A stretch of DNA of 64,000 bases. Origin: Nanobdellota archaeon (GTDB lineage Archaea; Nanobdellota; Nanobdellia; Woesearchaeales; UBA9642). The notes under the pieces are model-generated. The model had not been told where the DNA came from and did no database searches. It saw only the letters and a program-made list of their open reading frames with translations. The translations under genes and the position numbers were made by a program. The stretch is taken from contig JAKAKR010000004.1 of NCBI GenBank assembly GCA_021813435.1, positions 56,972-120,971 on the forward strand, written 5' to 3'. Below, one piece after another: positions 1 through 64,000 of the stretch (positions within the stretch are counted from its first letter, which is position 1; each line of letters opens with the position of its first letter).

Positions 1-2534
1 TTGGAATCCCAGTTCCTCAAGGATTCACTATCACGACAGAGGTCTGCGCATTGTATTATGAGAATAACAGGAAAGTTCCCGTAGGGCTCAAGGCGCAGGT
101 TGATGCGAATGTCGCGCGATTGGAAAAGACCATGAATGCAAGATTCGGCGATAAGACCAATCCTCTTTTGGTCTCTGTCCGCTCAGGAGCCGCAGCATCA
201 CTTCCTGGAATGATGGATACCATCCTCAATCTCGGAATCAATGACGAGGTTGTGCAGGCGCTCATCAAAAAGACCGGCAATGAGCGATTTGCTTACGATA
301 CATATCGCAGGTTCATCCAGATGTTTGGTGATGTCGTCATGGGTGTTCCCCACCACGACTTTGAGCATGAGATCCAAAAGATCAAGGACAAGCGAAAAGT
401 CCATCATGATATCGACCTTACTGCTGCAGACTTCAAGGAACTCATCGCAAATTATAAGGCATTGGTCCAGAAAGTCACGAAAAAATCATTCCCGCAGGAC
501 CCGCGCGTGCAACTCGACATGGCAATCGAGGCAGTATTCGGTTCATGGAACAATAATCGCGCAATCGCCTACAGGCAACTGAACGATATCACTGGCCTTA
601 AAGGCACTGCAGTCAATGTCCAATCCATGGTCTTTGGAAACATGGGACAGACTTCAGGGACAGGCGTATGCTTTTCACGCAATCCTTCGACTGGAGAGAA
701 CAAATTCTACGGCGAGTACCTCATGAATGCGCAGGGTGAGGATGTTGTTGCAGGAATAAGGACACCGCTTTCAATCCAGGAACTCGAAAAACAGAATCCG
801 CGGGTCTACAAACAGCTTGTGGACATCAAGAACAAACTTGAGCAGCATTTTACTGATATGCAGGATATGGAATTCACCATCCAGGAAGGCAAGCTCTACA
901 TCCTGCAGACCCGCAACGGCAAGAGGACTGCTGCAGCAGCTGTCAGGATCGCTGTTGAAATGGTCAAGGAAAAACTTATTGACAAAAAAACTGCAATCTT
1001 ACGTGTCGAGCCGAATCAACTCGATCAATTGCTGCACAAGCAGATTGATCCCCAGGCTAAGGCAAAAGCAGAACTCATTGCAAAGGGCCTTCCGGCAAGC
1101 CCAGGCGCTGCAGTCGGAAAGATTGTCTTTACTGCTGAACATGCTGAGGAAGCAGCAAAAACAGACAAGGTCATCCTCGTGCGGACAGAGACAAGCCCTG
1201 AAGATCTTATCGGAATGAATGTGAGTCAGGGAATCCTTACTTCGCGCGGCGGAATGACAAGCCATGCAGCAGTTGTTGCGCGTGGCATGGGCAAGTGCTG
1301 CGTCTCAGGATGCCAGGACATTAAGGTCGATGAAAAGGCAAAGACACTCACTGTCGCCGCAAAAAAATTAGTCCTTAAAGAATTTGATGATATTACGCTT
1401 GATGGATCGACTGGCGAAGTGTTCAAGGGATCATTAAATCTCGTCGAGCCGGGCCTTTCAGGGAATTTTGCAACGCTCATGCAATGGGCTGATGAATTCC
1501 GGACATTGAAGATCCGGACAAATGCAGATGTCCCCCGTGATGCAAAAGTGGCGCGAGGATTCGGTGCAGAAGGAATAGGCCTCTGCAGAACAGAGCATAT
1601 GTTCTTTGAGGGTGATCGGATCAAGGCGATGCGCGAAATGATCCTTGCTTCAAACCTCGAGCAGCGCAAGAAGGCACTTGCAAAACTCTTGCCGTACCAG
1701 AAATCAGATTTCAAGGGACTCCTCAAGGAAATGGCTGGACTTCCGGTAACTATCCGATTGCTTGACCCGCCGCTCCACGAATTCCTCCCCAAGGAAAAGA
1801 AGGATATTGATGATCTTGCAAAGGAGATGAAAGTTCCTGCACAACGTATCATTGAGATTTCTGAACACTTGCATGAAGTCAATCCCATGCTCGGACATCG
1901 TGGATGCCGCCTCGGGATAACTTACCCGGAAATAACAGAGATGCAGGTCCAGGCAATCATGGAAGCGGCATGTGAACTCGTCAAGGAAAAAGTTGACGCA
2001 AAGCCGGAAATCATGGTACCGCTCGTCGGAAACATCACAGAATTACAGCACCAGAAAGCGATCATCAAAAAAGTCGCTGAGGAGACTATTGCAAAATACA
2101 AGGTCAAGGTCGATTATATGATCGGAACAATGATTGAGGTTCCGCGTGCAGCACTCACTGCTGACGCGATTGCGACAGAGGCAGAATTCTTCTCATTCGG
2201 AACAAATGATCTCACGCAGATGACACTCGGATTCTCGCGTGATGACATCGGAAAATTCCTTCCTGAATACCTGAAGAAGAATCTTCTTGAGAAGGACCCA
2301 TTCGCAGTCTTGGACCAGACCGGCGTCGGACAATTAGTCCAGATGGCAGTCGAGAAAGGCAGAAAAACGCGGCCAAACATCAAACTCGGGATCTGTGGAG
2401 AGCACGGCGGAGAGCCAAGCTCAGTTGCATTCTGCCACAAGGTTGGCCTGAACTATGTCTCCTGCTCGCCATACCGCGTACCGATCGCACGTCTTGCAGC
2501 AGCACATGCAGCAATAAAGCAAACGAAGAAATAA
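1..2534 (+). CDS. ppdK: Pyruvate, phosphate dikinase (5' partial)
   Basis: Interconverts pyruvate + ATP + phosphate and PEP + AMP + PPi in the cytosol, linking glycolysis and gluconeogenesis. The frame is open to the left window edge: bases 3-50 encode GIPVPQGFTITTEVCA, a typical N-terminal PPDK stretch, so the TTG at 51 in the ORF track is not the start. About 35 N-terminal residues are probably outside the window. The phosphohistidine motif GGMTSHAAVVARG lies near visible residue 418. The C-terminal PEP-binding barrel carries GICGEHGGEPSSVAF and the ending VSCSPYRVPIARLAAAHAA, which has the catalytic cysteine. The visible 843 residues match the family length less the missing N terminus. A T-rich tract follows the stop. 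Identification is very secure. Confidence 0.97.
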   Translation, partial: GIPVPQGFTITTEVCALYYENNRKVPVGLKAQVDANVARLEKTMNARFGDKTNPLLVSVRSGAAASLPGMMDTILNLGINDEVVQALIKKTGNERFAYDTYRRFIQMFGDVVMGVPHHDFEHEIQKIKDKRKVHHDIDLTAADFKELIANYKALVQKVTKKSFPQDPRVQLDMAIEAVFGSWNNNRAIAYRQLNDITGLKGTAVNVQSMVFGNMGQTSGTGVCFSRNPSTGENKFYGEYLMNAQGEDVVAGIRTPLSIQELEKQNPRVYKQLVDIKNKLEQHFTDMQDMEFTIQEGKLYILQTRNGKRTAAAAVRIAVEMVKEKLIDKKTAILRVEPNQLDQLLHKQIDPQAKAKAELIAKGLPASPGAAVGKIVFTAEHAEEAAKTDKVILVRTETSPEDLIGMNVSQGILTSRGGMTSHAAVVARGMGKCCVSGCQDIKVDEKAKTLTVAAKKLVLKEFDDITLDGSTGEVFKGSLNLVEPGLSGNFATLMQWADEFRTLKIRTNADVPRDAKVARGFGAEGIGLCRTEHMFFEGDRIKAMREMILASNLEQRKKALAKLLPYQKSDFKGLLKEMAGLPVTIRLLDPPLHEFLPKEKKDIDDLAKEMKVPAQRIIEISEHLHEVNPMLGHRGCRLGITYPEITEMQVQAIMEAACELVKEKVDAKPEIMVPLVGNITELQHQKAIIKKVAEETIAKYKVKVDYMIGTMIEVPRAALTADAIATEAEFFSFGTNDLTQMTLGFSRDDIGKFLPEYLKKNLLEKDPFAVLDQTGVGQLVQMAVEKGRKTRPNIKLGICGEHGGEPSSVAFCHKVGLNYVSCSPYRVPIARLAAAHAAIKQTKK

Positions 2535-2564
2535 TGATAGAACAATCAATCTCTTAATGTATCC

Positions 2565-2604
2565 TTTTTTTTACGATTTTCTTCTGTTTTTTATAGTTTT
2601 TTTC
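2565..2604 (+). terminator. T-tract terminator after ppdK
   Basis: Several runs of five to eight T lie within about 70 bases of the ppdK stop codon. Archaeal intrinsic termination uses such U-tracts without needing a hairpin. Confidence 0.45.
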
Positions 2605-2621
2605 TAATTATAATTTTAATA

Positions 2622-2692
2622 GTAATATCATATTACGATTTTATGATCTATATATCATCTTTTATAGTATCATACTATGAAGTATCATACTA
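2622..2692. promoter_or_regulatory. Three palindromic operator-like sites before the VIT gene
   Basis: Three odd-length palindromes are centred on C: GTAATAT-C-ATATTAC (2622-2636), ATAGTAT-C-ATACTAT (2664-2678) and AGTAT-C-ATACT (2681-2691). The last two form a 12-bp direct repeat, AGTATCATACTA, with a 15-bp period. They lie upstream of the likely TATA (CTTTATTAATTA, near 2717) of the downstream transporter gene. A related site (ATAGTATCATATAT) overlaps the predicted start of the next transcript at 3584. The binding protein is unknown. Confidence 0.55.
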
Positions 2693-2744
2693 CAGGCGAT
2701 ATATAATCATCACCTTTATTAATTATTGATATCACTACACTGCC

Positions 2745-3527
2745 ATGTCACTCACCCGTAATCTGGAAAAGGCCAAAGATGCATATCTTAATAATGATGT
2801 GCAAGCATCGAAAACAGCGCACACGACATGTTCTTCTGAACAGCATCAAAAATCAGGCCAGTACCTGAAGAGTGCGGTCTATGGCGGACTCGACGGAACA
2901 ATTACAACCTTTGCAGTTGTTGCAGGAGTCGCAGGAGCTGCCCTCTCTGCAAATGTCGTTCTCATCATGGGATTTGCAAATCTTATCGGTGATGGACTCT
3001 CTATGGCGATCGGCGATTATCTGAGCACCAAATCCGAGCGGGAATACCATAAGGCAGAGCGCAGACGCGAAACCTGGGAGTTCGAGAATTATCCTGCAGG
3101 GGAAAAAACCGAGATGGTCGAGATCTACATGCAGAAGGGATACGCGAAAAAAGAGGCCGAGGATATTGTCGCGCGCATGGCACAAAATAAGGAAGCGTTT
3201 GTCGATGTCATGATGGTTGAAGAGCTCGGCATCATGGAGTCAGACGAATCGCCAGTCAAGAATGCACTCGTCACATTTGGATCATTTCTCCTTTTCGGAT
3301 TCATCCCTGTCCTTGCGTTTGTTCTGGCATTATGGATAGGGGTAGCATTCAATGCATTTCTTGTCGCTTCGTTGCTCACGGCGCTCACGCTTTTTGCGCT
3401 TGGCGCATTCAAGACTAAGGTGACTGGAAAGAATTGGTTCTATTCGGGTTTTGAGATGCTTCTTGTCGGAGGAATCGCTGCAGGAGCCGCATACGGCATT
3501 GGCGCACTGGTTGCGCATCTCGTGTGA
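2745..3527 (+). CDS. VIT1/CCC1-family Fe2+/Mn2+ transporter
   Basis: A 260-residue membrane protein of the vacuolar iron transporter (CCC1/VIT1) family, expected to move Fe2+ or Mn2+ across the cytoplasmic membrane. The N-terminal helix pair carries the family signature YGGLDGTITTFAVVAG (about residues 45-60), followed by NLIGDGLSMAIGDYLS. A charged cytoplasmic segment of about residues 85-160, rich in Glu and holding paired EE motifs, matches the metal-binding domain of the family. Three more helices follow to the C terminus. A TATA-like CTTTATTAATTA about 26 bases before the ATG suggests a leaderless transcript. Tandem palindromes upstream point to metal-responsive control, but that is inference. 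Confidence 0.9.
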   Translation: MSLTRNLEKAKDAYLNNDVQASKTAHTTCSSEQHQKSGQYLKSAVYGGLDGTITTFAVVAGVAGAALSANVVLIMGFANLIGDGLSMAIGDYLSTKSEREYHKAERRRETWEFENYPAGEKTEMVEIYMQKGYAKKEAEDIVARMAQNKEAFVDVMMVEELGIMESDESPVKNALVTFGSFLLFGFIPVLAFVLALWIGVAFNAFLVASLLTALTLFALGAFKTKVTGKNWFYSGFEMLLVGGIAAGAAYGIGALVAHLV

Positions 3528-3583
3528 TCATAGCGTAATGACTCTATATACCGTCAACTTTAAATATCGCTATTCTTCTATGA

Positions 3584-3596
3584 TAGTATCATATAT
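3584..3596. promoter_or_regulatory. Operator-like site at the TM2/mscL promoter
   Basis: ATAGTATCATATAT repeats the core of the sites before the VIT gene. It follows a TATA box (CTTTAAATATC, about 3558-3568) by roughly 25 bases, so it would cover the transcription start. Confidence 0.45.
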
Positions 3597-3610
3597 GGCG
3601 AGGTTTGATC

Positions 3611-3871
3611 ATGGCACAGAAAAAAACCAAACAACAGAAAAATACGGCGCAGAAGAAAGTCTATGTCTCCTCAATCCGTGAAGTGAATTGGGTGCTCTGC
3701 CTAGTGATGTCCATCATTTTTGGATGGTTTGGCGTTGACCGGTTCATCATGGGAAAAGTAGGGACTGGACTGCTCAAATTATTCACCATCGGCGGACTGG
3801 GTATCTGGTGGATTGTCGATATTATTCTTATCGCAACCAAGTATCAGTTCAAGGATATTGCGTGGAGCTGA
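3611..3871 (+). CDS. TM2-domain membrane protein
   Basis: Small protein of about 86 residues with a lysine-rich N terminus followed by a TM2 domain: two hydrophobic helices around a WFGVDRFIMGKVGTGLLKL turn, then GGLGIWWIVDIILI. TM2 proteins occur in bacteria, archaea and eukaryotes, and their biochemical role is not settled. The ORF track begins at TTG 3605; the ATG at 3611 is preferred because GAGGT lies a few bases upstream. mscL follows after a 21-base gap, so the two are probably co-transcribed. Confidence 0.85.
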   Translation: MAQKKTKQQKNTAQKKVYVSSIREVNWVLCLVMSIIFGWFGVDRFIMGKVGTGLLKLFTIGGLGIWWIVDIILIATKYQFKDIAWS

Positions 3872-3892
3872 AAAAATCTCGGAGGGAACATT

Positions 3893-4201
3893 ATGGGAAA
3901 ACTAATCCGTGAATTCAAGGAGTTTCTTGAGGAATACAAGGTCATAGGTTTAGCTGTTGCATTCATCATCGGTGCAGCACTCACAGCACTTGTGCAGGCA
4001 TTGGTCAATTTTATTATCATGCCGATTATCACGCCATTCATCCCTGGCGGCGGATGGAAGGATGCAACATTTAGCGCTGGACCGATAGTTATCAGTTGGG
4101 GCGCATTCCTTGCAGCACTCATCAATTTTATCATCATTGCATTCGTCGTATTCCTTATCGCAAAATATATGTTTAAGGAAGAGAAGGTCGCAAAGAAGTA
4201 A
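3893..4201 (+). CDS. mscL: Large-conductance mechanosensitive channel
   Basis: MscL opens under membrane tension to release solutes during hypo-osmotic shock and forms a homopentamer. The 102 residues show the amphipathic N terminus (REFKEFLEEYKVIGLAVAFI), the tightly packed Gly/Ala pore helix TM1 with VIGLAVAFIIGAALTALV, a short loop with PFIPGGGWKDA, and TM2 ending in a charged tail EEKVAKK. It is shorter than most bacterial MscL (about 130-150 residues), mainly in the loop and the C-terminal bundle. A strong ribosome binding site (GGAGGG) precedes the ATG. It shares an operon with the TM2 gene. Confidence 0.92.
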   Translation: MGKLIREFKEFLEEYKVIGLAVAFIIGAALTALVQALVNFIIMPIITPFIPGGGWKDATFSAGPIVISWGAFLAALINFIIIAFVVFLIAKYMFKEEKVAKK

Positions 4202-4224
4202 ACGATGGTTGCGTTCGCATAGTA

Positions 4225-4249
4225 TTTTTTTCTTTTTTATTCTTTATCT
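4225..4249 (+). terminator. T-tract terminator after mscL
   Basis: T7-C-T6 runs begin about 25 bases after the mscL stop, at the convergent junction with the next minus-strand operon. Confidence 0.45.
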
Positions 4250-5392
4250 TCTATGATATCTTTCAATTTCTTTTTTTAGGTCCAGATACATCGCTGCCCA
4301 GAGCATGCGGGTCTCTGCAGCAAAGAATGGCGAGGAGTAAGGCTTTTTGTTGCGGGTATAGACCTCGATGAATGCGTGATGCGCTGCGATGAGTTGCGTA
4401 TACTGATGCAATGCATCCTGCGCAGAACTTGGCGCAATCATTGCAAGCACCTTGATATATGGCATGGCAAGAAATGTCCAGTGTGCATCCGCTTCCCAAC
4501 CTTGGACAAAAAATTCCTGCCAGATGAATTTTCCTGATCCCTTCCCTTTCTCATATCGCAAGGGGAATGGTTGGTCAAGCCCGCCATTCTGGATTGCCTT
4601 TATTGACTGTCGCATCATCTGTCGATCAGTAATGACAGAAAGCCAATACGGAAAGACATTGCAGTGCGCGGTGAGCGTATCATCATCAGGACTATTCCTG
4701 AAATAATTTCCATTCCAATAATATTTGAGAAGATTTTTTTGCAACGGGTATTTTTTGAGGGTATTGACAAGAACTGTTTTACTCATCATCCTGTTGATTT
4801 TTTCAATCTCAGAAGAGAGCATGCATGCCATGATCATATCATAACATGATGCATATACAATTGCATGATCGCGCATGCCTGAGAACTGGGCGCGCCGTAC
4901 AATTCCGCGACTCTCATCAATGACTTTCTGCTCAAACTTTGCGATTTCAGCATTCAGGAATGCATGATATGCTACAATAATCTTGCGCGCTTTGGCGATC
5001 CGCAGGCTCCTGAAAAAATATGCTACGCTATCCGGACTGTAGATATCAGGGAAGTTGATGCATTTTCCTTTTGGCGTGATAAGAACAGTGATTGCGCCCT
5101 GCGCGCGATACTTTGCTGCAGCATACTCGAGTGTTTTGATAACCCGCTGCGCGTGTCCTATATTGCAGAGCGCCTCTGCGCACATACCAAAATCCCGCGC
5201 ATAGAACTCTGGGTAATTCGAATCTTTTTTTGCGCTGGTCTGGAAATACTGCTTTTCCGCATTCCAGCAGTCATCAATAATCGCATTGCAGATAGTATGG
5301 TCTGTTCCGGGATATTTTTCGAATCCCGCACAGGCTACGCGCATCTTCCTTTTGAACATGCGCAGTCCTTCGGTGATGAGTGCAGGATTCAT
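4244..5392 (-). CDS. Six-hairpin (alpha/alpha) glycosidase-like protein
   Basis: 382 residues, mostly helical, with repeated aromatic and acidic motifs typical of (alpha/alpha)6-barrel glycosidases: PEFYARDFGMCAEAL near residue 63, YYWNGNYFRNSPDDDTLTAHC near 225, and GWEADAHWTF near 300. RDF and the paired acidic residues resemble the active-site shelf of amylo-alpha-1,6-glucosidase or neutral-invertase-like enzymes. The substrate cannot be read from sequence. No signal peptide is seen, so it is probably cytosolic. It overlaps the upstream glycosyltransferase by 4 bases (ATGA), so translational coupling is likely. The three-gene operon suggests synthesis or turnover of a cell-surface glycan or glycolipid. 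Confidence 0.6.
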   Translation of the reverse strand: MNPALITEGLRMFKRKMRVACAGFEKYPGTDHTICNAIIDDCWNAEKQYFQTSAKKDSNYPEFYARDFGMCAEALCNIGHAQRVIKTLEYAAAKYRAQGAITVLITPKGKCINFPDIYSPDSVAYFFRSLRIAKARKIIVAYHAFLNAEIAKFEQKVIDESRGIVRRAQFSGMRDHAIVYASCYDMIMACMLSSEIEKINRMMSKTVLVNTLKKYPLQKNLLKYYWNGNYFRNSPDDDTLTAHCNVFPYWLSVITDRQMMRQSIKAIQNGGLDQPFPLRYEKGKGSGKFIWQEFFVQGWEADAHWTFLAMPYIKVLAMIAPSSAQDALHQYTQLIAAHHAFIEVYTRNKKPYSSPFFAAETRMLWAAMYLDLKKEIERYHRR

Positions 5393-6447
5393 TTGTTCTT
5401 GTGCGTCTCGCTTGAGATGATCTCTTCAATTTTTTCGATGATGCGCGCATTCCCCTCAGGATTGTAGGTTGCAAGGCGCGCGGCATACTGCTCGATGCGT
5501 GCGATGAATCGCGTTATGCCGGCGTGTGTCGCACTGTCCTGTATATCCCCATATCCCAGTCTTTTGATTTCAAGTGCATTGAGAATCTGCTCGAACTGCC
5601 CCTTGATGGGGATACAAAGGATCGGTTTGTGCAGGGATATTGCTTCTGAGACAAAAGTAAACCCCCCATTTGCAATGCACGCCTTGCATTCACGGAACTC
5701 CTTAAAGAATCGGTCCTGATTGAATTTGCGATAGGTGATATGATCCTCAACTGCCTCCTTGTTGAATCCGTAGACGATGAATTTCTCATCGATCTTTTGC
5801 AATGCACGGATGAGCTTGGTATTGGTGCTTGAGGTCTGATAGACGAGAATATACTCTTTTGTTGCAGTCTTTGCAACGATGATCTCTTTGCGCAGCACCG
5901 GCGGATAGAGGAAGGTGTTCTGGAATCGGACAGGCTCATAGAAAAACGTAGTGATGAGATGATAATCGATATTGGTGCACCAGAGTCCGACAATAATCCT
6001 GGCTTTGTGATAATCGCGAGCATATTTTGCAGGGACACGATATTTGAGATGGGTTACGGCATGGACATTGCAGAGGCAGATGCTCGGGATGCGCAGCAGC
6101 GTACTGACGACCGTGATTGCATTCTCAAAATCCGTGATGATGATTACAGGTTTGAATCGTTTGACCAGGGTATAGAGTGTAGTGAAATTGTCCTTGCTGT
6201 GCCTGAAGACGATGTTGAGAAATTTTCTTGCAGTGTCGATATCATCGACAGTATTGTCTCGGTACTGGATGGGCGGACCGATGATTGCAGTCACGTCCTT
6301 GAATTCTCTTTTGAGCACTTCATACCCGCGCCTGCTGCTGACCACAATCTTTACCTTGTGCTTCTTCTGCAGTTCCCGGATGATGACTGAACTCCGGACG
6401 ACATGACCCATGCCTTCGCCGGTGATGGAGTAGACGATGCGTGCCAT
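5389..6447 (-). CDS. MJ1255/MurG-like glycosyltransferase
   Basis: 352 residues with a GT-B arrangement. The N terminus ARIVYSITGEGMGHVVRSS is the glycine-rich GxGHxxR loop of the MJ1255/VC2487 family, which is related to MurG and diacylglycerol glucosyltransferases. The C-terminal donor-binding half has CKACIANGGFTFVSEAISL near residue 255 and KPILCIPIKGQFEQ after it, the usual nucleotide-sugar site. It should transfer a sugar from a nucleotide-sugar donor to a lipid or protein acceptor at the membrane. It lies between an LPG-synthase-like flippase/synthase gene (27-base gap) and a glycosidase-like gene (4-base overlap). No clear ribosome binding site is seen. Confidence 0.85.
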   Translation of the reverse strand: MARIVYSITGEGMGHVVRSSVIIRELQKKHKVKIVVSSRRGYEVLKREFKDVTAIIGPPIQYRDNTVDDIDTARKFLNIVFRHSKDNFTTLYTLVKRFKPVIIITDFENAITVVSTLLRIPSICLCNVHAVTHLKYRVPAKYARDYHKARIIVGLWCTNIDYHLITTFFYEPVRFQNTFLYPPVLRKEIIVAKTATKEYILVYQTSSTNTKLIRALQKIDEKFIVYGFNKEAVEDHITYRKFNQDRFFKEFRECKACIANGGFTFVSEAISLHKPILCIPIKGQFEQILNALEIKRLGYGDIQDSATHAGITRFIARIEQYAARLATYNPEGNARIIEKIEEIISSETHKNK

Positions 6448-6474
6448 GGTGATTGATTATTAGTTTTTTCTCTT

Positions 6475-7530
6475 TTATTCGCCTGTTCTTTTCTTCCGTT
6501 CAATAATGGTCCGTTTCTCCTGATATTTTTTCTCGACAATCTTTGCAGGACTGAACCCGAATATCGCAAGCAGGATCATACCGATCACTCCCCACGCGAG
6601 ATCCTTGATGCGAACCAGAAATGCAAGCGCGACTGCAGCGCTGCCTGATATGCCGATGATTGCAAACGCTGAGACCTGTCCTGCCTCAAGGACGCCGACT
6701 GCCATAGGGATTGGAAAGAGGACTGCCATTCCGATGAATGAGATGATGAAGAATAATTCGACATATCCGAGATGGAGTCCAAGAAGCGTTGTTGCAAGCT
6801 TGTACTCAGCGAACATGACTGCCCAGGAAAATATGCTGATTGCCATGCTGACCATAAATGCTTTCTTGTCATTCTTGTAGAAATCGATCATGATCAGTTC
6901 GATCTCTTCAATCTTATGCTCGAGTTTGATGATGGTCTGATTCTTAATCCTGTTCAGTCCCGATATCTGGAAGAGTCGTAGAAAGAAGTGCCGATTGGTG
7001 AGCATCCGGTAATAGAATATCCCGACGATTGTGACAAAGAGGATTGCGCCAACAATAAGAAATATCTTAAGGCCGATAGGGACAACATAGTGGAGCATGA
7101 CAAGGATTGCGCCGATGATAAAGAGCAACCCTGATGTGGTGGTGTCGATGATCTTGTCGATCATGACTGTTGAGAGCGCCTTGGTGAACTCTGCACCATG
7201 CTCTCCGAGGAGCGCTGCCTGGGTCGGTTCCCCGCCGACGCGCGGACCGGGTGTAAAAAAATTGATTGCAGTCCCAATGATGCGATAATAGAATAATCGG
7301 AGGAATGGCACTTTTATTTCCCGCGAGCGCAGGATGACGTCCCAGCGCCAGGTGAGGACAATAAAGATGCAGGTGACTGCAATGATATAGAGCAGGAGCG
7401 TCGTGGGATTGAAATTTTTATAGACATTAATGATTGCCCGCAGACCATATCCCTTGACGATCACGTACATTGCGGCAAGTCCAATGACTAGGAAGAATAT
7501 CGTGAAAAAGTTTCTCCAGTTGATTTTCAT
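6475..7530 (-). CDS. LPG-synthase-like (UPF0104) integral membrane protein
   Basis: 351 residues with about eight hydrophobic helices, belonging to the lysylphosphatidylglycerol synthase transmembrane region / UPF0104 family. Family-type features are YRIIGTAINFFTPGPRVGGEP near residue 85 and the later FPIPMAVGVLEAGQ. Archaeal members lack the bacterial aminoacyl-transferase domain, as here, and are usually found with glycosyltransferases. The role is probably transport or assembly of a lipid-linked product. The promoter is readable: CTTTAAAAAAG on the minus strand about 27 bases before the ATG, so the mRNA is likely leaderless. It is the first gene of the three-gene surface-glycan operon. Confidence 0.82.
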   Translation of the reverse strand: MKINWRNFFTIFFLVIGLAAMYVIVKGYGLRAIINVYKNFNPTTLLLYIIAVTCIFIVLTWRWDVILRSREIKVPFLRLFYYRIIGTAINFFTPGPRVGGEPTQAALLGEHGAEFTKALSTVMIDKIIDTTTSGLLFIIGAILVMLHYVVPIGLKIFLIVGAILFVTIVGIFYYRMLTNRHFFLRLFQISGLNRIKNQTIIKLEHKIEEIELIMIDFYKNDKKAFMVSMAISIFSWAVMFAEYKLATTLLGLHLGYVELFFIISFIGMAVLFPIPMAVGVLEAGQVSAFAIIGISGSAAVALAFLVRIKDLAWGVIGMILLAIFGFSPAKIVEKKYQEKRTIIERKKRTGE

Positions 7531-7583
7531 GCCATAGAGCGAAGAGGAACTGCTTTTTTAAAGGTATCGAAAGAACTATTCTA

Positions 7584-7672
7584 CGGGCGTGCGAGGATTT
7601 GAACCCCGGACCTACAGCTTGCTTCTATACCAATAGAAGGCTGTCGCGCTATCCAAGCTGCGCTACACGCCC
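7584..7672 (-). tRNA. tRNA-Arg(UCU) with 14-nt intron
   Basis: The minus strand folds as a full cloverleaf: acceptor GGGCGTG/CACGCCC, D stem GCGC/GCGC, anticodon stem ACAGC/GCTGT, T stem CGGGG/CCTCG with loop TTCAAAT, and discriminator G. The D loop contains GGA, giving A20, an arginine identity base. The anticodon loop is 21 nt instead of 7: anticodon UCU and A37 are followed by a 14-nt insert, TTGGTATAGAAGCA, at the canonical 37/38 intron site. CUUCUAU pairs fully with AUAGAAG around UGGU, giving the helix expected for the splicing substrate. CCA is not encoded. This gene is absent from the ORF track. Confidence 0.93.
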
Positions 7673-7697
7673 ATGAATTCTTTGAAGACGCATATCG

Positions 7698-7707
7698 TAT
7701 TTAAAGT
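7698..7707 (-). promoter_or_regulatory. TATA box of tRNA-Arg
   Basis: CTTTAAATAC on the minus strand is centred about 30 bases before the mature 5' end. The target duplication of the neighbouring inverted-repeat element starts only five bases upstream, next to the BRE. Confidence 0.6.
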
Positions 7708-7711
7708 TGAT

Positions 7712-7939
7712 TATTTCCTTAGCTGTGTCGAAATCATCATTGCCATCAAAGGATGAGCGGATATTCATCACTCATCACATGCTTAGGGAATTGAATTAAA
7801 CAAAGAATTTGTTTAACTTCCTGAAAATCTTTAATTTTTTTGACAATAGAACTGAGCATATCGAATGTTCTTTCTGGTTTGAGCGAATAGATGGCAACCG
7901 GAGTGAAGCGAGGATGATTTCGACATAGCTTATTTCCTT
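7712..7939. mobile_element. 210-bp MITE-like element with 9-bp target duplication
   Basis: Inverted repeats AGCTGTGTCGAAATCATC (7721-7738) and GATGATTTCGACATAGCT (7913-7930) match at 17 of 18 positions. They are flanked immediately outside by a perfect 9-bp direct repeat, TATTTCCTT (7712-7720 and 7931-7939). This is the signature of a transposon insertion. The 210-bp body has no credible ORF, so it would be a non-autonomous element. It contains a 9-bp stem hairpin, TTAAACAAA-gaa-TTTGTTTAA (7796-7816). It sits directly upstream of the tRNA-Arg promoter and fills much of the 470-base gene-free stretch. Confidence 0.8.
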
Positions 7940-8014
7940 TCTGTTCTTTTTACGGGATAAATAATTTGTTTTGGTTTTGTACGTATTGCATAAGACGTCT
8001 ACACTAGATTTATG

Positions 8015-8088
8015 TACTTACTATGTAAGTATTTTTTAAATTTTATTTATACGAATACTTAAAATCATTACTACTTACATCGTAAGTA
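8015..8088. repeat. Two near-identical 17-bp palindromes
   Basis: TACTTAC-TAT-GTAAGTA (8015-8031) and TACTTAC-ATC-GTAAGTA (8072-8088) are perfect dyads with a 3-base centre, 57 bp apart, in an AT-rich spacer. They look like dimer binding sites of a regulator or recombinase. The nearby minus-strand operon ends at 8147, so no obvious target gene follows. The only plus-strand ORF beyond them is a 14-codon ORF (8106-8150), which I do not call. Confidence 0.6.
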
Positions 8089-8146
8089 TTCTTCTTTTGA
8101 GGAGTATGGTGGCTATCATGCAGCGGTCTCTGGTCATTACTGTTTC

Positions 8147-8407
8147 CTAATTTTCTTTTGAACTCTTCTTAGTTGCGATTATCCGAGAATTCTCAACACT
8201 GGTATCGACAACCTTGTTTTGCGCGTACAATTCCTCAAGGATATCCCATGCATGCTCGCGCGTATCATGATCACCATGCTTGATGAAATGATACAGCCGA
8301 TCAATCTTTTCTTGATGGCTCACTAATTCTTCAACCTCTTCAAGGATATCCTTTCGGTCCTTGGATATTGGGGACGGTGCATCCGCAACATCGGATTCGA
8401 GATTCAT
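8147..8407 (-). CDS. Small charged hypothetical protein
   Basis: 86 residues, acidic and mostly helical (RKDILEEVEELVSHQEKID, then AWDILEELYAQNK), with no membrane segment. I do not recognise a family. Its ATG overlaps the stop of the nucleoside phosphorylase gene by 4 bases (ATGA), so it is translationally coupled and probably a partner or regulator of that enzyme. Confidence 0.6.
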   Translation of the reverse strand: MNLESDVADAPSPISKDRKDILEEVEELVSHQEKIDRLYHFIKHGDHDTREHAWDILEELYAQNKVVDTSVENSRIIATKKSSKEN

Positions 8408-9192
8408 TTTCGCCTCCGAAGATCTTTCTTCAATATGTCTAGTGCAAGAGTATAGATTTGATGCATTCCAGATTTTGTGTCAATACGATGAAAATCTGGC
8501 TTCCAGACAAGATCCGCAAGAGAATCACTGACGACGAACATTGCAGCCATTTCGATATGATGGTACTGCGCTACTGCAAAGAGCGCTGATGCCTCCATCT
8601 CGACAGTAAGTACACCCTGTTTTTGGTATTGTTTTACTTCTGCGACAGTCTCGCGATAAGGTGCGTCTATAGTCCATGACGTACCCTTTTTGTAATAGAG
8701 ATTTTTTTTACGAAGGTATGACTCAATTTTTGTTGTTAATGTTTGTGAAGGATAAGCATATTTTGAGGATTTAAGATAATGGAATGACGTTCCTTCGTCG
8801 CGAATGGCGCGAGTACATAACACCAAATCCCCTGGTTTGATCGCGTGTTGCAGTGTTCCGGCAGTGCCAATTGCAATATACGCTTTGGTGCCTAATGCAA
8901 TCGATTCTTCGATAGCAGTTACAATAGCAGGACTTCCAATACCTGTATTCCCAAGAATCCCAATTTGATTCTGTGATTCCTTAAGAAGATATAATTTTCC
9001 TCCAAATGCATTATGTTCACTAATTCGGTGATGTTCCTTGACATAATCCATCAATGAATCGCTATAGCAAATAATAATTGCTTTTGGAGCACGAACAAAC
9101 GGAACCCTCCTGTTTTTTTTCATATATTGTAAGAATTTTTTTGCAGTAAAAAAGGAATCTCTTACGTGTTTGTTCTTATAGTTCGGCAACAC
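8404..9192 (-). CDS. Nucleoside phosphorylase (PNP/UDP family)
   Basis: 262 residues of the purine/uridine phosphorylase fold: phosphorolysis of a nucleoside to base and ribose-1-phosphate. Family motifs are ILGNTGIGSPAIVTAIEE (near residue 100), AIGTAGTLQHAIKPGDLV (near 130), the VEMEASALFAVAQYH substrate-binding segment (near 210), and VVSDSLAD with the catalytic Asp. The EMEAS motif and the spacing favour a uridine-phosphorylase-like subgroup, but substrate choice is not certain. The start is unusual: a TATA (ATTTATATAG) centred about 26 bases before TTG 9192 or GTG 9195 suggests a leaderless message with a non-ATG start. It heads a two-gene operon in the accessory island. Confidence 0.88.
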   Translation of the reverse strand: MLPNYKNKHVRDSFFTAKKFLQYMKKNRRVPFVRAPKAIIICYSDSLMDYVKEHHRISEHNAFGGKLYLLKESQNQIGILGNTGIGSPAIVTAIEESIALGTKAYIAIGTAGTLQHAIKPGDLVLCTRAIRDEGTSFHYLKSSKYAYPSQTLTTKIESYLRKKNLYYKKGTSWTIDAPYRETVAEVKQYQKQGVLTVEMEASALFAVAQYHHIEMAAMFVVSDSLADLVWKPDFHRIDTKSGMHQIYTLALDILKKDLRRRK

Positions 9193-9268
9193 CCTTTATT
9201 TGAGTAATGCGTCTATATAAATCTATCCCTCAATACGTTAGAATATTTCCGGAGCACGAACCCAAAAG

Positions 9269-9276
9269 TTTAAATA
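9269..9276 (+). promoter_or_regulatory. TATA box of the structured leader/tRNA-His transcript
   Basis: TTTAAATA, with a purine-rich BRE-like CCAAAAG before it, is centred 26 bases upstream of 9298. No closer promoter is evident for tRNA-His. Confidence 0.55.
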
Positions 9277-9297
9277 CTGCGGTGTTATACTTATAGC

Positions 9298-9577
9298 ATG
9301 AACTCAGTAAAGCAATCAGGTCCCAGCACAAACCCTTGTGCTGATTCAGTTCATCACGCGTTCTGATTATCTTAGATTATGCACTATTCAAAATTCTATC
9401 AATAAATGGTCTTTTATAGCAAATATTACGACTACATGCTTTTCTATACACGCATTGCCACGCTCACAATGCAGTGATACCATAAGTGTTTCCAGAGATA
9501 TTTGTGATTGCTTTGACTATGTTAAGGTTCGCCCGGTGGTAATGCTCTGGACTGCAATAATTGCTCAGATGATCAAT
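9298..9577 (+). ncRNA. Candidate structured leader or ncRNA upstream of tRNA-His
   Basis: This stretch has a promoter but no convincing protein. Its 5' end folds strongly: ATGAACT (9298-9304) pairs with AGTTCAT (9348-9354), enclosing an 8-bp hairpin CAGCACAA-accc-TTGTGCTG (9324-9343). A second hairpin near 9450-9480 pairs CACGCATTG with CAATGCaGTG around a 9-base loop. The predicted transcript would start at the first hairpin base and run into tRNA-His. A 22-codon leaderless ORF (9298-9366) overlaps the first hairpin. No SRP or RNase P consensus was recognised. Confidence 0.4.
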
Positions 9578-9649
9578 GTCGTGCGTCGTATAGTGGCAGT
9601 ACACAGGACTGTGGATCCTGTAGCCCGGGTCCGATTCCCGGCGCGTGAC
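9578..9649 (+). tRNA. tRNA-His(GUG)
   Basis: A 72-nt cloverleaf: 8-bp acceptor including the extra G-1:C73 pair that marks tRNA-His (GTCGTGCG with CGCGTGAC), D stem GTAT/GTAC, anticodon stem CAGGA/TCCTG with loop CTGTGGA (anticodon GUG), and T stem CCGGG/CCCGG with loop TCCGATT. Two acceptor pairs are G-U. Base 55 is C where T is usual. CCA is not encoded. hisS lies about 2.1 kb downstream on the same strand. The ORF-track line 9338-9688 is a false ORF running through this tRNA. Confidence 0.9.
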
Positions 9650-9684
9650 CGTAAATCCCGTATAACGCAATGGAGGACTAAAAA

Positions 9685-9783
9685 ATGAAAGAAGAAGAAA
9701 ACATTAAAAGAACCATCGCAGCTACAGATTTTGAGGCTAAGGCATCACTGAATGCTGGTCCAGTTCACTTACTTAATAACTAA
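9685..9783 (+). CDS. 32-residue leader-type small ORF
   Basis: ATG at 9685 is preceded by a near-perfect ribosome binding site (GGAGG, seven bases away). The 32-residue product begins MKEEENIKRTIAATDFEAK and has no recognised domain. It ends inside the next gene: the ATG of the PRTase-like ORF at 9752 lies within it in another frame. The arrangement suggests translational coupling. Too short for the ORF track. Confidence 0.5.
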   Translation: MKEEENIKRTIAATDFEAKASLNAGPVHLLNN

Positions 9784-10525
9784 AGATATTGTTGAAACAA
9801 TAGAACAACAAATTCAAAATACGCTTTCAAGTAATGCTCAAAATCGTCTACGCTTACTTGAAGAAGAATTTCTTAAAAAATTTTGGACGTTCATTCCTGG
9901 CACTATTGATAAACGGATAATTTCTGCACAAGAATTGCGAAAAGAATTATCCTATATCACTAAGACAATTCCTTTTGTAAGCCTCGACAGAATTTATTTT
10001 TTAGAAGCAGACGCATACCTCGATATTACTCGCATCACTAATCCAGAGACATATTCGGCTTCGCTCGGTCCCCGTCCAGGAGCTAAAACCATTAACGAAC
10101 AAATCGAAGAGATAAAAAAATATGACCGGATCATGCTTGGTGATGTAGGGGCATTTGAAGGAAATACTATTATAGATATCACCACGCAAATCGAACGTGC
10201 CGGAATACGTGTTGAAAATATTATCCTTGGATGCGTGGGAAGGGATGCGCGAACAAAAATTGAATTGATAAAACCACTCACTGCGCTTTATACCTTCGCG
10301 TTCTATGAATGGATTGAACTTCGAGATCTGTTCGGTATTGATGGGCGAAAAACAGAGAACTCTGCTTACATCCCATACTGGAATAATTTAAGATCATGGG
10401 CGAGTATTGAAGAAAAGAATATCGCACAGGTGGAGCAACTTTGCAGAGAGGCGTATGCACAAACAATCGCTGTTTTACGTAATGAAGAAATCCAAAAAAT
10501 AAGACTATCAGGGGTGGAACGATGA
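9752..10525 (+). CDS. PRTase-like protein with altered PRPP loop
   Basis: 257 residues. The centre reads as the core of a type I phosphoribosyltransferase: a hydrophobic strand, then GDVGAFEGNTIIDITTQIE near residue 137, where the family has DDxxxTGxT, then an alpha-beta unit, ENIILGCVGRDA. The first Asp is Gly and Thr-Gly is Glu-Gly, so activity is uncertain. The C terminus has an unfamiliar aromatic segment (FYEWIELRDLFGIDGRK, then IPYWNNLRSWASI). It overlaps the small ORF upstream and the PfkB-LOG gene downstream (4 bases, ATGA), giving a tight operon. A role in base salvage or modified-nucleotide synthesis is inferred from the neighbours. Confidence 0.55.
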   Translation: MLVQFTYLITKDIVETIEQQIQNTLSSNAQNRLRLLEEEFLKKFWTFIPGTIDKRIISAQELRKELSYITKTIPFVSLDRIYFLEADAYLDITRITNPETYSASLGPRPGAKTINEQIEEIKKYDRIMLGDVGAFEGNTIIDITTQIERAGIRVENIILGCVGRDARTKIELIKPLTALYTFAFYEWIELRDLFGIDGRKTENSAYIPYWNNLRSWASIEEKNIAQVEQLCREAYAQTIAVLRNEEIQKIRLSGVER

Positions 10526-11739
10526 GTATCACTATTATTTCATCGTTTGCAGAAGATCGGTTTATGGATACGGGAAGGGTTGCGGAGGGTGGACCTGCAT
10601 TTTTTATTACCCAATTCTGCCAGAAGAATATGATTCCGTACAATCTTATCACAGGAACGAAGGGGATTGTAGCGATAGAACAAAAGAATGATCAAGAGAA
10701 GGGGTATATTACTCGAGCAGGAAAAATCATACTTCCTCAAAAAAAGGGTATGTCTTGCGTACTTATCTCTACACTGTTAGATGAATTTCCTCTCCAGCCA
10801 TGCGGCGTATGGTGTTGTGTAGATATTCAAGGGTATGTCCGAGATAAAGATAATACTGGATTTAAAAAAGTGTATGATAATCCGGCGCTCGAGCAATGTG
10901 CAGTCGTTAAAGGCACTGCTGAAGAATTGTCTTATATCTCTACAGATCGTTTGAAAAAAATACCTCTTGTTCTCAAAACTGAAGGTTCTCGCGGGTTTTC
11001 AATCATAACAAGAACAAAGGAATATGTTTTTTGGAGTAAACCTATAATGACGCAGGACACCATCGGGGCAGGAGATACGCTTTTTGCTGCATTTTGCACA
11101 AAATATTATGCCAATAAAAATATTGTTGAGAGTGCGCAATACGCGCAGCAAAGTGTCGAAGCGTTTCTCGGAACAAAAATTCGCCCTTTGCTACAGATAG
11201 GTGTTATGGGATCAGCTGCAGATTTAGCATATCCAAGAGAACTCAGGATATTTGCTGAACAAGTTGGTGAGCTGCTGGCAAAAAAGGGATGTATTACCGT
11301 ATATGGTGCAGAAAAAGATAGTGATTCGTTATCAACCGCTGCTGCGCGGGGGGCAAAAAAATCTGGTGGAAAAACCGTAGGAGTGACATATGGGAGAGGA
11401 AAAGAAATTTATGATAAAAAATCCGCAGACATTATAATTGTTACCGGCAGCGATCGTGGTGGCGGAAGGGAATTCGTACTTGTCAATAGTTGCGATGCCA
11501 TTATCGCAATCAGCGGCGGGTCGGGGACACTGACTGAACTTGCTATAGGATACCAATCGAATATTCCATTGATATGCGTTACCGGCGTTGATGGTTGGAG
11601 TGGTAAGATCGCAGGAACATTTATTGATGAACGTAAACGTGTCCAATGCCTGAAAGCCGAAACTCCTGAAGAGGCAGTAAGATTAGCAATCGTAGAAGCA
11701 AATAAAAAAATAAATAGTGGCATTCAACAAACTATTTAA
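10522..11739 (+). CDS. PfkB-family kinase fused to LOG/TIGR00725-type domain
   Basis: 405 residues in two parts. Residues 1 to about 225 are a compact ribokinase-like (PfkB) domain: a GGPAFFI sugar-contact motif near residue 23 and the ATP/anion-hole motif TIGAGDTLFAAF near 185. Residues about 226-400 are a Rossmann LOG/SLOG domain of the YvdD/TIGR00725 type: QIGVMGSA at its start, GAARGAKKSGGKTVGVTYG-like central segment, and the nucleotide-binding signature ISGGSGTLTELAIGY. PfkB enzymes phosphorylate nucleosides or sugars. LOG-type enzymes cleave nucleoside monophosphates to base and ribose-5-phosphate. A fused kinase plus phosphoribohydrolase would degrade nucleosides in two steps. Function is inferred; domain assignment is firm. 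Confidence 0.78.
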   Translation: MSITIISSFAEDRFMDTGRVAEGGPAFFITQFCQKNMIPYNLITGTKGIVAIEQKNDQEKGYITRAGKIILPQKKGMSCVLISTLLDEFPLQPCGVWCCVDIQGYVRDKDNTGFKKVYDNPALEQCAVVKGTAEELSYISTDRLKKIPLVLKTEGSRGFSIITRTKEYVFWSKPIMTQDTIGAGDTLFAAFCTKYYANKNIVESAQYAQQSVEAFLGTKIRPLLQIGVMGSAADLAYPRELRIFAEQVGELLAKKGCITVYGAEKDSDSLSTAAARGAKKSGGKTVGVTYGRGKEIYDKKSADIIIVTGSDRGGGREFVLVNSCDAIIAISGGSGTLTELAIGYQSNIPLICVTGVDGWSGKIAGTFIDERKRVQCLKAETPEEAVRLAIVEANKKINSGIQQTI

Positions 11740-11761
11740 ACAAACAACACAAGGTGATATC

Positions 11762-13063
11762 ATGACAATCGAGATGGCAAAAGGCGTCCGGGATTTTGCG
11801 CCTGAAGATAAAATAATCCGTGAAAAACTCATCACGACACTGACCAGTATCTTCCAAAGATACGGCTACTCTCCTCTGGAAACTCCCTCAATCGAGCGGC
11901 TTGACACACTCACGGCAAAATTTGCTGCAGGGATCGAAAGCGATGCCGCAAAGGAAATATTCAAACTCTCAGACCAGGGCAATCGTGAATTGGGATTGCG
12001 ATTTGACCTCACTGTACCCTTCTCGAGGTTTGTGGCGTCAAATCCAAACCTGAAGATGCCATTCAAACGCTATGAGATCGGCAGGGTCTTTCGCGATGGC
12101 CCGATAAAACTGGGGCGTTACCGTGAATTCTGGCAGTGCGATGTCGATGTGACGGGAGTGAAATCAGTAAAAGCAGAGGCAGAACTCATCCTTCTTGCAC
12201 TCGACGCATTCCGTGAATTGAATCTTGACGCATACATCGAAGTGAATAACCGGAAATTACTGTACGGCATCATGGACAACTATGATATCGCACATGAGGC
12301 ACGCGAGGGAATCATCATCGCATTCGACAAGCTGAAAAAGCAGGGACTTGCAGCAGTGCAGAAGGAACTTGCAGAGAAGAATTACTGCGAATATACTATC
12401 GGAAGTATGAGTGATGTATTTACCATGGAAGGGACAACCGAGCAATTATTTGAAAAGCTTGAGCCGCTCTGCACGAGCGATCTGGGAAGAGAAGGACTTT
12501 CTGAACTCAAAGAATTGTTCTCTTATCTCAAATTTGTCCAGTCAGGAAAGGTGCGGCTCAACATCGGACTTGCGCGCGGACTCTCGTATTATACCGGGAC
12601 AGTCTTTGAAGGATTTCTTGTCGAGAGCAAAGTGACCTCCAGCATCTGCGGCGGCGGGCGCTATGATAATATGATCGGGATGTTTGCAAGCAATAACAGG
12701 GATTACCCTGCAGTGGGGATATCATTTGGGCTTGAACCTATCACTGACGCATTGCGACTATCCCATCCTGTCGAGCAGAAAACAGTGACTGAACTCTATC
12801 TTATCCCCATCAAGACATTCACTGAATCGCTTGCCATTGCAAAAGCGCTGCGTGATGCAGGACTCTGCGTTGACATCGATTTAATGGAACGAGGGATATC
12901 AAAGAATCTCGACTACGCAAACAGCAACAAGATACCCTTTGTCGGATTCATCGGCGATAGCGAACTCGCAGAGCAGAAAATCAAGATCAAGAACATGAAG
13001 ACCGGCTCAGAGAAGCTTGCAACACTCGATGAAGTCTATGCGATTGTAAGGAATGAATTGTGA
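11762..13063 (+). CDS. hisS: Histidyl-tRNA synthetase
   Basis: 433 residues, class II. Charges tRNA-His, whose gene lies about 2.1 kb upstream. Motif 1 region (SDAAKEIFKL), LGLRFDLTVPFSRFV, motif 2 (KRYEIGRVFRDGPIKLGRYR), the HisA-type motif RGLSYYTGTVFEGF and CGGGRYDNMIG are all present, with an anticodon-binding alpha/beta domain at the C terminus (about residues 340-433). The ORF track starts at 11717, but ATG 11762 is preferred because GGTGAT lies just upstream and the protein then begins in the conserved KGVRDFAPED region. It starts 22 bases after the PfkB-LOG stop, so it may be co-transcribed with the island genes. Confidence 0.97.
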   Translation: MTIEMAKGVRDFAPEDKIIREKLITTLTSIFQRYGYSPLETPSIERLDTLTAKFAAGIESDAAKEIFKLSDQGNRELGLRFDLTVPFSRFVASNPNLKMPFKRYEIGRVFRDGPIKLGRYREFWQCDVDVTGVKSVKAEAELILLALDAFRELNLDAYIEVNNRKLLYGIMDNYDIAHEAREGIIIAFDKLKKQGLAAVQKELAEKNYCEYTIGSMSDVFTMEGTTEQLFEKLEPLCTSDLGREGLSELKELFSYLKFVQSGKVRLNIGLARGLSYYTGTVFEGFLVESKVTSSICGGGRYDNMIGMFASNNRDYPAVGISFGLEPITDALRLSHPVEQKTVTELYLIPIKTFTESLAIAKALRDAGLCVDIDLMERGISKNLDYANSNKIPFVGFIGDSELAEQKIKIKNMKTGSEKLATLDEVYAIVRNEL

Positions 13064-13083
13064 AGGATGGATAACGCAAAACA

Positions 13084-15024
13084 TTAATCGGGATTATTCC
13101 ATGCTTGCGCCTGTTCGATGATCCCTTGCGGATAGCGCAATCTGATGTCAGTGATTTCTCCCGCATCATTCTTTACCGCGCGAGGAATCGGCATGAGATA
13201 CGCGATTGTTGCAGGATAATTGATGGCGCGTGACCGCGCAACAATCTCATCGCGCAGCTTCAGATCAAAATATATCGCGTATTTCTCGACAAGTGCCTTG
13301 ATTGCCGCATAATCCCCTTCAGACTTGATGCGCTGCAACTCTGCAAGAAGCACTCCGACGTGTTCGTGCATCTTTTCATAATCGATGATGCGCGGATAGG
13401 TCTTTTTATCCTGAACATAAAATTCCACGACCCCCTTTTCGCGAAGGTAGCTGATGATGAGGTGCGTCGCGCGATGATGATCCTCATGGATCTCATCTTC
13501 TCCCACAAAAGTGCGCATGATGAGCAGGTCGCGGAGTGTGTACGCCAGATACTCTGATTTTGCAACATCACGCGATTGCATGATGCCTTTTTCTATGAGG
13601 AGCGGGTTCCAGATATGCCAGAGCATGCATAGCTCTGCACGCGCCTCTTCCAGTGTCGAGTAATGCTCGCGCAAATGATCCCGCGGATCCCCGGCGAGTG
13701 ACTTGCTTGCAGTCCCCGCGCCATGGCCGACGACTTCGTGGAGTCCGACACTGAGCAGTTCGCGTGTCGCCATATGCTGCTCGAGAAGCGCGCGATCATC
13801 TGCTGATGCGACAAATTCATGCATGATTCTCTTGAACAATGCGCTTCGCGAAGCGTAGAGGACATTGGTGATGATGATATTTTTGCTGCCATGCTTGTCG
13901 CGGATCCATTGCGCATTCGGTAGGTTGACGCCTGCCCAGGAATACGGTCCTGCGCCGCCAGTACCGATGAGTTGGACTATCGCGTTTGCGACAGGGATAG
14001 TGTTCCACTTTTTCTTGTAGGCATTGTCCCACGGTGCAGTGTCTTCTAGTGACTGCGCAAGCGATGCCAGTGCAGTGATAGTCTGCGTCGCGTGTTCATC
14101 ACGATAATAGACGACTGCCTCAAAGAGTCCTTTCATGCCGCGCGCATCACGGTATTCCTCGATAAAACCAAGGATCATGTCTGCAACAGGATTAGTGTGC
14201 AGCCACGCAATATTATAATCATCACATAGTTTTGCAGTGCCTTCCTCGAAATATTGGATGAGGAGCTTCAATGATTTTGTCTGTTCAGGCGCGGCATACG
14301 GCAATGCTGCACGCAGATGCAAAACAACTGCTGCAAGTTCTTTGGCGTACAATCCTGCTGTCGCGCGATCATTTCCGCAGCGCCAGATCTTTTCTACAAT
14401 GCGGCCATGCTGCATCGTCACCGTGCTATTATTAGGATTCTGATCCTTAAATCCCTCAAGATCCTTTAAGGTGACGCCGTCATAATAGGTATTGCAGCTC
14501 TCAGTGATGATGTCCCCGGTCTTCGGATTCTTCTGCGTCATCATCGGTTCGAATGCAGGGTTAAAGATGATATCATCATACTGCTTCTTGTAATCTGCCT
14601 CTTGCAGTCGCGGTGCATGTTCAGCAATAACTGCGAGCACTTCTTCAAGCTCCTGACGGGTAAACTTTGGCAGGAATTTTACCCCACTCCAGAAATCATG
14701 ATTGCCATGGTTGATGCAAAGTTTTTTTGCATACTCCAAAATTTTTGGATAGATCTCAGGATATATTTTTTTGAGAAGATCTTCATGTGCGATAATTTTG
14801 AGAAGGAATGCAGTGATATCCATGCCGCGTCTTGAATGCTGTCGGTACGTGATACGGTCTCCTGCAATTGCCGCATTCCAGAGATGATACAGAAAAACCT
14901 TTTCCTGTAGTGGAAGATTCTCAAACTCAGGAATCGGAAGACGAAGTACTGCAATATCGTCGATGCGATCGATGATCTCCGGAGGAGGCTGATCGGTTTT
15001 CTGATGATGCGCGGGATGAGTCAT
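13084..15024 (-). CDS. Dipeptidyl peptidase III-like metallopeptidase (M49)
   Basis: 646 residues. Peptidase family M49 removes dipeptides from the N terminus of oligopeptides in the cytosol. The zinc site is HEVVGH (near residue 431), the family's distinctive HExxxH-type motif with one extra residue, and the third ligand is in EEARAEL about 30 residues later. Length is in the range of M49 proteins. The promoter shows CTATATAAAAC about 24 bases before the ATG, so the mRNA is leaderless. It is divergent from a leucyl aminopeptidase gene, making a peptide-degradation locus. M49 is mostly eukaryotic and bacterial, so its presence in an archaeon is notable. Confidence 0.88.
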   Translation of the reverse strand: MTHPAHHQKTDQPPPEIIDRIDDIAVLRLPIPEFENLPLQEKVFLYHLWNAAIAGDRITYRQHSRRGMDITAFLLKIIAHEDLLKKIYPEIYPKILEYAKKLCINHGNHDFWSGVKFLPKFTRQELEEVLAVIAEHAPRLQEADYKKQYDDIIFNPAFEPMMTQKNPKTGDIITESCNTYYDGVTLKDLEGFKDQNPNNSTVTMQHGRIVEKIWRCGNDRATAGLYAKELAAVVLHLRAALPYAAPEQTKSLKLLIQYFEEGTAKLCDDYNIAWLHTNPVADMILGFIEEYRDARGMKGLFEAVVYYRDEHATQTITALASLAQSLEDTAPWDNAYKKKWNTIPVANAIVQLIGTGGAGPYSWAGVNLPNAQWIRDKHGSKNIIITNVLYASRSALFKRIMHEFVASADDRALLEQHMATRELLSVGLHEVVGHGAGTASKSLAGDPRDHLREHYSTLEEARAELCMLWHIWNPLLIEKGIMQSRDVAKSEYLAYTLRDLLIMRTFVGEDEIHEDHHRATHLIISYLREKGVVEFYVQDKKTYPRIIDYEKMHEHVGVLLAELQRIKSEGDYAAIKALVEKYAIYFDLKLRDEIVARSRAINYPATIAYLMPIPRAVKNDAGEITDIRLRYPQGIIEQAQAWNNPD

Positions 15025-15055
15025 ACTATGATAAGACTGTCGGAGTTTTATATAG

Positions 15056-15074
15056 TTTGCGCAGCAGGCGCAAA
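15056..15074. repeat. Hairpin between divergent peptidase promoters
   Basis: TTTGCGC-agcag-GCGCAAA is a perfect 7-bp inverted repeat lying just upstream of the M49 TATA box, in the shared divergent promoter region. Possibly an operator. Confidence 0.35.
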
Positions 15075-15161
15075 TATTATGTAGTGTTATCGTATCTCCT
15101 CATGGTTTTTCCATAAAATATTTATATCCCATATCGGTGTGATGGATGAAGGTGATTGCTG

Positions 15162-16643
15162 ATGAGGATCGATATACGTGACGGATTTGATACAAAAGCC
15201 GAAGGGCTTGTTCTCGGATTATTCAATGATGATAAACTATTCCCGCAAAATCCTGAACTTGCAGCAGAAGTGAAGCAGGCGATGGACAAGAAAATTTTTG
15301 AGACAGAATTCGGCAAGACCTACCAGACAAGGATAACTAATGGACTCTATCGCCGGATACTGGTCGTCGGACTTGGAAAAAAAGAGGAATTGACGCTCGA
15401 TCGTGTCCGTAGGGCACTTGCAAAATTAGCCGCATTCTCCCGCGAACACAAATTCGAGGCAGTGACCACAGATTTACTTGAGCTCATCATTGCCGCAAAG
15501 AAGCTTGACATTAAGGATGCTGCGCGCGCAGCAGCTGAAGGTATCATCCTTGCGTCTTATGGATTCAAGAAGTATGTCAATGATGAGAAGAAAAAGAACA
15601 ATACGCTCAAGGAAGTCTCACTCAAGGTCTCTGGCGACAAGACTGCAATCATCGCTGGGCTCAAGGAAGGAGAGATCATTGCAAACGCGACAAATTACGT
15701 CAAGGACATTGTCAATGAACCGGCAAATGTCGTCAATCCCGAATACCTGGAAAATGAGGCGCGGATGCTTGCAAAAAATAAGAGCATTAAATTGCAGGTA
15801 CTCCACAAGAAAGATCTTGAAAAAGAGGGGCTCGGTGCGTTCCTCGGCGTGAGTCATGGCAGCGATCATGAACCGCGACTCATCATACTCCAATATAATA
15901 ATAATCCTAAAGAAAAGCCAACCGCAATAGTCGGCAAGGGAATCACCTTTGACTCCGGCGGTTATGACATCAAGCCCGCAGGACAATTTGCAGACATGAA
16001 ATGCGATATGTCGGGTGCAGGCGCAGTGCTGGGAACAATCCGGACTGCAAGCATGCTGAATCTCAAGCGCAACATCATCGGCGTCATCCCTGCAACAGAG
16101 AACCTCATCAACGGGCACGCGCAAAAACCAGGGGACATTGTTACTGCATACAATGGCAAGACCATTGAGATCGAAAACACTGATGCAGAAGGAAGATTGA
16201 TCCTTGCAGATGCCATATCCTATGTCGAAAAAAACTATGTGCCGGAAACCATCATCGATCTTGCAACACTTACCGGTGCATGCGTTGTAGCACTCGGATA
16301 TTATGCATCAGGGATTATGAGCAACAATGAGCACCTCTCACGCGAACTTGTCGATGCAGGATTCAAAAGTTATGATCGCGTCTGGCCGCTTCCATTCTTC
16401 GAAGAATACCAGGATAATATGGATGGGGACATCTCTGACTTAAAGAACATGTCAGTTAAAGGCAAAGGGCGCGAGGCCGGCGCAATCACTGCCGCAGTAT
16501 TCCTCTCAAAATTCGTCGACAAGGCAAAATGGGCGCATATCGACATCGCAGGACCTGCATTCCTTGCAGAAGCAAAGGATTACAACCAGAAATATGCGAG
16601 CGGCGCAGGCGTGCGGTTATTGACGTATTATCTGATGAAATAA
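15162..16643 (+). CDS. pepA: Leucyl aminopeptidase (M17)
   Basis: 493 residues of the cytosolic two-metal M17 aminopeptidase family, which releases N-terminal residues from peptides. The catalytic half shows GKGITFDSGGYDIKPAG (metal/lysine site, near residue 258), MKCDMSGAGAVLG, and NTDAEGRLILADA (near 339), plus LTGACVVALG. The N-terminal half (about 1-160) is the less conserved domain. ATG 15162 is preferred to the TTG at 15156 because GGTGAT ends five bases before it. A TATA (AATATTTATATCC, about 15113-15125) lies further upstream. Divergent from the M49 gene. Confidence 0.95.
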   Translation: MRIDIRDGFDTKAEGLVLGLFNDDKLFPQNPELAAEVKQAMDKKIFETEFGKTYQTRITNGLYRRILVVGLGKKEELTLDRVRRALAKLAAFSREHKFEAVTTDLLELIIAAKKLDIKDAARAAAEGIILASYGFKKYVNDEKKKNNTLKEVSLKVSGDKTAIIAGLKEGEIIANATNYVKDIVNEPANVVNPEYLENEARMLAKNKSIKLQVLHKKDLEKEGLGAFLGVSHGSDHEPRLIILQYNNNPKEKPTAIVGKGITFDSGGYDIKPAGQFADMKCDMSGAGAVLGTIRTASMLNLKRNIIGVIPATENLINGHAQKPGDIVTAYNGKTIEIENTDAEGRLILADAISYVEKNYVPETIIDLATLTGACVVALGYYASGIMSNNEHLSRELVDAGFKSYDRVWPLPFFEEYQDNMDGDISDLKNMSVKGKGREAGAITAAVFLSKFVDKAKWAHIDIAGPAFLAEAKDYNQKYASGAGVRLLTYYLMK

Positions 16644-16663
16644 CTATCAAAATATTCGTAGTA

Positions 16664-17053
16664 TTATAACATAGAATATTGCGCAACTTTGGTGAGCATG
16701 TTCGCGTACATCTCGCGATTCTCGGCGGCGAGCGTCTCGCTCTGATCCAAAATCTTTATCGATACGTCGTATGTTTTTGTGATATCTTTGATACGCTCTT
16801 CTAATACCGTATCATGTCGCTTCAGTTCGTAGAGCCAATGGGTTGTGATAGTGTGCAGTGCGTGTGTCTCATTGAGCCATAATCTGCCAAGATTCTTGTC
16901 AGGAAATATTTTTCGTTTCAGAAAGATATCAACATACCCCTGGTTATCAGGGATCGGCGCCTTCTTGTACGACGATGGTTTTACGCAATATTTTTTATTT
17001 GTAATAGTTGAGGCGACATCTGCAGATGATGGCAACTGATCAGTGATGTCCAT
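16664..17053 (-). CDS. Hypothetical protein
   Basis: 129 residues if started at the ATG preceded by GAGGTG (MDITDQ...). The ORF track starts 12 bases earlier at an ATG without such a site. Mixed alpha-beta N-terminal part with GYVDIFLKRKIFPDKN, then a long helix (ERIKDITKTYDVSIKILDQSETLAAENREM). No family recognised. It stands alone, convergent with the aminopeptidase gene. Confidence 0.6.
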   Translation of the reverse strand: MDITDQLPSSADVASTITNKKYCVKPSSYKKAPIPDNQGYVDIFLKRKIFPDKNLGRLWLNETHALHTITTHWLYELKRHDTVLEERIKDITKTYDVSIKILDQSETLAAENREMYANMLTKVAQYSML

Positions 17054-17235
17054 AGCGCACCTCATGAATCATCAAAACGTGTTACAGAGATATTTAAATA
17101 TTTCTTTTTGAGATACTCCTGTTTGACTGTATCTCATCTATCCCATCATGATCCAGCGATTCTGGACGTGTGGAAGTTGCGATGATATGAGTTGATGACC
17201 GATAACTATAAATAATGCAGGAAAAATAAGAGAGC

Positions 17236-17763
17236 ATGAATGTTATTGACGTAATAAAAAAAAGAAGAAGCATCAGGACATTTACAGATAAAGAAGTTTC
17301 CCGTAAGTTACTGCAAGAGCTTATCGATGCTGCGCGGCTCGCCCATTCAGGGAATAATGCGCAGCCCTGGAGGTATAAGATTATCACTCGCGATGATGAG
17401 AAGAACTTGCTTAAGACGCACAAGATATTCAAACAAAGTTTTGTCTACAATGCGCCAGTCATTATCCTTTGTTGCAGCGATCCGGCAGTCTATCCGCAGG
17501 AAAAATTCGATAAGGATTATGACAGTTCGAATGCATTTCGCGCAGTGCGTGACCTGAGTCTTTCTGCACAGAATCTTGTCTTACGCGCAACAGAGCTTGG
17601 GCTTGGGACATGCTATGTAGGATGGATGAATAAAACCAAAATAAAAAAACTATTCAATCTTCCTGGGCGATACATTGTTCCTTATGTCATTACTGTCGGC
17701 TATGCAAAGATCAATCCGCCAGAGCATAAGAAGAAAAGGAGTGAAGAGATTATTCTAACATAG
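17236..17763 (+). CDS. Nitroreductase-family FMN protein
   Basis: 175 residues. The family fold binds FMN and reduces substrates with NAD(P)H. RRSIRTFTDKEV (residues 10-21) binds the FMN phosphate, AARLAHSGNNAQPWRY (near 33) is the usual second signature, and the C-terminal GLGTCYVGWMNKTKIKKLFNLPG completes the flavin site. Substrate cannot be predicted. ACTATAAATAA lies about 27 bases before the ATG, so the message is probably leaderless. A monocistronic gene. Confidence 0.9.
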   Translation: MNVIDVIKKRRSIRTFTDKEVSRKLLQELIDAARLAHSGNNAQPWRYKIITRDDEKNLLKTHKIFKQSFVYNAPVIILCCSDPAVYPQEKFDKDYDSSNAFRAVRDLSLSAQNLVLRATELGLGTCYVGWMNKTKIKKLFNLPGRYIVPYVITVGYAKINPPEHKKKRSEEIILT

Positions 17764-18007
17764 GTCTAGTCGCAACATTTAAATATCCTCATTTAATCTT
17801 CTCAGATATACTACAGGCATTATCGCAATTGTTCGCGTGATATGCATTTGCTTAGCAGGCTCACATCGCAATGATGATTGATTGTGTGTCGAGTTATTTG
17901 TGATCATTTCGTTCAATCGAAGGTTCGCTAGCTGCTCAACAAATTGACAAGAACAAAAAGCGCAGATCTTTTGCAATCACATTATGCCCGAAATGTATGG
18001 AGTTGCA
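17764..18007 (+). other. Long valS leader region
   Basis: From a TATA at about 17777-17786 to the valS ribosome binding site there are roughly 200 transcribed bases. I see no tRNA, no convincing ORF and no strong long hairpin here. The minus-strand ORF 17779-17976 lacks any start signal. Confidence 0.35.
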
Positions 18008-20407
18008 ATGGTATTATCTGAAAAGAACTGGTCCAAAGAATCTGAAACAACTATTTTTACTGAATGGAAAACCACCAAGCGCTACGCGTTCAACCCGCAT
18101 TCTCAAAAGCGTGTCTACTCGATCGATACGCCTCCACCCTATGTCAATACGCCAATCCATATCGGTCAGGCGACAACGTACGTCTTCATGGACATGTTTG
18201 CGCGATTCCAGCGCATGACCGGCCATGAGATCCTATTCCCGCTCGGTCTAGACAGAAATGGCCTGCCTATTGAGATGGCTGCAGAAAAAGAGTTCAAGGT
18301 CAAACTCACTGACACCCCGCGCGAGGAATTCATCGCGCTCTGCAACAAAGTTCTCGAGAAATCATCACTTGCCTCTGTCGAATCATTCCTCAGGCTCGGG
18401 ATTGGGTTCAATTCCTGGGAAAAAAACGATGAGATCGGGAGCGTCTATGAGACTGACAGCCCTGAATACCGCTCGCTCACGCAGGAGACATTCATTGACC
18501 TCTGGCACAAGGGACTCATCTATGAGGATTATCGGACCAACAATTGGTGCCCGGGATGCCAGACTACACTAGCAGATGCAGAGATTGATTATAGCGAACT
18601 CCCCTCATTCTTCAATGATATCAAATTCAAGGTCAAAGAGACGGGTGAGGAAATCATTATCGGGACAACACGACCAGAACTTATCTGCACCTGCGAGATG
18701 ATCTGCTACAATCCTGAAGATGAACGCTACAAGCATCTTGAGGGAAAGAATGCAGTGACGCCAATCTTTGAAAAAGTGGTGCCTATCAAGGCTGATCCTG
18801 TGGCGCAGATGGATAAGGGTACTGGCCTTATGATGATGTGCTCATTTGGTGATGTGACTGACATCAGGTTCTTTCGCGACAACGGGCTCAAGTCAACAAT
18901 TGCCATAAACAAAGACGGGACCATGAACGAGCATGCAGGATTTTTGAAAGGATTAAAGGTCAAGGATGCGCAAAAGGCGCTTATTGTGCAGTTGCAGGAA
19001 AAAGGGCTTCTGGTCAAGCAGTCACGGATCAAGCATCGCACACCTATCTGCGAGCGCTCAAAAGATCCTATAGAATTCATCGGAATGAAAGAGCTTTATC
19101 TCAAGCAATTGGAATATCGGGAAGAGATGCTGCGCATTGCTGAACAGTCACACTTCTATGCTCCGGAATCACGCAAGATACTCATTGATTGGATCAATTC
19201 CATAGCAATAGATTGGCCAATCTCGAGGCGCAGGTATTATGCGACAGAAATACCCTTATGGTATTGCGCAAGCTGCAATCACCCGGTTGTCCCAAAAAAA
19301 GGGCCCTATTATAGACCTTGGAAGCAGAAATGCCCGATTGATGCATGCCCTGCATGCGGCGGAAAAGAATTCATTGGCGAGGAGCGTGTCTTTGACACCT
19401 GGTTTGACAGCTCAATTAGTCCACTCTATATCCTCAAATACTCGCGGGATGACGCATTCTTCAAAAAGAACAGTCCCTGCAGCCTCAGACCCCAGGGCAA
19501 GGAGATCATCAGGACATGGCTCTATTATACCTTGCTGAAAGATTATCTCCTTACTGAAAAATGCATCTTCAAGGATGTCTGGATCAATTATCATATTGTT
19601 GATGAGAATGGCAAGAAGATGTCCAAATCAGCAGGCAACGGCATTGACCCGCAGGATGTTTTGAACCGGTTCGGCGCAGAACCATTCAGGCTTTGGGCAG
19701 CACTTGAAGGAAATCTTGAACGTACAGACTTTAGGTGTTCAATGGAGCGCATTGAAGGTGCAGGAAAAACTATCTCTAAACTATGGAATGTCGCAAAATT
19801 CATCTCCATGTTCCCCAAATCCACTGCAGCATCAGAAAAGAGCGTTGAAGCGCACCTCACTGATCTTGACAAGTGGATCCTTAATGGCGTAAACCAACTC
19901 GTCATCAAGGCAACAGAACAGTATGCCCGCTATGATTTCCATAACCCTGTGGTGGATATCAGACACTTTATCTGGGAGGAATTTGCATCACAATATATTG
20001 AACTGGTAAAGAACAGGGCATACAACCAGAACAATGAATTCACAAAAGAGCAGCAGGATGCAGCAATCTATACCCTCAATCATGTACTTGATGTCCTGCT
20101 CAATATTATGGCACCAGTCCTGCCGCTCATCACCTACAGGATATACCATGAACTCCATGGCAAGGATATCCATTTTGAACAGTTTGCAACACCAGGAACG
20201 CATTACACTGTGAATCTGACCATCGATGATCTCTCGGCACTGAACAGTTTTATCTGGAAAGCCAAAAAGGACGCCGGAAAGAGCCTAAAAGAAGAAGTAA
20301 CACTCCTTGTCATCCCTGAACTCTTCAAGCCAATCCAGCACGACATCATCTCAGCACATAATATCAAAAAGCTTGAATTCGGGCAGGAAAAGAGAATAGA
20401 ATTATAA
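18008..20407 (+). CDS. valS: Valyl-tRNA synthetase
   Basis: About 799 residues, class Ia. The catalytic core carries TPPPYVNTPIHIGQA (HIGH variant HIGQ), FPLGLDRNGLPIE (the Asn-Gly-Leu-Pro form seen in ValRS rather than IleRS), and KKMSKSAGNGIDPQDVL (KMSKS, near residue 540). The CP1 editing domain includes GTTRPELICTC. Zinc-type pairs occur in CPGCQ and CASC/CPACGG. DTWFDSSISPLY is the tryptophan motif. The ORF track starts at 17984. ATG 18008 is favoured because GGAG lies seven bases upstream and the protein then begins near VLSEKNWSKESE. The nearest TATA (CATTTAAATAT, about 17779) implies a leader of about 200 bases. HIGQ is an unusual signature variant. Confidence 0.93.
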   Translation: MVLSEKNWSKESETTIFTEWKTTKRYAFNPHSQKRVYSIDTPPPYVNTPIHIGQATTYVFMDMFARFQRMTGHEILFPLGLDRNGLPIEMAAEKEFKVKLTDTPREEFIALCNKVLEKSSLASVESFLRLGIGFNSWEKNDEIGSVYETDSPEYRSLTQETFIDLWHKGLIYEDYRTNNWCPGCQTTLADAEIDYSELPSFFNDIKFKVKETGEEIIIGTTRPELICTCEMICYNPEDERYKHLEGKNAVTPIFEKVVPIKADPVAQMDKGTGLMMMCSFGDVTDIRFFRDNGLKSTIAINKDGTMNEHAGFLKGLKVKDAQKALIVQLQEKGLLVKQSRIKHRTPICERSKDPIEFIGMKELYLKQLEYREEMLRIAEQSHFYAPESRKILIDWINSIAIDWPISRRRYYATEIPLWYCASCNHPVVPKKGPYYRPWKQKCPIDACPACGGKEFIGEERVFDTWFDSSISPLYILKYSRDDAFFKKNSPCSLRPQGKEIIRTWLYYTLLKDYLLTEKCIFKDVWINYHIVDENGKKMSKSAGNGIDPQDVLNRFGAEPFRLWAALEGNLERTDFRCSMERIEGAGKTISKLWNVAKFISMFPKSTAASEKSVEAHLTDLDKWILNGVNQLVIKATEQYARYDFHNPVVDIRHFIWEEFASQYIELVKNRAYNQNNEFTKEQQDAAIYTLNHVLDVLLNIMAPVLPLITYRIYHELHGKDIHFEQFATPGTHYTVNLTIDDLSALNSFIWKAKKDAGKSLKEEVTLLVIPELFKPIQHDIISAHNIKKLEFGQEKRIEL

Positions 20408-21157
20408 CCCTGCCTGCTGCTCGCTAGTGGTCGTGGAAGTTCGCATTAAAAAGTTTCCAATAATATGGTTGAGTTCATCGATAACCTGCGGATTTTTCCG
20501 ATAATCGTGCGTCGCATTGATCTCAATGAGTTCTTTGGGATCTGCAGATTGCGCGTAGGCTTCACGAACTTGTTCTGGCTTGACCACAGTGTCTTGTGTT
20601 CCTAATACAAAAAGTTTTGGCAGATTGCAATGCGAAAGCGCTTCACGCATGTCATACTGTGCTGAATCTTCAAAAAAACTCAATGGAAGCTCAAATGCCC
20701 TTGTTCCGCCACTTGGTATATCACGCAGGGATCTCTCAAAACCCAGAGAGATGGTTTTCTCGCGCGGTTTGCTGGGCGTCGCATGTGACATGATGGCAAT
20801 AATATGGGTGACACAATTATTCCTGGTCCCTGCAAGCATTGCCATACTCCCACCCCTGCTATGTCCGATAAGCACTGTTGGTCGATTGCCAAAGTGTTCG
20901 ATAATATCATTGATGGCTGTAAGATAGTTGGTCATGGTATAGTCTTTGATGTCTCCTGGACTTTCCCATGTGCATGGCGGATCAAATGAAAGCGCAAGAT
21001 ATCCCTGAATTGCAAGGTAGTCAACAAGGCGTTGCATATGCGGATAATCCTTGGTATCAAGACGTCCTGGCAAGATTATTGCTAATTGTTTTGCATCGTG
21101 ATTCCCACGCATATACACCGCAAGTGCGAAATGCGCTGTTTTCATGAATTGCGCCAT
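20402..21157 (-). CDS. Alpha/beta hydrolase
   Basis: 251 residues with the serine hydrolase fold. Nucleophile elbow GHSRGGS is near residue 98, an oxyanion segment LAIILPGRLDTKDYPHM is near 27, the acidic region FVLGTQDTVVKPEQ near 190, and the catalytic His is probably in NATHDYRKNP near 218. Resembles esterase/dienelactone-hydrolase-like proteins; substrate unknown. ACATTTAATAA about 26 bases before the ATG marks a leaderless promoter. Its 3' end overlaps the valS 3' end by 6 bases in convergent orientation. Confidence 0.85.
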   Translation of the reverse strand: MAQFMKTAHFALAVYMRGNHDAKQLAIILPGRLDTKDYPHMQRLVDYLAIQGYLALSFDPPCTWESPGDIKDYTMTNYLTAINDIIEHFGNRPTVLIGHSRGGSMAMLAGTRNNCVTHIIAIMSHATPSKPREKTISLGFERSLRDIPSGGTRAFELPLSFFEDSAQYDMREALSHCNLPKLFVLGTQDTVVKPEQVREAYAQSADPKELIEINATHDYRKNPQVIDELNHIIGNFLMRTSTTTSEQQAGL

Positions 21158-21347
21158 GATACCGCGAAAATAGGGGCATTATTAAATGTTCCGCAAATGA
21201 ACTATTTTGAAAATGTGAAGCCAAAACCTGGGGAAATACGCACTCAATCTCTGTTCATACTCATCCTCAAAAAATAATAACCTTTAAATATGCACGCCCG
21301 GTCCTGTTTCTACCCCTAAGTTTAGAGGGCATTGTGGAGGGATTGTA

Positions 21348-23051
21348 ATGGATGAAAAGAGTGTTGTTCCAGCAACTGAAGACTCAAGCATTGATCATAT
21401 CAACAATGCAATAACAAATTCTGATGGACAAAATGAATCGCCGGCAGCAGTAGAAGAGGAGCATGCAGATACTGTTGAGGAAAAACCAGCCCAAAAACCG
21501 CAGGCAGAGCGAAAAACGCCTGCACCTGCAGCAAAACGACCTTCAAAGACGCCGGCGCGCGCATCCACCAAGGCTCCTGCAATGGAAAAGAAACAGCCCC
21601 TGATGAAAGCAACTACAAAGTCAACTCCTCCTGCAAAGACCCGCAGGCATATCCCTACACCTGCAAGAAATAAAAGTGGTGAGAAAAAAACCAGCGAGAG
21701 GAATACTCCCATGAAAGAACGACCTGAAAAAAAATCCATGAAAGCGCACAAGCAAAAGACACAGAAAAGCCTTCTTTGGCTCTGGATAGTTCTGGCAGTC
21801 ATCCTTGTTGCAGCAATAATCATCCTTGCAATACAATTGCAAAAACCCAAGAGTGTCAGCAACAAGACTGAAAACCCGGTTGCGGCAACAGTCAATGGCG
21901 AGCCGATCTATGCCGCAAGAATCGAGCAGCGATTCAATGGACTCAATCCATTCCTGAAAACACTCTACACGCGTGCATTCATCCTGAACCAGACCATCAA
22001 TGAGGTACTGCTTACTCAAGAGGCCAAAAACGAAGGCATTGTCATTACTGACCTTGATATTACTGATGCGATTGATGGTATCAAGAAATCAAATGGGCTT
22101 ACTGATCAGCAGTTCAATGATGCGATCGCAAAGCAGAACCTGACTATGGATGATGTCAAAACGCTTATCACCAATCAGCTCTTGATTACGCGGCTTATCA
22201 ACCAGACCGTCCTTCCCTTAAATAACGTGACTGCAGATGAGATGCGCGCATACTATGAGAACAATAAGACCGCATACACCCTCCCTGAAGAAGTCACTGT
22301 ACAGCACATCCTCATCTTGATCAAGGATAATGTGACTGATGCGATTGCAAAATCGCAGATTGATGCAGTAGCCGCAAAATTGAATGCGACAAACTTCTGT
22401 GATCTTGTCGCTGAATACACTGAGGACACCGGCAGCAAGAATACCTGTGGGGTCTATACATTCAAGCGCGGGGTCATGGTACCTGAATTCGAGAATGCAT
22501 CATTTGACATGAATATCAACGAGACGCGAACAGTAAAGACCGTGTATGGATGGCACCTGATCAAAAAACTCAATATGACGCCAGAAACAGTCCAGCCATT
22601 TGAAGAGGTCGCGCAGGAAGTCAATAAGACGCTCAACGATGCGCAGACCCAGGTCAATTTCGACAACTTCATCGCGCAATTGCGGGCAAAGGCAAATATC
22701 AGCATCTACATGTACAATGATGATAACACCACAAACACCACAACGACCACTCCTGTAGATACACAGGCTGTTCGTGTCGAAAACCTTGCAAAGTGCATCA
22801 CAGGGAAAGGCGCAGTCTTTTACGGCGCTTCCTGGTGCGCGCATTGTGCAAACCAAAAGCAGATCTTTGGCGATGCCATGAAATTTGTCCATTATGTCGA
22901 ATGTGCTGATGCAAACAATCCTCAGGTGCAGACTGAAGAGTGCAACACTGCAGGGATCACCGGTTATCCGACTTGGATCATCAACAACCAGAGCTATGCA
23001 GGCGAGCAGTCGCTTGAACAGCTTGCACAATTGACTGGCTGCACATACTAG
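21348..23051 (+). CDS. Membrane-anchored PpiC (parvulin)-thioredoxin fusion foldase
   Basis: 567 residues. Residues 1-140 are a Pro/Ala/Lys-rich cytoplasmic tail, followed by one transmembrane helix (LLWLWIVLAVILVAAIIILA, about 143-163). Outside the cell lie a SurA/PpiC N-terminal helical domain (VNGEPIYAARIEQRF onwards, about 180-300) and a parvulin prolyl isomerase (VTVQHILILIKD to VYGWHLIKKL, about 308-405). A Thr-rich linker (about 460) leads to a C-terminal thioredoxin-like domain with the redox motif CAHC (near 497) and cis-Pro context GYPTWII. Joins prolyl isomerisation and disulfide chemistry on one anchor. A strong GGAGGG site precedes the ATG; the TATA is near 21280. Several NxT sequons fit an extracellular location. 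Confidence 0.88.
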   Translation: MDEKSVVPATEDSSIDHINNAITNSDGQNESPAAVEEEHADTVEEKPAQKPQAERKTPAPAAKRPSKTPARASTKAPAMEKKQPLMKATTKSTPPAKTRRHIPTPARNKSGEKKTSERNTPMKERPEKKSMKAHKQKTQKSLLWLWIVLAVILVAAIIILAIQLQKPKSVSNKTENPVAATVNGEPIYAARIEQRFNGLNPFLKTLYTRAFILNQTINEVLLTQEAKNEGIVITDLDITDAIDGIKKSNGLTDQQFNDAIAKQNLTMDDVKTLITNQLLITRLINQTVLPLNNVTADEMRAYYENNKTAYTLPEEVTVQHILILIKDNVTDAIAKSQIDAVAAKLNATNFCDLVAEYTEDTGSKNTCGVYTFKRGVMVPEFENASFDMNINETRTVKTVYGWHLIKKLNMTPETVQPFEEVAQEVNKTLNDAQTQVNFDNFIAQLRAKANISIYMYNDDNTTNTTTTTPVDTQAVRVENLAKCITGKGAVFYGASWCAHCANQKQIFGDAMKFVHYVECADANNPQVQTEECNTAGITGYPTWIINNQSYAGEQSLEQLAQLTGCTY

Positions 23052-23074
23052 GCGCATTACCGCTGGCGCAATTA

Positions 23075-23100
23075 TTTTTTTATTCTTTTATTTTTTATTT
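23075..23100 (+). terminator. T-tract terminator after the foldase gene
   Basis: Runs of T7, T4 and T6 begin about 25 bases after the stop codon. Confidence 0.45.
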
Positions 23101-23262
23101 ACGTTTTCTCTTAATTTTTTCCGCTCAATTTTTTCTCTACACCCTGTTTTATGCCGCTATCCTGCGCGACTACTGCGTTCACAAAGTGTATTCCTTAACG
23201 CTTACTCCAACGAAAAGTTTATAAACATCTGGGACTAGGTTTGGATGAAAAAGAGGACTGCC

Positions 23263-24039
23263 ATGGGAATGTTTCAATCACGTAAGAGCGATCTTGCTTC
23301 TGGACCTGATGTGCCCATAGACCAGGTCAGCACTATGAGAGCGCAGGGATATACGAATAACCAGATCATCCAATCCCTGCAGCGTGACGGATATACCTCA
23401 AGCCAGATCTTTGACGCAATATCACAATCAGAAATGAACGCAAAACAAATGCCGGATTCGCGCATGTCTCCGCTTGCGCAGCAACCTAATAGTATGCAGC
23501 AGGCAGAGATGCCGCCACCTCCGCAGCAGATGGCGCCAATGTCACAGATGCCGTCAATGCCTCCGACATTTGCGCAGACACTTGCAAGCAACCAACCCTC
23601 AACTGAAGAGATTGTTGAGGCGATCATTGATGAGAAATGGAATGAACTCGTCAAGGACATCAATAAGGTCATTGAATGGAAGCAGCGTGCAGATACAAAG
23701 CTTACTGCAATCGAGCAGCAGATGAATGATATGAAAGAGCAATTCGATAAGCTGCACAATGCGATCCTAGGAAAAATTGGTGATTATGACAAGCATATGA
23801 TGGATGTCGGTGCAGAACTTCAGGCCATGGAAAAAGTCTTTACGAAGATTCTCCCGAATTTTGTTGATAATGTGAATGAGCTTTCCCGCATTACAGAAAA
23901 TATTAAGGCAGGAAATACTCCCTCTACTCCGGCAGTAGCAACGCCACGCGCATCAAAATCCCCGACTCCGCAGTCATCGACTGTTTCATCTGCAAGAGGC
24001 AGACGTGTGAATCTTGAAGATATTGATGATAACCAATAA
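23263..24039 (+). CDS. DPANN-type hypothetical with coiled coil
   Basis: About 258 residues. The N terminus has a UBA-like helical motif (MRAQGYTNNQIIQSLQRDGY, then SSQIFDAISQSE), then a Pro/Gln/Met-rich linker (PPPPQQMAPMSQMPSMPP), then a long helix or coiled coil (IDEKWNELVKDINKVIEWK to ITENIKAG) and a Ser/Pro tail. No enzymatic motif. A TATA (TTTATAAA, 23218-23225) lies 25 bases before ATG 23245 (leaderless start), while ATG 23263 has GAGG upstream. Either start is possible; I list the one with a ribosome binding site. It may be a scaffold for the adjacent membrane proteins, which is inference. Confidence 0.65.
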   Translation: MGMFQSRKSDLASGPDVPIDQVSTMRAQGYTNNQIIQSLQRDGYTSSQIFDAISQSEMNAKQMPDSRMSPLAQQPNSMQQAEMPPPPQQMAPMSQMPSMPPTFAQTLASNQPSTEEIVEAIIDEKWNELVKDINKVIEWKQRADTKLTAIEQQMNDMKEQFDKLHNAILGKIGDYDKHMMDVGAELQAMEKVFTKILPNFVDNVNELSRITENIKAGNTPSTPAVATPRASKSPTPQSSTVSSARGRRVNLEDIDDNQ

Positions 24040-24100
24040 TGAATTCTTTATTGAAGAAATCATCAACACGCCTACAGAAAAAAATATGCGTACTCTCGGT

Positions 24101-24709
24101 TTAGTCTTCTTTGACTGTCAAGAATAACATTGCAAGAATGACGATGACCATGATCAGGATAAGTCCCAACACCTTAGGATGATAGATGGTATTATACAGG
24201 TTCTGGTTGAAGTCCCCGGTGCTTGTGGATCCCGTGGCTACAGTCTGATTATTGACCGTGGTCGTACTGGTCTGCGTTGTGGTGGTCGTATTGACTGCTG
24301 CTGATCCTGGTCCCTCCTGAAGACTTTTCTGTCCGAATCCTGCGCCAAGCGAGAAGAGAACAATCACTGCAGTAAAGATCAATATCCAGGTAAGCGCGCC
24401 GCCTTCAGTCACTGATTCGCTGATATCCTTCTGGCTTACGCCGAACATGCGCACTGCAAAGAGGATGAAAAAGATGACGAGGATGAGGATGGTGAACCAG
24501 GGCATGAATGTCTGGATGACTGCGGTAACACCGCTCGAGAACATGAAGATGAGTCCGATAGAGACTCCGATGATTGCATGCAGTCCTTTTTTTCCTTCAC
24601 CAAATACCTTGAACACCTCAAGCATTCCGAACACTATGACGAATACCAAAAGAAAGGTAAATACTGAGACAAAATGGCTCAGTATCGAGATGTCAAGAAA
24701 TGTTGCCAT
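24101..24709 (-). CDS. Tandem multi-spanning membrane protein, copy 3
   Basis: 202 residues with about five hydrophobic helices. The N terminus FTFLLVFVIVFGMLEVFKVFG aligns with the first helix of the two upstream paralogs (FTIVFAxLxKTK), followed by GLHAIIGVSIGLIF in place of NAMIAxVMA. A Thr/Asn-rich loop (TTTTTQTSTTTVNNQTVATG) precedes the last helix, LGLILIMVIVILAMLFL. Begins 7 bases after copy 2. Function unknown; the tandem set suggests a hetero-oligomer or a duplicated surface component. Confidence 0.7.
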   Translation of the reverse strand: MATFLDISILSHFVSVFTFLLVFVIVFGMLEVFKVFGEGKKGLHAIIGVSIGLIFMFSSGVTAVIQTFMPWFTILILVIFFILFAVRMFGVSQKDISESVTEGGALTWILIFTAVIVLFSLGAGFGQKSLQEGPGSAAVNTTTTTQTSTTTVNNQTVATGSTSTGDFNQNLYNTIYHPKVLGLILIMVIVILAMLFLTVKED

Positions 24710-24716
24710 TTTTGGA

Positions 24717-25310
24717 TTATTTCCTCATGACTTCTCCCAATTTGGTAAAGATGTCTTTATCCTTATCGGTTTTGGGTTTATCGGATTTGGTGATGAACCA
24801 GATGATGATTGCAAACACGAGTACGACAATGACGAGTCCTTGCGTATCTGAATCACGCAGGAAGCTGAGCCACTCCGGAAGGTTCCACCAACTGGCTGCT
24901 GATCCAAAGATGATGACTGTAGCAGCGATTGCAAAAAGGACTGCCCATCCGGCAACACTGGTGCCTGCAAAATTGACTTCTCCGCCAAATACGCCAATGA
25001 TGAGAAGCATCATGACGACTGCGACAAGGACTGCCGAGACATTGGGCAGTGCAGTATTGATGATGACGACAACATCAGCGCCGTACGGGTATGTCCCTAC
25101 AACGTGCGGGATAATGACGCCAAGCGCCATGACCAAGGCGATCATTGCATTGAAATTCTTACGAGGGGTCTTTCCGTCGGGTTCAGTGCCAAGAACCTTT
25201 GTCTTTTGCAGTACTGCAAATACTATGGTAAAAATCAGGATGAACGGTACAATGACATCAAGTACGCCCATCTGTTCGAGTTGCATCAATCCGTCCTGAA
25301 ATATTCCCAT
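24717..25310 (-). CDS. Tandem multi-spanning membrane protein, copy 2
   Basis: About 197 residues and five hydrophobic segments. DVIVPFILIFTIVFAVLQKT and the following KNFNAMIALVMALGVI are nearly the same as in copy 1. A loop with GTEPDGKTPRK lies between helices 1 and 2. ATG 25310, with AAGGTGG upstream, is preferred to the GTG at 25319 in the ORF track; ATG 25313 is also possible. A TATA near 25355 allows its own promoter besides read-through from copy 1. No family function recognised. Confidence 0.72.
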   Translation of the reverse strand: MGIFQDGLMQLEQMGVLDVIVPFILIFTIVFAVLQKTKVLGTEPDGKTPRKNFNAMIALVMALGVIIPHVVGTYPYGADVVVIINTALPNVSAVLVAVVMMLLIIGVFGGEVNFAGTSVAGWAVLFAIAATVIIFGSAASWWNLPEWLSFLRDSDTQGLVIVVLVFAIIIWFITKSDKPKTDKDKDIFTKLGEVMRK

Positions 25311-25406
25311 CATGACCACCTTGTTTGTTGAACAATAACCGTCATACGCCGGTATCTTTATATTTTTATTGCTTTTGCGTCGTTAACACGATCGCATTTC
25401 TTGTGT

Positions 25407-25958
25407 CTAATCTTTTTTATCGTCTTTTTTTGAAGAATCCTTGGTGATAAACACCATGAATCCAATAATGAGGATGACAAAGATGACTGCAGCAACATAA
25501 CTCTTGTTCCAGTTATCCCTGAGATAATTGTAGAAGAGGTCGAGCCAACCTACGGCATTGAGGAATATTGCAACTATCGCGATTGCAGTCACTGCCATGA
25601 ATGCGCTTCGCCAGGGACCTTTATCGAGGAAGAACCCTTCCTTGGTCTGCTGGTGGAATGATCCTGCAAGCATGAGAAAAGAGATGAAGAGCATCAGGAC
25701 AAGAAATATCTGTGAGAGGCTTTTGTTGATGACTGCGACAATCTGGGTTGAGGCAACGACAAAAAATGCCATGACAAACGCGATCATGGCGTTCAGATTC
25801 TTCTTGGTTACCTCGGCATCCTTGACTTTTTCTGTCCCTAAAATTTTTGTTTTCTCAAGAATCGCAAAGACAATAGTGAATACTAACAGGAACGGGAGAA
25901 CAACATCATATATCCCCAATTTTACCAAAAAATCAATGCTTTCACTAAACACACTCAT
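25407..25958 (-). CDS. Tandem multi-spanning membrane protein, copy 1
   Basis: 183 residues, five hydrophobic segments and a Lys/Asp tail. VVLPFLLVFTIVFAILEKTK, then ILGTEK and KKNLNAMIAFVMAFFVV, define the shared family pattern with copy 2. A TATA (GATTTATATAC) about 27 bases before the ATG marks the start of this three-gene transcript. The shared helix-1/helix-2 block indicates gene duplication within the locus. Confidence 0.75.
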   Translation of the reverse strand: MSVFSESIDFLVKLGIYDVVLPFLLVFTIVFAILEKTKILGTEKVKDAEVTKKNLNAMIAFVMAFFVVASTQIVAVINKSLSQIFLVLMLFISFLMLAGSFHQQTKEGFFLDKGPWRSAFMAVTAIAIVAIFLNAVGWLDLFYNYLRDNWNKSYVAAVIFVILIIGFMVFITKDSSKKDDKKD

Positions 25959-26044
25959 TATCCCTATTTATAAAATAATCAGTATATAAATCTTTTGATT
26001 ATTATCGGGGATGATTATGCCGGCCGGTGTTTATTCCTCTCGTC

Positions 26045-26524
26045 TTACGCGCGCTCCCGCAGTTCTTTTTTCAAGACCTTATCATCCTTGTCGAAAAGAA
26101 AGTATCCTTCAAGGTTTTTTCCTTTAAGGAAGAGCGGAAGCCAGTACTTATCATCCTGCCACATCTCAGCGTAGGGTATCTTATCGCAGTCAAACCATTG
26201 CGGTCGCATCTCCTCGCTCTCAGTCGGTATTCCGTCAAAGGAGTGCGCGCTAAATAAGTGGACTTCAAGTTTCTGCGGGTTGTCCTCGAATTCAAAGAGG
26301 ATAAATCCGCGCTCTGCAAGTTCATGCGGAATGATGCCGACTTCTTCATGGAGTTCGCGCAGCGCAGCATCGTGGATGGATTCATCCGGAGCGACTTTTC
26401 CCCCAAATCCGTTCCAGCGTCCCTGTCCGAACCCGCGCTTTTTCATGCCAAGAAGGATGCGGTGATGATTTGTATCATGGATGATGCAGAGCGTCATGAG
26501 CTTGTGCGGGAGAGTTTCAGCCAT
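26045..26524 (-). CDS. MTH1-like Nudix hydrolase (oxidised purine dNTPase type)
   Basis: 159 residues. The Nudix box is intact: GGKVAPDESIHDAALRELHE followed by EVGI, matching GX5EX7REUXEEXGU (about residues 38-60). LLGMKKRGFGQGRWNGFGGKV just before it is the MTH1/NUDT1-like pattern, and MRPQWFDCDKIPYAEMWQDD later resembles the MTH1 substrate loop. It probably hydrolyses 8-oxo-dGTP or related damaged purine nucleotides to monophosphates. A TATA (AAATATATGAA) about 26 bases before the ATG suggests a leaderless message. Divergent from translin. Confidence 0.9.
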   Translation of the reverse strand: MAETLPHKLMTLCIIHDTNHHRILLGMKKRGFGQGRWNGFGGKVAPDESIHDAALRELHEEVGIIPHELAERGFILFEFEDNPQKLEVHLFSAHSFDGIPTESEEMRPQWFDCDKIPYAEMWQDDKYWLPLFLKGKNLEGYFLFDKDDKVLKKELRERA

Positions 26525-26685
26525 GTTTATCTGTAACGCGAACCATTCATATATTTTTCTATTGCCCTTATCCTGACCTTAAACCTGTTTTTATGGGAAT
26601 TATCCTATTTTTATACTGCGTGTCTTCTGCTGTTGCGGTATTTATTTTCCACTACATTTATAATGCGGCTGTTCTTAACAACGAC

Positions 26686-27255
26686 ATGGCAACCATCCCA
26701 CTAACCAAGGAACTTGCGCAATACATCAAGGATGAGGATGCAAAGCGCGAGGAGATCATCACGCAATCGCGCGTCATCCTCAAAGAGAGCAAGTCTGCAA
26801 TCTACAGCATCCATCGTCGGGAATTTGTAGAGGCAAAAAACCTCTTGGAGAGCGCTCAACGCGCCATTGCAGCACTCCGCAAAATTATTGCAGCCCACCC
26901 GCACCTCCAGTATAATCTGGATAATGCGCTGGAAGAATATGCTGAGGCAAAATGCTATTACAGTGTCGAAGTTGATAAGAAGATTCCTTCGTTCCAGGAT
27001 ATTGATGTCGATCCCATCAATTATCTTGCAGCGCTCTCTGATCTCACGGGCGAGCTTGGACGCCGGGCAGTCATCGAGGCAACTGCAAAAAACACTGCGC
27101 GCGTAGAAGAATTGCGCGATATCATCGAAGAGGTCCATGGACTGCTGGTAAAGATAGATCTGCGTAATGGCGAACTTCGGAAAAAGAGCGATGCCATCAA
27201 GTGGAACCTGCAGAAAGTCGAAGAACTCCTGTATGATTTGAAACGAAAATCTTGA
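26686..27255 (+). CDS. Archaeal translin-family protein
   Basis: About 189 residues, all helical, of the translin family: nucleic-acid-binding ring-forming proteins, with trax-like members having nuclease activity. EDAKREEIITQSRVILKESK, then RREFVEAKNLLESAQ, then VDPINYLAALSDLTGELGRRA match the family layout. The ORF track adds a hydrophobic 31-residue N terminus from 26593. ATG 26686 is preferred because TTTATAA (26657-26663) lies 26 bases upstream and would place the transcription start at this ATG, and because the extension contains the promoter itself. The protein then starts in the conserved region. Confidence 0.88.
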   Translation: MATIPLTKELAQYIKDEDAKREEIITQSRVILKESKSAIYSIHRREFVEAKNLLESAQRAIAALRKIIAAHPHLQYNLDNALEEYAEAKCYYSVEVDKKIPSFQDIDVDPINYLAALSDLTGELGRRAVIEATAKNTARVEELRDIIEEVHGLLVKIDLRNGELRKKSDAIKWNLQKVEELLYDLKRKS

Positions 27256-27260
27256 AGGTA

Positions 27261-27424
27261 ACATTACTGTCACTATGTGAGCATCTTAAGACTTCACATC
27301 AAGAAATTTCTACAGGATCGTCAAAAATGGAATTTTTGAGCGTGCTCAGAAATTTTCAATTTCTGACATGCAAGTGGTAGAAATTTCCTTTAATGGATCA
27401 TCAAAATGCGAACGACAGTAATGT
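27261..27424. repeat. 164-bp element of nested perfect inverted repeats
   Basis: The outer ends ACATTACTGTC (27261-27271) and GACAGTAATGT (27414-27424) are an exact 11-bp inverted repeat. Inside are ATGTGA/TCACAT (27275-27299), an 11-bp pair GAAATTTCTAC/GTAGAAATTTC (27303-27313, 27377-27387), and within that two hairpins: TCAAAAAT-gga-ATTTTTGA (27321-27339) and TCAGAAATT-ttc-AATTTCTGA (27346-27366). No ORF. It lies between the translin stop and the MFS promoter. No clear flanking target duplication. Could be a structured RNA or a MITE-like element. Confidence 0.7.
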
Positions 27425-27448
27425 CTTTATCTTTAATCCTTACATAAC

Positions 27449-28654
27449 ATGAATGTTCAAAAACGATTGGAACGAAACATCGTATTGCAGTATATCATCG
27501 CTTCCCTGATGTGGATGCGGTTCTATCTGCCGGTCATCGCATTATTCTACATCGCTTCGCAGGTCAGTGTTGCAGAATTTGCAATCATTCTTGCAGTATT
27601 CTCTGCAGTGATACTCGTCTTTGAGATCCCGTCAGGAGTCATCGCGGATTTTTTAGGAAAACGATCAACACTTCTTATTTCACGATTCCTCTACCTTGTC
27701 GAATTATATCTTGTCGCATTCCATAATGGGTTCTGGATTTTTCTTGTCGCAAAGATCATCAGCGGGATTGCAGTAAGCCTCACTTCAGGAACAGACAGTG
27801 CGCTCCTCTTTGACACGCTCAAGCGATTGGGACGGGAATCCGAGCACAAGAAGATATCAGGACGTGTATACACGATCTCTGCAATCTCCATGGCATGCAT
27901 GTTCATCGTCGGTGCATACCTTTTCTCGCTCAGCCCAAAACTTCCTGCTATTGTCTCAATCCCGTTTGTCGGCGCAGGATTCATACTCACATTCTTTATT
28001 GTTGAACCGACGTCAATCGTCAAAGAATTTACCTTCAGGAATTCCTGGAGACATTTCAAGGACGGATTGCGATTGTTCTGGATGAATCCCTACCTGAAAT
28101 ATCTCGCGTTCTATTCCCTGATCATCGGCACTGCATTCGAGATAGCACTCTCACTCTCCTCGATCTATTATGCCTGGGTGCTCATCCCGGTGTCGCTCAT
28201 TGGACTACTTGCAAGCATTGGATCGCTCTTTACTGCATTTGCGTCTGCCAAAGCGCATCGCATTGAAGAACGCTTAGGAGAATTCCGCTCGATGATCCTT
28301 ATTATGGGCGTTGTGCTGCTGGGAATTTTCCTCTTATCATTTGGCGTTCCGTACTGGGGCGCCGCACTCTTCATGCTGCTGCCTTTTATCCAGGGATTCT
28401 ACACTGTGCTGCTCAATGATTATACCAATAGGCATGTCGGCGATTCACACCGCGTCACTATGCTCTCCATCAATAACATGTTTGATAATATTGGTGTTGC
28501 ACTGCTCTTTCCGATCATTGGAGCAATCACCAAGGCATACTCATTGCGCGTTTCATTCATTGTCCTTGCAAGTATCATTGCAGTCTATCTTATCGTGCTG
28601 CTGATCATATTCTTGCCTGTCATACGCGTATTGCATGATAAAAAGAGAATTTGA
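27449..28654 (+). CDS. MFS transporter
   Basis: 401 residues with about twelve hydrophobic helices. The loop between helices 2 and 3 has EIPSGVIADFLGKRSTLLIS, the major facilitator signature (GxxxDxxGR/K). The central loop holds a charged segment SIVKEFTFRNSWRHFKDGLR. Substrate not predictable; the fold is that of drug/sugar/metabolite exporters. It begins 25 bases after the inverted-repeat element and is followed by strong T-tracts. Confidence 0.88.
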   Translation: MNVQKRLERNIVLQYIIASLMWMRFYLPVIALFYIASQVSVAEFAIILAVFSAVILVFEIPSGVIADFLGKRSTLLISRFLYLVELYLVAFHNGFWIFLVAKIISGIAVSLTSGTDSALLFDTLKRLGRESEHKKISGRVYTISAISMACMFIVGAYLFSLSPKLPAIVSIPFVGAGFILTFFIVEPTSIVKEFTFRNSWRHFKDGLRLFWMNPYLKYLAFYSLIIGTAFEIALSLSSIYYAWVLIPVSLIGLLASIGSLFTAFASAKAHRIEERLGEFRSMILIMGVVLLGIFLLSFGVPYWGAALFMLLPFIQGFYTVLLNDYTNRHVGDSHRVTMLSINNMFDNIGVALLFPIIGAITKAYSLRVSFIVLASIIAVYLIVLLIIFLPVIRVLHDKKRI

Positions 28655-28732
28655 AAAAAGGACTGTGTCATAAGATGAACGCTGCAGATAAACGTCTCGA
28701 CCTTTAGGATTTCAACGTCTCAACTTTAAGAA

Positions 28733-28753
28733 TTTTTTTTTAGAATTTTTTTT
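28733..28753 (+). terminator. Double T-tract terminator after the MFS gene
   Basis: Two T8-type runs separated by AGAA follow the MFS gene and precede the aspS promoter. Short direct repeats (AACGTCTC, GAATTTTTTTT) lie in the same 80 bases. Confidence 0.5.
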
Positions 28754-28816
28754 CAGAATCTTATAGGAGCAACATATTTTAGCAACATTTAAAAATCCTC
28801 GTCTTATCTATATACC

Positions 28817-28851
28817 ATACCCTGGAATAATGCTATCAGATATCAGGGTAT
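28817..28851 (+). promoter_or_regulatory. Hairpin in the aspS leader
   Basis: ATACCCTG (28817-28824) and CAGGGTAT (28844-28851) form an 8-bp perfect stem with a 19-base loop. It begins at the predicted transcript start, about 25-30 bases after the TATA CATTTAAAAATC (28783-28794), and ends just before the ribosome binding site GAGGTTGAT. Confidence 0.5.
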
Positions 28852-28874
28852 TGTTTGATTGAGGTTGATGTATC

Positions 28875-30623
28875 ATGTACCGGACACACACGTGCAATGA
28901 TCTGCGTGCAGCAGACGAAGGAAAGACAGTCACACTTGCAGGATGGGTGCACACGATACGGTTGCATGGAAGCCTCTGTTTTCTTGACCTGCGCGACCGT
29001 TACGGCATTACGCAGATCACTCTTGACACTGAGCAGTTTCCGGAAGTGAAGACGCTGCGCAAGGAATTTGTCATCCAGATCTCAGGAACAGTAAAAAAGA
29101 AGCCGACACCGAACGTGAAGCTTGCAACAGGAGAGATTGAAGTCGTTGCAGAAAAATTTGAGGTGCTCAATACCTGCGAAATCCTCCCGCTGGACCTTGA
29201 AAATATCCAGGGAACAACAGACGATGTCCGGCTTAAGTATCGTTATCTTGACCTGCGACGCAGTCAGATGCGTGACAATTTTATCCTGCGCCATAAGGCT
29301 GCGCAGGCTGCACGCGAGTATCTGAACAGTCAGGATTTTTTGGAGATTGAAACACCACTACTCATCCGCTCAACGCCTGAAGGCGCGCGGGATTATCTCG
29401 TCCCCTCGCGGATACATCATGGCGCTGCATACTCGCTTCCGCAATCGCCGCAGATCTACAAACAACTCCTCATGGTCTCAGGATTTGACCGCTATTACCA
29501 ACTTGCACGCTGTTTGCGCGACGAGGATCTGCGCGCAGACCGCCAGCCGGAATTCACCCAGATCGATATTGAGATGTCCTATGTCCACCAGGATGACGTA
29601 TTTGCAATCGGTGAAGGACTGGTCAAAAACATCCTCAAAAAAACAATCAATTATGATCTCAAGACTCCCTGGCCGCGCATCACCTACGATGAGGCAATGG
29701 CAAAATATGGGATTGATAAGCCGGACATCAGGTTCGAACTATTCCTGCATGACCTTACTGACGCAGTGAAAGGATCGGACTTTGCAGTGTTCAATGCTGC
29801 ACTCGAGTCAAATGGCAGTGTTATCGGACTTGCAGTTGACAAGGAGTTTACGCGCAAGGAGACTGATGAACTCACTGCAATCGCAAAAATCTATAAGGCA
29901 AAAGGTCTTGTGACTTTGCGCGTCAGCGATACCGAAGGAACAATAAAACTTGAAGGAAGTGCTGCAAATCACCTTTCGACTGAAATTCAAAGAAATATTA
30001 TCAAAGAACTTGGTGCGAAACCAAAGTCGACAATCTTTATTGTTGCAGACGCATTCAAGATCTCCCGCGAGGCAATGGCGTATGTACGCAAGGAACTCGG
30101 GCAGCGATTACACTTGTATGATGAAAAAGAATTCGCATTCTGCTGGGTCTATGATTTCCCCTCATTCGAATGGAATCCTGACGAGGAAAAATGGGATCCG
30201 GCGCACCACATCTTTACCTCGCCAAAGCTTGAGCATCTGGATTATCTGGAAACCGATCCCGGTAAAGTGCGCGCACTCTGCTATGACATGGTACTCAATG
30301 GGATTGAACTTGCATCAGGATCCATCAGGATCAACAGGCGCGATGTCCAATCGCGCGTCATGAATGTCATCGGTTTGACACTTGAGGATGCTGAGCAGAA
30401 ATTCGGATTTCTCCTCGAAGCATTCAAATATGGCGCCCCGCCCCACGGCGGATTTGCCATAGGATTTGACCGGATTGTGGCGCTCATCTGCGGCACCAAT
30501 GATATCCGGGAAGTCATCGCTTATCCCAAGAATCGCCAGGGACAAAATCCCATGGATGATTGCCCCTCACCCATGGATGAGAAGGCGCTCAGGGATATTG
30601 GACTGAAGATTGAAAAAAAATAA
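28875..30623 (+). CDS. aspS: Aspartyl-tRNA synthetase, bacterial type
   Basis: 582 residues, class IIb. The N-terminal OB fold binds the anticodon (VTLAGWVHTIRLHGSLCFLD). Motif 1/2 region: KYRYLDLRRSQMRDN, LIRSTPEGARDYLVPSR, then CLRDEDLRADRQPEFTQID (motif 2). A GAD insertion domain of about residues 285-400 lies between motifs 2 and 3, and motif 3 is APPHGGFAIGFDRIVALI. Length and the GAD domain define the bacterial form; archaeal AspRS is about 430 residues and lacks GAD. The gene was therefore probably acquired from Bacteria. It has an archaeal TATA and a GAGGTTGAT ribosome binding site. It may charge tRNA-Asn as well, which sequence alone does not settle. Confidence 0.96.
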   Translation: MYRTHTCNDLRAADEGKTVTLAGWVHTIRLHGSLCFLDLRDRYGITQITLDTEQFPEVKTLRKEFVIQISGTVKKKPTPNVKLATGEIEVVAEKFEVLNTCEILPLDLENIQGTTDDVRLKYRYLDLRRSQMRDNFILRHKAAQAAREYLNSQDFLEIETPLLIRSTPEGARDYLVPSRIHHGAAYSLPQSPQIYKQLLMVSGFDRYYQLARCLRDEDLRADRQPEFTQIDIEMSYVHQDDVFAIGEGLVKNILKKTINYDLKTPWPRITYDEAMAKYGIDKPDIRFELFLHDLTDAVKGSDFAVFNAALESNGSVIGLAVDKEFTRKETDELTAIAKIYKAKGLVTLRVSDTEGTIKLEGSAANHLSTEIQRNIIKELGAKPKSTIFIVADAFKISREAMAYVRKELGQRLHLYDEKEFAFCWVYDFPSFEWNPDEEKWDPAHHIFTSPKLEHLDYLETDPGKVRALCYDMVLNGIELASGSIRINRRDVQSRVMNVIGLTLEDAEQKFGFLLEAFKYGAPPHGGFAIGFDRIVALICGTNDIREVIAYPKNRQGQNPMDDCPSPMDEKALRDIGLKIEKK

Positions 30624-30628
30624 AAAAA

Positions 30629-31033
30629 TCAGATGAGTGGAGTATCATCGCAAACAGCTACCCGGTTATCCAATAGTTTTCTATTGTCGATGATCGCTTT
30701 TCTTAAGGAGTCTGCATTTGCATATGAACTTAAAGGATTTGAATAGCCGAAGTCAGCACTCACATGTTTAAACATTCCTGAAGTCGTACTATAACCTGCA
30801 AACCAGTCCAGAGGGAATGTCGCGCGAATTGTCCCTGATAATTCACTCAGTTGCGAAGTATCCTGTAGTGTCATGGTGAGTTCCTGTGATGTTGTCTCAA
30901 GCGTTATCTTGTAGTTACGCCACACCCCGGTGCCATGATATGCTGTTATTGATTTTGGCTCTGACTTATTGCCGCAACTATACAATTCAGCGATAAGTGC
31001 AAGCCCGCATAATGTTTTGTTCAATGGTTTCAT
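30629..31033 (-). CDS. Putative secreted lipoprotein
   Basis: 134 residues from ATG 31033, which is preceded by a strong GGAGGT site; the longer ORF-track start is not supported. The N terminus MKPLNKTLCGLALIAELYSCG reads as a short signal peptide with a lipobox-like LYSC, after which the chain is polar (NKSEPKSITAYHGTG...). The rest looks beta-rich with no recognised domain. The 5' leader holds a direct repeat ACATGCATT (two copies). It is convergent with aspS and divergent from the TrmB gene. Confidence 0.62.
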   Translation of the reverse strand: MKPLNKTLCGLALIAELYSCGNKSEPKSITAYHGTGVWRNYKITLETTSQELTMTLQDTSQLSELSGTIRATFPLDWFAGYSTTSGMFKHVSADFGYSNPLSSYANADSLRKAIIDNRKLLDNRVAVCDDTPLI

Positions 31034-31164
31034 GTTATACCTCCACATGCATTTAACATGCATTATTATTACTACTACGGTAGAGTAATTATTATTTAAT
31101 ACTTGTTGCCCCCCTATTAGGTTACAATAATAACATTTAAAAGTCACAGTAGGCAGAGGATAGC

Positions 31165-31932
31165 ATGGAGCAATATCTTCAGGAACTTGGATTTACCGCA
31201 GGAGAAGAACGAGTCTATCTCGCATTACTAAGGATCGGACATTCAACAACAGGCGCGATTGCAAAGGAGGCGAATGTTTCGCGATCAAAACTCTACGAGA
31301 TCCTTGAGAAACTTGCCCGTAAGGGCATTGTCAGCCACTACAAAAAAAACAATGTGGCATATTTTAGCGCGCCGCCGCCGAAAAGGATTCTTGAGTATCT
31401 AAAAGAAAAAGAGGAACATATAGAACAGTAACGCAAAGCATTCGAAGAGAAGATTCCACTATTTGAAAACATCTTCGATAAGAAACTGCTTGCGCAGGAA
31501 GCAGAAGTATTCGAAGGCATGGAAGGGATAAAGAACGTCCGGGAAATTGCACTTCAGACAATGGCATCCGGAGAAGTCATGTATTATTTTGGCAATTCTG
31601 CTTCTAGCCATGAACATGTCCTCGGATACTGGGATGACTGGAATGCGAGGCGTGTAAAAAAAAAGATTCACGCACATATCATTTATAATCAGGATGCAAC
31701 AACGTTCGGTGAGCGTAGAAAAAAACTTAAATATACAAAAGTGAAATACCTCCCTAAGGCAGGTCCAACGGATGCATGGATTGAAATCTATGGAGATATC
31801 GTCGCTATCGCACTTAAGAAAGAGACTCCGATGTCTGTTGTAATCAGAAACAAGCTTGTGGCCCAGAGCTTCAAGACATATTTTGATATATTGTGGAGTG
31901 TGTCTGTAGATAACGTGAAGGAATCAAGGTGA
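31165..31932 (+). pseudogene. TrmB-family regulator interrupted by an in-frame TAA
   Basis: The frame reads through from 31165 to 31932 (255 codons) except for one TAA at 31429-31431. Before it is a TrmB winged helix (YLQELGFTAGEERVYLALLR, VSRSKLYEILEKLARKGIV). After it the frame stays open without a gap: RKAFEEKIPLFENIFDKK..., then a TrmB effector domain (MEGIKNVREIALQTMASGE). CAA to TAA is the simplest explanation. The ORF track splits it into two. The intact relative at 49712 has the same length. It could also be a real short DNA-binding protein, strain variation or a sequencing error. Confidence 0.75.
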
Positions 31933-31936
31933 AGAA

Positions 31937-32491
31937 ATGAAAGAAGTCGAAATATTATTTTCTGTCGAGAATACAAAAAAAGAATGCATTACTGCACTCA
32001 AAAGATTCAAGCTACACGGAAAAATACATATCCGTGATACGTATTATCGACATCCAAAACTCAAATCGTTTAATCCCCGAAACGACCGGTTACTTGAGGT
32101 ATTCCGCATCCGAGAGAAGGACAAGCATGTAATTCTTACGCATAAAAAAGATTATTATAAAGGCAAAACATGGACGTATTCTGACGAAGAAGAATTGCAT
32201 GTCCATAATCGTAAACAAGCGCAAAGACTTATTGCTGCTTTAGGATTCAAACCGCTTATCGTAATTGATAATGCGCGGACAGTCTATCTGACGCCCCGGT
32301 ACGAAATCGTCCTTGAAAAAGTTAGAGGTCTCGGATTATTCCTCGAGATCGAGCGATTGCGTGTGAAAAATTCTGAACGCGTGAATCAGATAAAAGAGGA
32401 GATTCGCAAGTTTAGTAGACAACTCGGTTTGCAACTCAAAGAATCAAACGAAGGCAAACCTTCGCTGATGTTAAAAAAGATGAAGAAATAA
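31937..32491 (+). CDS. CYTH-domain phosphohydrolase/cyclase-like protein
   Basis: 184 residues of the CYTH (CyaB/thiamine triphosphatase) tunnel fold that acts on triphosphates. KEVEILFSVEN at the start is the ExExK-type strand, LLEVFRIREKDKHVILTHKK gives the RxR and THK strands, and IVLEKVRGLGLFLEIERL the later acidic strands. Archaeal members are class IV adenylate-cyclase-like or triphosphatases; the reaction is unknown. Starts 4 bases after the TrmB stop with GGTGA upstream, so it is in the same operon as the broken regulator. Confidence 0.85.
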   Translation: MKEVEILFSVENTKKECITALKRFKLHGKIHIRDTYYRHPKLKSFNPRNDRLLEVFRIREKDKHVILTHKKDYYKGKTWTYSDEEELHVHNRKQAQRLIAALGFKPLIVIDNARTVYLTPRYEIVLEKVRGLGLFLEIERLRVKNSERVNQIKEEIRKFSRQLGLQLKESNEGKPSLMLKKMKK

Positions 32492-32498
32492 AAAATTA

Positions 32499-32873
32499 TC
32501 ATGATGACGCTTTCTTTAAAACTTCTTCTCTGATTTCATAAAATCTTTTTTCATTAAGTATGCTCCCGAATCGCAAAGAAGGTTCACGCGCGACAAGGAT
32601 AATTTCTTTTTTGAATAGGAGCGCATCTTCACGTGGAGATTGGAATGTGCTATAACTTATTCCGTCACATAATTCGATTGTTTTTAACCGATAGCCTGTT
32701 TCGGTTTGTTCTGCAATAATGCGTTCAAGTATACCATCAAATACTATTGCTTCGCGCGGATTTATACCTTGTATTCTGACCCGGTATACGCTTCCCGGAT
32801 GAATATTAGTACGTTCTTCAAGTTCCGGCATGCGATAAGTATTCGAAATTTCAATTATGGTCATAGTCATCAA
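32499..32873 (-). CDS. Hypothetical protein
   Basis: 124 residues, largely beta with a Glu/Lys-rich end. MPELEERTNIHPGSVYRVRIQG and the following VFDGILERI look like a small barrel fold. No family recognised. Overlaps the upstream membrane protein by 4 bases (32870-32873), so the two are coupled. ATG choice among the first three Met is uncertain. Confidence 0.55.
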   Translation of the reverse strand: MMTMTIIEISNTYRMPELEERTNIHPGSVYRVRIQGINPREAIVFDGILERIIAEQTETGYRLKTIELCDGISYSTFQSPREDALLFKKEIILVAREPSLRFGSILNEKRFYEIREEVLKKASS

Positions 32874-33229
32874 TCCTTAGAGTATAATGCGAGGAGACTT
32901 CTTAATTGCCTGTTCGTAAGTGCATCGATATCGAGCGTCTTCTCGCGTAATTGTTTTTTCAAATCAATCCGTTCATGAATGTCCCTGCGTGCATAAAGGA
33001 TTTTTTCTCTTCGCAATGAACGGATCTGTGTATATTCCGGAGTATCATTCTCAAACGCATGTTGCAATCTTCTCAACCGATGCAATGGCGCTTCATATAG
33101 CAAGATCTGCAAGGTATTTTTTTTATGATATTCTTCCTCAGGGTTTACGTAATGTTCTAAGTTGGATAAACCGTACAAGTTTCCGATAAGTACTGCTAAA
33201 AAAGCTACTACTGCGGCAAGTATGATCAT
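32870..33229 (-). CDS. Hypothetical single-pass membrane protein
   Basis: 119 residues from ATG 33229, supported by GGAGGATT eight bases upstream; the ORF-track start 27 bases earlier is not. One N-terminal helix (MIILAAVVAFLAVLIGNLYG) anchors a charged helical domain rich in Arg and Glu. No family recognised. First gene of a two-gene operon, divergent from the Lrp gene, which may regulate it. Confidence 0.6.
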   Translation of the reverse strand: MIILAAVVAFLAVLIGNLYGLSNLEHYVNPEEEYHKKNTLQILLYEAPLHRLRRLQHAFENDTPEYTQIRSLRREKILYARRDIHERIDLKKQLREKTLDIDALTNRQLRSLLALYSKD

Positions 33230-33317
33230 AGTGTAATCCTCCACAAAGTATGTCATTTATTAAAACATCCCATCAATATAAATATTATTGCAGAATATTC
33301 AATAATTAACCATAAAA

Positions 33318-33343
33318 TATTTAAATATTTGAATATTATTCAA
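33318..33343. promoter_or_regulatory. Lrp gene promoter with dyad operator
   Basis: TATTTAAATATTT gives a TATA box about 27 bases before the ATG. Right after it TTGAAT-att-ATTCAA (33329-33343) is a perfect dyad that would cover the transcription start, as expected for an autorepressing Lrp-type regulator. AGAATATTCA (33293-33302) upstream may be a second site shared with the divergent operon. Confidence 0.55.
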
Positions 33344-33347
33344 TTTT

Positions 33348-33794
33348 ATGAAGCATATCGAATCTAAACTTATTGCACTCCTCAAAGAAGGATATTGTAC
33401 GCCACAGATTGCGCGTATCGCAAAAAAACTCAAAGAACCCTCAACGACGCTCCAATATAACATTAAGAGATTGGAGAAGGAAGGCGCAATAAAAGAATAC
33501 AAGGCAATATTCGATTATCAGAAGATCAATGCAGGATTCTGTATCTATGTCCTCATCACGCTTTCACCCGACGAATACGGCAATCCTGAACGGGTAGGTA
33601 ACGAGTTATGCAAACATCCGGAAATCGAAAGTGTCGATATCATCACCGGCGACTGGGAGATGATACTCAAAGTCCGCACAAAGGACCAAGACGCATATTA
33701 TGCATTCGTCAAGAACGTTATTTCACGTAAAGGGATCGAAAAGATAAAGACACTCACTTCATTAAAGCAATTGAAAACAGAATTTATCGTATGA
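33348..33794 (+). CDS. Lrp/AsnC-family transcription regulator
   Basis: 148 residues: N-terminal winged helix (SKLIALLKEGYCTPQIARIAKKLKEPSTT..., about 5-50) and a C-terminal RAM ligand-binding domain (YVLITLSPDEYG, then DIITGDWEMILKVRTKD, about 65-145). These proteins form octamers and often respond to amino acids. The promoter dyad suggests autoregulation. Confidence 0.92.
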   Translation: MKHIESKLIALLKEGYCTPQIARIAKKLKEPSTTLQYNIKRLEKEGAIKEYKAIFDYQKINAGFCIYVLITLSPDEYGNPERVGNELCKHPEIESVDIITGDWEMILKVRTKDQDAYYAFVKNVISRKGIEKIKTLTSLKQLKTEFIV

Positions 33795-33796
33795 TC

Positions 33797-34480
33797 TCAT
33801 TGATGGATGATCGTCCCCCTAAACTTTTTCCCTTCAAGATAATTAGCAATATTCTCGAGATTGCGCCCGTTCATGATTGCGACCTCGAGCTTTAATTTTT
33901 CTGCTTCCCGCGACGCAACAGGATCAAATGGGGTGTTCAATCCCGGATCCCATTTGTCGCCGACAATTTTGCGAAAATCCTTCCAGCTGATTGCGTCAAA
34001 TCGCTTCGCATCAGGATATTTGCGCGGATCCTTATCATACACATAATCGATGTTGGAGAGATTGATGATTTTTCTGATCTTCAACTGCTTTGCAAGAAGC
34101 ACTGCATCATGATCAGTGCTGCACCCCGGCTTCCATCCTGCAGCGACAAGTATCTTTTCCTTGAAGGTTATCTTCTTTGTAGGATCGAATTCAATATGCG
34201 GGTGCGCGTAGTTGCGAAAGATTGTGCGGATGAGATGCGCGTTGAGCCGCGTGGTGTGGATTCCGATCCAGTCTGCATCTTCAGCATTCAGATCGCCCAT
34301 TTCCCGGATTGCTTCCTGATAGTTTCGCGCAGTCTTTCCACCACCAGTGATGATGACGAATCGTTCTGGACGCGAGAAGATGAATTTCTTGAACGCCGAA
34401 AGAAATACCGCATCAATTTTTTCCGGAACAATAAGCGAGCCGCCAAGGCTGATAATGATTGTTTCCGGTCTTGCTGTCAT
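33797..34480 (-). CDS. pyrH: UMP kinase, archaeal type
   Basis: About 227 residues of the amino-acid-kinase fold; phosphorylates UMP to UDP. IISLGGSLIVPEKID at the N terminus, VIITGGGKTARNYQEA (near 45), CSTDHDAVLLAKQL (near 135) and NLSNIDYVYDKDPRKYPDA are family segments. ATG 34480 is preferred over 34498, because ATTAATAAAG lies about 28 bases before it. Its 3' end meets the Lrp gene within 2 bases, in convergent orientation. Confidence 0.92.
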   Translation of the reverse strand: MTARPETIIISLGGSLIVPEKIDAVFLSAFKKFIFSRPERFVIITGGGKTARNYQEAIREMGDLNAEDADWIGIHTTRLNAHLIRTIFRNYAHPHIEFDPTKKITFKEKILVAAGWKPGCSTDHDAVLLAKQLKIRKIINLSNIDYVYDKDPRKYPDAKRFDAISWKDFRKIVGDKWDPGLNTPFDPVASREAEKLKLEVAIMNGRNLENIANYLEGKKFRGTIIHQ

Positions 34481-34563
34481 GACTGAATCACAGTGCAATC
34501 ACTTTATTAATCTTTTCAAAAATATTCCAAAAACTATTTAATGACAAGACTGGTCCGTACTGC

Positions 34564-35046
34564 ATGGCTGAATCACATTTTCTCCAGATCAGGGAATTAT
34601 TGGATAAGCGCAAAATCGTATACGAGCATCTCATCCACGAGCATGTTCATCATAGCGAGGATGCAGCAAAGATCCGCGGAACAAACCTGTCCGAGGCAGC
34701 AAAGGCGATCATCCTCAAAGTTGAGGCGCGGGACAGATCATTCTCCTTCATCCAGGCAGTCATTTCCGGCGACCAACGGATCGACCTCAAAAAATTGAAG
34801 AATCTTCTTGACTCGCGCAATATCTCACTTGCAAGCCCTGATGAAGTCCTGGAAAAGACCGGCTGCACTATTGGAAGCGTTCCGCCATTCGGACAATTAT
34901 TCGGGCTTTCCGTCTATATGGATGAATCATTGCTCGAAAAACCGCAGATAGTCTTCTCTGCCGGAACACATCATGATTCGATTCTCATGAATCCTGAGGA
35001 TTATCTCACGGTCGTTGAACCAAAAGTCATTGAGATGAAGAAATAA
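34564..35046 (+). CDS. YbaK/ProX-type aminoacyl-tRNA deacylase
   Basis: 160 residues of the YbaK/EbsC fold, which hydrolyses mischarged aminoacyl-tRNAs such as Cys- or Ala-tRNA-Pro. RGTNLSEAAKAIILKVEARD (near residue 38) contains the conserved Lys of the active site, and GCTIGSVPPFGQLFGLSVYMD (near 100) is the family loop. A TATA (CTATTTAATGA) about 28 bases upstream fits a leaderless mRNA. A stand-alone editing enzyme; the exact substrate is not predictable. Confidence 0.88.
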   Translation: MAESHFLQIRELLDKRKIVYEHLIHEHVHHSEDAAKIRGTNLSEAAKAIILKVEARDRSFSFIQAVISGDQRIDLKKLKNLLDSRNISLASPDEVLEKTGCTIGSVPPFGQLFGLSVYMDESLLEKPQIVFSAGTHHDSILMNPEDYLTVVEPKVIEMKK

Positions 35047-35082
35047 TACTGCCGTGGGCATCGCTATCAAAAATCGTCATAT

Positions 35083-35850
35083 CTATTCTAACAGCAGCAT
35101 TGCAAGCATGAGTCCTACGCCGACGAGCATAGCAACCAGTTGCCAGGCACTCTTGCGCAGTTCATTCTCTTCGCAGGTATCGCCATGCAATTGCGGGATG
35201 AGGTCTGTTCCTGCAATGTAGATGAGGTTTCCTGCAGCAAAGGGGACAAGGAATGCAAAGAGCGTCTCTGTCCGCGCCATAAAGAACCCGAGAAGCGCGC
35301 CTGCAATCGCAAAAAGTGCAGTAAGGAAATTGAAGAGGAGCGCTTTTCCGCGCGAGAACCCGCCATGGATGAGAACTCCGAAATTTCCGACTTCATGCGG
35401 TATCTCATGGACAAAGACTGCGATTGTTGTCGCGACGCCGACTGCGACATTGACAAAGTAGCTTCCGGCAATGATGAGTCCGTCGATGAAATTATGGACG
35501 ACATCGCCCAGAAGGTTCATGTAGACGAATGAGGAATGATGATGATGCGTGGATTCTGAGAGATGGCAATGCCGCCAGTGAATGAATTTTTCCACGATAA
35601 ATGAGAAGAGGATCCCTGCGACAATGTAGACTCCGATAAGCGCGTTGACCCCGCTTCTGAATGCCTCGGGCATGAGATGGATAAAGACATCGCCGAAGAG
35701 CGCGCCGACCGCAAAGCTCACAAAATAGAGCCCGATTTTCTCAATGTCTTTTGATTTGAACAAGAAGGTGAATATCCCGATCATTGATGTGATGCTGACG
35801 AGAAATACGCTGACAAGGATATAGAGGAGTAGTGTTAATGCGGACGCCAT
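35083..35850 (-). CDS. ZIP-family metal transporter
   Basis: About 255 residues and eight helices. GDVVHNFIDGLIIAGSY (TM4) and HEIPHEVGNFGVLIHGG (TM5) are the ZIP metal-binding helices. A His-rich loop (HCHLSESTHHHH) lies between TM3 and TM4. Imports Zn2+ or Fe2+. ATG 35850 (MASALTLLLYI...) is preferred since CTATTTAAACC lies 25 bases upstream; the ORF-track N terminus would include that promoter. Confidence 0.92.
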   Translation of the reverse strand: MASALTLLLYILVSVFLVSITSMIGIFTFLFKSKDIEKIGLYFVSFAVGALFGDVFIHLMPEAFRSGVNALIGVYIVAGILFSFIVEKFIHWRHCHLSESTHHHHSSFVYMNLLGDVVHNFIDGLIIAGSYFVNVAVGVATTIAVFVHEIPHEVGNFGVLIHGGFSRGKALLFNFLTALFAIAGALLGFFMARTETLFAFLVPFAAGNLIYIAGTDLIPQLHGDTCEENELRKSAWQLVAMLVGVGLMLAMLLLE

Positions 35851-35903
35851 ATGATGAGGAGTTTCTGGAGGTTTAAATAGGTAATGGTTTATGTTATGAT
35901 ACA

Positions 35904-36674
35904 CTACTGATGCCATTCTTCGTGCAGTTTCACTTGTTTGCTCAGCCACCAGCCGATGATGAGAAAGACTGCTGCCTGTGCGAGGGCGTAGACAAAGATG
36001 CGTAGCGTGATGTCAAAGAAGAATTGCTCAGGAAAAAGCGTGATGAGCAGGGATGTATTTGCAAAGATCCAATTGCCCTGGGGGAAAAACAGGAGATGGA
36101 AGAGGATGAATGTCGGGTTAAAATAAAATACTGCGAGCAAGAATATTGCGATAATAAGGATGAGCGCGGCAATTGATCCGATAAGGACCATCCGTGAGAG
36201 CAACCGGATGAAATGTATCATGTCTTTTTTGTACCGGATATAGAATCCGATGAGCAGCAGGATGAATATGACGACGCTTCCATAATAGAGTGCATTCATG
36301 GTCGAGATGAGTGATTTCACATCCTGCAGATGCGATTGTTCTTCAGGCGTGAAATAGTGCAATGCGTCCTTGCCGCGAAAATACTGGAGCGTGTTTGTCG
36401 TGATGTTTTGCGCGATCAATTCTGCATCAGTAGGGGTTGCGGCATAGCCGCGACTGACCATGTTTTGGTATACATTATTCTTTTCGTATTCTGTAGTATA
36501 GAATCCCTTATAATAGATCATGATGGAGAATGCACCGAGGATCAGGATAAAAAAGATACAAATCCCACCAAGTAGTGCAAGCGAATTATCGAGCATATGT
36601 CGTTTATTTACACGCGATTTTTTCGAATGCTCCGCAGTATGCGAAGGTGTGTGTTTCGAATAGGGGTGTTTCAT
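35904..36674 (-). CDS. DUF1461-like (TIGR01906) integral membrane protein
   Basis: About 256 residues, with an N-terminal Lys/His-rich tail, one helix, an extracellular domain (YFRGKDALHYFTPEEQSHLQ, then DVKSLISTMNAL) and four more helices with FFPQGNWIFANTSLLITLFP. This pattern matches the TIGR01906 integral membrane family; function unknown. Met 36674 preferred. Lies between the ZIP gene and ABCE1. Confidence 0.75.
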   Translation of the reverse strand: MKHPYSKHTPSHTAEHSKKSRVNKRHMLDNSLALLGGICIFFILILGAFSIMIYYKGFYTTEYEKNNVYQNMVSRGYAATPTDAELIAQNITTNTLQYFRGKDALHYFTPEEQSHLQDVKSLISTMNALYYGSVVIFILLLIGFYIRYKKDMIHFIRLLSRMVLIGSIAALILIIAIFLLAVFYFNPTFILFHLLFFPQGNWIFANTSLLITLFPEQFFFDITLRIFVYALAQAAVFLIIGWWLSKQVKLHEEWHQ

Positions 36675-36713
36675 TAGAGAGAGCGCAGAAACCATGCATG
36701 CGCGAGTGTACGC

Positions 36714-38465
36714 TTAGGTATAATACAGGTTTCCTGTTGATTTCTGTTCCTTGTCTTTTTGCGAATCTTCTTTGTTGACGCGTGGACGATAATTTTCCTC
36801 ATCACGCCTGAAGGTGATATCAATGCCGGAAAGGAATGTATTCATGCCTTGTTTCATAGTGTAGGGACCAGTCACATGGCCGCTGAGTGCAGGAACACCG
36901 TCAAAGACAATGAGCTTATCTGAAAGATAATCAATGAAGAGGAGATCGTGATCGACGATGATCGCGGATTTTCCGGTCGTGAACATCATTTCCTTGATGA
37001 CTTTGGAGACCATGAGTCGCTGCTCGACATCAAGATAGGCGGATGGCTCATCCATGAGCATGAGATCTGCATCCTGCGAGAGGCAGTGCGCTATTGCAAC
37101 GCGTTGGAGTTCCCCGCCCGAAAGTTCATTCAATTTGCGCATGAATAAGTCCTTCAGATTCAATGGTCTTATCAGTTGGATTTCATACTTTTGTATTGCG
37201 CGTGCGAGAGCCGCCATCACCAATTCTTCCCCACCCTCGAGATATTGCGGCTTGTAGGCAACCTTGAGTTTGAGCGCATTATCCTCTTTGGTCTTCAGCA
37301 CTCCTGCAAGAATCTTGACAAAAGTTGTTTTTCCGATCCCATTCTGCCCGAGGATTCCCACAACATCTCCTTTATTTATTTCTCCTGATTCTGCAGTCAG
37401 ATGGAACCTACCCTGCGTATAATCGATGGGCGTCCATTCGGTGAGAGTATTTTCGCGGGTTTGCGGCGCAACAATGGGCGGATTGAATTTTATGGGCTGG
37501 TCGCGAAAACGCATATTCTCCTCTTTCAAGAATCCTGAAAGATAGACATTGATGCCATTCTTTGTCGTCTTGACACCAGAGACCACACCATAGACTGATT
37601 CATGGCCATACATGAGATGGATCATGTCAGTCATATAATCAAGAATGATGAGATCGTGCTCGATCACCATGACTGCGATTTCAGGGTCACTGGCAAGATT
37701 CTTGATGAACCGCGCGATCTTGATGCGCTGCTTGATGTCAAGATAGGATGTTGGCTCGTCAAAGAAATAGACATTGGCTTTTTTGAGGACTGTTGCAGCA
37801 ATCGCAATCCGCTGGAGTTCCCCGCCCGAGAGTTCGTGCAGTTTGCTCTCAAGGATTTGCGTCAGTTCAAGCTCTTGGATGATGGTTTCGTACTGTTTTT
37901 TTTCATCGACCTTTTTGAGAAGTTCGCTCACAGTCCCTGTATATTGTTTGGGGATAAGATCGACCTGTTGGGGCTTATAGGATATTTTTATCTGTCCATC
38001 GCGTAATTTTTCGAAATACCCTTGCGCTTCAGTACCCTTGAAGTATGCAATGATTTCCTTGATGTCCCCGTCATGGTCCTTGCCGAAATTGGGTTTTTGG
38101 ATGTTTGCAAGGATCTTTATTGCAGTGGATTTTCCGATCCCATTGCGCCCGATGATGCCGACGACTTTGCCGAAGATCGGTGTCGGGAGGCTGTAGAGTG
38201 CAAATCCGTTCTGTCCGAACCGGTGGATCGGCTCCCGGTCAAGTTCCTGCGGGAGATTGATGATGGTGATTGCGCCAAACGGGCATTTCTTTGGGCAGAT
38301 GCCGCAGCCGGTGCAGAGTTTTTCATCTATGACTGCCTTCCCATCACTGCCCTTGGTGATGCATTGCTCGCCCATCCGGTTGATTGGGCATAGTCTGGCA
38401 CAAAGATAGTTCCCGCACTTGTCCGGATGGCACTTTTTTTTGTCAATGACTGCGATTCGCGCCAT
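36714..38465 (-). CDS. rli1: Ribosome recycling ATPase ABCE1/RLI1
   Basis: 583 residues. An N-terminal ferredoxin-like domain holds two 4Fe-4S clusters (CHPDKCGNYLCARLCP; CTGCGICPKKCPFGA). Two ABC ATPase domains follow: Walker A GRNGIGKST and signature LSGGELQRIAIAA in the first, GQNGIGKTT and LSGGELQRVAIAHCL in the second. It splits ribosomes after termination with aPelota/aRF1. TATA (CTTTTTAAACA) about 25 bases before ATG; leaderless. Essential core archaeal gene. Confidence 0.98.
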   Translation of the reverse strand: MARIAVIDKKKCHPDKCGNYLCARLCPINRMGEQCITKGSDGKAVIDEKLCTGCGICPKKCPFGAITIINLPQELDREPIHRFGQNGFALYSLPTPIFGKVVGIIGRNGIGKSTAIKILANIQKPNFGKDHDGDIKEIIAYFKGTEAQGYFEKLRDGQIKISYKPQQVDLIPKQYTGTVSELLKKVDEKKQYETIIQELELTQILESKLHELSGGELQRIAIAATVLKKANVYFFDEPTSYLDIKQRIKIARFIKNLASDPEIAVMVIEHDLIILDYMTDMIHLMYGHESVYGVVSGVKTTKNGINVYLSGFLKEENMRFRDQPIKFNPPIVAPQTRENTLTEWTPIDYTQGRFHLTAESGEINKGDVVGILGQNGIGKTTFVKILAGVLKTKEDNALKLKVAYKPQYLEGGEELVMAALARAIQKYEIQLIRPLNLKDLFMRKLNELSGGELQRVAIAHCLSQDADLMLMDEPSAYLDVEQRLMVSKVIKEMMFTTGKSAIIVDHDLLFIDYLSDKLIVFDGVPALSGHVTGPYTMKQGMNTFLSGIDITFRRDEENYRPRVNKEDSQKDKEQKSTGNLYYT

Positions 38466-38543
38466 AAGATTCCAGAAAGAAGAGATGTTTAAAAAGTTAA
38501 TTGCACAGGTAATGGCGTTAAGGATAATCTTGCCAAGAATATC

Positions 38544-39416
38544 TTAATACTGTGCGCGCGAAGCATAACTTGGCGTATAGGATCGCTGGTGTTTTGCAGT
38601 GATTTCTGGAGAATGATCATCGATCAATGCAAAATCATGGTTGCGCGCATACACTGGCCGCCTTGCGATATGCATGATTGCAGGGATGAGATGCGTATAT
38701 GCAGAAAGTCCTTCGGCCAGGGAATGGTTCCATGCAATCGAGGACGCGGTCTTTATGATATCCGCAGGCGCATGGAGGCGTTCATAGATCCTGACTGCGT
38801 ATTCCAGTGAGTGCCGGGTTTTGAGCGTGACGAGTGCATCAGCAGTCTTTTTCATATCAGCGGTCAAAGTGTCATCAATATGCTGCCGCGTTGCCTTGCG
38901 GAAATCATACGCATCAATAAATGCCTGCGCGGCAAATTTGTAGGCGTCCCTTCCAAAAATATTCTGGGAATCCTTTGAAGGTGTTTTTTGCGATGCGACG
39001 GCATAGAATTGGTGCGCGACAAATTCGAGTTGCGCGCTGATGGCGTTGGCCTCAGAGACAAGAAGCCTCTTTTCCTTGCGTGCGAATACAAGAAGTGCTG
39101 ATGCAGCGCTTTCATAGGCCTGCAACGCGCCCCAAAGATTCTTGTTCTTGATAAAATAATCGCCGACTGCAGATAATGCCGCATGATCATTCTTGCTCTC
39201 CTGCATTGCAGTATAGAGTTCTGCGTTGGAATATGCCCCACCAATGATCTTAAACTTATGGTTGAGTGTATGGATAGGTCCTGAGACTCCCTGATTCTCG
39301 AGGGATTTTTTTGTCTTACGGATCTCTTTACCGAGTGTAGAGTACATGATGCCGCCTACTGCTGCGCCTGCAAATTCATCAAGTATTCTTACAGTGGAAT
39401 CTGATCCGTCTTTCAT
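38544..39416 (-). CDS. Hypothetical helical protein
   Basis: 290 residues, almost wholly helical, with TPR-like spacing (AALSAVGDYFIKNKNLWGAL, then QAYESAASALLVFARK). No catalytic motif. TATA (AATTATATAAACC) about 25 bases before the ATG; a leaderless, single gene. Possibly a scaffold protein; not recognised. Confidence 0.6.
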   Translation of the reverse strand: MKDGSDSTVRILDEFAGAAVGGIMYSTLGKEIRKTKKSLENQGVSGPIHTLNHKFKIIGGAYSNAELYTAMQESKNDHAALSAVGDYFIKNKNLWGALQAYESAASALLVFARKEKRLLVSEANAISAQLEFVAHQFYAVASQKTPSKDSQNIFGRDAYKFAAQAFIDAYDFRKATRQHIDDTLTADMKKTADALVTLKTRHSLEYAVRIYERLHAPADIIKTASSIAWNHSLAEGLSAYTHLIPAIMHIARRPVYARNHDFALIDDHSPEITAKHQRSYTPSYASRAQY

Positions 39417-39468
39417 GATTCATTGGGATAACTTGTGGTTTATATAATTTGTGAAATAGTGCGCAGAA

Positions 39469-39882
39469 TTATTGACCTGCACGCTTATGAGTGTCCGGGA
39501 AAAGATACGCCTTTATGCATTCGGCATATACGTGTCGTCGTTCTCCAAACGCAGTCAATCTTATTTCAAGAGTGAGATCCTGCGCTATAGCGTTGATTTT
39601 ATCTGTGTTACTATACTCTTTATAAGTCAGGATTACAGGAATTTTTTTTTCATGCAAAGCACAAATATGCGGTACGCAGCAGTTATCAGCTTCAGCAGTA
39701 TGTGGATGCGAGATGATGAGTTGATATTGGTCTATAGGACAATCCGTATGAGATAGGCAGCGCGTAATATCGATAGTCAATTCATCAGTATCAATGAATG
39801 GTTCTAATTCGAACTTGACAAGGTCACGAACACTATCCAATGCTTCTAACGATGAAGATTTATCCTGTAATAACACTCTCAT
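39469..39882 (-). CDS. Hypothetical protein, possible receiver-like fold
   Basis: 137 residues, alternating strands and helices (MRVLLQDKSSSLEALDSVRD; QYQLIISHPHTAEADNC; KKIPVILTYKEYSN), loosely like a response-regulator or Rossmann fold, without a clear phosphoacceptor. ATG 39882 preferred; TTTATAAA (39907-39914) lies about 28 bases upstream. A small dyad, ACCAC-gaaaga-GTGGT, spans the start region. Confidence 0.5.
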   Translation of the reverse strand: MRVLLQDKSSSLEALDSVRDLVKFELEPFIDTDELTIDITRCLSHTDCPIDQYQLIISHPHTAEADNCCVPHICALHEKKIPVILTYKEYSNTDKINAIAQDLTLEIRLTAFGERRHVYAECIKAYLFPDTHKRAGQ

Positions 39883-40041
39883 TACCACGAAAGAGTGGTC
39901 ATTTGTTTATAAATTTTGTTTATAATTATATTAACCAGAGAGGCGCCTCGTATTGACGCATACTATTCCAGGATACAATCGCAAGATAATAATACAACCA
40001 ATAGCTTTTTATACAAAGAATAGCATCAATGAGTGGTGAGT

Positions 40042-40635
40042 ATGATGGATGCTAAAAAAATCGCATTGATTATCGGGATTGCAGTGCTCCTGCCATTATT
40101 TATCGGATTATTTGTTGATGCAGTATATACTGAACCGCAATACAATAATTATTGCAATGATTCGCGCTACGTTTATCCGACAGTTCCTGCAAAAGTCGGG
40201 GCGAATTGTACGTATGAACCGAATCCATCACAGGATAAATGCTATCAGGACCAGGGCATTGCACGCATGAAATATGATGCAAACGGTTGCGAGCATTTTG
40301 ATTACTGCGATTACTGCTCAAAGGACTTCAGTACTGCGCAGCAGGAATATAATCGCACCATATTCTTCATCCTTCTCCCCATCGGGCTCATCATTGTCAT
40401 TCTCGGGATCTATCTTGCCATCGATTATATTGGCGCAGGACTGATGTTTGCAGGACTCATCACAATGTTCTATGCTACATTCAGGTATTTTAGCGATATG
40501 AGTAAACTGGTCCGGGCTCTGGTCATCCTCATCGAACTTGCAATCATCATCTGGATTGGCTACAAGAAGATCGACCAGAAGCATGAAGAGGAAAAGAAAC
40601 AAAAGGAAGAAAAGAAAAAGAAGAGAGTGAAATGA
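40042..40635 (+). CDS. Hypothetical membrane protein
   Basis: About 197 residues: one N-terminal helix, an extracellular loop with six or more cysteines (CNDSRYVYPT...CDYCSKDF), then three helices and a Lys/Glu-rich cytoplasmic tail (EEEKKQKEEKKKKRVK). GGTGA precedes the ATG pair at 40042/40045. Overlaps pta by 4 bases, so it is coupled to it. No family recognised. Confidence 0.68.
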   Translation: MMDAKKIALIIGIAVLLPLFIGLFVDAVYTEPQYNNYCNDSRYVYPTVPAKVGANCTYEPNPSQDKCYQDQGIARMKYDANGCEHFDYCDYCSKDFSTAQQEYNRTIFFILLPIGLIIVILGIYLAIDYIGAGLMFAGLITMFYATFRYFSDMSKLVRALVILIELAIIIWIGYKKIDQKHEEEKKQKEEKKKKRVK

Positions 40636-41645
40636 TGTTCGGCAAAAAAACACTCATCGATGAGATCACTGAGCGCGCAATTGCAATTAACAAGCAATCA
40701 CGAAGAACACTGGTCTTTGCTGATACCACTGATACTGTCCTTCTTGCATGCGAGGAGATCATCAGGAAAAATATCGCAAAACCGCTGATTCTCGGGGAAA
40801 AGAAGGATATCCTCCGATCCCTTAGGCGATTGCGACTCAGCAGCATCACGGATCACCACATTCTTGATTACAGAGATGAAGAGAATAAGGCGCAGCTCAC
40901 GGATTTCGCCAAGGAATACCAGGAGATGCGCTCGCGTGACGGAAAACAGATCAATGCCGAAGAAGCGCTTGCTAAAATAACGCAACCGCATTATTATGGC
41001 GCAATGCTTGTCCATCGGGAACTTGCAGACGGCATGATCACCGGGATGACAAGTGAGACAAAACCCTATTTTCCGGTGTTTGAGATCATCAAGACCCGCG
41101 ATGATGTCAAACGCGTCTCAGGACTCTTCATCATGTCCAGGGATGACAAGACATTCTTTTTTGCAGATTGCGCAATCAACATCGACCCGAACCCTGAGCA
41201 GCTCGCAGAGATTGCTCTTGTGACTGCAGAGACTGTCATTAATTTTGGCGTCAAGCCAAAGATCGCCATGCTCTCGTTCTCGACAAGAGATTCTGCAAAG
41301 CACGCATTTGTCGATAAGGTCAAGGCAGCGACAAAAATAGTGAAAGAAAAAAATTCAGGACTCGTCATTGATGGAGAGATCCAGCTTGATGCAGCAATAA
41401 TCCCTGCGATCGCAGAAAAGAAATGCGCGGGGTCCCCGCTTGCCGGCGAGGCAAATGTGTTAATATTCCCTGATCTTGATGCAGGAAACATCGGCTACAA
41501 ACTCGTGGAACGGTTGGGCGGATTCAAGGCAATCGGCCCCATCATGCAGGGTACACGCAAACCCATCAATGATGTCTCAAGAGGTTGCAGTACGCGGGGC
41601 ATTGTAGATCTCGCGGCGATCACGGTGTTGCAAGGATTGCAGTGA
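40632..41645 (+). CDS. pta: Phosphate acetyltransferase
   Basis: 337 residues of the PTA/PTB family; converts acetyl-CoA + phosphate to acetyl phosphate. AMLVHRELADGMITGMTSET, the DCAINIDPNPEQLAEIA stretch and GSPLAGEANVLIFPDLDAGNIGYK are family motifs, and GPIMQGTRKPINDVSRG closes the active site. With PPDK upstream in the window it fits a pyruvate-to-acetate fermentative route. Pta is uncommon in archaea outside Methanosarcina and some DPANN. No acetate kinase gene lies in the window. Confidence 0.93.
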   Translation: MMFGKKTLIDEITERAIAINKQSRRTLVFADTTDTVLLACEEIIRKNIAKPLILGEKKDILRSLRRLRLSSITDHHILDYRDEENKAQLTDFAKEYQEMRSRDGKQINAEEALAKITQPHYYGAMLVHRELADGMITGMTSETKPYFPVFEIIKTRDDVKRVSGLFIMSRDDKTFFFADCAINIDPNPEQLAEIALVTAETVINFGVKPKIAMLSFSTRDSAKHAFVDKVKAATKIVKEKNSGLVIDGEIQLDAAIIPAIAEKKCAGSPLAGEANVLIFPDLDAGNIGYKLVERLGGFKAIGPIMQGTRKPINDVSRGCSTRGIVDLAAITVLQGLQ

Positions 41646-42674
41646 CCGTGGCGTATGTGAATGATTACTCAGAATAGCGCCGCCATTGTTGCCATTGTTC
41701 TGCGCAATGATCTGATGCAGTCCTTCATTGTCGTACTTCTCCAATTCTTTGAACGGAAGCAGTGCAATAACATGCTGGAAAAATAAGTAATCACTCTGGA
41801 AACCCTTGACCGAAGATTCATACAATGTCTTTTCCAGTTCATTCTTTTTGAGCCAGAGATGCGTATCATGTTCTGCATCAAGATCAGAGTAATCCATCTG
41901 CCTGCGACTGACCATCTTCTTATGGTACTGGAGGTTTTCTGCACGTACAAGAATGGGATCAAATTTCTCCGGCGATCGGCAGATATAGTTTGTGACAAAA
42001 GAGGTCATCATGATCTTCTTGAATTTTGCAATGTCCTGCTTGCGCACATCCATGTGACGATACATCAATGATTCAAAGGGCTCAGCGCGGGGAGTGCGTC
42101 TCCAGGTGATGATGTCGCTGTTATTTGATTTTTCATGGGCATGATCCGCGTGGACAAGTATGGGAGTGAGTTTTCGCGCGTAGGATGAGAGTTCTGCAAT
42201 GGATTCCCGATTAAAGGCATCATCAATAGTGGAGTCAAAGTGCGGGTTCATTCCGCCCTTGAATGTCGCTTCATAGAATCGCTTCTCAGTCTTGCGCAAT
42301 GCAAGAAAAGTCACTGTCCGTGCTGAATTATCGTTCACGTGATAGACCAGTCCCCGGACCCGGAAATCATAATCATGCCATACGCGATAGTCTCCTGACT
42401 GCAGATTCTTTTTGTTGACATCCGAGAGTTCTGCAATGATTTCCAGAAATAATTGTTCTTGAGCCCAATCAGATAACGCGCCCACTGCCTCTACTATCTT
42501 TCTTTCATTTCCATACTCTTTCAAATAGAGTTTTCCTTCTATATCAGCATAACCATCCTTTCGATGCATGTACTCCCCCAAAACACCGATAAAAAAACCG
42601 ACACTTGTTGCCGATGTGATAAAAAAAGCGTGCGTATCTTCTTTTGTGCTTAAAAACAGGGAGCGCGTCTTCAT
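41577..42674 (-). CDS. Nudix-like paralog A (degenerate box)
   Basis: 365 residues related to its upstream neighbour. The shared core is FRVRGLVYHVNDNSARTVTF, then LALRKTEKRFYEATFKGGM, a Nudix-type strand pattern ending in GG. The catalytic box is lost here: GGMNPHFDSTIDDAFNRESI lacks the REUxEE residues. The C-terminal half is helical. Its last 69 bases overlap the 3' end of pta on the other strand. A TATA-like CTATATAAAT lies only about 8 bases before the listed ATG, so the true start may differ. Confidence 0.55.
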   Translation of the reverse strand: MKTRSLFLSTKEDTHAFFITSATSVGFFIGVLGEYMHRKDGYADIEGKLYLKEYGNERKIVEAVGALSDWAQEQLFLEIIAELSDVNKKNLQSGDYRVWHDYDFRVRGLVYHVNDNSARTVTFLALRKTEKRFYEATFKGGMNPHFDSTIDDAFNRESIAELSSYARKLTPILVHADHAHEKSNNSDIITWRRTPRAEPFESLMYRHMDVRKQDIAKFKKIMMTSFVTNYICRSPEKFDPILVRAENLQYHKKMVSRRQMDYSDLDAEHDTHLWLKKNELEKTLYESSVKGFQSDYLFFQHVIALLPFKELEKYDNEGLHQIIAQNNGNNGGAILSNHSHTPRSLQSLQHRDRREIYNAPRTATS

Positions 42675-42762
42675 TTATATAGTTTGTTCCGTAGTGGCGC
42701 TTCAGGGAACATCTCTATACGCAAGACATTACAGTACACCCCACATGGCAAAAACCAAGCAG

Positions 42763-43641
42763 TCATAGTGTTATCTCAAGAAAACTATCTGGCACTATAG
42801 GGTTTTCAAGCAACGTATGAAGTTGACGTGTTAATACATTCTTGTCCTGCGATGTCATGTAAGTCAATTTTTCAAAAGAAATGTGCGGAAAGATGCGCGT
42901 AAACAGGTAGTAATCACGATCAAACCCTTTAGCGCGCGCGTTTTCTAACGCAATGCGCGTCTGCTTTATATCACCCCATTGTGCATCAAGATGTTCGCGC
43001 TTCTCAGGAGGGATCGTCTCCCAGTAGTTTCGGGGATCGAACAATGTCTTTGCTTTGATGAAATATGTGGTAAGAAAATCTACGTGTATCGTTATTTCTG
43101 TAGATGATTTTTTTTGTGTAATCATGATATCGGCGTTGGTCTCAAGTGAGGAGATAGGATCAAAAAAAGTGTAGGTAATATCTTCAAAGACGCTGTTGTC
43201 CGGATACACTTCCTCGTGGAGTTCGCGAATTGTTGTAAATTTCGTGTGTGGTTCAAACCGACGTTCAAACCCTCCTTTAAATGTAAGTTCGTAAAAATCA
43301 GGATGCCTTCTGTTGTGTGAGTGCTTGCGCAGTGTCAAAAAACTGGTTTTTCCTGAGGGGTCAGTGTGATAAATGACTCCGCGCGTACGAAAACCATTCT
43401 CGAATATCCGTCGGGGAGTAATATCCTGAGCGGAGTATTGTTGATTGAGAATCTCATTGATACGTACAATATTCTTATACTGCCGAGAGGATAGTAATGC
43501 ATTATTCTCCAGAAGGAACTCATCACCCACACGTGAAGAAATAATCAGTTCTTGCGCCTCTTTACTGATTTCTGTATACACATTCTTATAAAACGCAAGT
43601 GTTTCATCGATGGCATAGACATATGTCGCGGTGCCGCCCAT
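42763..43641 (-). CDS. Nudix-like paralog B
   Basis: 292 residues from ATG 43641. FRTRGVIYHTDPSGKTSFLT, LRKHSHNRRHPDFYELTFKG and GGFERRFEPHTKFTTIRELH-EEV follow the Nudix order: strand, WELPGG-like YELTFKGG, then a box with one extra residue before REL and EEV. It may hydrolyse a nucleoside diphosphate derivative, though the box is non-standard. The ORF track starts at GTG 43689, but that stretch contains the TATA (AATATATAAATA, near 43668) about 27 bases before ATG 43641, so the latter is the likely leaderless start. Confidence 0.6.
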   Translation of the reverse strand: MGGTATYVYAIDETLAFYKNVYTEISKEAQELIISSRVGDEFLLENNALLSSRQYKNIVRINEILNQQYSAQDITPRRIFENGFRTRGVIYHTDPSGKTSFLTLRKHSHNRRHPDFYELTFKGGFERRFEPHTKFTTIRELHEEVYPDNSVFEDITYTFFDPISSLETNADIMITQKKSSTEITIHVDFLTTYFIKAKTLFDPRNYWETIPPEKREHLDAQWGDIKQTRIALENARAKGFDRDYYLFTRIFPHISFEKLTYMTSQDKNVLTRQLHTLLENPIVPDSFLEITL

Positions 43642-43726
43642 GTCGAACGGAACGCGACGATATTTATATATTTTATTAAAGAAAACCACTACGACATAGC
43701 ACCAATAACGCGTTAAAGGTGAAGAT

Positions 43727-43996
43727 TTATTTCTGCCTGATGCTGCACTCCACGAGGTCTTGGACTAGTTCAGGAATCTGCCGTAAAAATTCGAGGAGAT
43801 GAACCATCCGTGTGCATTGCGGGAGTTCACAACTCGCGCCTTTGTTGATGAGGCAGATGCAATAGTTGGTGAACTTGGTGATGGTCTTGCGGTGATATTC
43901 AATGGATTTACTCTTCAGCTCCTGTTGCCGAACCTCTTGTTCGAGCACACGAAAGGCATCGGTCGTGAGAAAGATTACCCTGCGCAGGCAGCGCAT
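43727..43996 (-). CDS. Small hypothetical protein
   Basis: 89 residues, helical, basic N terminus (MRCLRRVIFLTTDAFRVLEQ), and four cysteines (CICLINKGASCELPQC). No family recognised. The palindromic TTTATAAA at 44031-44038 could drive this gene on the minus strand and uS2 on the plus strand. Moderately supported. Confidence 0.45.
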   Translation of the reverse strand: MRCLRRVIFLTTDAFRVLEQEVRQQELKSKSIEYHRKTITKFTNYCICLINKGASCELPQCTRMVHLLEFLRQIPELVQDLVECSIRQK

Positions 43997-44030
43997 ACAT
44001 ACGCATGCGAATCATAAGTCAACAAGAACA

Positions 44031-44038
44031 TTTATAAA
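44031..44038. promoter_or_regulatory. Palindromic TATA box, divergent
   Basis: TTTATAAA is its own reverse complement and lies about 26 bases from plausible starts on both strands: the uS2 leader (about 44061) and the small minus-strand gene (about 44009). Confidence 0.45.
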
Positions 44039-44070
44039 CCGAATTCTGTTCCCTTCTCTTATTACCAACT

Positions 44071-44116
44071 CTCATTCATGCGTGAATGGGAAATTGCCAC
44101 TCGAGGTAACAAATAG
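44071..44116 (+). promoter_or_regulatory. uS2 leader hairpin and 12-codon uORF
   Basis: CTCATTCA-tgcg-TGAATGGG folds into an 8-bp stem (one G-U) whose loop contains the ATG of a 12-residue ORF, MREWEIATRGNK, that ends at 44116. The uS2 ribosome binding site (GGAG) comes about 40 bases later. Could be an attenuation-type leader. Confidence 0.4.
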
Positions 44117-44168
44117 GGTGGACGAAGATTATTCTCATAATTTTCGTTTGCGGTAATGGAGCAAAAAA

Positions 44169-44771
44169 ATGGCAGAACAACAAAGCTTGATGGTACCGAC
44201 TGACGAGTATCTGAAGTCCGGGATCCATATCGGGACAAAGTTCAAGACAAAGTATATGGAGAAATTCATCTACAAGACAAGGCCCGACGGTCTCAATGTC
44301 TTGAATATCCAGCAGATTGATGAGCGCATCCGCACTGCAGCAGACATGCTCTCCAAGTATGCGCCGGAAGATATTGTGATTGTCTCCAGGCGCGAGAATG
44401 GATGGAAAGCAGTCAAGGCATTCGGCAAGGCAACAGGCGCACGGGTCTTTGCAGGACGATACACACCCGGTCTTATGACTAACCCCCAGTTGAAGACATT
44501 CATCGAGGCAAAGATCATGATGGTTGTCGACGCATGGCCAGACAAGAACGCCATGATGGATGCGTATAAAGTTGGAGTTCCGGTCATCGCGCTCTGCGAC
44601 ACCAACAACACCGCAAATTACATTGACCTCGTCATCCCCTGCAACAATAAGGGTAAGAAATCACTCGGTCTTCTCTTCTACATCCTGACGCAGCGCTACA
44701 TGATCAACCGGCACATGATCAAAAAGCCTGAAGACTTCAAGATGAAGATGGAAGACTTCTCAGACGAGTAA
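44169..44771 (+). CDS. rps2: 30S ribosomal protein uS2
   Basis: 200 residues of the archaeal/eukaryal uS2 (Sa) form. [51 protein letters not shown] and [42 protein letters not shown] are canonical. GGAG precedes the ATG. A long leader with a hairpin precedes it, and a T-tract follows. Confidence 0.98.
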   Translation: [200 protein letters not shown]

Positions 44772-44780
44772 AAAAGAAAA

Positions 44781-44793
44781 TTTTTATTTTTTT
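44781..44793 (+). terminator. T-tract terminator after uS2
   Basis: T5-A-T7 begins ten bases after the uS2 stop. Confidence 0.5.
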
Positions 44794-44947
44794 CTTGTTG
44801 TTTATTTTTTAGTATTTCACTTCTATTCTTTAGTGTTATACGAGGTCCAAATGCACAGGTATAATCCCTATTTTCAGATAGTAACAAACGTAACATTTAA
44901 AAATCAATTCTTATTCCACATATCAATATTAAATTGTGGGGGTTAAA

Positions 44948-46621
44948 GTGAGTTTGTCATTCAATGAAATAACTCAGTTAAGAGAAGGGATAGTCAAATA
45001 TACAGCGCAATTAACAGATGAGCAACTCAGAGAAAAGACATTGGATGAAGTTGTATGCTTTCTAACCGAATCGACGGGTAAAAAAGTTACAAAAAAAGAT
45101 CTAGGGAAAATTTTTTACGATGAATTTTATCAAGAAAAAGATGTTACTGATTCTATAACAAAGGATTACCCCGTATGGACATTACATCGATACATTACAA
45201 ATGAAAATACATCCTTAGATAGAATCGCAAAATTTGTTGGAAAATCAGTTCCTGAAATGACCACAGATGAATTAATTACTGCAACTATGAAATTGTTTAC
45301 TCTTACACGTAAAGAATACGAATCTCTGGCTGAGCAAAAGGGAATCAAGTTAACAGATAAGTATGGATTTGAACAAAGCAAAGATTCCACAATTTTGCCA
45401 GGACTGATTCAAGCCAAAGGCATAAAATTTGATAGGGCAGATATTCGCCAAAAAATCTTAAATAACGGAGATTTTGGTCTGGGATATTTTACAGAAATGT
45501 TTAAAAGTAATTTCGAATATTTCAGCAGCGAAGAATCATTTCAAAAAGGGATAAACGGATTATACGGAACTTTCCACCAAGAATTATCAAAACAAAAAGA
45601 AAATTTAGAAAGACATCTTGCTGCTGAAGAAACACTAAAGGCAAGGCATACTATTACGCCACCTACATTATTGGCTGATAGGACAATAACGCTTAGTATA
45701 ATTCCATACGCTATTGATTTCAGTCCAGAAGGCAGTCTTGCGGTCTTAGGAGGAAAAGTGGATGTAAATGAGGATGATTTTGAATCCTCAGAAATGCTTC
45801 TCAATGTTTATGACATGAACACGGGTAATATGATACAATCCAAAAATACTGGACTCCATTCCCGTTTTGATGGTGCGATGGGAATGGCTTTTAGTTTTCA
45901 GGGAAGCTTGACTGTCGGTCAAGATGGGGTCATTTATGTTAATGGTGGCTCAAAAAGATATTCTCTCAGTTTAGAGGAATTGACCGGGAACGAAAGCAAC
46001 TTTAAGGATGCAGTTGAGTTATTAAAAGAAAAAAATATTCTTGGATGGGACAAAGAAATTTTCCATGTCGCACAAACAGATGGCGTGCTATATTTCGCAC
46101 TCCAGCCGAGTCATTTCCCAAAATGCTATGATAACGTGATTGTCGCGACAGATGGAAAACGGATTATTGGTGTTCCACTGATAGGGTATAGTCCAAGTGG
46201 TGGGAGTAGCAACAACGAAGAAAACGATAATCCGAGAATAGTGGTTCATGGCAATGAAATGTATTTCAAAGCATCAAAACAGATATTCGCTGCTGATAGA
46301 AGTTGTACTGCAGACGCATGGGATAACAGTTTTCCTATGATTGCAGGAGAAAGAGAAACTCATTCTCCGATTCCATCCAACCACTGCGTAAGCCCGGCAG
46401 GAATCGTCTATGCAGTAAATAGGTTGAAAGAAGAAGCTGCCCAGAGCATACATGGTTATGTTAGGGGTAAAGAGAAGGGGGAGTTTGCCACTCATGTGTA
46501 CCCAGAAGATTATCCTGGTGGTTGGGCGGCTTTTAGGAGTATGGCAATAAGTAAAGACGGGATTCTTGCTTATACGAGCCAAAAAGGCAACAAAGTACAT
46601 TTCTACAAATTAGAAAAATAG
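44948..46621 (+). CDS. Large hypothetical protein with beta-propeller-like C terminus
   Basis: About 557 residues, AT-richer than its neighbours. The N-terminal 220 residues are helical and charged (LREGIVKYTAQLTDEQLREK; TDELITATMKLFTLTRKEYE). The C-terminal 330 residues repeat short strands of propeller type: PYAIDFSPEGSLAVLGG, GSLTVGQDGVIYVNGG, HCVSPAGIVYAVNRL, MAISKDGILAYTSQKG. No signal peptide. No family recognised. GTG 44948, after GGGGGTT, is preferred to GTG 44936. TATA (CATTTAAAAATC) is near 44897. Base composition suggests it may be a recent arrival. Confidence 0.6.
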   Translation: MSLSFNEITQLREGIVKYTAQLTDEQLREKTLDEVVCFLTESTGKKVTKKDLGKIFYDEFYQEKDVTDSITKDYPVWTLHRYITNENTSLDRIAKFVGKSVPEMTTDELITATMKLFTLTRKEYESLAEQKGIKLTDKYGFEQSKDSTILPGLIQAKGIKFDRADIRQKILNNGDFGLGYFTEMFKSNFEYFSSEESFQKGINGLYGTFHQELSKQKENLERHLAAEETLKARHTITPPTLLADRTITLSIIPYAIDFSPEGSLAVLGGKVDVNEDDFESSEMLLNVYDMNTGNMIQSKNTGLHSRFDGAMGMAFSFQGSLTVGQDGVIYVNGGSKRYSLSLEELTGNESNFKDAVELLKEKNILGWDKEIFHVAQTDGVLYFALQPSHFPKCYDNVIVATDGKRIIGVPLIGYSPSGGSSNNEENDNPRIVVHGNEMYFKASKQIFAADRSCTADAWDNSFPMIAGERETHSPIPSNHCVSPAGIVYAVNRLKEEAAQSIHGYVRGKEKGEFATHVYPEDYPGGWAAFRSMAISKDGILAYTSQKGNKVHFYKLEK

Positions 46622-46628
46622 CGATGAT

Positions 46629-46657
46629 TATTTTATTTTTTATTCTTCTTTTTTCTT
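46629..46657 (+). terminator. T-rich terminator at convergent junction
   Basis: T4, T5 and T6 runs directly follow the propeller-protein gene, ending at the stop of the minus-strand DNPH1-like gene. Confidence 0.4.
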
Positions 46658-46660
46658 TAT

Positions 46661-47071
46661 TCATTTAAAGAAATCATCAATAATCTTTGCTGCTTCTTCA
46701 ACCGTCGCATATTCCTTTACAGTAATCTCAGGCGAACCCGCAATCATTGCAGATAATCGCTTGCCTTCTTGCGGTCGATACAGGCAAAGGATTTTTTTCT
46801 TATGCTCCAGCGCCCGGCCGATTTCATAGCCCACACCTAAGCTCGGTGTTGTGACTTCTGCGACAAGAACATCTGATTCGAGGACCCACTTGAGGTCCCG
46901 ATCATGGATATATGCTTCAGTAAGACCATCCTCGCCCTGAGTGCTCAGATTCTTATCGCCGACATGCTCAGTGAGAACAATCCCATATTTTTTCAGGTGT
47001 TCAATAATCTGCAGATATAACCCTGCATCACTCCTCCCTGCACGTATTGAACCTGCAAAATAGATCTTCAT
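46661..47071 (-). CDS. DNPH1/RCL-like 2'-deoxynucleoside 5'-monophosphate N-hydrolase
   Basis: 136 residues. MKIYFAGSIRAGRSDAGLYL, VLTEHVGDKNL, ESDVLVAEVTTPSLGVGYE and KKKILCLYRP run in the same order as in eukaryotic DNPH1 (RCL). It cleaves the N-glycosidic bond of deoxynucleoside monophosphates and so removes unwanted dNMPs. The catalytic Glu is in GVGYEIGRAL. A TATA (ATTTATAAA) is about 25 bases before the ATG. Confidence 0.9.
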   Translation of the reverse strand: MKIYFAGSIRAGRSDAGLYLQIIEHLKKYGIVLTEHVGDKNLSTQGEDGLTEAYIHDRDLKWVLESDVLVAEVTTPSLGVGYEIGRALEHKKKILCLYRPQEGKRLSAMIAGSPEITVKEYATVEEAAKIIDDFFK

Positions 47072-47183
47072 ATTATATAGAAGTGTAAGTTTTTTATAAA
47101 TGTTCGGAAATCTTTCGGAAAATGTTCAAGTAGACATATAAAAAAGTTATTCTTGCCTATCAAAATAAAAACATTTAAAAACT

Positions 47184-47227
47184 ACTGTAACTTTTTGTTT
47201 ACAGTTAGTTAACAAAAATTAACTAAC
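47184..47227. promoter_or_regulatory. Two overlapping-region dyads before a regulator cassette
   Basis: ACTGTAA-ctttttg-TTTACAGT (47184-47205) and GTTAGTTAA-caaaaa-TTAACTAAC (47204-47227, perfect 9-bp arms) lie between the TATA (CATTTAAAA, 47172-47180) and the ATG at 47228. The second would form the very 5' end of the transcript. Confidence 0.6.
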
Positions 47228-47509
47228 ATGAATCCGCAACTCAAAATAATACTCAAGTACATGCTGCATAAGCATTATGTCGGCGGAAAACACATTCCCG
47301 AAAACCTGCTTTTCAAATCTAGGTTAAAATCAGTTCCAAAAGATTTGCGAAAGGAATGTGAAGATGAATACGCCGAATTGTTACAACGAGGAGTATTTAT
47401 CCGTCTTAAAAAACGAACAGGAAAGAGAAGTGATTGGCATATCAGCCTAAATCCTGAGATGCTTGCAGAAATAAATGAACTGGTCGAGGACACATATGAC
47501 ACGGTATAA
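47228..47509 (+). CDS. Small basic DNA-binding-like protein
   Basis: 93 residues with a winged-helix-like C-terminal half (LRKECEDEYAELLQRGVFIR, then LKKRTGKRSDWHISLN). TATA 50 bases upstream and operator-like dyads at the start suggest autoregulation. The next gene overlaps it by 14 bases. Family not recognised. Confidence 0.6.
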   Translation: MNPQLKIILKYMLHKHYVGGKHIPENLLFKSRLKSVPKDLRKECEDEYAELLQRGVFIRLKKRTGKRSDWHISLNPEMLAEINELVEDTYDTV

Positions 47510-47858
47510 GTATGGTCAATTTTGCGAAGTATATGGAAAGACATTGACTAATCTATTATGGGAACACGTATTATGTTTTGATAATTATATTGATGTGGGA
47601 TTTGTTGCAAAAGAGATTGGGATAAGCAGACCAAAGGCGTATAAACTGATTTATGAATTCTTAGAGAAAAAATATCTTGTAAAACAACGCATGGTCGGAA
47701 AGACCCAGCTCTATAGACTAAATAAGGAGCACCCGATTGTCAAAATTCACCTGCGCAATTTCAGAGAGTGTGGCAGGATGGTGGTTGAAAAGTATAAGAA
47801 ACCTGCGACGCATATAACAAATGGACCTGTTGGAGTAATCTCAACTAAGAGTATATGA
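47496..47858 (+). CDS. Winged-helix regulator-like protein
   Basis: About 120 residues from ATG 47496 inside the end of the upstream gene. VAKEIGISRPKAYKLIYEFL-EKKYLV is a clear helix-turn-helix with a following wing (MVGKTQLYRLNKEHP). Probably acts with its overlapping partner, as in two-gene regulator or toxin-antitoxin-type cassettes; nothing toxin-like is evident. Confidence 0.65.
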   Translation: MTRYKYGQFCEVYGKTLTNLLWEHVLCFDNYIDVGFVAKEIGISRPKAYKLIYEFLEKKYLVKQRMVGKTQLYRLNKEHPIVKIHLRNFRECGRMVVEKYKKPATHITNGPVGVISTKSI

Positions 47859-48524
47859 TTATCCCTTCACTTCCTCAATTCCGTTCTGGACAATGCGGAA
47901 CACGACGAAATTTCCGTCCTTGATTGATCGATGCTTTGCAACGATGAGTTTGCGCAGATCTCCGCGCATTTTCTGGATTTCGATCATTGCCCTACTCCAA
48001 TACTTAACAATGTCCCCGCCGACAGTCTTGGTCCGTGTCGAGTCGTCAAAATCCGCATAGACCTGGTTAGTGATAAGCACCGGGATATGTCTCTTGCGCG
48101 CAACCTCTGAGAGGAGCGCAAATTGCAGCCCTAGTTCACGGTTTGCGTTGACCGCATCGCCCGAGAGCTCGAGGCGATACAAGCTTGCGATGGAATCGAC
48201 AATGACGAGCCCGAAATCATTGGTGATTGATTTCCTGATGAATTCAAACGCTTCCTTCTGCTCCTGATAATTTGAAGGAGTAAGAAAGATTGTCCGGTTC
48301 AGGACTTCTTCATAATTCGGGCAGAGCTGCTTGAATCGCGCAAGCGAAAAGGAATTTTCTGTATCGACATAGAGGATTTTCTTTTCTTTGACCTGCATCA
48401 TTGCGAGAAGGCAGATGTTTGTCTTGCCACAGCCCGGAGGACCATAGATGGTTGTGATGACATCAGACTCAAACCCTCCCTCAAGAAGCGTATCCACAAA
48501 ATCAGTCCCGGTTGATTGATGCAT
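47859..48524 (-). CDS. radB: RadB, archaeal RecA/Rad51 paralog
   Basis: 221 residues: a bare RecA core without an N-terminal HhH domain. Walker A GPPGCGKT (near 28), Walker B LVIVDSIASLYR (near 105), and VLITNQVYADFDD, GGDIVKYWSRAMIEIQK. Assists homologous recombination with RadA. TATA (CTTTTTAAAATC) about 26 bases before the ATG. Confidence 0.96.
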   Translation of the reverse strand: MHQSTGTDFVDTLLEGGFESDVITTIYGPPGCGKTNICLLAMMQVKEKKILYVDTENSFSLARFKQLCPNYEEVLNRTIFLTPSNYQEQKEAFEFIRKSITNDFGLVIVDSIASLYRLELSGDAVNANRELGLQFALLSEVARKRHIPVLITNQVYADFDDSTRTKTVGGDIVKYWSRAMIEIQKMRGDLRKLIVAKHRSIKDGNFVVFRIVQNGIEEVKG

Positions 48525-48573
48525 ACTCTCTGGAGTGGGAGTGATTTTAAAAAGTTGATTATCAGAGTCCGGA

Positions 48574-49203
48574 TCATAAGTTTATTGCAAGTCTTGCGTC
48601 TATGCTTTCTTTAGTGATGTATCCTTGCAGCCAATAGCGATGATCTTCTGCAAGTTCAATTCGTATATCCCCCATATAACTTGGCGCTTTGCCTTCTTTG
48701 AACGTGACGCCTCCGCCGATGCGTACATATTTGCTTAGGCCATATCCTGCTGTTGCGCTTGCAGAACTGCTATTTGAAGATGCACCTATGGAATAATTTG
48801 ATTCTATATCAAATGTCCATGGTCCATTGATGAGTGTTGCATATATCTGGGGGGTTACCATGCGATATCTGCCCGATTCGTTTTTGAACAGGCCGAGTGC
48901 TCCGATAATACTCGCATCTTTCATTTCGCAGATATAGCCCAGATTTAATCCCTGGTTTTCGACTTGTCCGTCATCTGAAATACTATTCGGAACTGCAACC
49001 ACCAAGTCGATTAGTGAATCATCAAGATTTTTGGTAAATAGTTTTGGAATGACCATCCCTGAGTATTTGCCGTCAGTGCGGCTTGCGTGCAGATCAATCT
49101 GCGTGGCCTTTGGTCCCCGAAAACCATTGTAAAAATCCTGCGCATGCATGTTGACATACATTAATGCTGCTGCGATAAACCCCAGCATTGCTGATTTTTT
49201 CAT
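48574..49203 (-). CDS. Secreted beta-rich hypothetical protein
   Basis: 209 residues from ATG 49203, chosen because AAGGTGAT lies just upstream; the N terminus then becomes a signal peptide (MKKSAMLGFIAAALMYVNMH-AQDF). The mature part shows many short amphipathic strands (TFDIESNYSIGASS; SATAGYGLSKYVRIGGGVTF; YWLQGYITKESIDARLAINL) as in barrel or jelly-roll surface proteins. No family assigned. Adjacent to, and just downstream of, a small cytosolic gene. Confidence 0.6.
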   Translation of the reverse strand: MKKSAMLGFIAAALMYVNMHAQDFYNGFRGPKATQIDLHASRTDGKYSGMVIPKLFTKNLDDSLIDLVVAVPNSISDDGQVENQGLNLGYICEMKDASIIGALGLFKNESGRYRMVTPQIYATLINGPWTFDIESNYSIGASSNSSSASATAGYGLSKYVRIGGGVTFKEGKAPSYMGDIRIELAEDHRYWLQGYITKESIDARLAINL

Positions 49204-49204
49204 T

Positions 49205-49600
49205 CTAATCACCTTGCGCATCATAAGATAATGCGTCATAAATTTCCTTCCAGTGACCTATATTTTTTCTTAAACCTGAATAAAATAATGCGCGGTTAAG
49301 AAATATTCCTTTTGAAGAATCAATATCGTCAATAATACCTCTGGAATCTACGTTAATATTAACTAGTTTTATACTTACTACCCCTTTAGATCTTTCAAAA
49401 AAATACCCATTATAAAGGCGCATTTGTCCATTGTAGATGCAAGCTCTAGCTTCTCCCTCGAGGTTGTTGAGTAGATAATCTACCTGAGATCGATATGCTT
49501 CTAATAATTTATCCTCTAGTAATTGTATCTCTTTTTTTTCTATCATTTTTTCATCAACTCCATTAATGTTGTATATGTTCTTTTTTTCCGTATCTTTCAT
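49205..49600 (-). CDS. Hypothetical protein
   Basis: 131 residues from ATG 49600 with AGGAGT upstream. Charged helical N-terminal half (EKKEIQLLEDKLLEAYRSQV), then strands (RLYNGYFFERSKGVVSIKLV). No signal peptide and no recognised family. Its stop lies within the ribosome binding site of the secreted protein gene, so the pair is co-translated. Confidence 0.6.
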   Translation of the reverse strand: MKDTEKKNIYNINGVDEKMIEKKEIQLLEDKLLEAYRSQVDYLLNNLEGEARACIYNGQMRLYNGYFFERSKGVVSIKLVNINVDSRGIIDDIDSSKGIFLNRALFYSGLRKNIGHWKEIYDALSYDAQGD

Positions 49601-49711
49601 TTTGTTACTCCTATAAGATAGTGGATTATCGAACATCTATTTAATTATATGTGGTGGTAACTGCCACCAATAAACACAACATATTTAAACATTAAGAATA
49701 GTGCTATCGTC

Positions 49712-50458
49712 ATGTACGAATCATTACTCAAGGATATTGGTTTAAGCCCGAATGAGGCAAAAGTCTATGAGGCGCTCCTCTCAACAGGAGAATCATCCGT
49801 ACAGCGCATCTCATTGAAATCAAAAGTGCATCGCAGGAATGTCTATGACTCCCTTGCAAAGCTCGTTGAGAAAGGGCTTGCCTCAGAAGTATTCATCAAA
49901 GGGGAAAAGAATTTCAAGGCGATAAATCCAACTAAACTCTTAGAACTGCTCAAGGAAAAAGAGGAACGCATCACCAAGGTTCTTCCCGAGATGCAGACCA
50001 AGTATCAATTCACTGAAGAGAAAGAGGAAGCATATTTCTATCGCGGGATGGAAGGATTCAAGGTCTATCTCCAGACAATCCTTGAAACTAAAGAGACAGT
50101 CTATTTTATCGGTGCAAAAGCATTCTGGCTCGATCCACGACTAAAACATTATCTCCTGCGATTTGACAAGGAACGAAAAAGGTTAGGAATACGATTCATG
50201 CACCTCTTTGATTGCGAGGTCAAAGAACAAAAGCCGGAAATTCTCAAACTTGTCGGTAAACCATACAAATTTATGCCAAAAGAATATTCAAGCAATACTG
50301 CAGTCGATATCTTCGGCGATTATGTCGTGACTTTTGTCGGCGTCAAGCCTGGAGAATTAGATGAAGAGCCATTGATGTTTGTTTTGAAGAGCAGAAGGCT
50401 TGCGGATGGCTACCGCAAATTCTTCCAGTTCATGTGGGACCACTGCAAAGAAAGATGA
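49712..50458 (+). CDS. TrmB-family transcription regulator
   Basis: 248 residues: winged helix (LKDIGLSPNEAKVYEALLST; KVHRRNVYDSLAKLVEKGLA) and a TrmB effector domain (MEGFKVYLQTILETKETVYF). TATA (ATATTTAAACA) about 27 bases before the ATG. Intact relative of the broken gene at 31165. Confidence 0.9.
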   Translation: MYESLLKDIGLSPNEAKVYEALLSTGESSVQRISLKSKVHRRNVYDSLAKLVEKGLASEVFIKGEKNFKAINPTKLLELLKEKEERITKVLPEMQTKYQFTEEKEEAYFYRGMEGFKVYLQTILETKETVYFIGAKAFWLDPRLKHYLLRFDKERKRLGIRFMHLFDCEVKEQKPEILKLVGKPYKFMPKEYSSNTAVDIFGDYVVTFVGVKPGELDEEPLMFVLKSRRLADGYRKFFQFMWDHCKER

Positions 50459-50531
50459 ATGGTTTTTCCGCAGGGAGGTGTTAAGATTGTTCTTTCACAT
50501 CATTTAAATAACAACAAACCATTCTATATTC

Positions 50532-50981
50532 ATGCTGGCAAATGGAACCCTCGCCCCGGATTTTGAACTGCCTGACCAGAATGGCAAACTGCACCGGTTG
50601 AGTGATTATAACGGCAAAAGTGTCCTCATCTATTTCTATCCAAAGGATGATACGCCCGGATGCACGACAGAGGCATGTACTATACGGGATGAATATGATG
50701 CGTTCAACACATCAAAGCTCGTAGTTCTGGGTATAAGTCACGATACGCCGGAAAGCCACAAAAAATTTGTTGCAAAGTATTCCTTGCCATTCACCCTGCT
50801 CTCTGATCCAAAAAAAGAAGTCATCACTGCATATGGCGCAGGAGGGATAGTTACTAAACGCATATCTTATCTTATTGGTCCTGACGGGAAAATCATAAAA
50901 GGATATGCAAAAGTTATCCCACAGGAGCATGCGCAAGAGGTTCTGTCAACGCACGCAACATTAGTCAGGGTCCGTGCATGA
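50532..50981 (+). CDS. bcp: Peroxiredoxin of the Bcp/PrxQ type
   Basis: 149 residues; thioredoxin-fold peroxidase reducing H2O2 and alkyl hydroperoxides. APDFELPDQNG, then YFYPKDDTPGCTTEACTIRD with peroxidatic Cys and the second Cys five residues later, as in Bcp. TATA (CATTTAAATAAC) about 26 bases before the ATG. Confidence 0.95.
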   Translation: MLANGTLAPDFELPDQNGKLHRLSDYNGKSVLIYFYPKDDTPGCTTEACTIRDEYDAFNTSKLVVLGISHDTPESHKKFVAKYSLPFTLLSDPKKEVITAYGAGGIVTKRISYLIGPDGKIIKGYAKVIPQEHAQEVLSTHATLVRVRA

Positions 50982-51042
50982 TTTCTATAGCCTCAGATCA
51001 AAAACAATAACCCTTTTAAACCCCTTTTCCCCTCTTGCAGTT

Positions 51043-52545
51043 ATGGATTTTAAGAGGATACTCAAGCCTCAGTATTATTTACTCGCAATCCTGTTCCTGC
51101 TTGTTCTAGGATTCAGATTGTTCATGGTATTCCAGACCCCAAATTTCAATTATGACGCCTATTTTACGCTTCGTCAGGTCGAAAATATCAAGCAGACAGG
51201 ACTCCCCTTATATGAGGACCCTTTGAGTTATGGTGGCAAGAGCCAATTATTTGCGCCATTAAACTATTATATCCTTGCAGTATTCAGCTTTATCTTCCCC
51301 CTCGACATGGTCGGAAAGATACTGCCCAACATCTTTGCATCGCTCATTGTTGTCCTTGCCTATTTTTTCACCCTCAAGAGCGTCAAGGACCCTAAAGTCT
51401 CACTCATCATTGCATTCATGGCAGGATTTGTTCCCATCCTCTTTTTTGACATCAATAATATTACAGTCAATTATCTTGCGATCCTTTTGATCTTTGCAAT
51501 TATCTATTGCATGACGCGCATCAATGAAAAGAAGTACACCGACTACAGCCTTATTCTCATGTTTCTTTTGGTCCTTACCACGCCGCTTGCATTCCTCCTT
51601 ATCATCGGATTCCTCTTCTATCTCATCTATCTCAAATTGGAAAATCAGGAGATTGAGATCAAGGAGATCGAGATCATACTCTTTTTTGTGTTCCTTACCT
51701 TCTGGATTAACCTGCTTATCTACAAGAAGGCATTTGCAACCCACGGCCTGCTCATTATCTGGCAGAATGCGCCGCTTAAATTCCTCTCAAACCTTTTTAG
51801 CCAATTGACATTCATCGAGGCATTCTATACCATCAGCATCATCCCGCTTATCCTTGGCGTCTATTCTATTTATCATGCATTCCAGAACCAACAGAACAAG
51901 AGCGTCATGCTCCTCACTGGCTTTTTGACCGGAACATTCATCCTGGTCTGGTTCAAACTGCTCGACCTTGTCACCGGCCTTGTATTTCTCAGTGTCACAC
52001 TCGTCATTCTCAGTGCATTTAGCATGAAAGGATTTGTCTCATTCATCGAAAAGACACGCATCAGTAAATATGAGAATCTTATCATCGGGGTGCTTCTGGT
52101 GCTATTTGTGGTAAGCGCAATCATACCATCCTACCTTATGATCAAAAATCGCATCCATCAGGTACCTTCATCGCAGGACATCAATGTGTTTATCGCTGCC
52201 TCGCAGATCACTCCAAAGAATGCAATGATTGCCGCAACTGTTGAAGAGGGAAATCTCCTGGCGTATTATGCGAACCGGAAAAATATTGCTGACATCAATT
52301 TTTTGCTCACGCCCAACATCAACCAGCGCGTGGGAGATATTGACACTATCTATAAGACACGCTTTGAGACTGAAGGGGTCGGGATCATGAACAATTATGG
52401 CGCAAAATACCTTGCCGTAACATCGTACGCGCAGGCAAAATATGGGATCACTGAACCGTTCTATGTCTCAGATACTGCATGCTTCACCCTCCTCTACCGC
52501 TCGAACCAGTCAAAGATCTACGAATTAAAATGTAAAAAACGCTAG
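51043..52545 (+). CDS. GT-C-type membrane glycosyltransferase-like protein
   Basis: About 500 residues and ten or more helices. NYDAYFTLRQVENIKQTGLP followed by LYEDPLSYGGKSQLFAPLNY resembles the first extracytoplasmic loop of STT3/PMT-like GT-C enzymes, with its catalytic Asp. The soluble C terminus is small. It probably uses a dolichol-linked sugar at the outer face of the membrane. The ORF track starts at 50974, but ATG 51043, with TTTTAAA about 26 bases upstream, is the likely leaderless start. Confidence 0.75.
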   Translation: MDFKRILKPQYYLLAILFLLVLGFRLFMVFQTPNFNYDAYFTLRQVENIKQTGLPLYEDPLSYGGKSQLFAPLNYYILAVFSFIFPLDMVGKILPNIFASLIVVLAYFFTLKSVKDPKVSLIIAFMAGFVPILFFDINNITVNYLAILLIFAIIYCMTRINEKKYTDYSLILMFLLVLTTPLAFLLIIGFLFYLIYLKLENQEIEIKEIEIILFFVFLTFWINLLIYKKAFATHGLLIIWQNAPLKFLSNLFSQLTFIEAFYTISIIPLILGVYSIYHAFQNQQNKSVMLLTGFLTGTFILVWFKLLDLVTGLVFLSVTLVILSAFSMKGFVSFIEKTRISKYENLIIGVLLVLFVVSAIIPSYLMIKNRIHQVPSSQDINVFIAASQITPKNAMIAATVEEGNLLAYYANRKNIADINFLLTPNINQRVGDIDTIYKTRFETEGVGIMNNYGAKYLAVTSYAQAKYGITEPFYVSDTACFTLLYRSNQSKIYELKCKKR

Positions 52546-52606
52546 GCGCGAAAACAGAACACACCAAAAAACAAAAACACTAAAACACGAACACTAGTGA
52601 CATATC

Positions 52607-53980
52607 ATGGACCGAAAAAAAAATATCACCATCCTTGCAAGCATCATACTTTTTGCAGCGCTTCTTCTTATTGCGCCTTATATTGTCCGGTTCATCAATG
52701 GAAATACTGCGATCCTCAATCATGAATCATCGCGTGATATCAGGCTCATCGCAGGGGTTGATAGTGGATTCATCGACCCGCTCTACCAATCTCCAATCAC
52801 CATCAACATCGTCTATCTCTTGCCGGCATTGCACCCCTACTGGTATCTTGCCATAAATATACTCTTAGGACTGCTCTCGGTCTGGCTGTTCTATCTTATC
52901 CTGATCAAACATAATGTTGCACGCAAGAATATCTGGGCAATGCTGGTCCTTCTGATCACTTCACCAATATTTATCCATGTATTCCAGGGAGTCAATAGTT
53001 ATGGCATCTGCATTTTTCTCACTCTTGCCGCGATCCTGCTCCTTGTCGAGAATAAAGGCGTCATCAGCGTAGTATTATTTGCAGTGATGCCATTCATCAA
53101 CTTCTATTGGGCCTTGGTCAGTCTCATACTCCTCATCATCTATCTGGTCTATAATGAGCGGACAGTCAAGGGCTCGCGCTACATCATCATTTTTCTCATC
53201 CTTGCGATGCTTGCAAGCTATTTTAGTAATATACTCCTCGGGAACGCAGTGCTTGGTGAAATATCATTCTCTGCAGAGAATTTGATCACGGACATCGGCG
53301 CAAACACGGGATTCTCATTCTCGCTCGTGATCCTCTCCATTATCGGATTAGTGCTGCTCTGGGAACGCGGGTTAAAGAATGTACTGGTCTATACCAGTAT
53401 CATCTTTCTTGTGATACTTTCAGTATGGGTCCAGTTGCTCCGTATCTACCTTGATTTTGTGCTGGTCATTTACGCAGGATTCGCGCTCATCTATCTCAAT
53501 CGCAGGAAATGGTCGATCCAGCTCATCAAGAAAACAACCATGCTCCTCATCCTCTGCTCTATACTATTCTCAACATTATTTTATATCACGACTGTCTCCC
53601 GTGCAGAGCCATCTCCTGAACTTCTTGATGCACTCGCATTCCTCAAACAACAGTCGCATCCCGGAGAAGTCGTCCTTTGCCCGACAGACCTCTCTTATCA
53701 TGTGGAATATTATTCTTCGCTAAAGACATTTGCCAACCCAGAAACCCTGCTCAAAGATCCTGCAAAGGAAAAAATTGCTGCAGATATCGCAAAATCACGA
53801 AATCTTGAGAATACAGAACAACTTCTCTCCACGAATACTATCCGTTACATCCTCATTGATGAAACCTACCGCAAATATCTTGAAGAACAGGATGGACTCC
53901 TTTTCATTATGGAGACCAGCAACAAATTCTCGCAGATCTACAAGAACCAGAAATTTGAAATCTGGATGTATACGTCCTAG
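52607..53980 (+). CDS. GT-C-like membrane protein, second
   Basis: 457 residues with about eleven helices and a short C-terminal soluble domain (EVVLCPTDLSYHVEYYSSLK; NTIRYILIDETYRKYLEEQD). RDIRLIAGVDSGFIDPLYQS after the first helix is laid out like the loop of the neighbouring GT-C protein. A paralog or partner in surface glycosylation; acceptor unknown. Starts 61 bases after its neighbour. Confidence 0.68.
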   Translation: MDRKKNITILASIILFAALLLIAPYIVRFINGNTAILNHESSRDIRLIAGVDSGFIDPLYQSPITINIVYLLPALHPYWYLAINILLGLLSVWLFYLILIKHNVARKNIWAMLVLLITSPIFIHVFQGVNSYGICIFLTLAAILLLVENKGVISVVLFAVMPFINFYWALVSLILLIIYLVYNERTVKGSRYIIIFLILAMLASYFSNILLGNAVLGEISFSAENLITDIGANTGFSFSLVILSIIGLVLLWERGLKNVLVYTSIIFLVILSVWVQLLRIYLDFVLVIYAGFALIYLNRRKWSIQLIKKTTMLLILCSILFSTLFYITTVSRAEPSPELLDALAFLKQQSHPGEVVLCPTDLSYHVEYYSSLKTFANPETLLKDPAKEKIAADIAKSRNLENTEQLLSTNTIRYILIDETYRKYLEEQDGLLFIMETSNKFSQIYKNQKFEIWMYTS

Positions 53981-54026
53981 GAATGTATTATCCCTCGTGA
54001 TCCTCATGCCAGTATCTGCTTTTGTC

Positions 54027-54743
54027 CTATGGCATACTGCATCCTAATTCAGGATATGTAGCGTTATAATCGGTGCATAGGATGCTGCGCATCTTCTCTT
54101 TATCCACATACGTATTCAGAACAGTATCCCCGACCACAAGTGTAGGATAGGATGATACACCGTATGTCTGTTTGAGGATTCCAATGATAGGCTCTTGCGA
54201 TTCCAATTGCTCGTCAATTGCAAAGATGAGCAGGTTCTCCTTGAGCAGCGTCTTATAATAGTTGAGTACTGTTGCCTGGTCGGCGCATTCCGGGCATTTG
54301 GCATTGTCAGAATAGAAATAAATCACTGTCACAAAATCCGAGGAGTTCGGGCAGAATTCCTTGAGGTTCTTTGCGATAATGAGGAAATTGATCTGCGAGA
54401 GCGTATACTGACGCTTGAGCATCTCAAAATCTGTGCTGCGCACCTTTGATTGCTGGTCATACAATTCCAGACGCTCACGGTTCTGCTCTAATTCGATTAT
54501 GGCCTTGTTGAAGATGACCCGTGATGCCGCGCATTGATTCGGCCCTGTACTCGACTTGACCCACTCGCTCTGGAGCTGGAGGCTGCGGATATTGATCTGA
54601 TTGACATCATTGACCTCCTGGAAATAATTGATGCGTTGCAGGTCCATCAGGAATCCAAAAAAGAATCCGATGAAAAATATGGCTGCAGAGATGATGAATG
54701 CAAGCAGGTATCTTCGCTTATTGACTTTTCTCATTTCTTCCAC
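54027..54743 (-). CDS. Membrane-anchored thioredoxin-like protein
   Basis: 238 residues: N-terminal TM helix (LLAFIISAAIFFIGFFFGFL), a helical extracellular segment, then a thioredoxin-like domain with CPEC (NAKCPECADQATVLNYYKTL) and a cis-Pro region YGVSSYPTLVVG. Probably a disulfide carrier outside the membrane. The gene start overlaps the stop of the upstream GT2 gene by 13 bases. Confidence 0.78.
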   Translation of the reverse strand: MEEMRKVNKRRYLLAFIISAAIFFIGFFFGFLMDLQRINYFQEVNDVNQINIRSLQLQSEWVKSSTGPNQCAASRVIFNKAIIELEQNRERLELYDQQSKVRSTDFEMLKRQYTLSQINFLIIAKNLKEFCPNSSDFVTVIYFYSDNAKCPECADQATVLNYYKTLLKENLLIFAIDEQLESQEPIIGILKQTYGVSSYPTLVVGDTVLNTYVDKEKMRSILCTDYNATYPELGCSMP

Positions 54744-55996
54744 CCCGTCTCCTTTCTGAGGAGCACGTCTTTGAATACGCCAATCCAGACAATGGCAAGG
54801 AAAATATAATAAAAGAATATGTAGAGTATAAAAGAGAATGTGATCTTTGTCCGGTACTTCTCGCGATAAAGCCGCAATGATAGCCAGAGGACTATCAGCG
54901 TTATGATAAAGAAGCCGAGAAATGTTACCAGTGATTTGAGATCCAGGTCGAGCCAGATCATATTAAACTCTGTGTGCTGCAGGTACGAGATGATATTATA
55001 ATTATATAATTGGATGAGCTTGAATGTGGGCTTGATTGACTTGAAAAAATCGTACAGGATAAGTCCAAGAATCGAGATGCCCATGATCCCTGAGATAAGA
55101 ATGACCGGCAATTGGAAAAGCCCGAAATCCCCATATTTGCGGCTGAACATCATCTTGCGATAATCGATGAGATTCTTGAATGTGCCGTGATTCCAGCGAT
55201 GACGCTGGCGATAGAGCGATTTGATGGTGTATGGCGCCTTGGTGGTCACGAATGCATTGTTGCATTGGCGGATCTTGTAATCTGCTTTTTGGATGCGCAT
55301 TGCAATCTCCATATCTTCGGTTTTGTGCGCATCGCGGAATCCGCCGAGTTTCTTGACAACTGCAGTGCGGTATACGGATAATGGTCCGGGAAGGACGTGG
55401 ATTGCATCAACATTCGAGATAAGACTCTTGTAGAAATGATTGACTGCATACTCGAGCCATTGGATGGTCTGGATTGCATTCTTTGGCTTGTACACTTTCA
55501 GGATTGGCGATACTGCGGCGATTTTGGGATCATCGAATTCTGCCATGATATTTTTGAGCGCGTCCCTGTAGGGGAACGAATCTGCGTCGAGTGTTGCAAA
55601 GAAGGGAGTATGCGTATACCTGAGCGCATTGTTCATTGCTGCATGTTTTCCGGCATTCTTCTGCGTGAGCAGTTGGAATGTTATCTTAGGATGTTTTTTC
55701 CTGATGGATTTGAGATGCTCCTTTGCACGTGCATATGTCCGGTCTTTTGAGCCGTCATCGACGACAATCACTTTTATCAATTCAGGAGGATACTGCAAGG
55801 CAGCGACTGAATCGATGGTGGGAATGATATTTTCTTCCTCATTATACGCCGGTATGATGATGGTGACCGGCGGGTGCTTTTGCAGTCTTTTTGATCTTGG
55901 TTCTTCATACTCCAGGAGCACGATCAGCCAGAATACCACATAATAGAGTGAGACGAAGTAGATAATATTCTGCAATATCTCGGTCCATCCAATCAT
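54731..55996 (-). CDS. Family 2 membrane glycosyltransferase (processive-type)
   Basis: 421 residues from ATG 55996, which sits 26 bases after a TATA (CTTTAAAAATC); ATG 56011 in the track is too close to it. GT2 motifs: VTIIIPAYNEEENI, VVDDGSKDRT, ATLDADSFPY (DxD), TEDMEIAMRI, and RQRHRW, the QxxRW form of cellulose/hyaluronan-synthase-like enzymes. One N-terminal and three C-terminal helices. Builds a surface polysaccharide or lipid-linked glycan. Confidence 0.92.
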   Translation of the reverse strand: MIGWTEILQNIIYFVSLYYVVFWLIVLLEYEEPRSKRLQKHPPVTIIIPAYNEEENIIPTIDSVAALQYPPELIKVIVVDDGSKDRTYARAKEHLKSIRKKHPKITFQLLTQKNAGKHAAMNNALRYTHTPFFATLDADSFPYRDALKNIMAEFDDPKIAAVSPILKVYKPKNAIQTIQWLEYAVNHFYKSLISNVDAIHVLPGPLSVYRTAVVKKLGGFRDAHKTEDMEIAMRIQKADYKIRQCNNAFVTTKAPYTIKSLYRQRHRWNHGTFKNLIDYRKMMFSRKYGDFGLFQLPVILISGIMGISILGLILYDFFKSIKPTFKLIQLYNYNIISYLQHTEFNMIWLDLDLKSLVTFLGFFIITLIVLWLSLRLYREKYRTKITFSFILYIFFYYIFLAIVWIGVFKDVLLRKETGWKK

Positions 55997-56062
55997 AGCA
56001 GTATGAAACATCGCATGATTTTTAAAGATTTCCCTCGACCAAGGTCATGAAGACCTGCGATA

Positions 56063-56524
56063 TCATCTTTTCTTTATATAATCCCCGAACGTGTATGCAG
56101 AATTCTTTTGCGCGTGGAGTGGCGTAGTGGGGTTTGCATGCGATTCTTCATCACTTATCTCTTCAACAATCTTGACATGCAGTTCACGCTCAAGTTTTCG
56201 CGCAAGTTCAACACTGGGCTTGAGATGTTCTGATTCAATCTGATGCAGGAGGGATTCGCGCTCGTTCAGGCGCTTTGCCATCTCTTCCTGCTTGAGCCCG
56301 AGTTTTTCGCGTGCACGCTTGACCCTCGCGCCATAACCCTGGATGAATATGATTGTTGGCTCTTTTTTTTCAAATTTCGGCTTTTCCTTATAGACGATCC
56401 TGACATCGCTTCTGCCTTTGATTTCCCCAAAACTTGCGCAATCCGCGCATACATGCATGGTGGTTCCTTCGATTGCGGTGTTGAATTTTGCAGGTTTTTT
56501 TCCACACATCTCGCAGGCTGTCAT
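56063..56524 (-). CDS. mbf1: Multiprotein bridging factor MBF1
   Basis: 153 residues of archaeal MBF1: N-terminal zinc ribbon (CEMCGKKP, CADC), linker, and a Cro-type HTH (ARVKRAREKLGLKQEEMAKR; LLHQIESEHLKPSVELARKL). Bridges TBP and regulators in eukaryotes; in archaea linked to the ribosome and transcription. Signature composition is unmistakable. Confidence 0.95.
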   Translation of the reverse strand: MTACEMCGKKPAKFNTAIEGTTMHVCADCASFGEIKGRSDVRIVYKEKPKFEKKEPTIIFIQGYGARVKRAREKLGLKQEEMAKRLNERESLLHQIESEHLKPSVELARKLERELHVKIVEEISDEESHANPTTPLHAQKNSAYTFGDYIKKR

Positions 56525-56634
56525 CCTCTCATCCCCACATACTATGGTTACTACTATTGTTACATTGGAAAATATCAGGTGTTTATATGTTTAATGGAAT
56601 ATCGCACGATACATTTTATTTGCATGATGGATAC

Positions 56635-57891
56635 TTATGCAGTATCCGGCGCGGTTGATGGTTTTCCCTTCCTTTTGAAGAAGAGCACGCGCATCTCCTG
56701 TTCTCCGGAATAGATTGTTTTTTCATCAGCCAGTTCAAAATGTTCCTCTGCTGCTGCAAGAAGCTGTTTTGCAGTGATGCAGAGCACGACAACACTCCCC
56801 TCGGGCTTGATGATATACTCTGCTTGGTAGAAGAATTCCTTGAATTGCTTATCGAGCAGTGCATCATGCTTGTGTTTGGAGCTTCCGGGAATAAAAGTAA
56901 TGATCTTGTCGAACCCTGATTTTTCGAACTTGACATCATGCCAATCGATGTCGATTCTGCGAAAGTGCAGATATTTCTCGACACCTGCAATCTTTGCATT
57001 TTTATTTGCTGCAGTGATATTGCGCAGGAGCGGATCTGCAGCAGTGATTGGTGGATCGATATCTTTTTGCGCTTTGTCCTCTTTGGCAAAGAATGCATCC
57101 CAGTCAGTTCCGGAAAGCAGGGCAAGTTTCATGAATGGAAATGTCTTATGGTATTGCCTGTGCGAGATATTATTTGCAAAGAGCACTGCCTCGATTGCGA
57201 GTGTCCCGGAATTTGCGAAGGGATCAAGCAGCGAATCCTTAGGATGGTATCCTGCAAGCGCAAGAAGCCCAAATGCCGTCGTACCCCTCAATGATTGGGA
57301 GCTGTTGAATACGCGATAATCGCGTTTTGCAAGATCACCGGAAAAATCAATGCAAAGATATGCCTGGTGGTGTTGCGTGCCAGAGGAGGGAGCGCGATTG
57401 CTGGCGATGCAATAGACCGCAATGTCAGGATGTTTGAGATCAATTTCTAGACTGATCCCTTGTGCTGCAAGATTCTCGTCGATACATTTGCCGATGTGGC
57501 GTTCTAATTCTTGATTGTCCAGCACTTTGGAGCGGCAATACACACGGAACGCTGAAGCCGGGGTAAAGCATGTGGCGATATGCTTGTTTTTTGCGATGCG
57601 ATCCTGGAGTTGCGCTGCAAGATCGTCCTCGGTTGTATATGATATTTTTTCAAGGAGGATAAAGAGTTGGTTTATGATTTGTGAGCGGTATGTGATCCTG
57701 CACAGATCCATAAGCGAGTTTGTCTGGAATGTGATCATTCCTTTTTCTTCCGGTATCCGGGATGGGTTTGTGATCGGGGCGTATACTGCGATATTTTTGA
57801 ATGCAATCTCTTCAAATCCCGGATTTACCAGTGCAAGCGCAGTGATAGGTGAAGGCATCAGAACATCTTTTGAGAGAACAGCAGGTTTCAT
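56635..57891 (-). CDS. THUMP-domain RNA methyltransferase-like protein
   Basis: About 418 residues. An N-terminal THUMP domain (about 75-165) is followed by a Rossmann methyltransferase domain with SLLDPFANSGTLAIEAVLFA, the SAM motif of the Trm14/RlmL class. Where relatives have the catalytic NPPY, this one has IITFIPGSSKHKHD, so the active site is altered. ATG 57891 is listed; Met 57858 (PSPITALALV...) is also plausible. The frame overlaps the MinD-like gene only if the TTG start at 57915 is used. Confidence 0.72.
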   Translation of the reverse strand: MKPAVLSKDVLMPSPITALALVNPGFEEIAFKNIAVYAPITNPSRIPEEKGMITFQTNSLMDLCRITYRSQIINQLFILLEKISYTTEDDLAAQLQDRIAKNKHIATCFTPASAFRVYCRSKVLDNQELERHIGKCIDENLAAQGISLEIDLKHPDIAVYCIASNRAPSSGTQHHQAYLCIDFSGDLAKRDYRVFNSSQSLRGTTAFGLLALAGYHPKDSLLDPFANSGTLAIEAVLFANNISHRQYHKTFPFMKLALLSGTDWDAFFAKEDKAQKDIDPPITAADPLLRNITAANKNAKIAGVEKYLHFRRIDIDWHDVKFEKSGFDKIITFIPGSSKHKHDALLDKQFKEFFYQAEYIIKPEGSVVVLCITAKQLLAAAEEHFELADEKTIYSGEQEMRVLFFKRKGKPSTAPDTA

Positions 57892-57904
57892 GAATCCACA
57901 ACCA

Positions 57905-58564
57905 CTACACGACAAGTTTCCTCCCTAGATTCATGAATTGTCGTGCAGGAGGACCGCGCGGGTGGGTGTGTAGTACCGGATGCTTCATCCGGAATGATTG
58001 TGTCACATGACGATGCTCGGGAAATTTTGCAATGACCGGAAGTTCATACATGGAGTTGACACTATCCTCTTGGCTCTTGTTGAGGATGATGCCCAGATTG
58101 AGTATCTTTAGTTCCTTCAGCAGATTTTTTGCATCACTGATAATCTTTGAGCTATACGCGGGTGTGTGCACAATAATCGCCTCATTTGCGCCCTTGAGCA
58201 CCTCACGCAGTGGCCCCTCTTCACGCGGGGTATCAATAATGACATAATCATAATCGACAAGCAAATCCTGGAGGTGATCATACACCTTTGCATAATCATG
58301 CAATGATAATGAGGGGATAATCTTAAGTCCTGAAGGGTGCCGATAGATCGCGTCAAAAACATGTCGATCAGCAGAGAACACCTCATCCAGCGTCACTGGA
58401 AGATATCCGATGTCAAGATGCGTCAGCATATTCGGCTTTGAGAAATCCGCGTCAAAGACAAGCACTTTCTGGTTGAGCTGGTGCAATGCGAGTCCGAGGT
58501 TGAGCGCAATAGTGGTCTTTCCGGTGCCGCTCCCCAGTGAGATAATAGAAATAAATCGTGTCAT
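57905..58564 (-). CDS. MinD/ParA-like ATPase
   Basis: 219 residues. The P loop is ISLGSGTGKTTIALNLGLAL: it has GKTT but not the signature Lys of the deviant Walker A (KGGxGKT). Switch region VLVFDADFSKPNML and Walker B DYVIIDTPREEG match the ParA/MinD/SIMIBI class. Lies in a tight operon with two helical proteins upstream and the THUMP protein downstream. Partner and cargo unknown. Confidence 0.85.
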   Translation of the reverse strand: MTRFISIISLGSGTGKTTIALNLGLALHQLNQKVLVFDADFSKPNMLTHLDIGYLPVTLDEVFSADRHVFDAIYRHPSGLKIIPSLSLHDYAKVYDHLQDLLVDYDYVIIDTPREEGPLREVLKGANEAIIVHTPAYSSKIISDAKNLLKELKILNLGIILNKSQEDSVNSMYELPVIAKFPEHRHVTQSFRMKHPVLHTHPRGPPARQFMNLGRKLVV

Positions 58565-58573
58565 CGTCCTTGA

Positions 58574-59410
58574 TTAGCGTTTTTTTCGCGCAGTCTTTGA
58601 TTTTTTCTTCTGATCTTTTTCCACGCGCTTTTTTGCCTGCTTGCGCAATTCCATGAACCGTAATTTTTCTTTCGGGATGATATGCTTCGGCTTGATCTTT
58701 GGCTTGCGCTTGGTGATGCGCTTCTTTTTGACTTCCTTCTCTTCCTTCTGCTTTCGCCGCTCCCATTCCTTCTGCCGTTCACGTTCCTGGTTCATCTTTT
58801 CCTGGCGCAATCGTTCGCGCATTTCCTTTTCGCGCGCAATCTCTGCATCTGCTTCCTCGCGCATGACCTTGACCTGTGACCAGTACGGATTACCCGGATT
58901 TTCCTCGTCAGTTTTTTCATCATTATTTTCGCCGACCAGTTGTCCGGTGCCCAGACTATATTGTCCGGTCCTGAGATTATCGGCAAGATGGAAAAAGCTC
59001 GTAAGAATCTCATAGTACTGTGAGATGATATTGATGTTGATGATCTCTTCACGGCCGGCGATGATTGCTTTCATCGTGACATGCCTGCGATATTCATTCT
59101 CGCGGGTGTAATTGCTCTTGAGCATTGCCTTGAGCAGAAAATACAAGTCGATATTGTCATGGATCTCCTGCTCCTTGAACGCGTGCTTGAGCGCGACGCA
59201 GCGTTCCTTTGGTGTCGAAGGGACATCTGCAATCATCTTGTGCGCTGTTGCATATTTTAGAAGCGCCTCGAACAGGAAATCATAACAGTCAACCATGCGC
59301 GAAAGGATATTGACCAGGATATCGACAGTTCTCGTATATTTGAGACTGACAAAAATTGAATGATCGACGCGTTTTAATTCTTCAACAGCGTTCTCTATAG
59401 ATTCTTTCAT
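58574..59410 (-). CDS. Hypothetical helical protein with basic tail
   Basis: 278 residues. The N-terminal 150 residues are helical (SIFVSLKYTRTVDILVNILS; DNIDLYFLLKAMLKSNYTRE). The C-terminal 100 residues are a long charged helix ending in a very Lys/Arg-rich tail (KKRITKRKPKIKPKH), which likely binds nucleic acid. GGAGGA precedes the ATG. Operon with a smaller relative upstream and the MinD-like gene. Confidence 0.65.
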   Translation of the reverse strand: MKESIENAVEELKRVDHSIFVSLKYTRTVDILVNILSRMVDCYDFLFEALLKYATAHKMIADVPSTPKERCVALKHAFKEQEIHDNIDLYFLLKAMLKSNYTRENEYRRHVTMKAIIAGREEIININIISQYYEILTSFFHLADNLRTGQYSLGTGQLVGENNDEKTDEENPGNPYWSQVKVMREEADAEIAREKEMRERLRQEKMNQERERQKEWERRKQKEEKEVKKKRITKRKPKIKPKHIIPKEKLRFMELRKQAKKRVEKDQKKKSKTARKKR

Positions 59411-59449
59411 ACGTATTCCTCCACTCGCATCACGAGTGCATGATGCTAT

Positions 59450-59926
59450 TCAATGATCGAGCCGTTTGGTGATGGCCGCGACTTTTTCCATAAGCTGCCG
59501 CGCCTTGATAAGATCTTTTTTTACTTCTGATTCTGTGAGTGTCTTGATATTGAACTGTTCATCTGCGATGACAAATGTCTGTTTTTTGCTGAACGTTGTT
59601 GCAGTCCGCTTATGTTCATCGAGTAGTTCCTTGATGTGCAGCGTGAAATCGAGAAATTCCCTGTCAACTTCATATTTGGGCATGATCTTTCTGCGGAACA
59701 CCTCGATACATCCCTCGAACGTTTGCCCGAATTCTGGAAGACTTTTAAAATGTTTCTCATAGGTCAAGACTGCAACGATCGTAAGATCGAGTGCACGAAA
59801 GATGTTCTCGATGACTGAAAAGAGGAGTTTTGGCTCTTTTACTGCAGGGTATGTGGTTGAGAGCAGGTGGTCAGCAATCTTTATCTTCTGTTCTGCCTCC
59901 CGTAAGAGCACTGCAAAGTCTTCCAT
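59450..59926 (-). CDS. Hypothetical helical protein
   Basis: 158 residues, fully helical (EDFAVLLREAEQKIKIADHL; LFSVIENIFRALDLTIVAVL), possibly HEPN-like and resembling the N-terminal part of the next gene. GAGGGG lies 12 bases before the ATG and a TATA (CTTTATATACC) further upstream. First gene of the MinD operon. Function unknown. Confidence 0.65.
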   Translation of the reverse strand: MEDFAVLLREAEQKIKIADHLLSTTYPAVKEPKLLFSVIENIFRALDLTIVAVLTYEKHFKSLPEFGQTFEGCIEVFRRKIMPKYEVDREFLDFTLHIKELLDEHKRTATTFSKKQTFVIADEQFNIKTLTESEVKKDLIKARQLMEKVAAITKRLDH

Positions 59927-60117
59927 CGTATATAGTCCCCTCTACCGCTTGTGCTCTCTTACAGGGACAAGGGTATATAAAGATTGTGATTAATCGCAGT
60001 TCTTTTCAAAATCTTCGTTTGCGCCTTAAAATGAGCATTTTTTGAAAGGAGCCGACTACTCACGTAGGCAAGTTTTGCAAGAAAGAATACGCTCTATTGA
60101 GATGGCAAGAGAAGTGC

Positions 60118-60465
60118 CTACTCTTTGTGCTGGTTCAATTTAAGAATTGCTTCAGCGATGTCGCCATCAGTCTCTTCCAGTGCAGCTTCTGCCTCTTCCT
60201 GCGTGCAACCTGCCTGGTTCATGACTGTCTCGATATCATCATCTGAATATGCAAGCTCTTTTTCCGGCTCTTCAATGTGCTCCTGCCCGGAAATCTGATA
60301 ACTGGTAGATCCCTGCATGGATACGCGCTGTACAGAAGGACTGGTGATCCTGATTGTCTTGTCAGGGCATTTGATGATGACTTCAGACGCATCAATATCT
60401 TCCTGGTTAATACCCATCTTACGCATCATCTGCTGCATCTGCCGGGGATTGATATTTGGCATCAT
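60118..60465 (-). CDS. nac: Nascent polypeptide-associated complex protein (NAC)
   Basis: About 115 residues: MMPNINPRQMQQMMRKMGI at the start, the NAC beta-barrel domain (SEVIIKCPDKTIRITSPSVQ) and a C-terminal UBA domain (DIETVMNQAGCTQEEAEAAL). Binds nascent chains at the ribosome. ATG 60465 preferred to the GTG at 60474. Operon with sec61-beta, whose stop lies 18 bases upstream. Confidence 0.95.
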   Translation of the reverse strand: MMPNINPRQMQQMMRKMGINQEDIDASEVIIKCPDKTIRITSPSVQRVSMQGSTSYQISGQEHIEEPEKELAYSDDDIETVMNQAGCTQEEAEAALEETDGDIAEAILKLNQHKE

Positions 60466-60483
60466 AGGGACCACAAAGAGAAA

Positions 60484-60660
60484 TTACTGCAGCCCAAACC
60501 AGGCTGCGCCCTTCCAGTTGAGGAGAATCTCAAGGAAAATGACGAGGATGATAAGGACAATGACATGCTCGGGTTTTATCTCAATCTTGCTCTTATAATC
60601 ATCAAAGTATCGGGTGAGACCTGCACCGCTTGAGGGCATTGATATCTTGTCTTGACTCAT
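60484..60660 (-). CDS. secG: Preprotein translocase Sec61-beta (SecG homolog)
   Basis: 58 residues, too short for the ORF track. MSQDKISMPSSGAGLTRYFD, then DDYKSKIEIKPEHVIVLIIL, matches archaeal Sec61-beta: the conserved PSSxAGLxRY box, a linker and one C-terminal transmembrane helix. Subunit of the SecYEG translocon. A TATA (TTTTTAAAAC, 60681-60690) lies 25 bases before the ATG; leaderless. Co-transcribed with nac. Confidence 0.95.
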   Translation of the reverse strand: MSQDKISMPSSGAGLTRYFDDYKSKIEIKPEHVIVLIILVIFLEILLNWKGAAWFGLQ

Positions 60661-60696
60661 AGACCTGCGAAAGCAGGAATGTTTTAAAAAGATTGT

Positions 60697-60873
60697 GGAA
60701 AATCAGGGATGTGTTCAAAAAAGTACGCCAATGCCAGTATGCGAGCATCTTAAAGATAACTCTTATAGGCTGACATAAGAGATGACAAGAGTAAATGTCA
60801 GCAATCCCCACACAATACGAATGTGAGCGGCATGGCGTAACAGAATGTTTTGAACACACTTGGAAAATCAGGA
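60697..60873. mobile_element. MITE-like element with 12-bp target duplication and nested stems
   Basis: A 12-bp direct repeat, TGGAAAATCAGG, lies at 60697-60708 and 60862-60873. Just inside are inverted repeats TGTGTTCAAAA (60711-60721) and TTTTGAACACA (60849-60859). A second stem, TACGCCaATGCC with GGCATGGCGTA, and a third, GCTGACA/TGTCAGC, lie further in, so the whole would fold as one branched hairpin. No ORF. It sits just upstream of the Sec61-beta core promoter and after the histidine kinase gene. Confidence 0.72.
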
Positions 60874-60890
60874 TATCTCCCCTTTGCCTA

Positions 60891-62150
60891 TTACAGGATA
60901 TGCGATCCTGCAGAAACAGTGGTCTGTACGCTCTGCAAGCTGTCTTTGGGGTAGAGCAATGTGATTCTTGTTCCTGCGGATTTCTCGCTTTTGACGTAGA
61001 GTTCGATGTGGTTGAGTTTTGCAAAACGATAGGCGAGCGAGAGCCCGAGTCCAATTCCATCATACTTGCGGGAATACCCTGCTGATTCCTGGATAAATGG
61101 GTCAAAGATGCGGCGGATGATCTCAGGAGCGATCCCGATCCCATTATCGGCGAACGTGATCTGGTATGAATCCTGGCGCTCATCCAGCGTGATATGGATT
61201 GTTCCCTCAATAGTGTACTTGATTGCATTATCAATCAGATGTTCAAAGAGTTTTTCCACTGAATAGCGATCGCCTTCGACCTTAGGGTCACTTGTTGATT
61301 CATAGCGCATCTGCAGGTGTTTACGGGTGATTTCACCATCAAAACGGGAGAGTGTTGATTGCAAGAGTGTCGAGAGATGGAAAGTATCATGCGTCGGCAT
61401 ATATTCTCCTGAGATAATCTGCGCATAATTGATGATAGTGTCAATAGTCCGCGCAAGGCGCGCACTTCCGGTCTGGATGGGGTTGATGATTTGTTCAAAT
61501 GTTTCCAGAGAGCCGGCGTACTCTTCGCTTATTTTTTCCCTGAGGAATTCTGCGTAATTGATGATGTTATTGACTGGCGTTCTGATCTCGTGCGAAATCA
61601 TGGCAAAGAATTTATCGACAATACCCGTGCGCGCAGCAATGGTCCTGTCCTTCTCTTTTGATTCGGTGATGAGCTGCTGCATCCGCGCAGTCAGGTTGCG
61701 GACATTATATTTTGCCTGCAAACTGCTCTTTCTTCGCGCAAGCAATAATTCAGCGGAGAGCATGATTTCAGATGCACTCACGGGTTTTTCACGATACCAA
61801 TCCACCTCCTTGCTGTGAGAATTGAGTTGCGTGAGAATATGATCAAGATTTCCGCTATAGAGCAGCATGACTGCAGGAGGATCAATGGCCGGATCTGCAT
61901 GGTATCGTTTGAGCATTTGCTTGACAAATCCTATCCCGTCAGGAGGGATATCTGCATCCACAATGCAAAGATCATGCAATTCCCCCTGCGCATATTGCTG
62001 CTCCATCAGTTCGAGTGCTGATGCCGTATTAGGGTAGGTTGAACAACGGAGTTCAGCAGATGCGCAGCGGAATCTCATCAGACGTTCTAATGATATATCT
62101 TCATTGGTAACAATAATTGCATTTATCTCAGGCATGGGATCAGCACTCAA
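60891..62150 (-). CDS. Sensor histidine kinase with N-terminal receiver domain
   Basis: 419 residues. The first 120 are a receiver-like domain (CIVDADIPPDG with acceptor Asp; REKPVSASE with the conserved Lys). A short coiled coil leads to a HisKA domain (FFAMISHEIRTPVNNIINYA, His near 185) and a HATPase_c domain (LIDNAIKYT; ADNGIGI; DGIGLGLSLA). No transmembrane helix, so it is cytosolic. No separate response regulator is nearby. ATG 62135 is an alternative start. Two-component proteins are uncommon in small-genome archaea and are usually bacterial imports. Confidence 0.92.
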   Translation of the reverse strand: MSADPMPEINAIIVTNEDISLERLMRFRCASAELRCSTYPNTASALELMEQQYAQGELHDLCIVDADIPPDGIGFVKQMLKRYHADPAIDPPAVMLLYSGNLDHILTQLNSHSKEVDWYREKPVSASEIMLSAELLLARRKSSLQAKYNVRNLTARMQQLITESKEKDRTIAARTGIVDKFFAMISHEIRTPVNNIINYAEFLREKISEEYAGSLETFEQIINPIQTGSARLARTIDTIINYAQIISGEYMPTHDTFHLSTLLQSTLSRFDGEITRKHLQMRYESTSDPKVEGDRYSVEKLFEHLIDNAIKYTIEGTIHITLDERQDSYQITFADNGIGIAPEIIRRIFDPFIQESAGYSRKYDGIGLGLSLAYRFAKLNHIELYVKSEKSAGTRITLLYPKDSLQSVQTTVSAGSHIL

Positions 62151-62267
62151 CCGGAATTATTCCTGAATATGACCAGTATAATAAAAGAAACTCCAATATA
62201 ATTATGGTCTATACAACATAGAGAGTATATATCCGGAATTTAAAAATAACTCTGCAACCACCAAGTC

Positions 62268-62912
62268 TTATCTTGGCGATAAGTTATCAAGGTATGCCAG
62301 CAATTGGTAATGGTCGCTGATTACAGGAACAGTCGCAGGTATAGATGAATCAGCAGCATCAAGATAATTGATGAAATGACACTGCGCAGCTTTTGCGGCA
62401 AGATAATCGTTCACACTATCGCCGATATAGACGCAGTCTTGAGGATTCGTGACCTGTGTTTTCTCCATCAGGAGCAGCAAGGGTTCAGGATGCGGTTTTC
62501 TCTTGACAGAATCCTCACTGCAGATGATGGATTCTGAGAAAAGCGCAAGTGGCGGGATGGCTTTAAAGATCTTATCGACAAAATCGCGCGATGCCGCAGT
62601 GCAGATGCCAACTTTCAGATTCCGTAATTGCAGTGCATATACGGTCTTTATGAAATCGTTCTTCATAGAGATTATCGAGAGATGGTGCATAACATATTGC
62701 TGTTTTTCAGCGACAATCTCATCGATAACCCGCGGGTCAGAGCTCAATGCGCTGGCAGCATCCTCTGTTGCGCGACCCCTTTGCCATTCAAGAAAATCTG
62801 GTGGAACGGCAGTGCGTGTTTTTGAGAGTGCATATTTCCATGCGCCTTCATGAAGCAGGGAACTTTCAATGCTGGTGCCGTCCATATCGTAGATTACCAG
62901 TTTTAGTGTCAT
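62268..62912 (-). CDS. HAD-family phosphatase
   Basis: 214 residues of the beta-phosphoglucomutase/phosphoglycolate-type HAD fold: VIYDMDGTSIESS (nucleophile Asp, residue 9), CTAASRDF (motif II), KRKPHPEPLL (motif III Lys) and VYIGDSVNDYLAAKAAQ (motif IV). The cap domain lies between motifs I and II. Dephosphorylates a small sugar or organic phosphate; substrate unknown. Confidence 0.92.
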   Translation of the reverse strand: MTLKLVIYDMDGTSIESSLLHEGAWKYALSKTRTAVPPDFLEWQRGRATEDAASALSSDPRVIDEIVAEKQQYVMHHLSIISMKNDFIKTVYALQLRNLKVGICTAASRDFVDKIFKAIPPLALFSESIICSEDSVKRKPHPEPLLLLMEKTQVTNPQDCVYIGDSVNDYLAAKAAQCHFINYLDAADSSIPATVPVISDHYQLLAYLDNLSPR

Positions 62913-62998
62913 GTCATCCTCATCTTATACCTGTATCGTGTACATTTAAATACCTTTGTTATATATTATCAGTATTATATACACGTGCAGTTATCCTT

Positions 62999-63109
62999 AT
63001 GAACGGCGAACATATGGTTGACGGCGCTATTATCGGTGTTGTCGCAAGTCATTTCTTCTCAGAAAATCCTGCGGTTATTTCTGCGATAAGTGGAATAGGA
63101 GTTGTATAG
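62999..63109 (+). CDS. Possible 36-residue ORF
   Basis: ATG 62999 begins a 36-residue reading frame (MNGEHMVDGAIIGVVASHFF...) with AT-rich promoter-like sequence (TATTATATAC) upstream. It overlaps the 3' end of the minus-strand kinase-like gene. Weak support; listed because it has a plausible promoter and a small hydrophobic product. Confidence 0.2.
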   Translation: MNGEHMVDGAIIGVVASHFFSENPAVISAISGIGVV

Positions 63110-64000
63110 TGCAGGAGGGAAAGGTTATTACGGCATTGATGGATGATGTTTTGTTCACGATATTTGAGCGAGAGATATAGCGAGCGCAGGTTGTAATAGA
63201 GCAGGGCATACTCTAATGGTTCGTGGTCTTCATCTTTCAATTGCAGATGGGTTGCGGTGTACTCGCGAAAGTTTGGTGTATAGGAAATAACCTGGACAAA
63301 TTCCCGCAGCGGCATGGTCAATTGATGGATGCGGATATCATATACCTTTAAACTATTTGTCAGCGGATCAATCTTGGTATTGGTGGGCGAAGAATCAAGA
63401 AATGGGACAGTGCGGTTCTCAAGATAATATGCTAATGCGCGATCAATGGCGGGTTGCGGAATGGAAATAGCAAGCGATCCGGATATGCCACGCACTGTAG
63501 CTGCAAGCTTTAGCTTGATATCCTCTTTTTTGAAGAGCGTGTCAAAGGAAACCTGGGGGAAGTATTGTGTTGCGATGGTGCGATATTTTTCGAGAAGGTT
63601 CGGGACAAGTGCATAGTAGGTCTTGATCAGCGCGAGATGTTGCGTAATCTGCGCGTCCATAACAGTTCCTGCAGTCATCTTTTCTGCAAGCTTCATTCCT
63701 GGCGCATACTCCAAAATAAGCGTCCGTCCGACTGCAACCATTGCGCAGAGTCGCGCATCAGCGGCAAGATGATCATTAAGATATCTTGCAGTGAATTCAT
63801 AAAACTGTCCAAGATGGATATTTCTTCTCTTAAAATAGAGCCGCCCTTCACTCCAGATATCTTTCGTCTTCATGGCGCCAGTGCTTCTTCCTGAGATACT
63901 CGTGTCAACCAGATGAGGATCATTCATAATGGCGTTGACTACGCGTTCGAGTTTCTTACGGGCAGGACTCGAATACTCAAAGATATCCTTGACACATGCA
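63049..64000 (-). CDS. APH/choline-kinase-like phosphotransferase (5' partial)
   Basis: The frame is open to the right edge of the window: the in-frame codons before Met 63927 read ACVKDIFEYSSPARKKLERV without a stop, so the ATG in the ORF track is not a proven start. The protein shows a kinase-like hinge (TLILEYAPGMKL) and a catalytic-loop pattern FLDSSPTNTKIDPLTNSLKV, where D-x4-N spacing and the following YDI resemble the HxDxxxxN and IDF segments of aminoglycoside phosphotransferases. The His of the loop is Leu. Substrate unknown. Confidence 0.5.
   Translation of the reverse strand, partial: ACVKDIFEYSSPARKKLERVVNAIMNDPHLVDTSISGRSTGAMKTKDIWSEGRLYFKRRNIHLGQFYEFTARYLNDHLAADARLCAMVAVGRTLILEYAPGMKLAEKMTAGTVMDAQITQHLALIKTYYALVPNLLEKYRTIATQYFPQVSFDTLFKKEDIKLKLAATVRGISGSLAISIPQPAIDRALAYYLENRTVPFLDSSPTNTKIDPLTNSLKVYDIRIHQLTMPLREFVQVISYTPNFREYTATHLQLKDEDHEPLEYALLYYNLRSLYLSLKYREQNIIHQCRNNLSLLHYTTPIPLIAEITAGFSEKK

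Follow-up and report, generated by a model that had tools for sequence, protein, structure and literature searches.

The element at positions 27261-27424 of the window (the whole 64,000-nt stretch of archaeal DNA that was analysed) is best explained as two nested non-coding elements: one copy of a palindromic DNA repeat that occurs many times and has helices P1, P2 and P3, and a smaller mobile element that has invaded its loop and consists of two head-to-head hairpins. We give this reading a probability of roughly 0.7. Host repeat and insert both belong to dispersed multi-copy families whose hairpins are kept through compensatory changes. Members of the insert family have precise ends, generate no target duplication and lie beside a short preferred sequence, and they have repeatedly entered unpaired parts of the host repeat.

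A host repeat interrupted by a 50-bp insert

R3, a covariance model of the host repeat built from 25 copies including that of the window, matches the element end to end on the minus strand (89.7 bits), so that the boundaries of the element correspond to a real repeat unit. The parts of the element and a second host copy in the window are as follows.

27261-27424, minus strand: host repeat copy (R3 match), a P1-P2-P3 unit of about 114 nt lengthened by the 50-bp insert
27261-27271, plus strand: P1 outer arm, perfect 11-bp pairing with 27414-27424; 10 of the 11 P1 pairs double-changed
27414-27424, plus strand: partner arm of P1, with the same pairing and covariation evidence
27281-27285, plus strand: P2 arm GCATC, paired with AATGC; GC-to-AU and other double changes
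27405-27409, plus strand: P2 partner arm AATGC, likewise with double changes
27303-27313, plus strand: P3 arm, perfect 11-bp pairing with 27377-27387; covariation
27377-27387, plus strand: partner arm of P3, with covariation
27314-27318, minus strand: half of the conserved P3 loop, ATCCT, separated from the other half by the insert
27369-27376, minus strand: other half of the P3 loop, CACTTGCA; undivided in L006
27319-27368, plus strand: two-hairpin mobile insert of 50 bp without target duplication; exact empty site at L006, family found in relatives
27321-27339, plus strand: insert hairpin 1, 8-bp stem TCAAAAAT/ATTTTTGA (27321-27328/27332-27339); covariation
27346-27366, plus strand: insert hairpin 2, 9-bp stem TCAGAAATT/AATTTCTGA (27346-27354/27358-27366); covariation
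27275-27299, plus strand: 6-bp hairpin ATGTGA/TCACAT (27275-27280/27294-27299), outside the conserved structure
60725-60838, minus strand: second, weaker and diverged host copy (R3 E = 0.006) with the variant P3 loop CTGACATTTACTCTTG..ATGTCAG, resembling L283:1793, L290 and L291

The predicted RNA fold of the element has an energy of -49.8 kcal/mol (z = -4.4), and only 1 of 200 shuffled sequences folded as well, which places the element beyond chance. The first-pass annotation was therefore right to single it out as compact and unlikely to be accidental. Its description as one element of five nested inverted repeats needs amending: all stems are present where it had located them, but they are divided between two repeats, one nested within the other, and the pair of 6 bp, which is read straight off the sequence, is absent from homologous copies, the closest ones included.

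A BLAST search within the genome yielded three further places. At L006 (copy C15), the surrounding sequence lacks the middle 50 bases, and the junction of GAAATTTCTACAGGAT with TGCAAGTGGTAGAAATTTC aligns without a gap. Positions 27319-27368 are thus a separate unit, and for this insert the lack of a target duplication noted earlier is correct. The R1 model, in which the window copy was used, gives this segment as its best match in the genome.

The element takes up most of the 193-bp spacer that separates the end of a 220-aa ORF, at 27255, from an MFS-type ORF that starts with its ATG at 27449 and runs to 28654. In genome G001, the MFS-type gene is missing beside the upstream ORF, and an aspartyl-tRNA synthetase-like ORF is still nearby, an arrangement that places the spacer at a gene-turnover boundary. 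We looked for an empty allele of the locus by synteny within the genus. There is no orthologous spacer in these relatives because the MFS gene is not next to the upstream ORF there.

Two dispersed families of hairpin repeats

A model based on three host copies (window, C15 and C1) found 31 places in the same genome and one in the congener G002; four further genomes of the genus and family gave none. The count of about 31 comes from model and pattern searches of a draft genome, with rough model calibration. With the refined R3 model, the host repeat was detected in 16 of the 287 genomes of the order, i.e. in 15 besides its own. The genome probably belongs to this Woesearchaeales-type order, since the element has the same coordinates in relative G055 and in record JAGVXP01. 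Its copies read as one family despite nearly wholly different stems. P1 (11 bp) forms the ends of the element, P2 is of the GCAT/ATGC type, and P3 (11 bp) is closed by the loop CAYTTGCAATYCT, which occurs in 23 exact copies in the genome (reversed control, 0). Variants of the loop are always CAC..CCT or CAT..TCT; the two variable positions always change together (C/C or T/T, never mixed), although no base pair joins them. The centre of the loop, TTGCAA, is self-complementary.

The covariation analysis proposed in the first-pass annotation, run on homologous copies of the insert and the host, including those of other genomes, revealed conserved structures with double changes. Over 25 host copies, 90.8% of the stem cells are paired and 163 are double-changed, vs 50 in shuffles and at most 27 in a slide control. 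RNAalifold, without structure input, recovered the same helices and two more covarying pairs. The 26 host copies from other genomes, none of which had served to build the model, have 158 double-changed cells vs 50.8 in shuffles, in an alignment that had been fitted to the structure. Roughly half the host copies are enclosed in an extra perfect outer palindrome, P0, with arms of at least 9 bp in 20 of 45 copies vs 14 of 1800 cases in a random control, which, like the others used here, was a simple one. The P0 arms are perfect, yet their sequences are unrelated between copies.

Genome G147 has nine identical host copies at contig ends. Further contig ends that were sampled hinted at collapsed short repeats and not at a large autonomous element. 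A different short palindrome, a repeat with CCTTTAGG/CCTAAAGG hairpins, was seen at the ends L348, L350, L355, L365, L376 and L384, and many contigs of G147 end where it has collapsed the assembly.

The insert family has the layout TGTCA-hairpin-TGAGCATGCTCA-hairpin-TGACA. The 113 unique copies measure about 50 to 200 bp and give, once oriented, the consensus TGTCARRAAC-hairpin-TGAGCATGCTCA-hairpin-ATTTCTGACA with TWTYA just outside; the hairpin feet are TGTCA and TGAGCA. Dimers with the hairpins in inverted, head-to-head order contain 269 of the 320 half-units. In the stems, 98.5% of cells are paired and 35 are double-changed, vs 8.4 in shuffles and at most 7 when the columns were slid by 1-3.

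In 14 of 60 relatives, there are dispersed repeats that match the two hairpins of the window insert. When GTDB genomes were scanned for the core pattern, at least 115 stretches matched, and nearly all of the 80 matches listed are from DPANN archaea (Woesearchaeota, Pacearchaeota, Nanoarchaeota and one Aenigmarchaeota). Three of those listed are non-DPANN, namely L100, L118 and L124; the latter two sit in homologous ORFs. L100:421-522 looks like a genuine copy of the family on a contig labelled Aminicenantes, a bacterium, and reflects either transfer or a mis-binned contig. A broader core pattern was found in 62 of the 287 genomes of the order, with up to 41 copies in one genome (reversed control, 0), and a covariance model built on 26 minimal copies matched in 155 of them, with rough E-values. 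The exact core pattern had no match in IMG/VR, and the phage and plasmid searches gave none either.

No consistent target duplication was found across 113 elements of the insert family, and several copies have gapless empty sites without duplication. The filled and empty pairs are the window and L006, L135 and L179 vs L146, L113 vs its own second locus, L126 vs L113, and L129 vs L114/L132; the G002 host copy L262, compared with the family consensus, is filled without duplication as well. Each empty site could in principle reflect precise loss of an insert instead. To the right of the insert, T, T and A are found at 65, 69 and 58 of 77 sites, respectively (binomial p < 1e-12). This TWTYA motif, 5'-TRAWA on the opposite strand, is exact at 37 of the 77 sites and is a preference only; the window site, TGCAA, is a poor fit. 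Some empty sites already contain TATGA or TAATA, so the motif is part of the target.

The unpaired parts of host copies were invaded repeatedly, in a loop or a bulge (L263, L265, L288, L262 and L286). The P3 loop is the insertion site in the window and C1 copies, and a small 3' bulge that in L286 and in L262, which is from another species. At L288:1020-1186, the P3 loop holds a different two-hairpin unit of 53 bp, TTGTGGAAATC..TCTCGATG, two bases away from the insertion point used in the window. A sister hairpin repeat with an insert has itself spread in another genome, to more than 10 near-identical copies. Sister repeats of this type, TCATAAAAATC..GATTTTTAGGATGCC..TGCATGA, contain the insert centrally and were amplified together with it, mainly in NC_groundwater_1524 (composites at L049, L050, L058, L064, L072, L076, L154 and L155). 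Insertion inside hairpins accounts for a minority of the sites of the insert family: 6 of 104 lie in loops of perfect hairpins whose stems have at least 9 bp, vs 12 of 3120 random positions, the latter taken from intergenic and genic DNA alike. Folding of the joined flanks gave no significant general preference for hairpins, the enrichment of long perfect ones notwithstanding. In one Woesearchaeota genome, copies of 54 or 108 nt, stop-free in the frame used, lie in frame in gatA (L088:3106-3159), gatD (L104:3882-3989) and gatE (L104:5804-5857); that of GatD sits between two asparaginase domains.

DNA or RNA, and the mode of movement

The first-pass annotation had predicted a branched RNA. That the P1-P2-P3 repeats function as structured RNAs, or as UTR elements, and are maintained by selection on the RNA, with an incidental insert, appears improbable to us. 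The very strong covariation of several helices inside and outside the genome would suit such RNAs, as would the conserved unpaired letters (loop CACTTGCAATCCT and a TC/TC internal loop) and the intergenic position of all 29 host copies examined. However, selection at the RNA level should favour G-U over A-C, and in three alignments the stems show G-T and A-C mismatches equally often (9 and 8, 6 and 6, 4 and 4). The acceptor stems of 20 control tRNAs gave 6 and 0, in a small sample and with a choice of stem that slightly favours G-T. Searches of Rfam returned nothing above the gathering cut-off, the genes around the host copies have mixed orientations, and the drop from about 31 copies to one in the congener and none in the other four genomes is the pattern of a mobile repeat. 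Taken together, the equal mismatches, genome-specific copy numbers and clean insertions favour palindromes that act as DNA. Judging from these sequence features, a DNA structure thus appears a better fit than the proposed RNA.

Palindromes might also be perfected without any selection, by fold-back template switching during replication. We regard this as a possible but clearly less probable account, and it is compatible with mobility of the elements. It agrees with the roughly 90% pairing kept among strongly diverged paralogues, with the absence of a G-T preference and with the P0 arms, which are perfect but entirely different from copy to copy. It leaves the conserved letters of the loop and internal loop unexplained, and the clean insertion of the small element requires an enzyme that cuts and joins. 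Fold-back conversion may nevertheless add to the perfect arms. It is most improbable that a DDE transposase recognizing TGTCA terminal repeats moves both families as ordinary MITEs: the terminal inverted repeats of the small element do start with TG and end with CA, but several empty sites lack a target duplication, and the internal palindrome and hairpins kept by covariation are unnecessary for DDE transposition.

We prefer the reading of a mobile DNA palindrome nested in another. The anatomy and insertion style of the small element point to single-strand transposition in trans. Movement would proceed via a folded single DNA strand, the hairpin feet of which would be recognized by an enzyme acting in trans, like TnpA of IS200/IS605 or RAYT for REPs. 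No recurring neighbour genes were found beside copies of the insert family, nor any gene flanked by a pair of half-elements.

Y1 transposase genes (PF01797) are present in 101 of the 287 genomes of the order. No clear insert-family ends were detected within about 1.5 kb on each side of 42 Y1 loci, 20 of the 34 high-copy genomes have no detectable Y1 gene, and the association between Y1 and the insert is weak at best (odds ratio 1.1-2.4), vanishing for the strongest carriers. Y1 is not supported as a linked or co-occurring mobilizer, and neither is IS110, found in 17 of the 287 genomes. We would go further only with reserve. It is a rather doubtful generalization that DPANN archaea harbour a hitherto undescribed type of mobile DNA that depends on its structure, with hairpin repeats that are copied and pasted into the single-stranded loops of other such repeats, as well as in frame into essential genes, through an enzyme outside the known Y1, IS110 and DDE transposases.

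Whereas the short mobile palindromes of bacteria (REP/RAYT) have been studied well, those of archaea are poorly known. Two archaeal families are now defined, with models, copy numbers, an insertion rule and empty sites. Mobile DNA palindromes can mimic the covariation of RNAs, a trap for covariation-based RNA discovery.

Comparison with known mobile palindromes

Our literature search, mostly outside subscription papers, found no earlier description of either family. The insert family resembles REP dimers, REPINs and BIMEs by its two 8-9-bp head-to-head hairpins, high copy numbers, in-frame intragenic copies and location of some copies within longer palindromes, and CGTC REPs also lack a dedicated transposase (PMC3733652, PMC3116915). 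Unlike REPs, it is archaeal (DPANN) and tagged by TGTC, with CGTC in few copies, such as that of the window; it has a fixed palindromic centre, TGAGCATGCTCA, clean empty sites and full-length copies that reach about 200 bp, with extra arms. It shares the two inverted hairpins of RAYT-type REPs and REPINs (269 of 320 half-units), but not the GTAG (or GTGG) at the hairpin foot or a RAYT gene flanked by the same repeats (42 Y1 loci; 20 of 34 high-copy genomes). The CGTC REPs of bacteria form head-head dimers of hairpins and have no transposase; some lie in frame in genes, and some within longer palindromes (PMC3733652). Minimal copies of the insert family have the same 8-9-bp stems, 4-5-bp loops, head-head dimers and in-frame copies, also without a transposase; their consensus is TGTC and GCA instead of a CGTC end and a CCA-like 3-bp tail, and longer copies carry arms in addition to this plan.

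PATEs and IS200/IS605 ends have subterminal hairpins, no target duplication and a short fixed sequence beside the insertion, like the insert family (PMC3119063, PMC6006769), which, unlike them, has no linked tnpA/tnpB and no matching ends at the 42 Y1 loci examined. Rickettsia palindromic elements also lie in frame in protein genes; they are bacterial, whereas the insert family is mostly intergenic (PMC3733652). DDE MITEs differ by their target-site duplication.

The SMR-A elements of Haloquadratum walsbyi have terminal inverted repeats, produce no target duplication and insert into PATE/IS605 palindromes, and their mobilization was described as enigmatic (PMC3119063). They resemble the present families in being short and archaeal, with the same kind of ends and a habit of inserting into the palindromes of other repeats, a likeness by description rather than by the HqIRS42/43/55 sequences; SMR-A copies are about 110 bp, nearly identical and from one halophile species, whereas the present family has variable stems and occurs in many DPANN genomes (PMC3119063). 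As the small family is found in over half of the genomes sampled from the order and has no recognized transposase, the enigma of SMR mobilization becomes a testable question. By analogy, the present families probably work like SMRs and CGTC REPs, but they belong to DPANN archaea and have sequence tags of their own.
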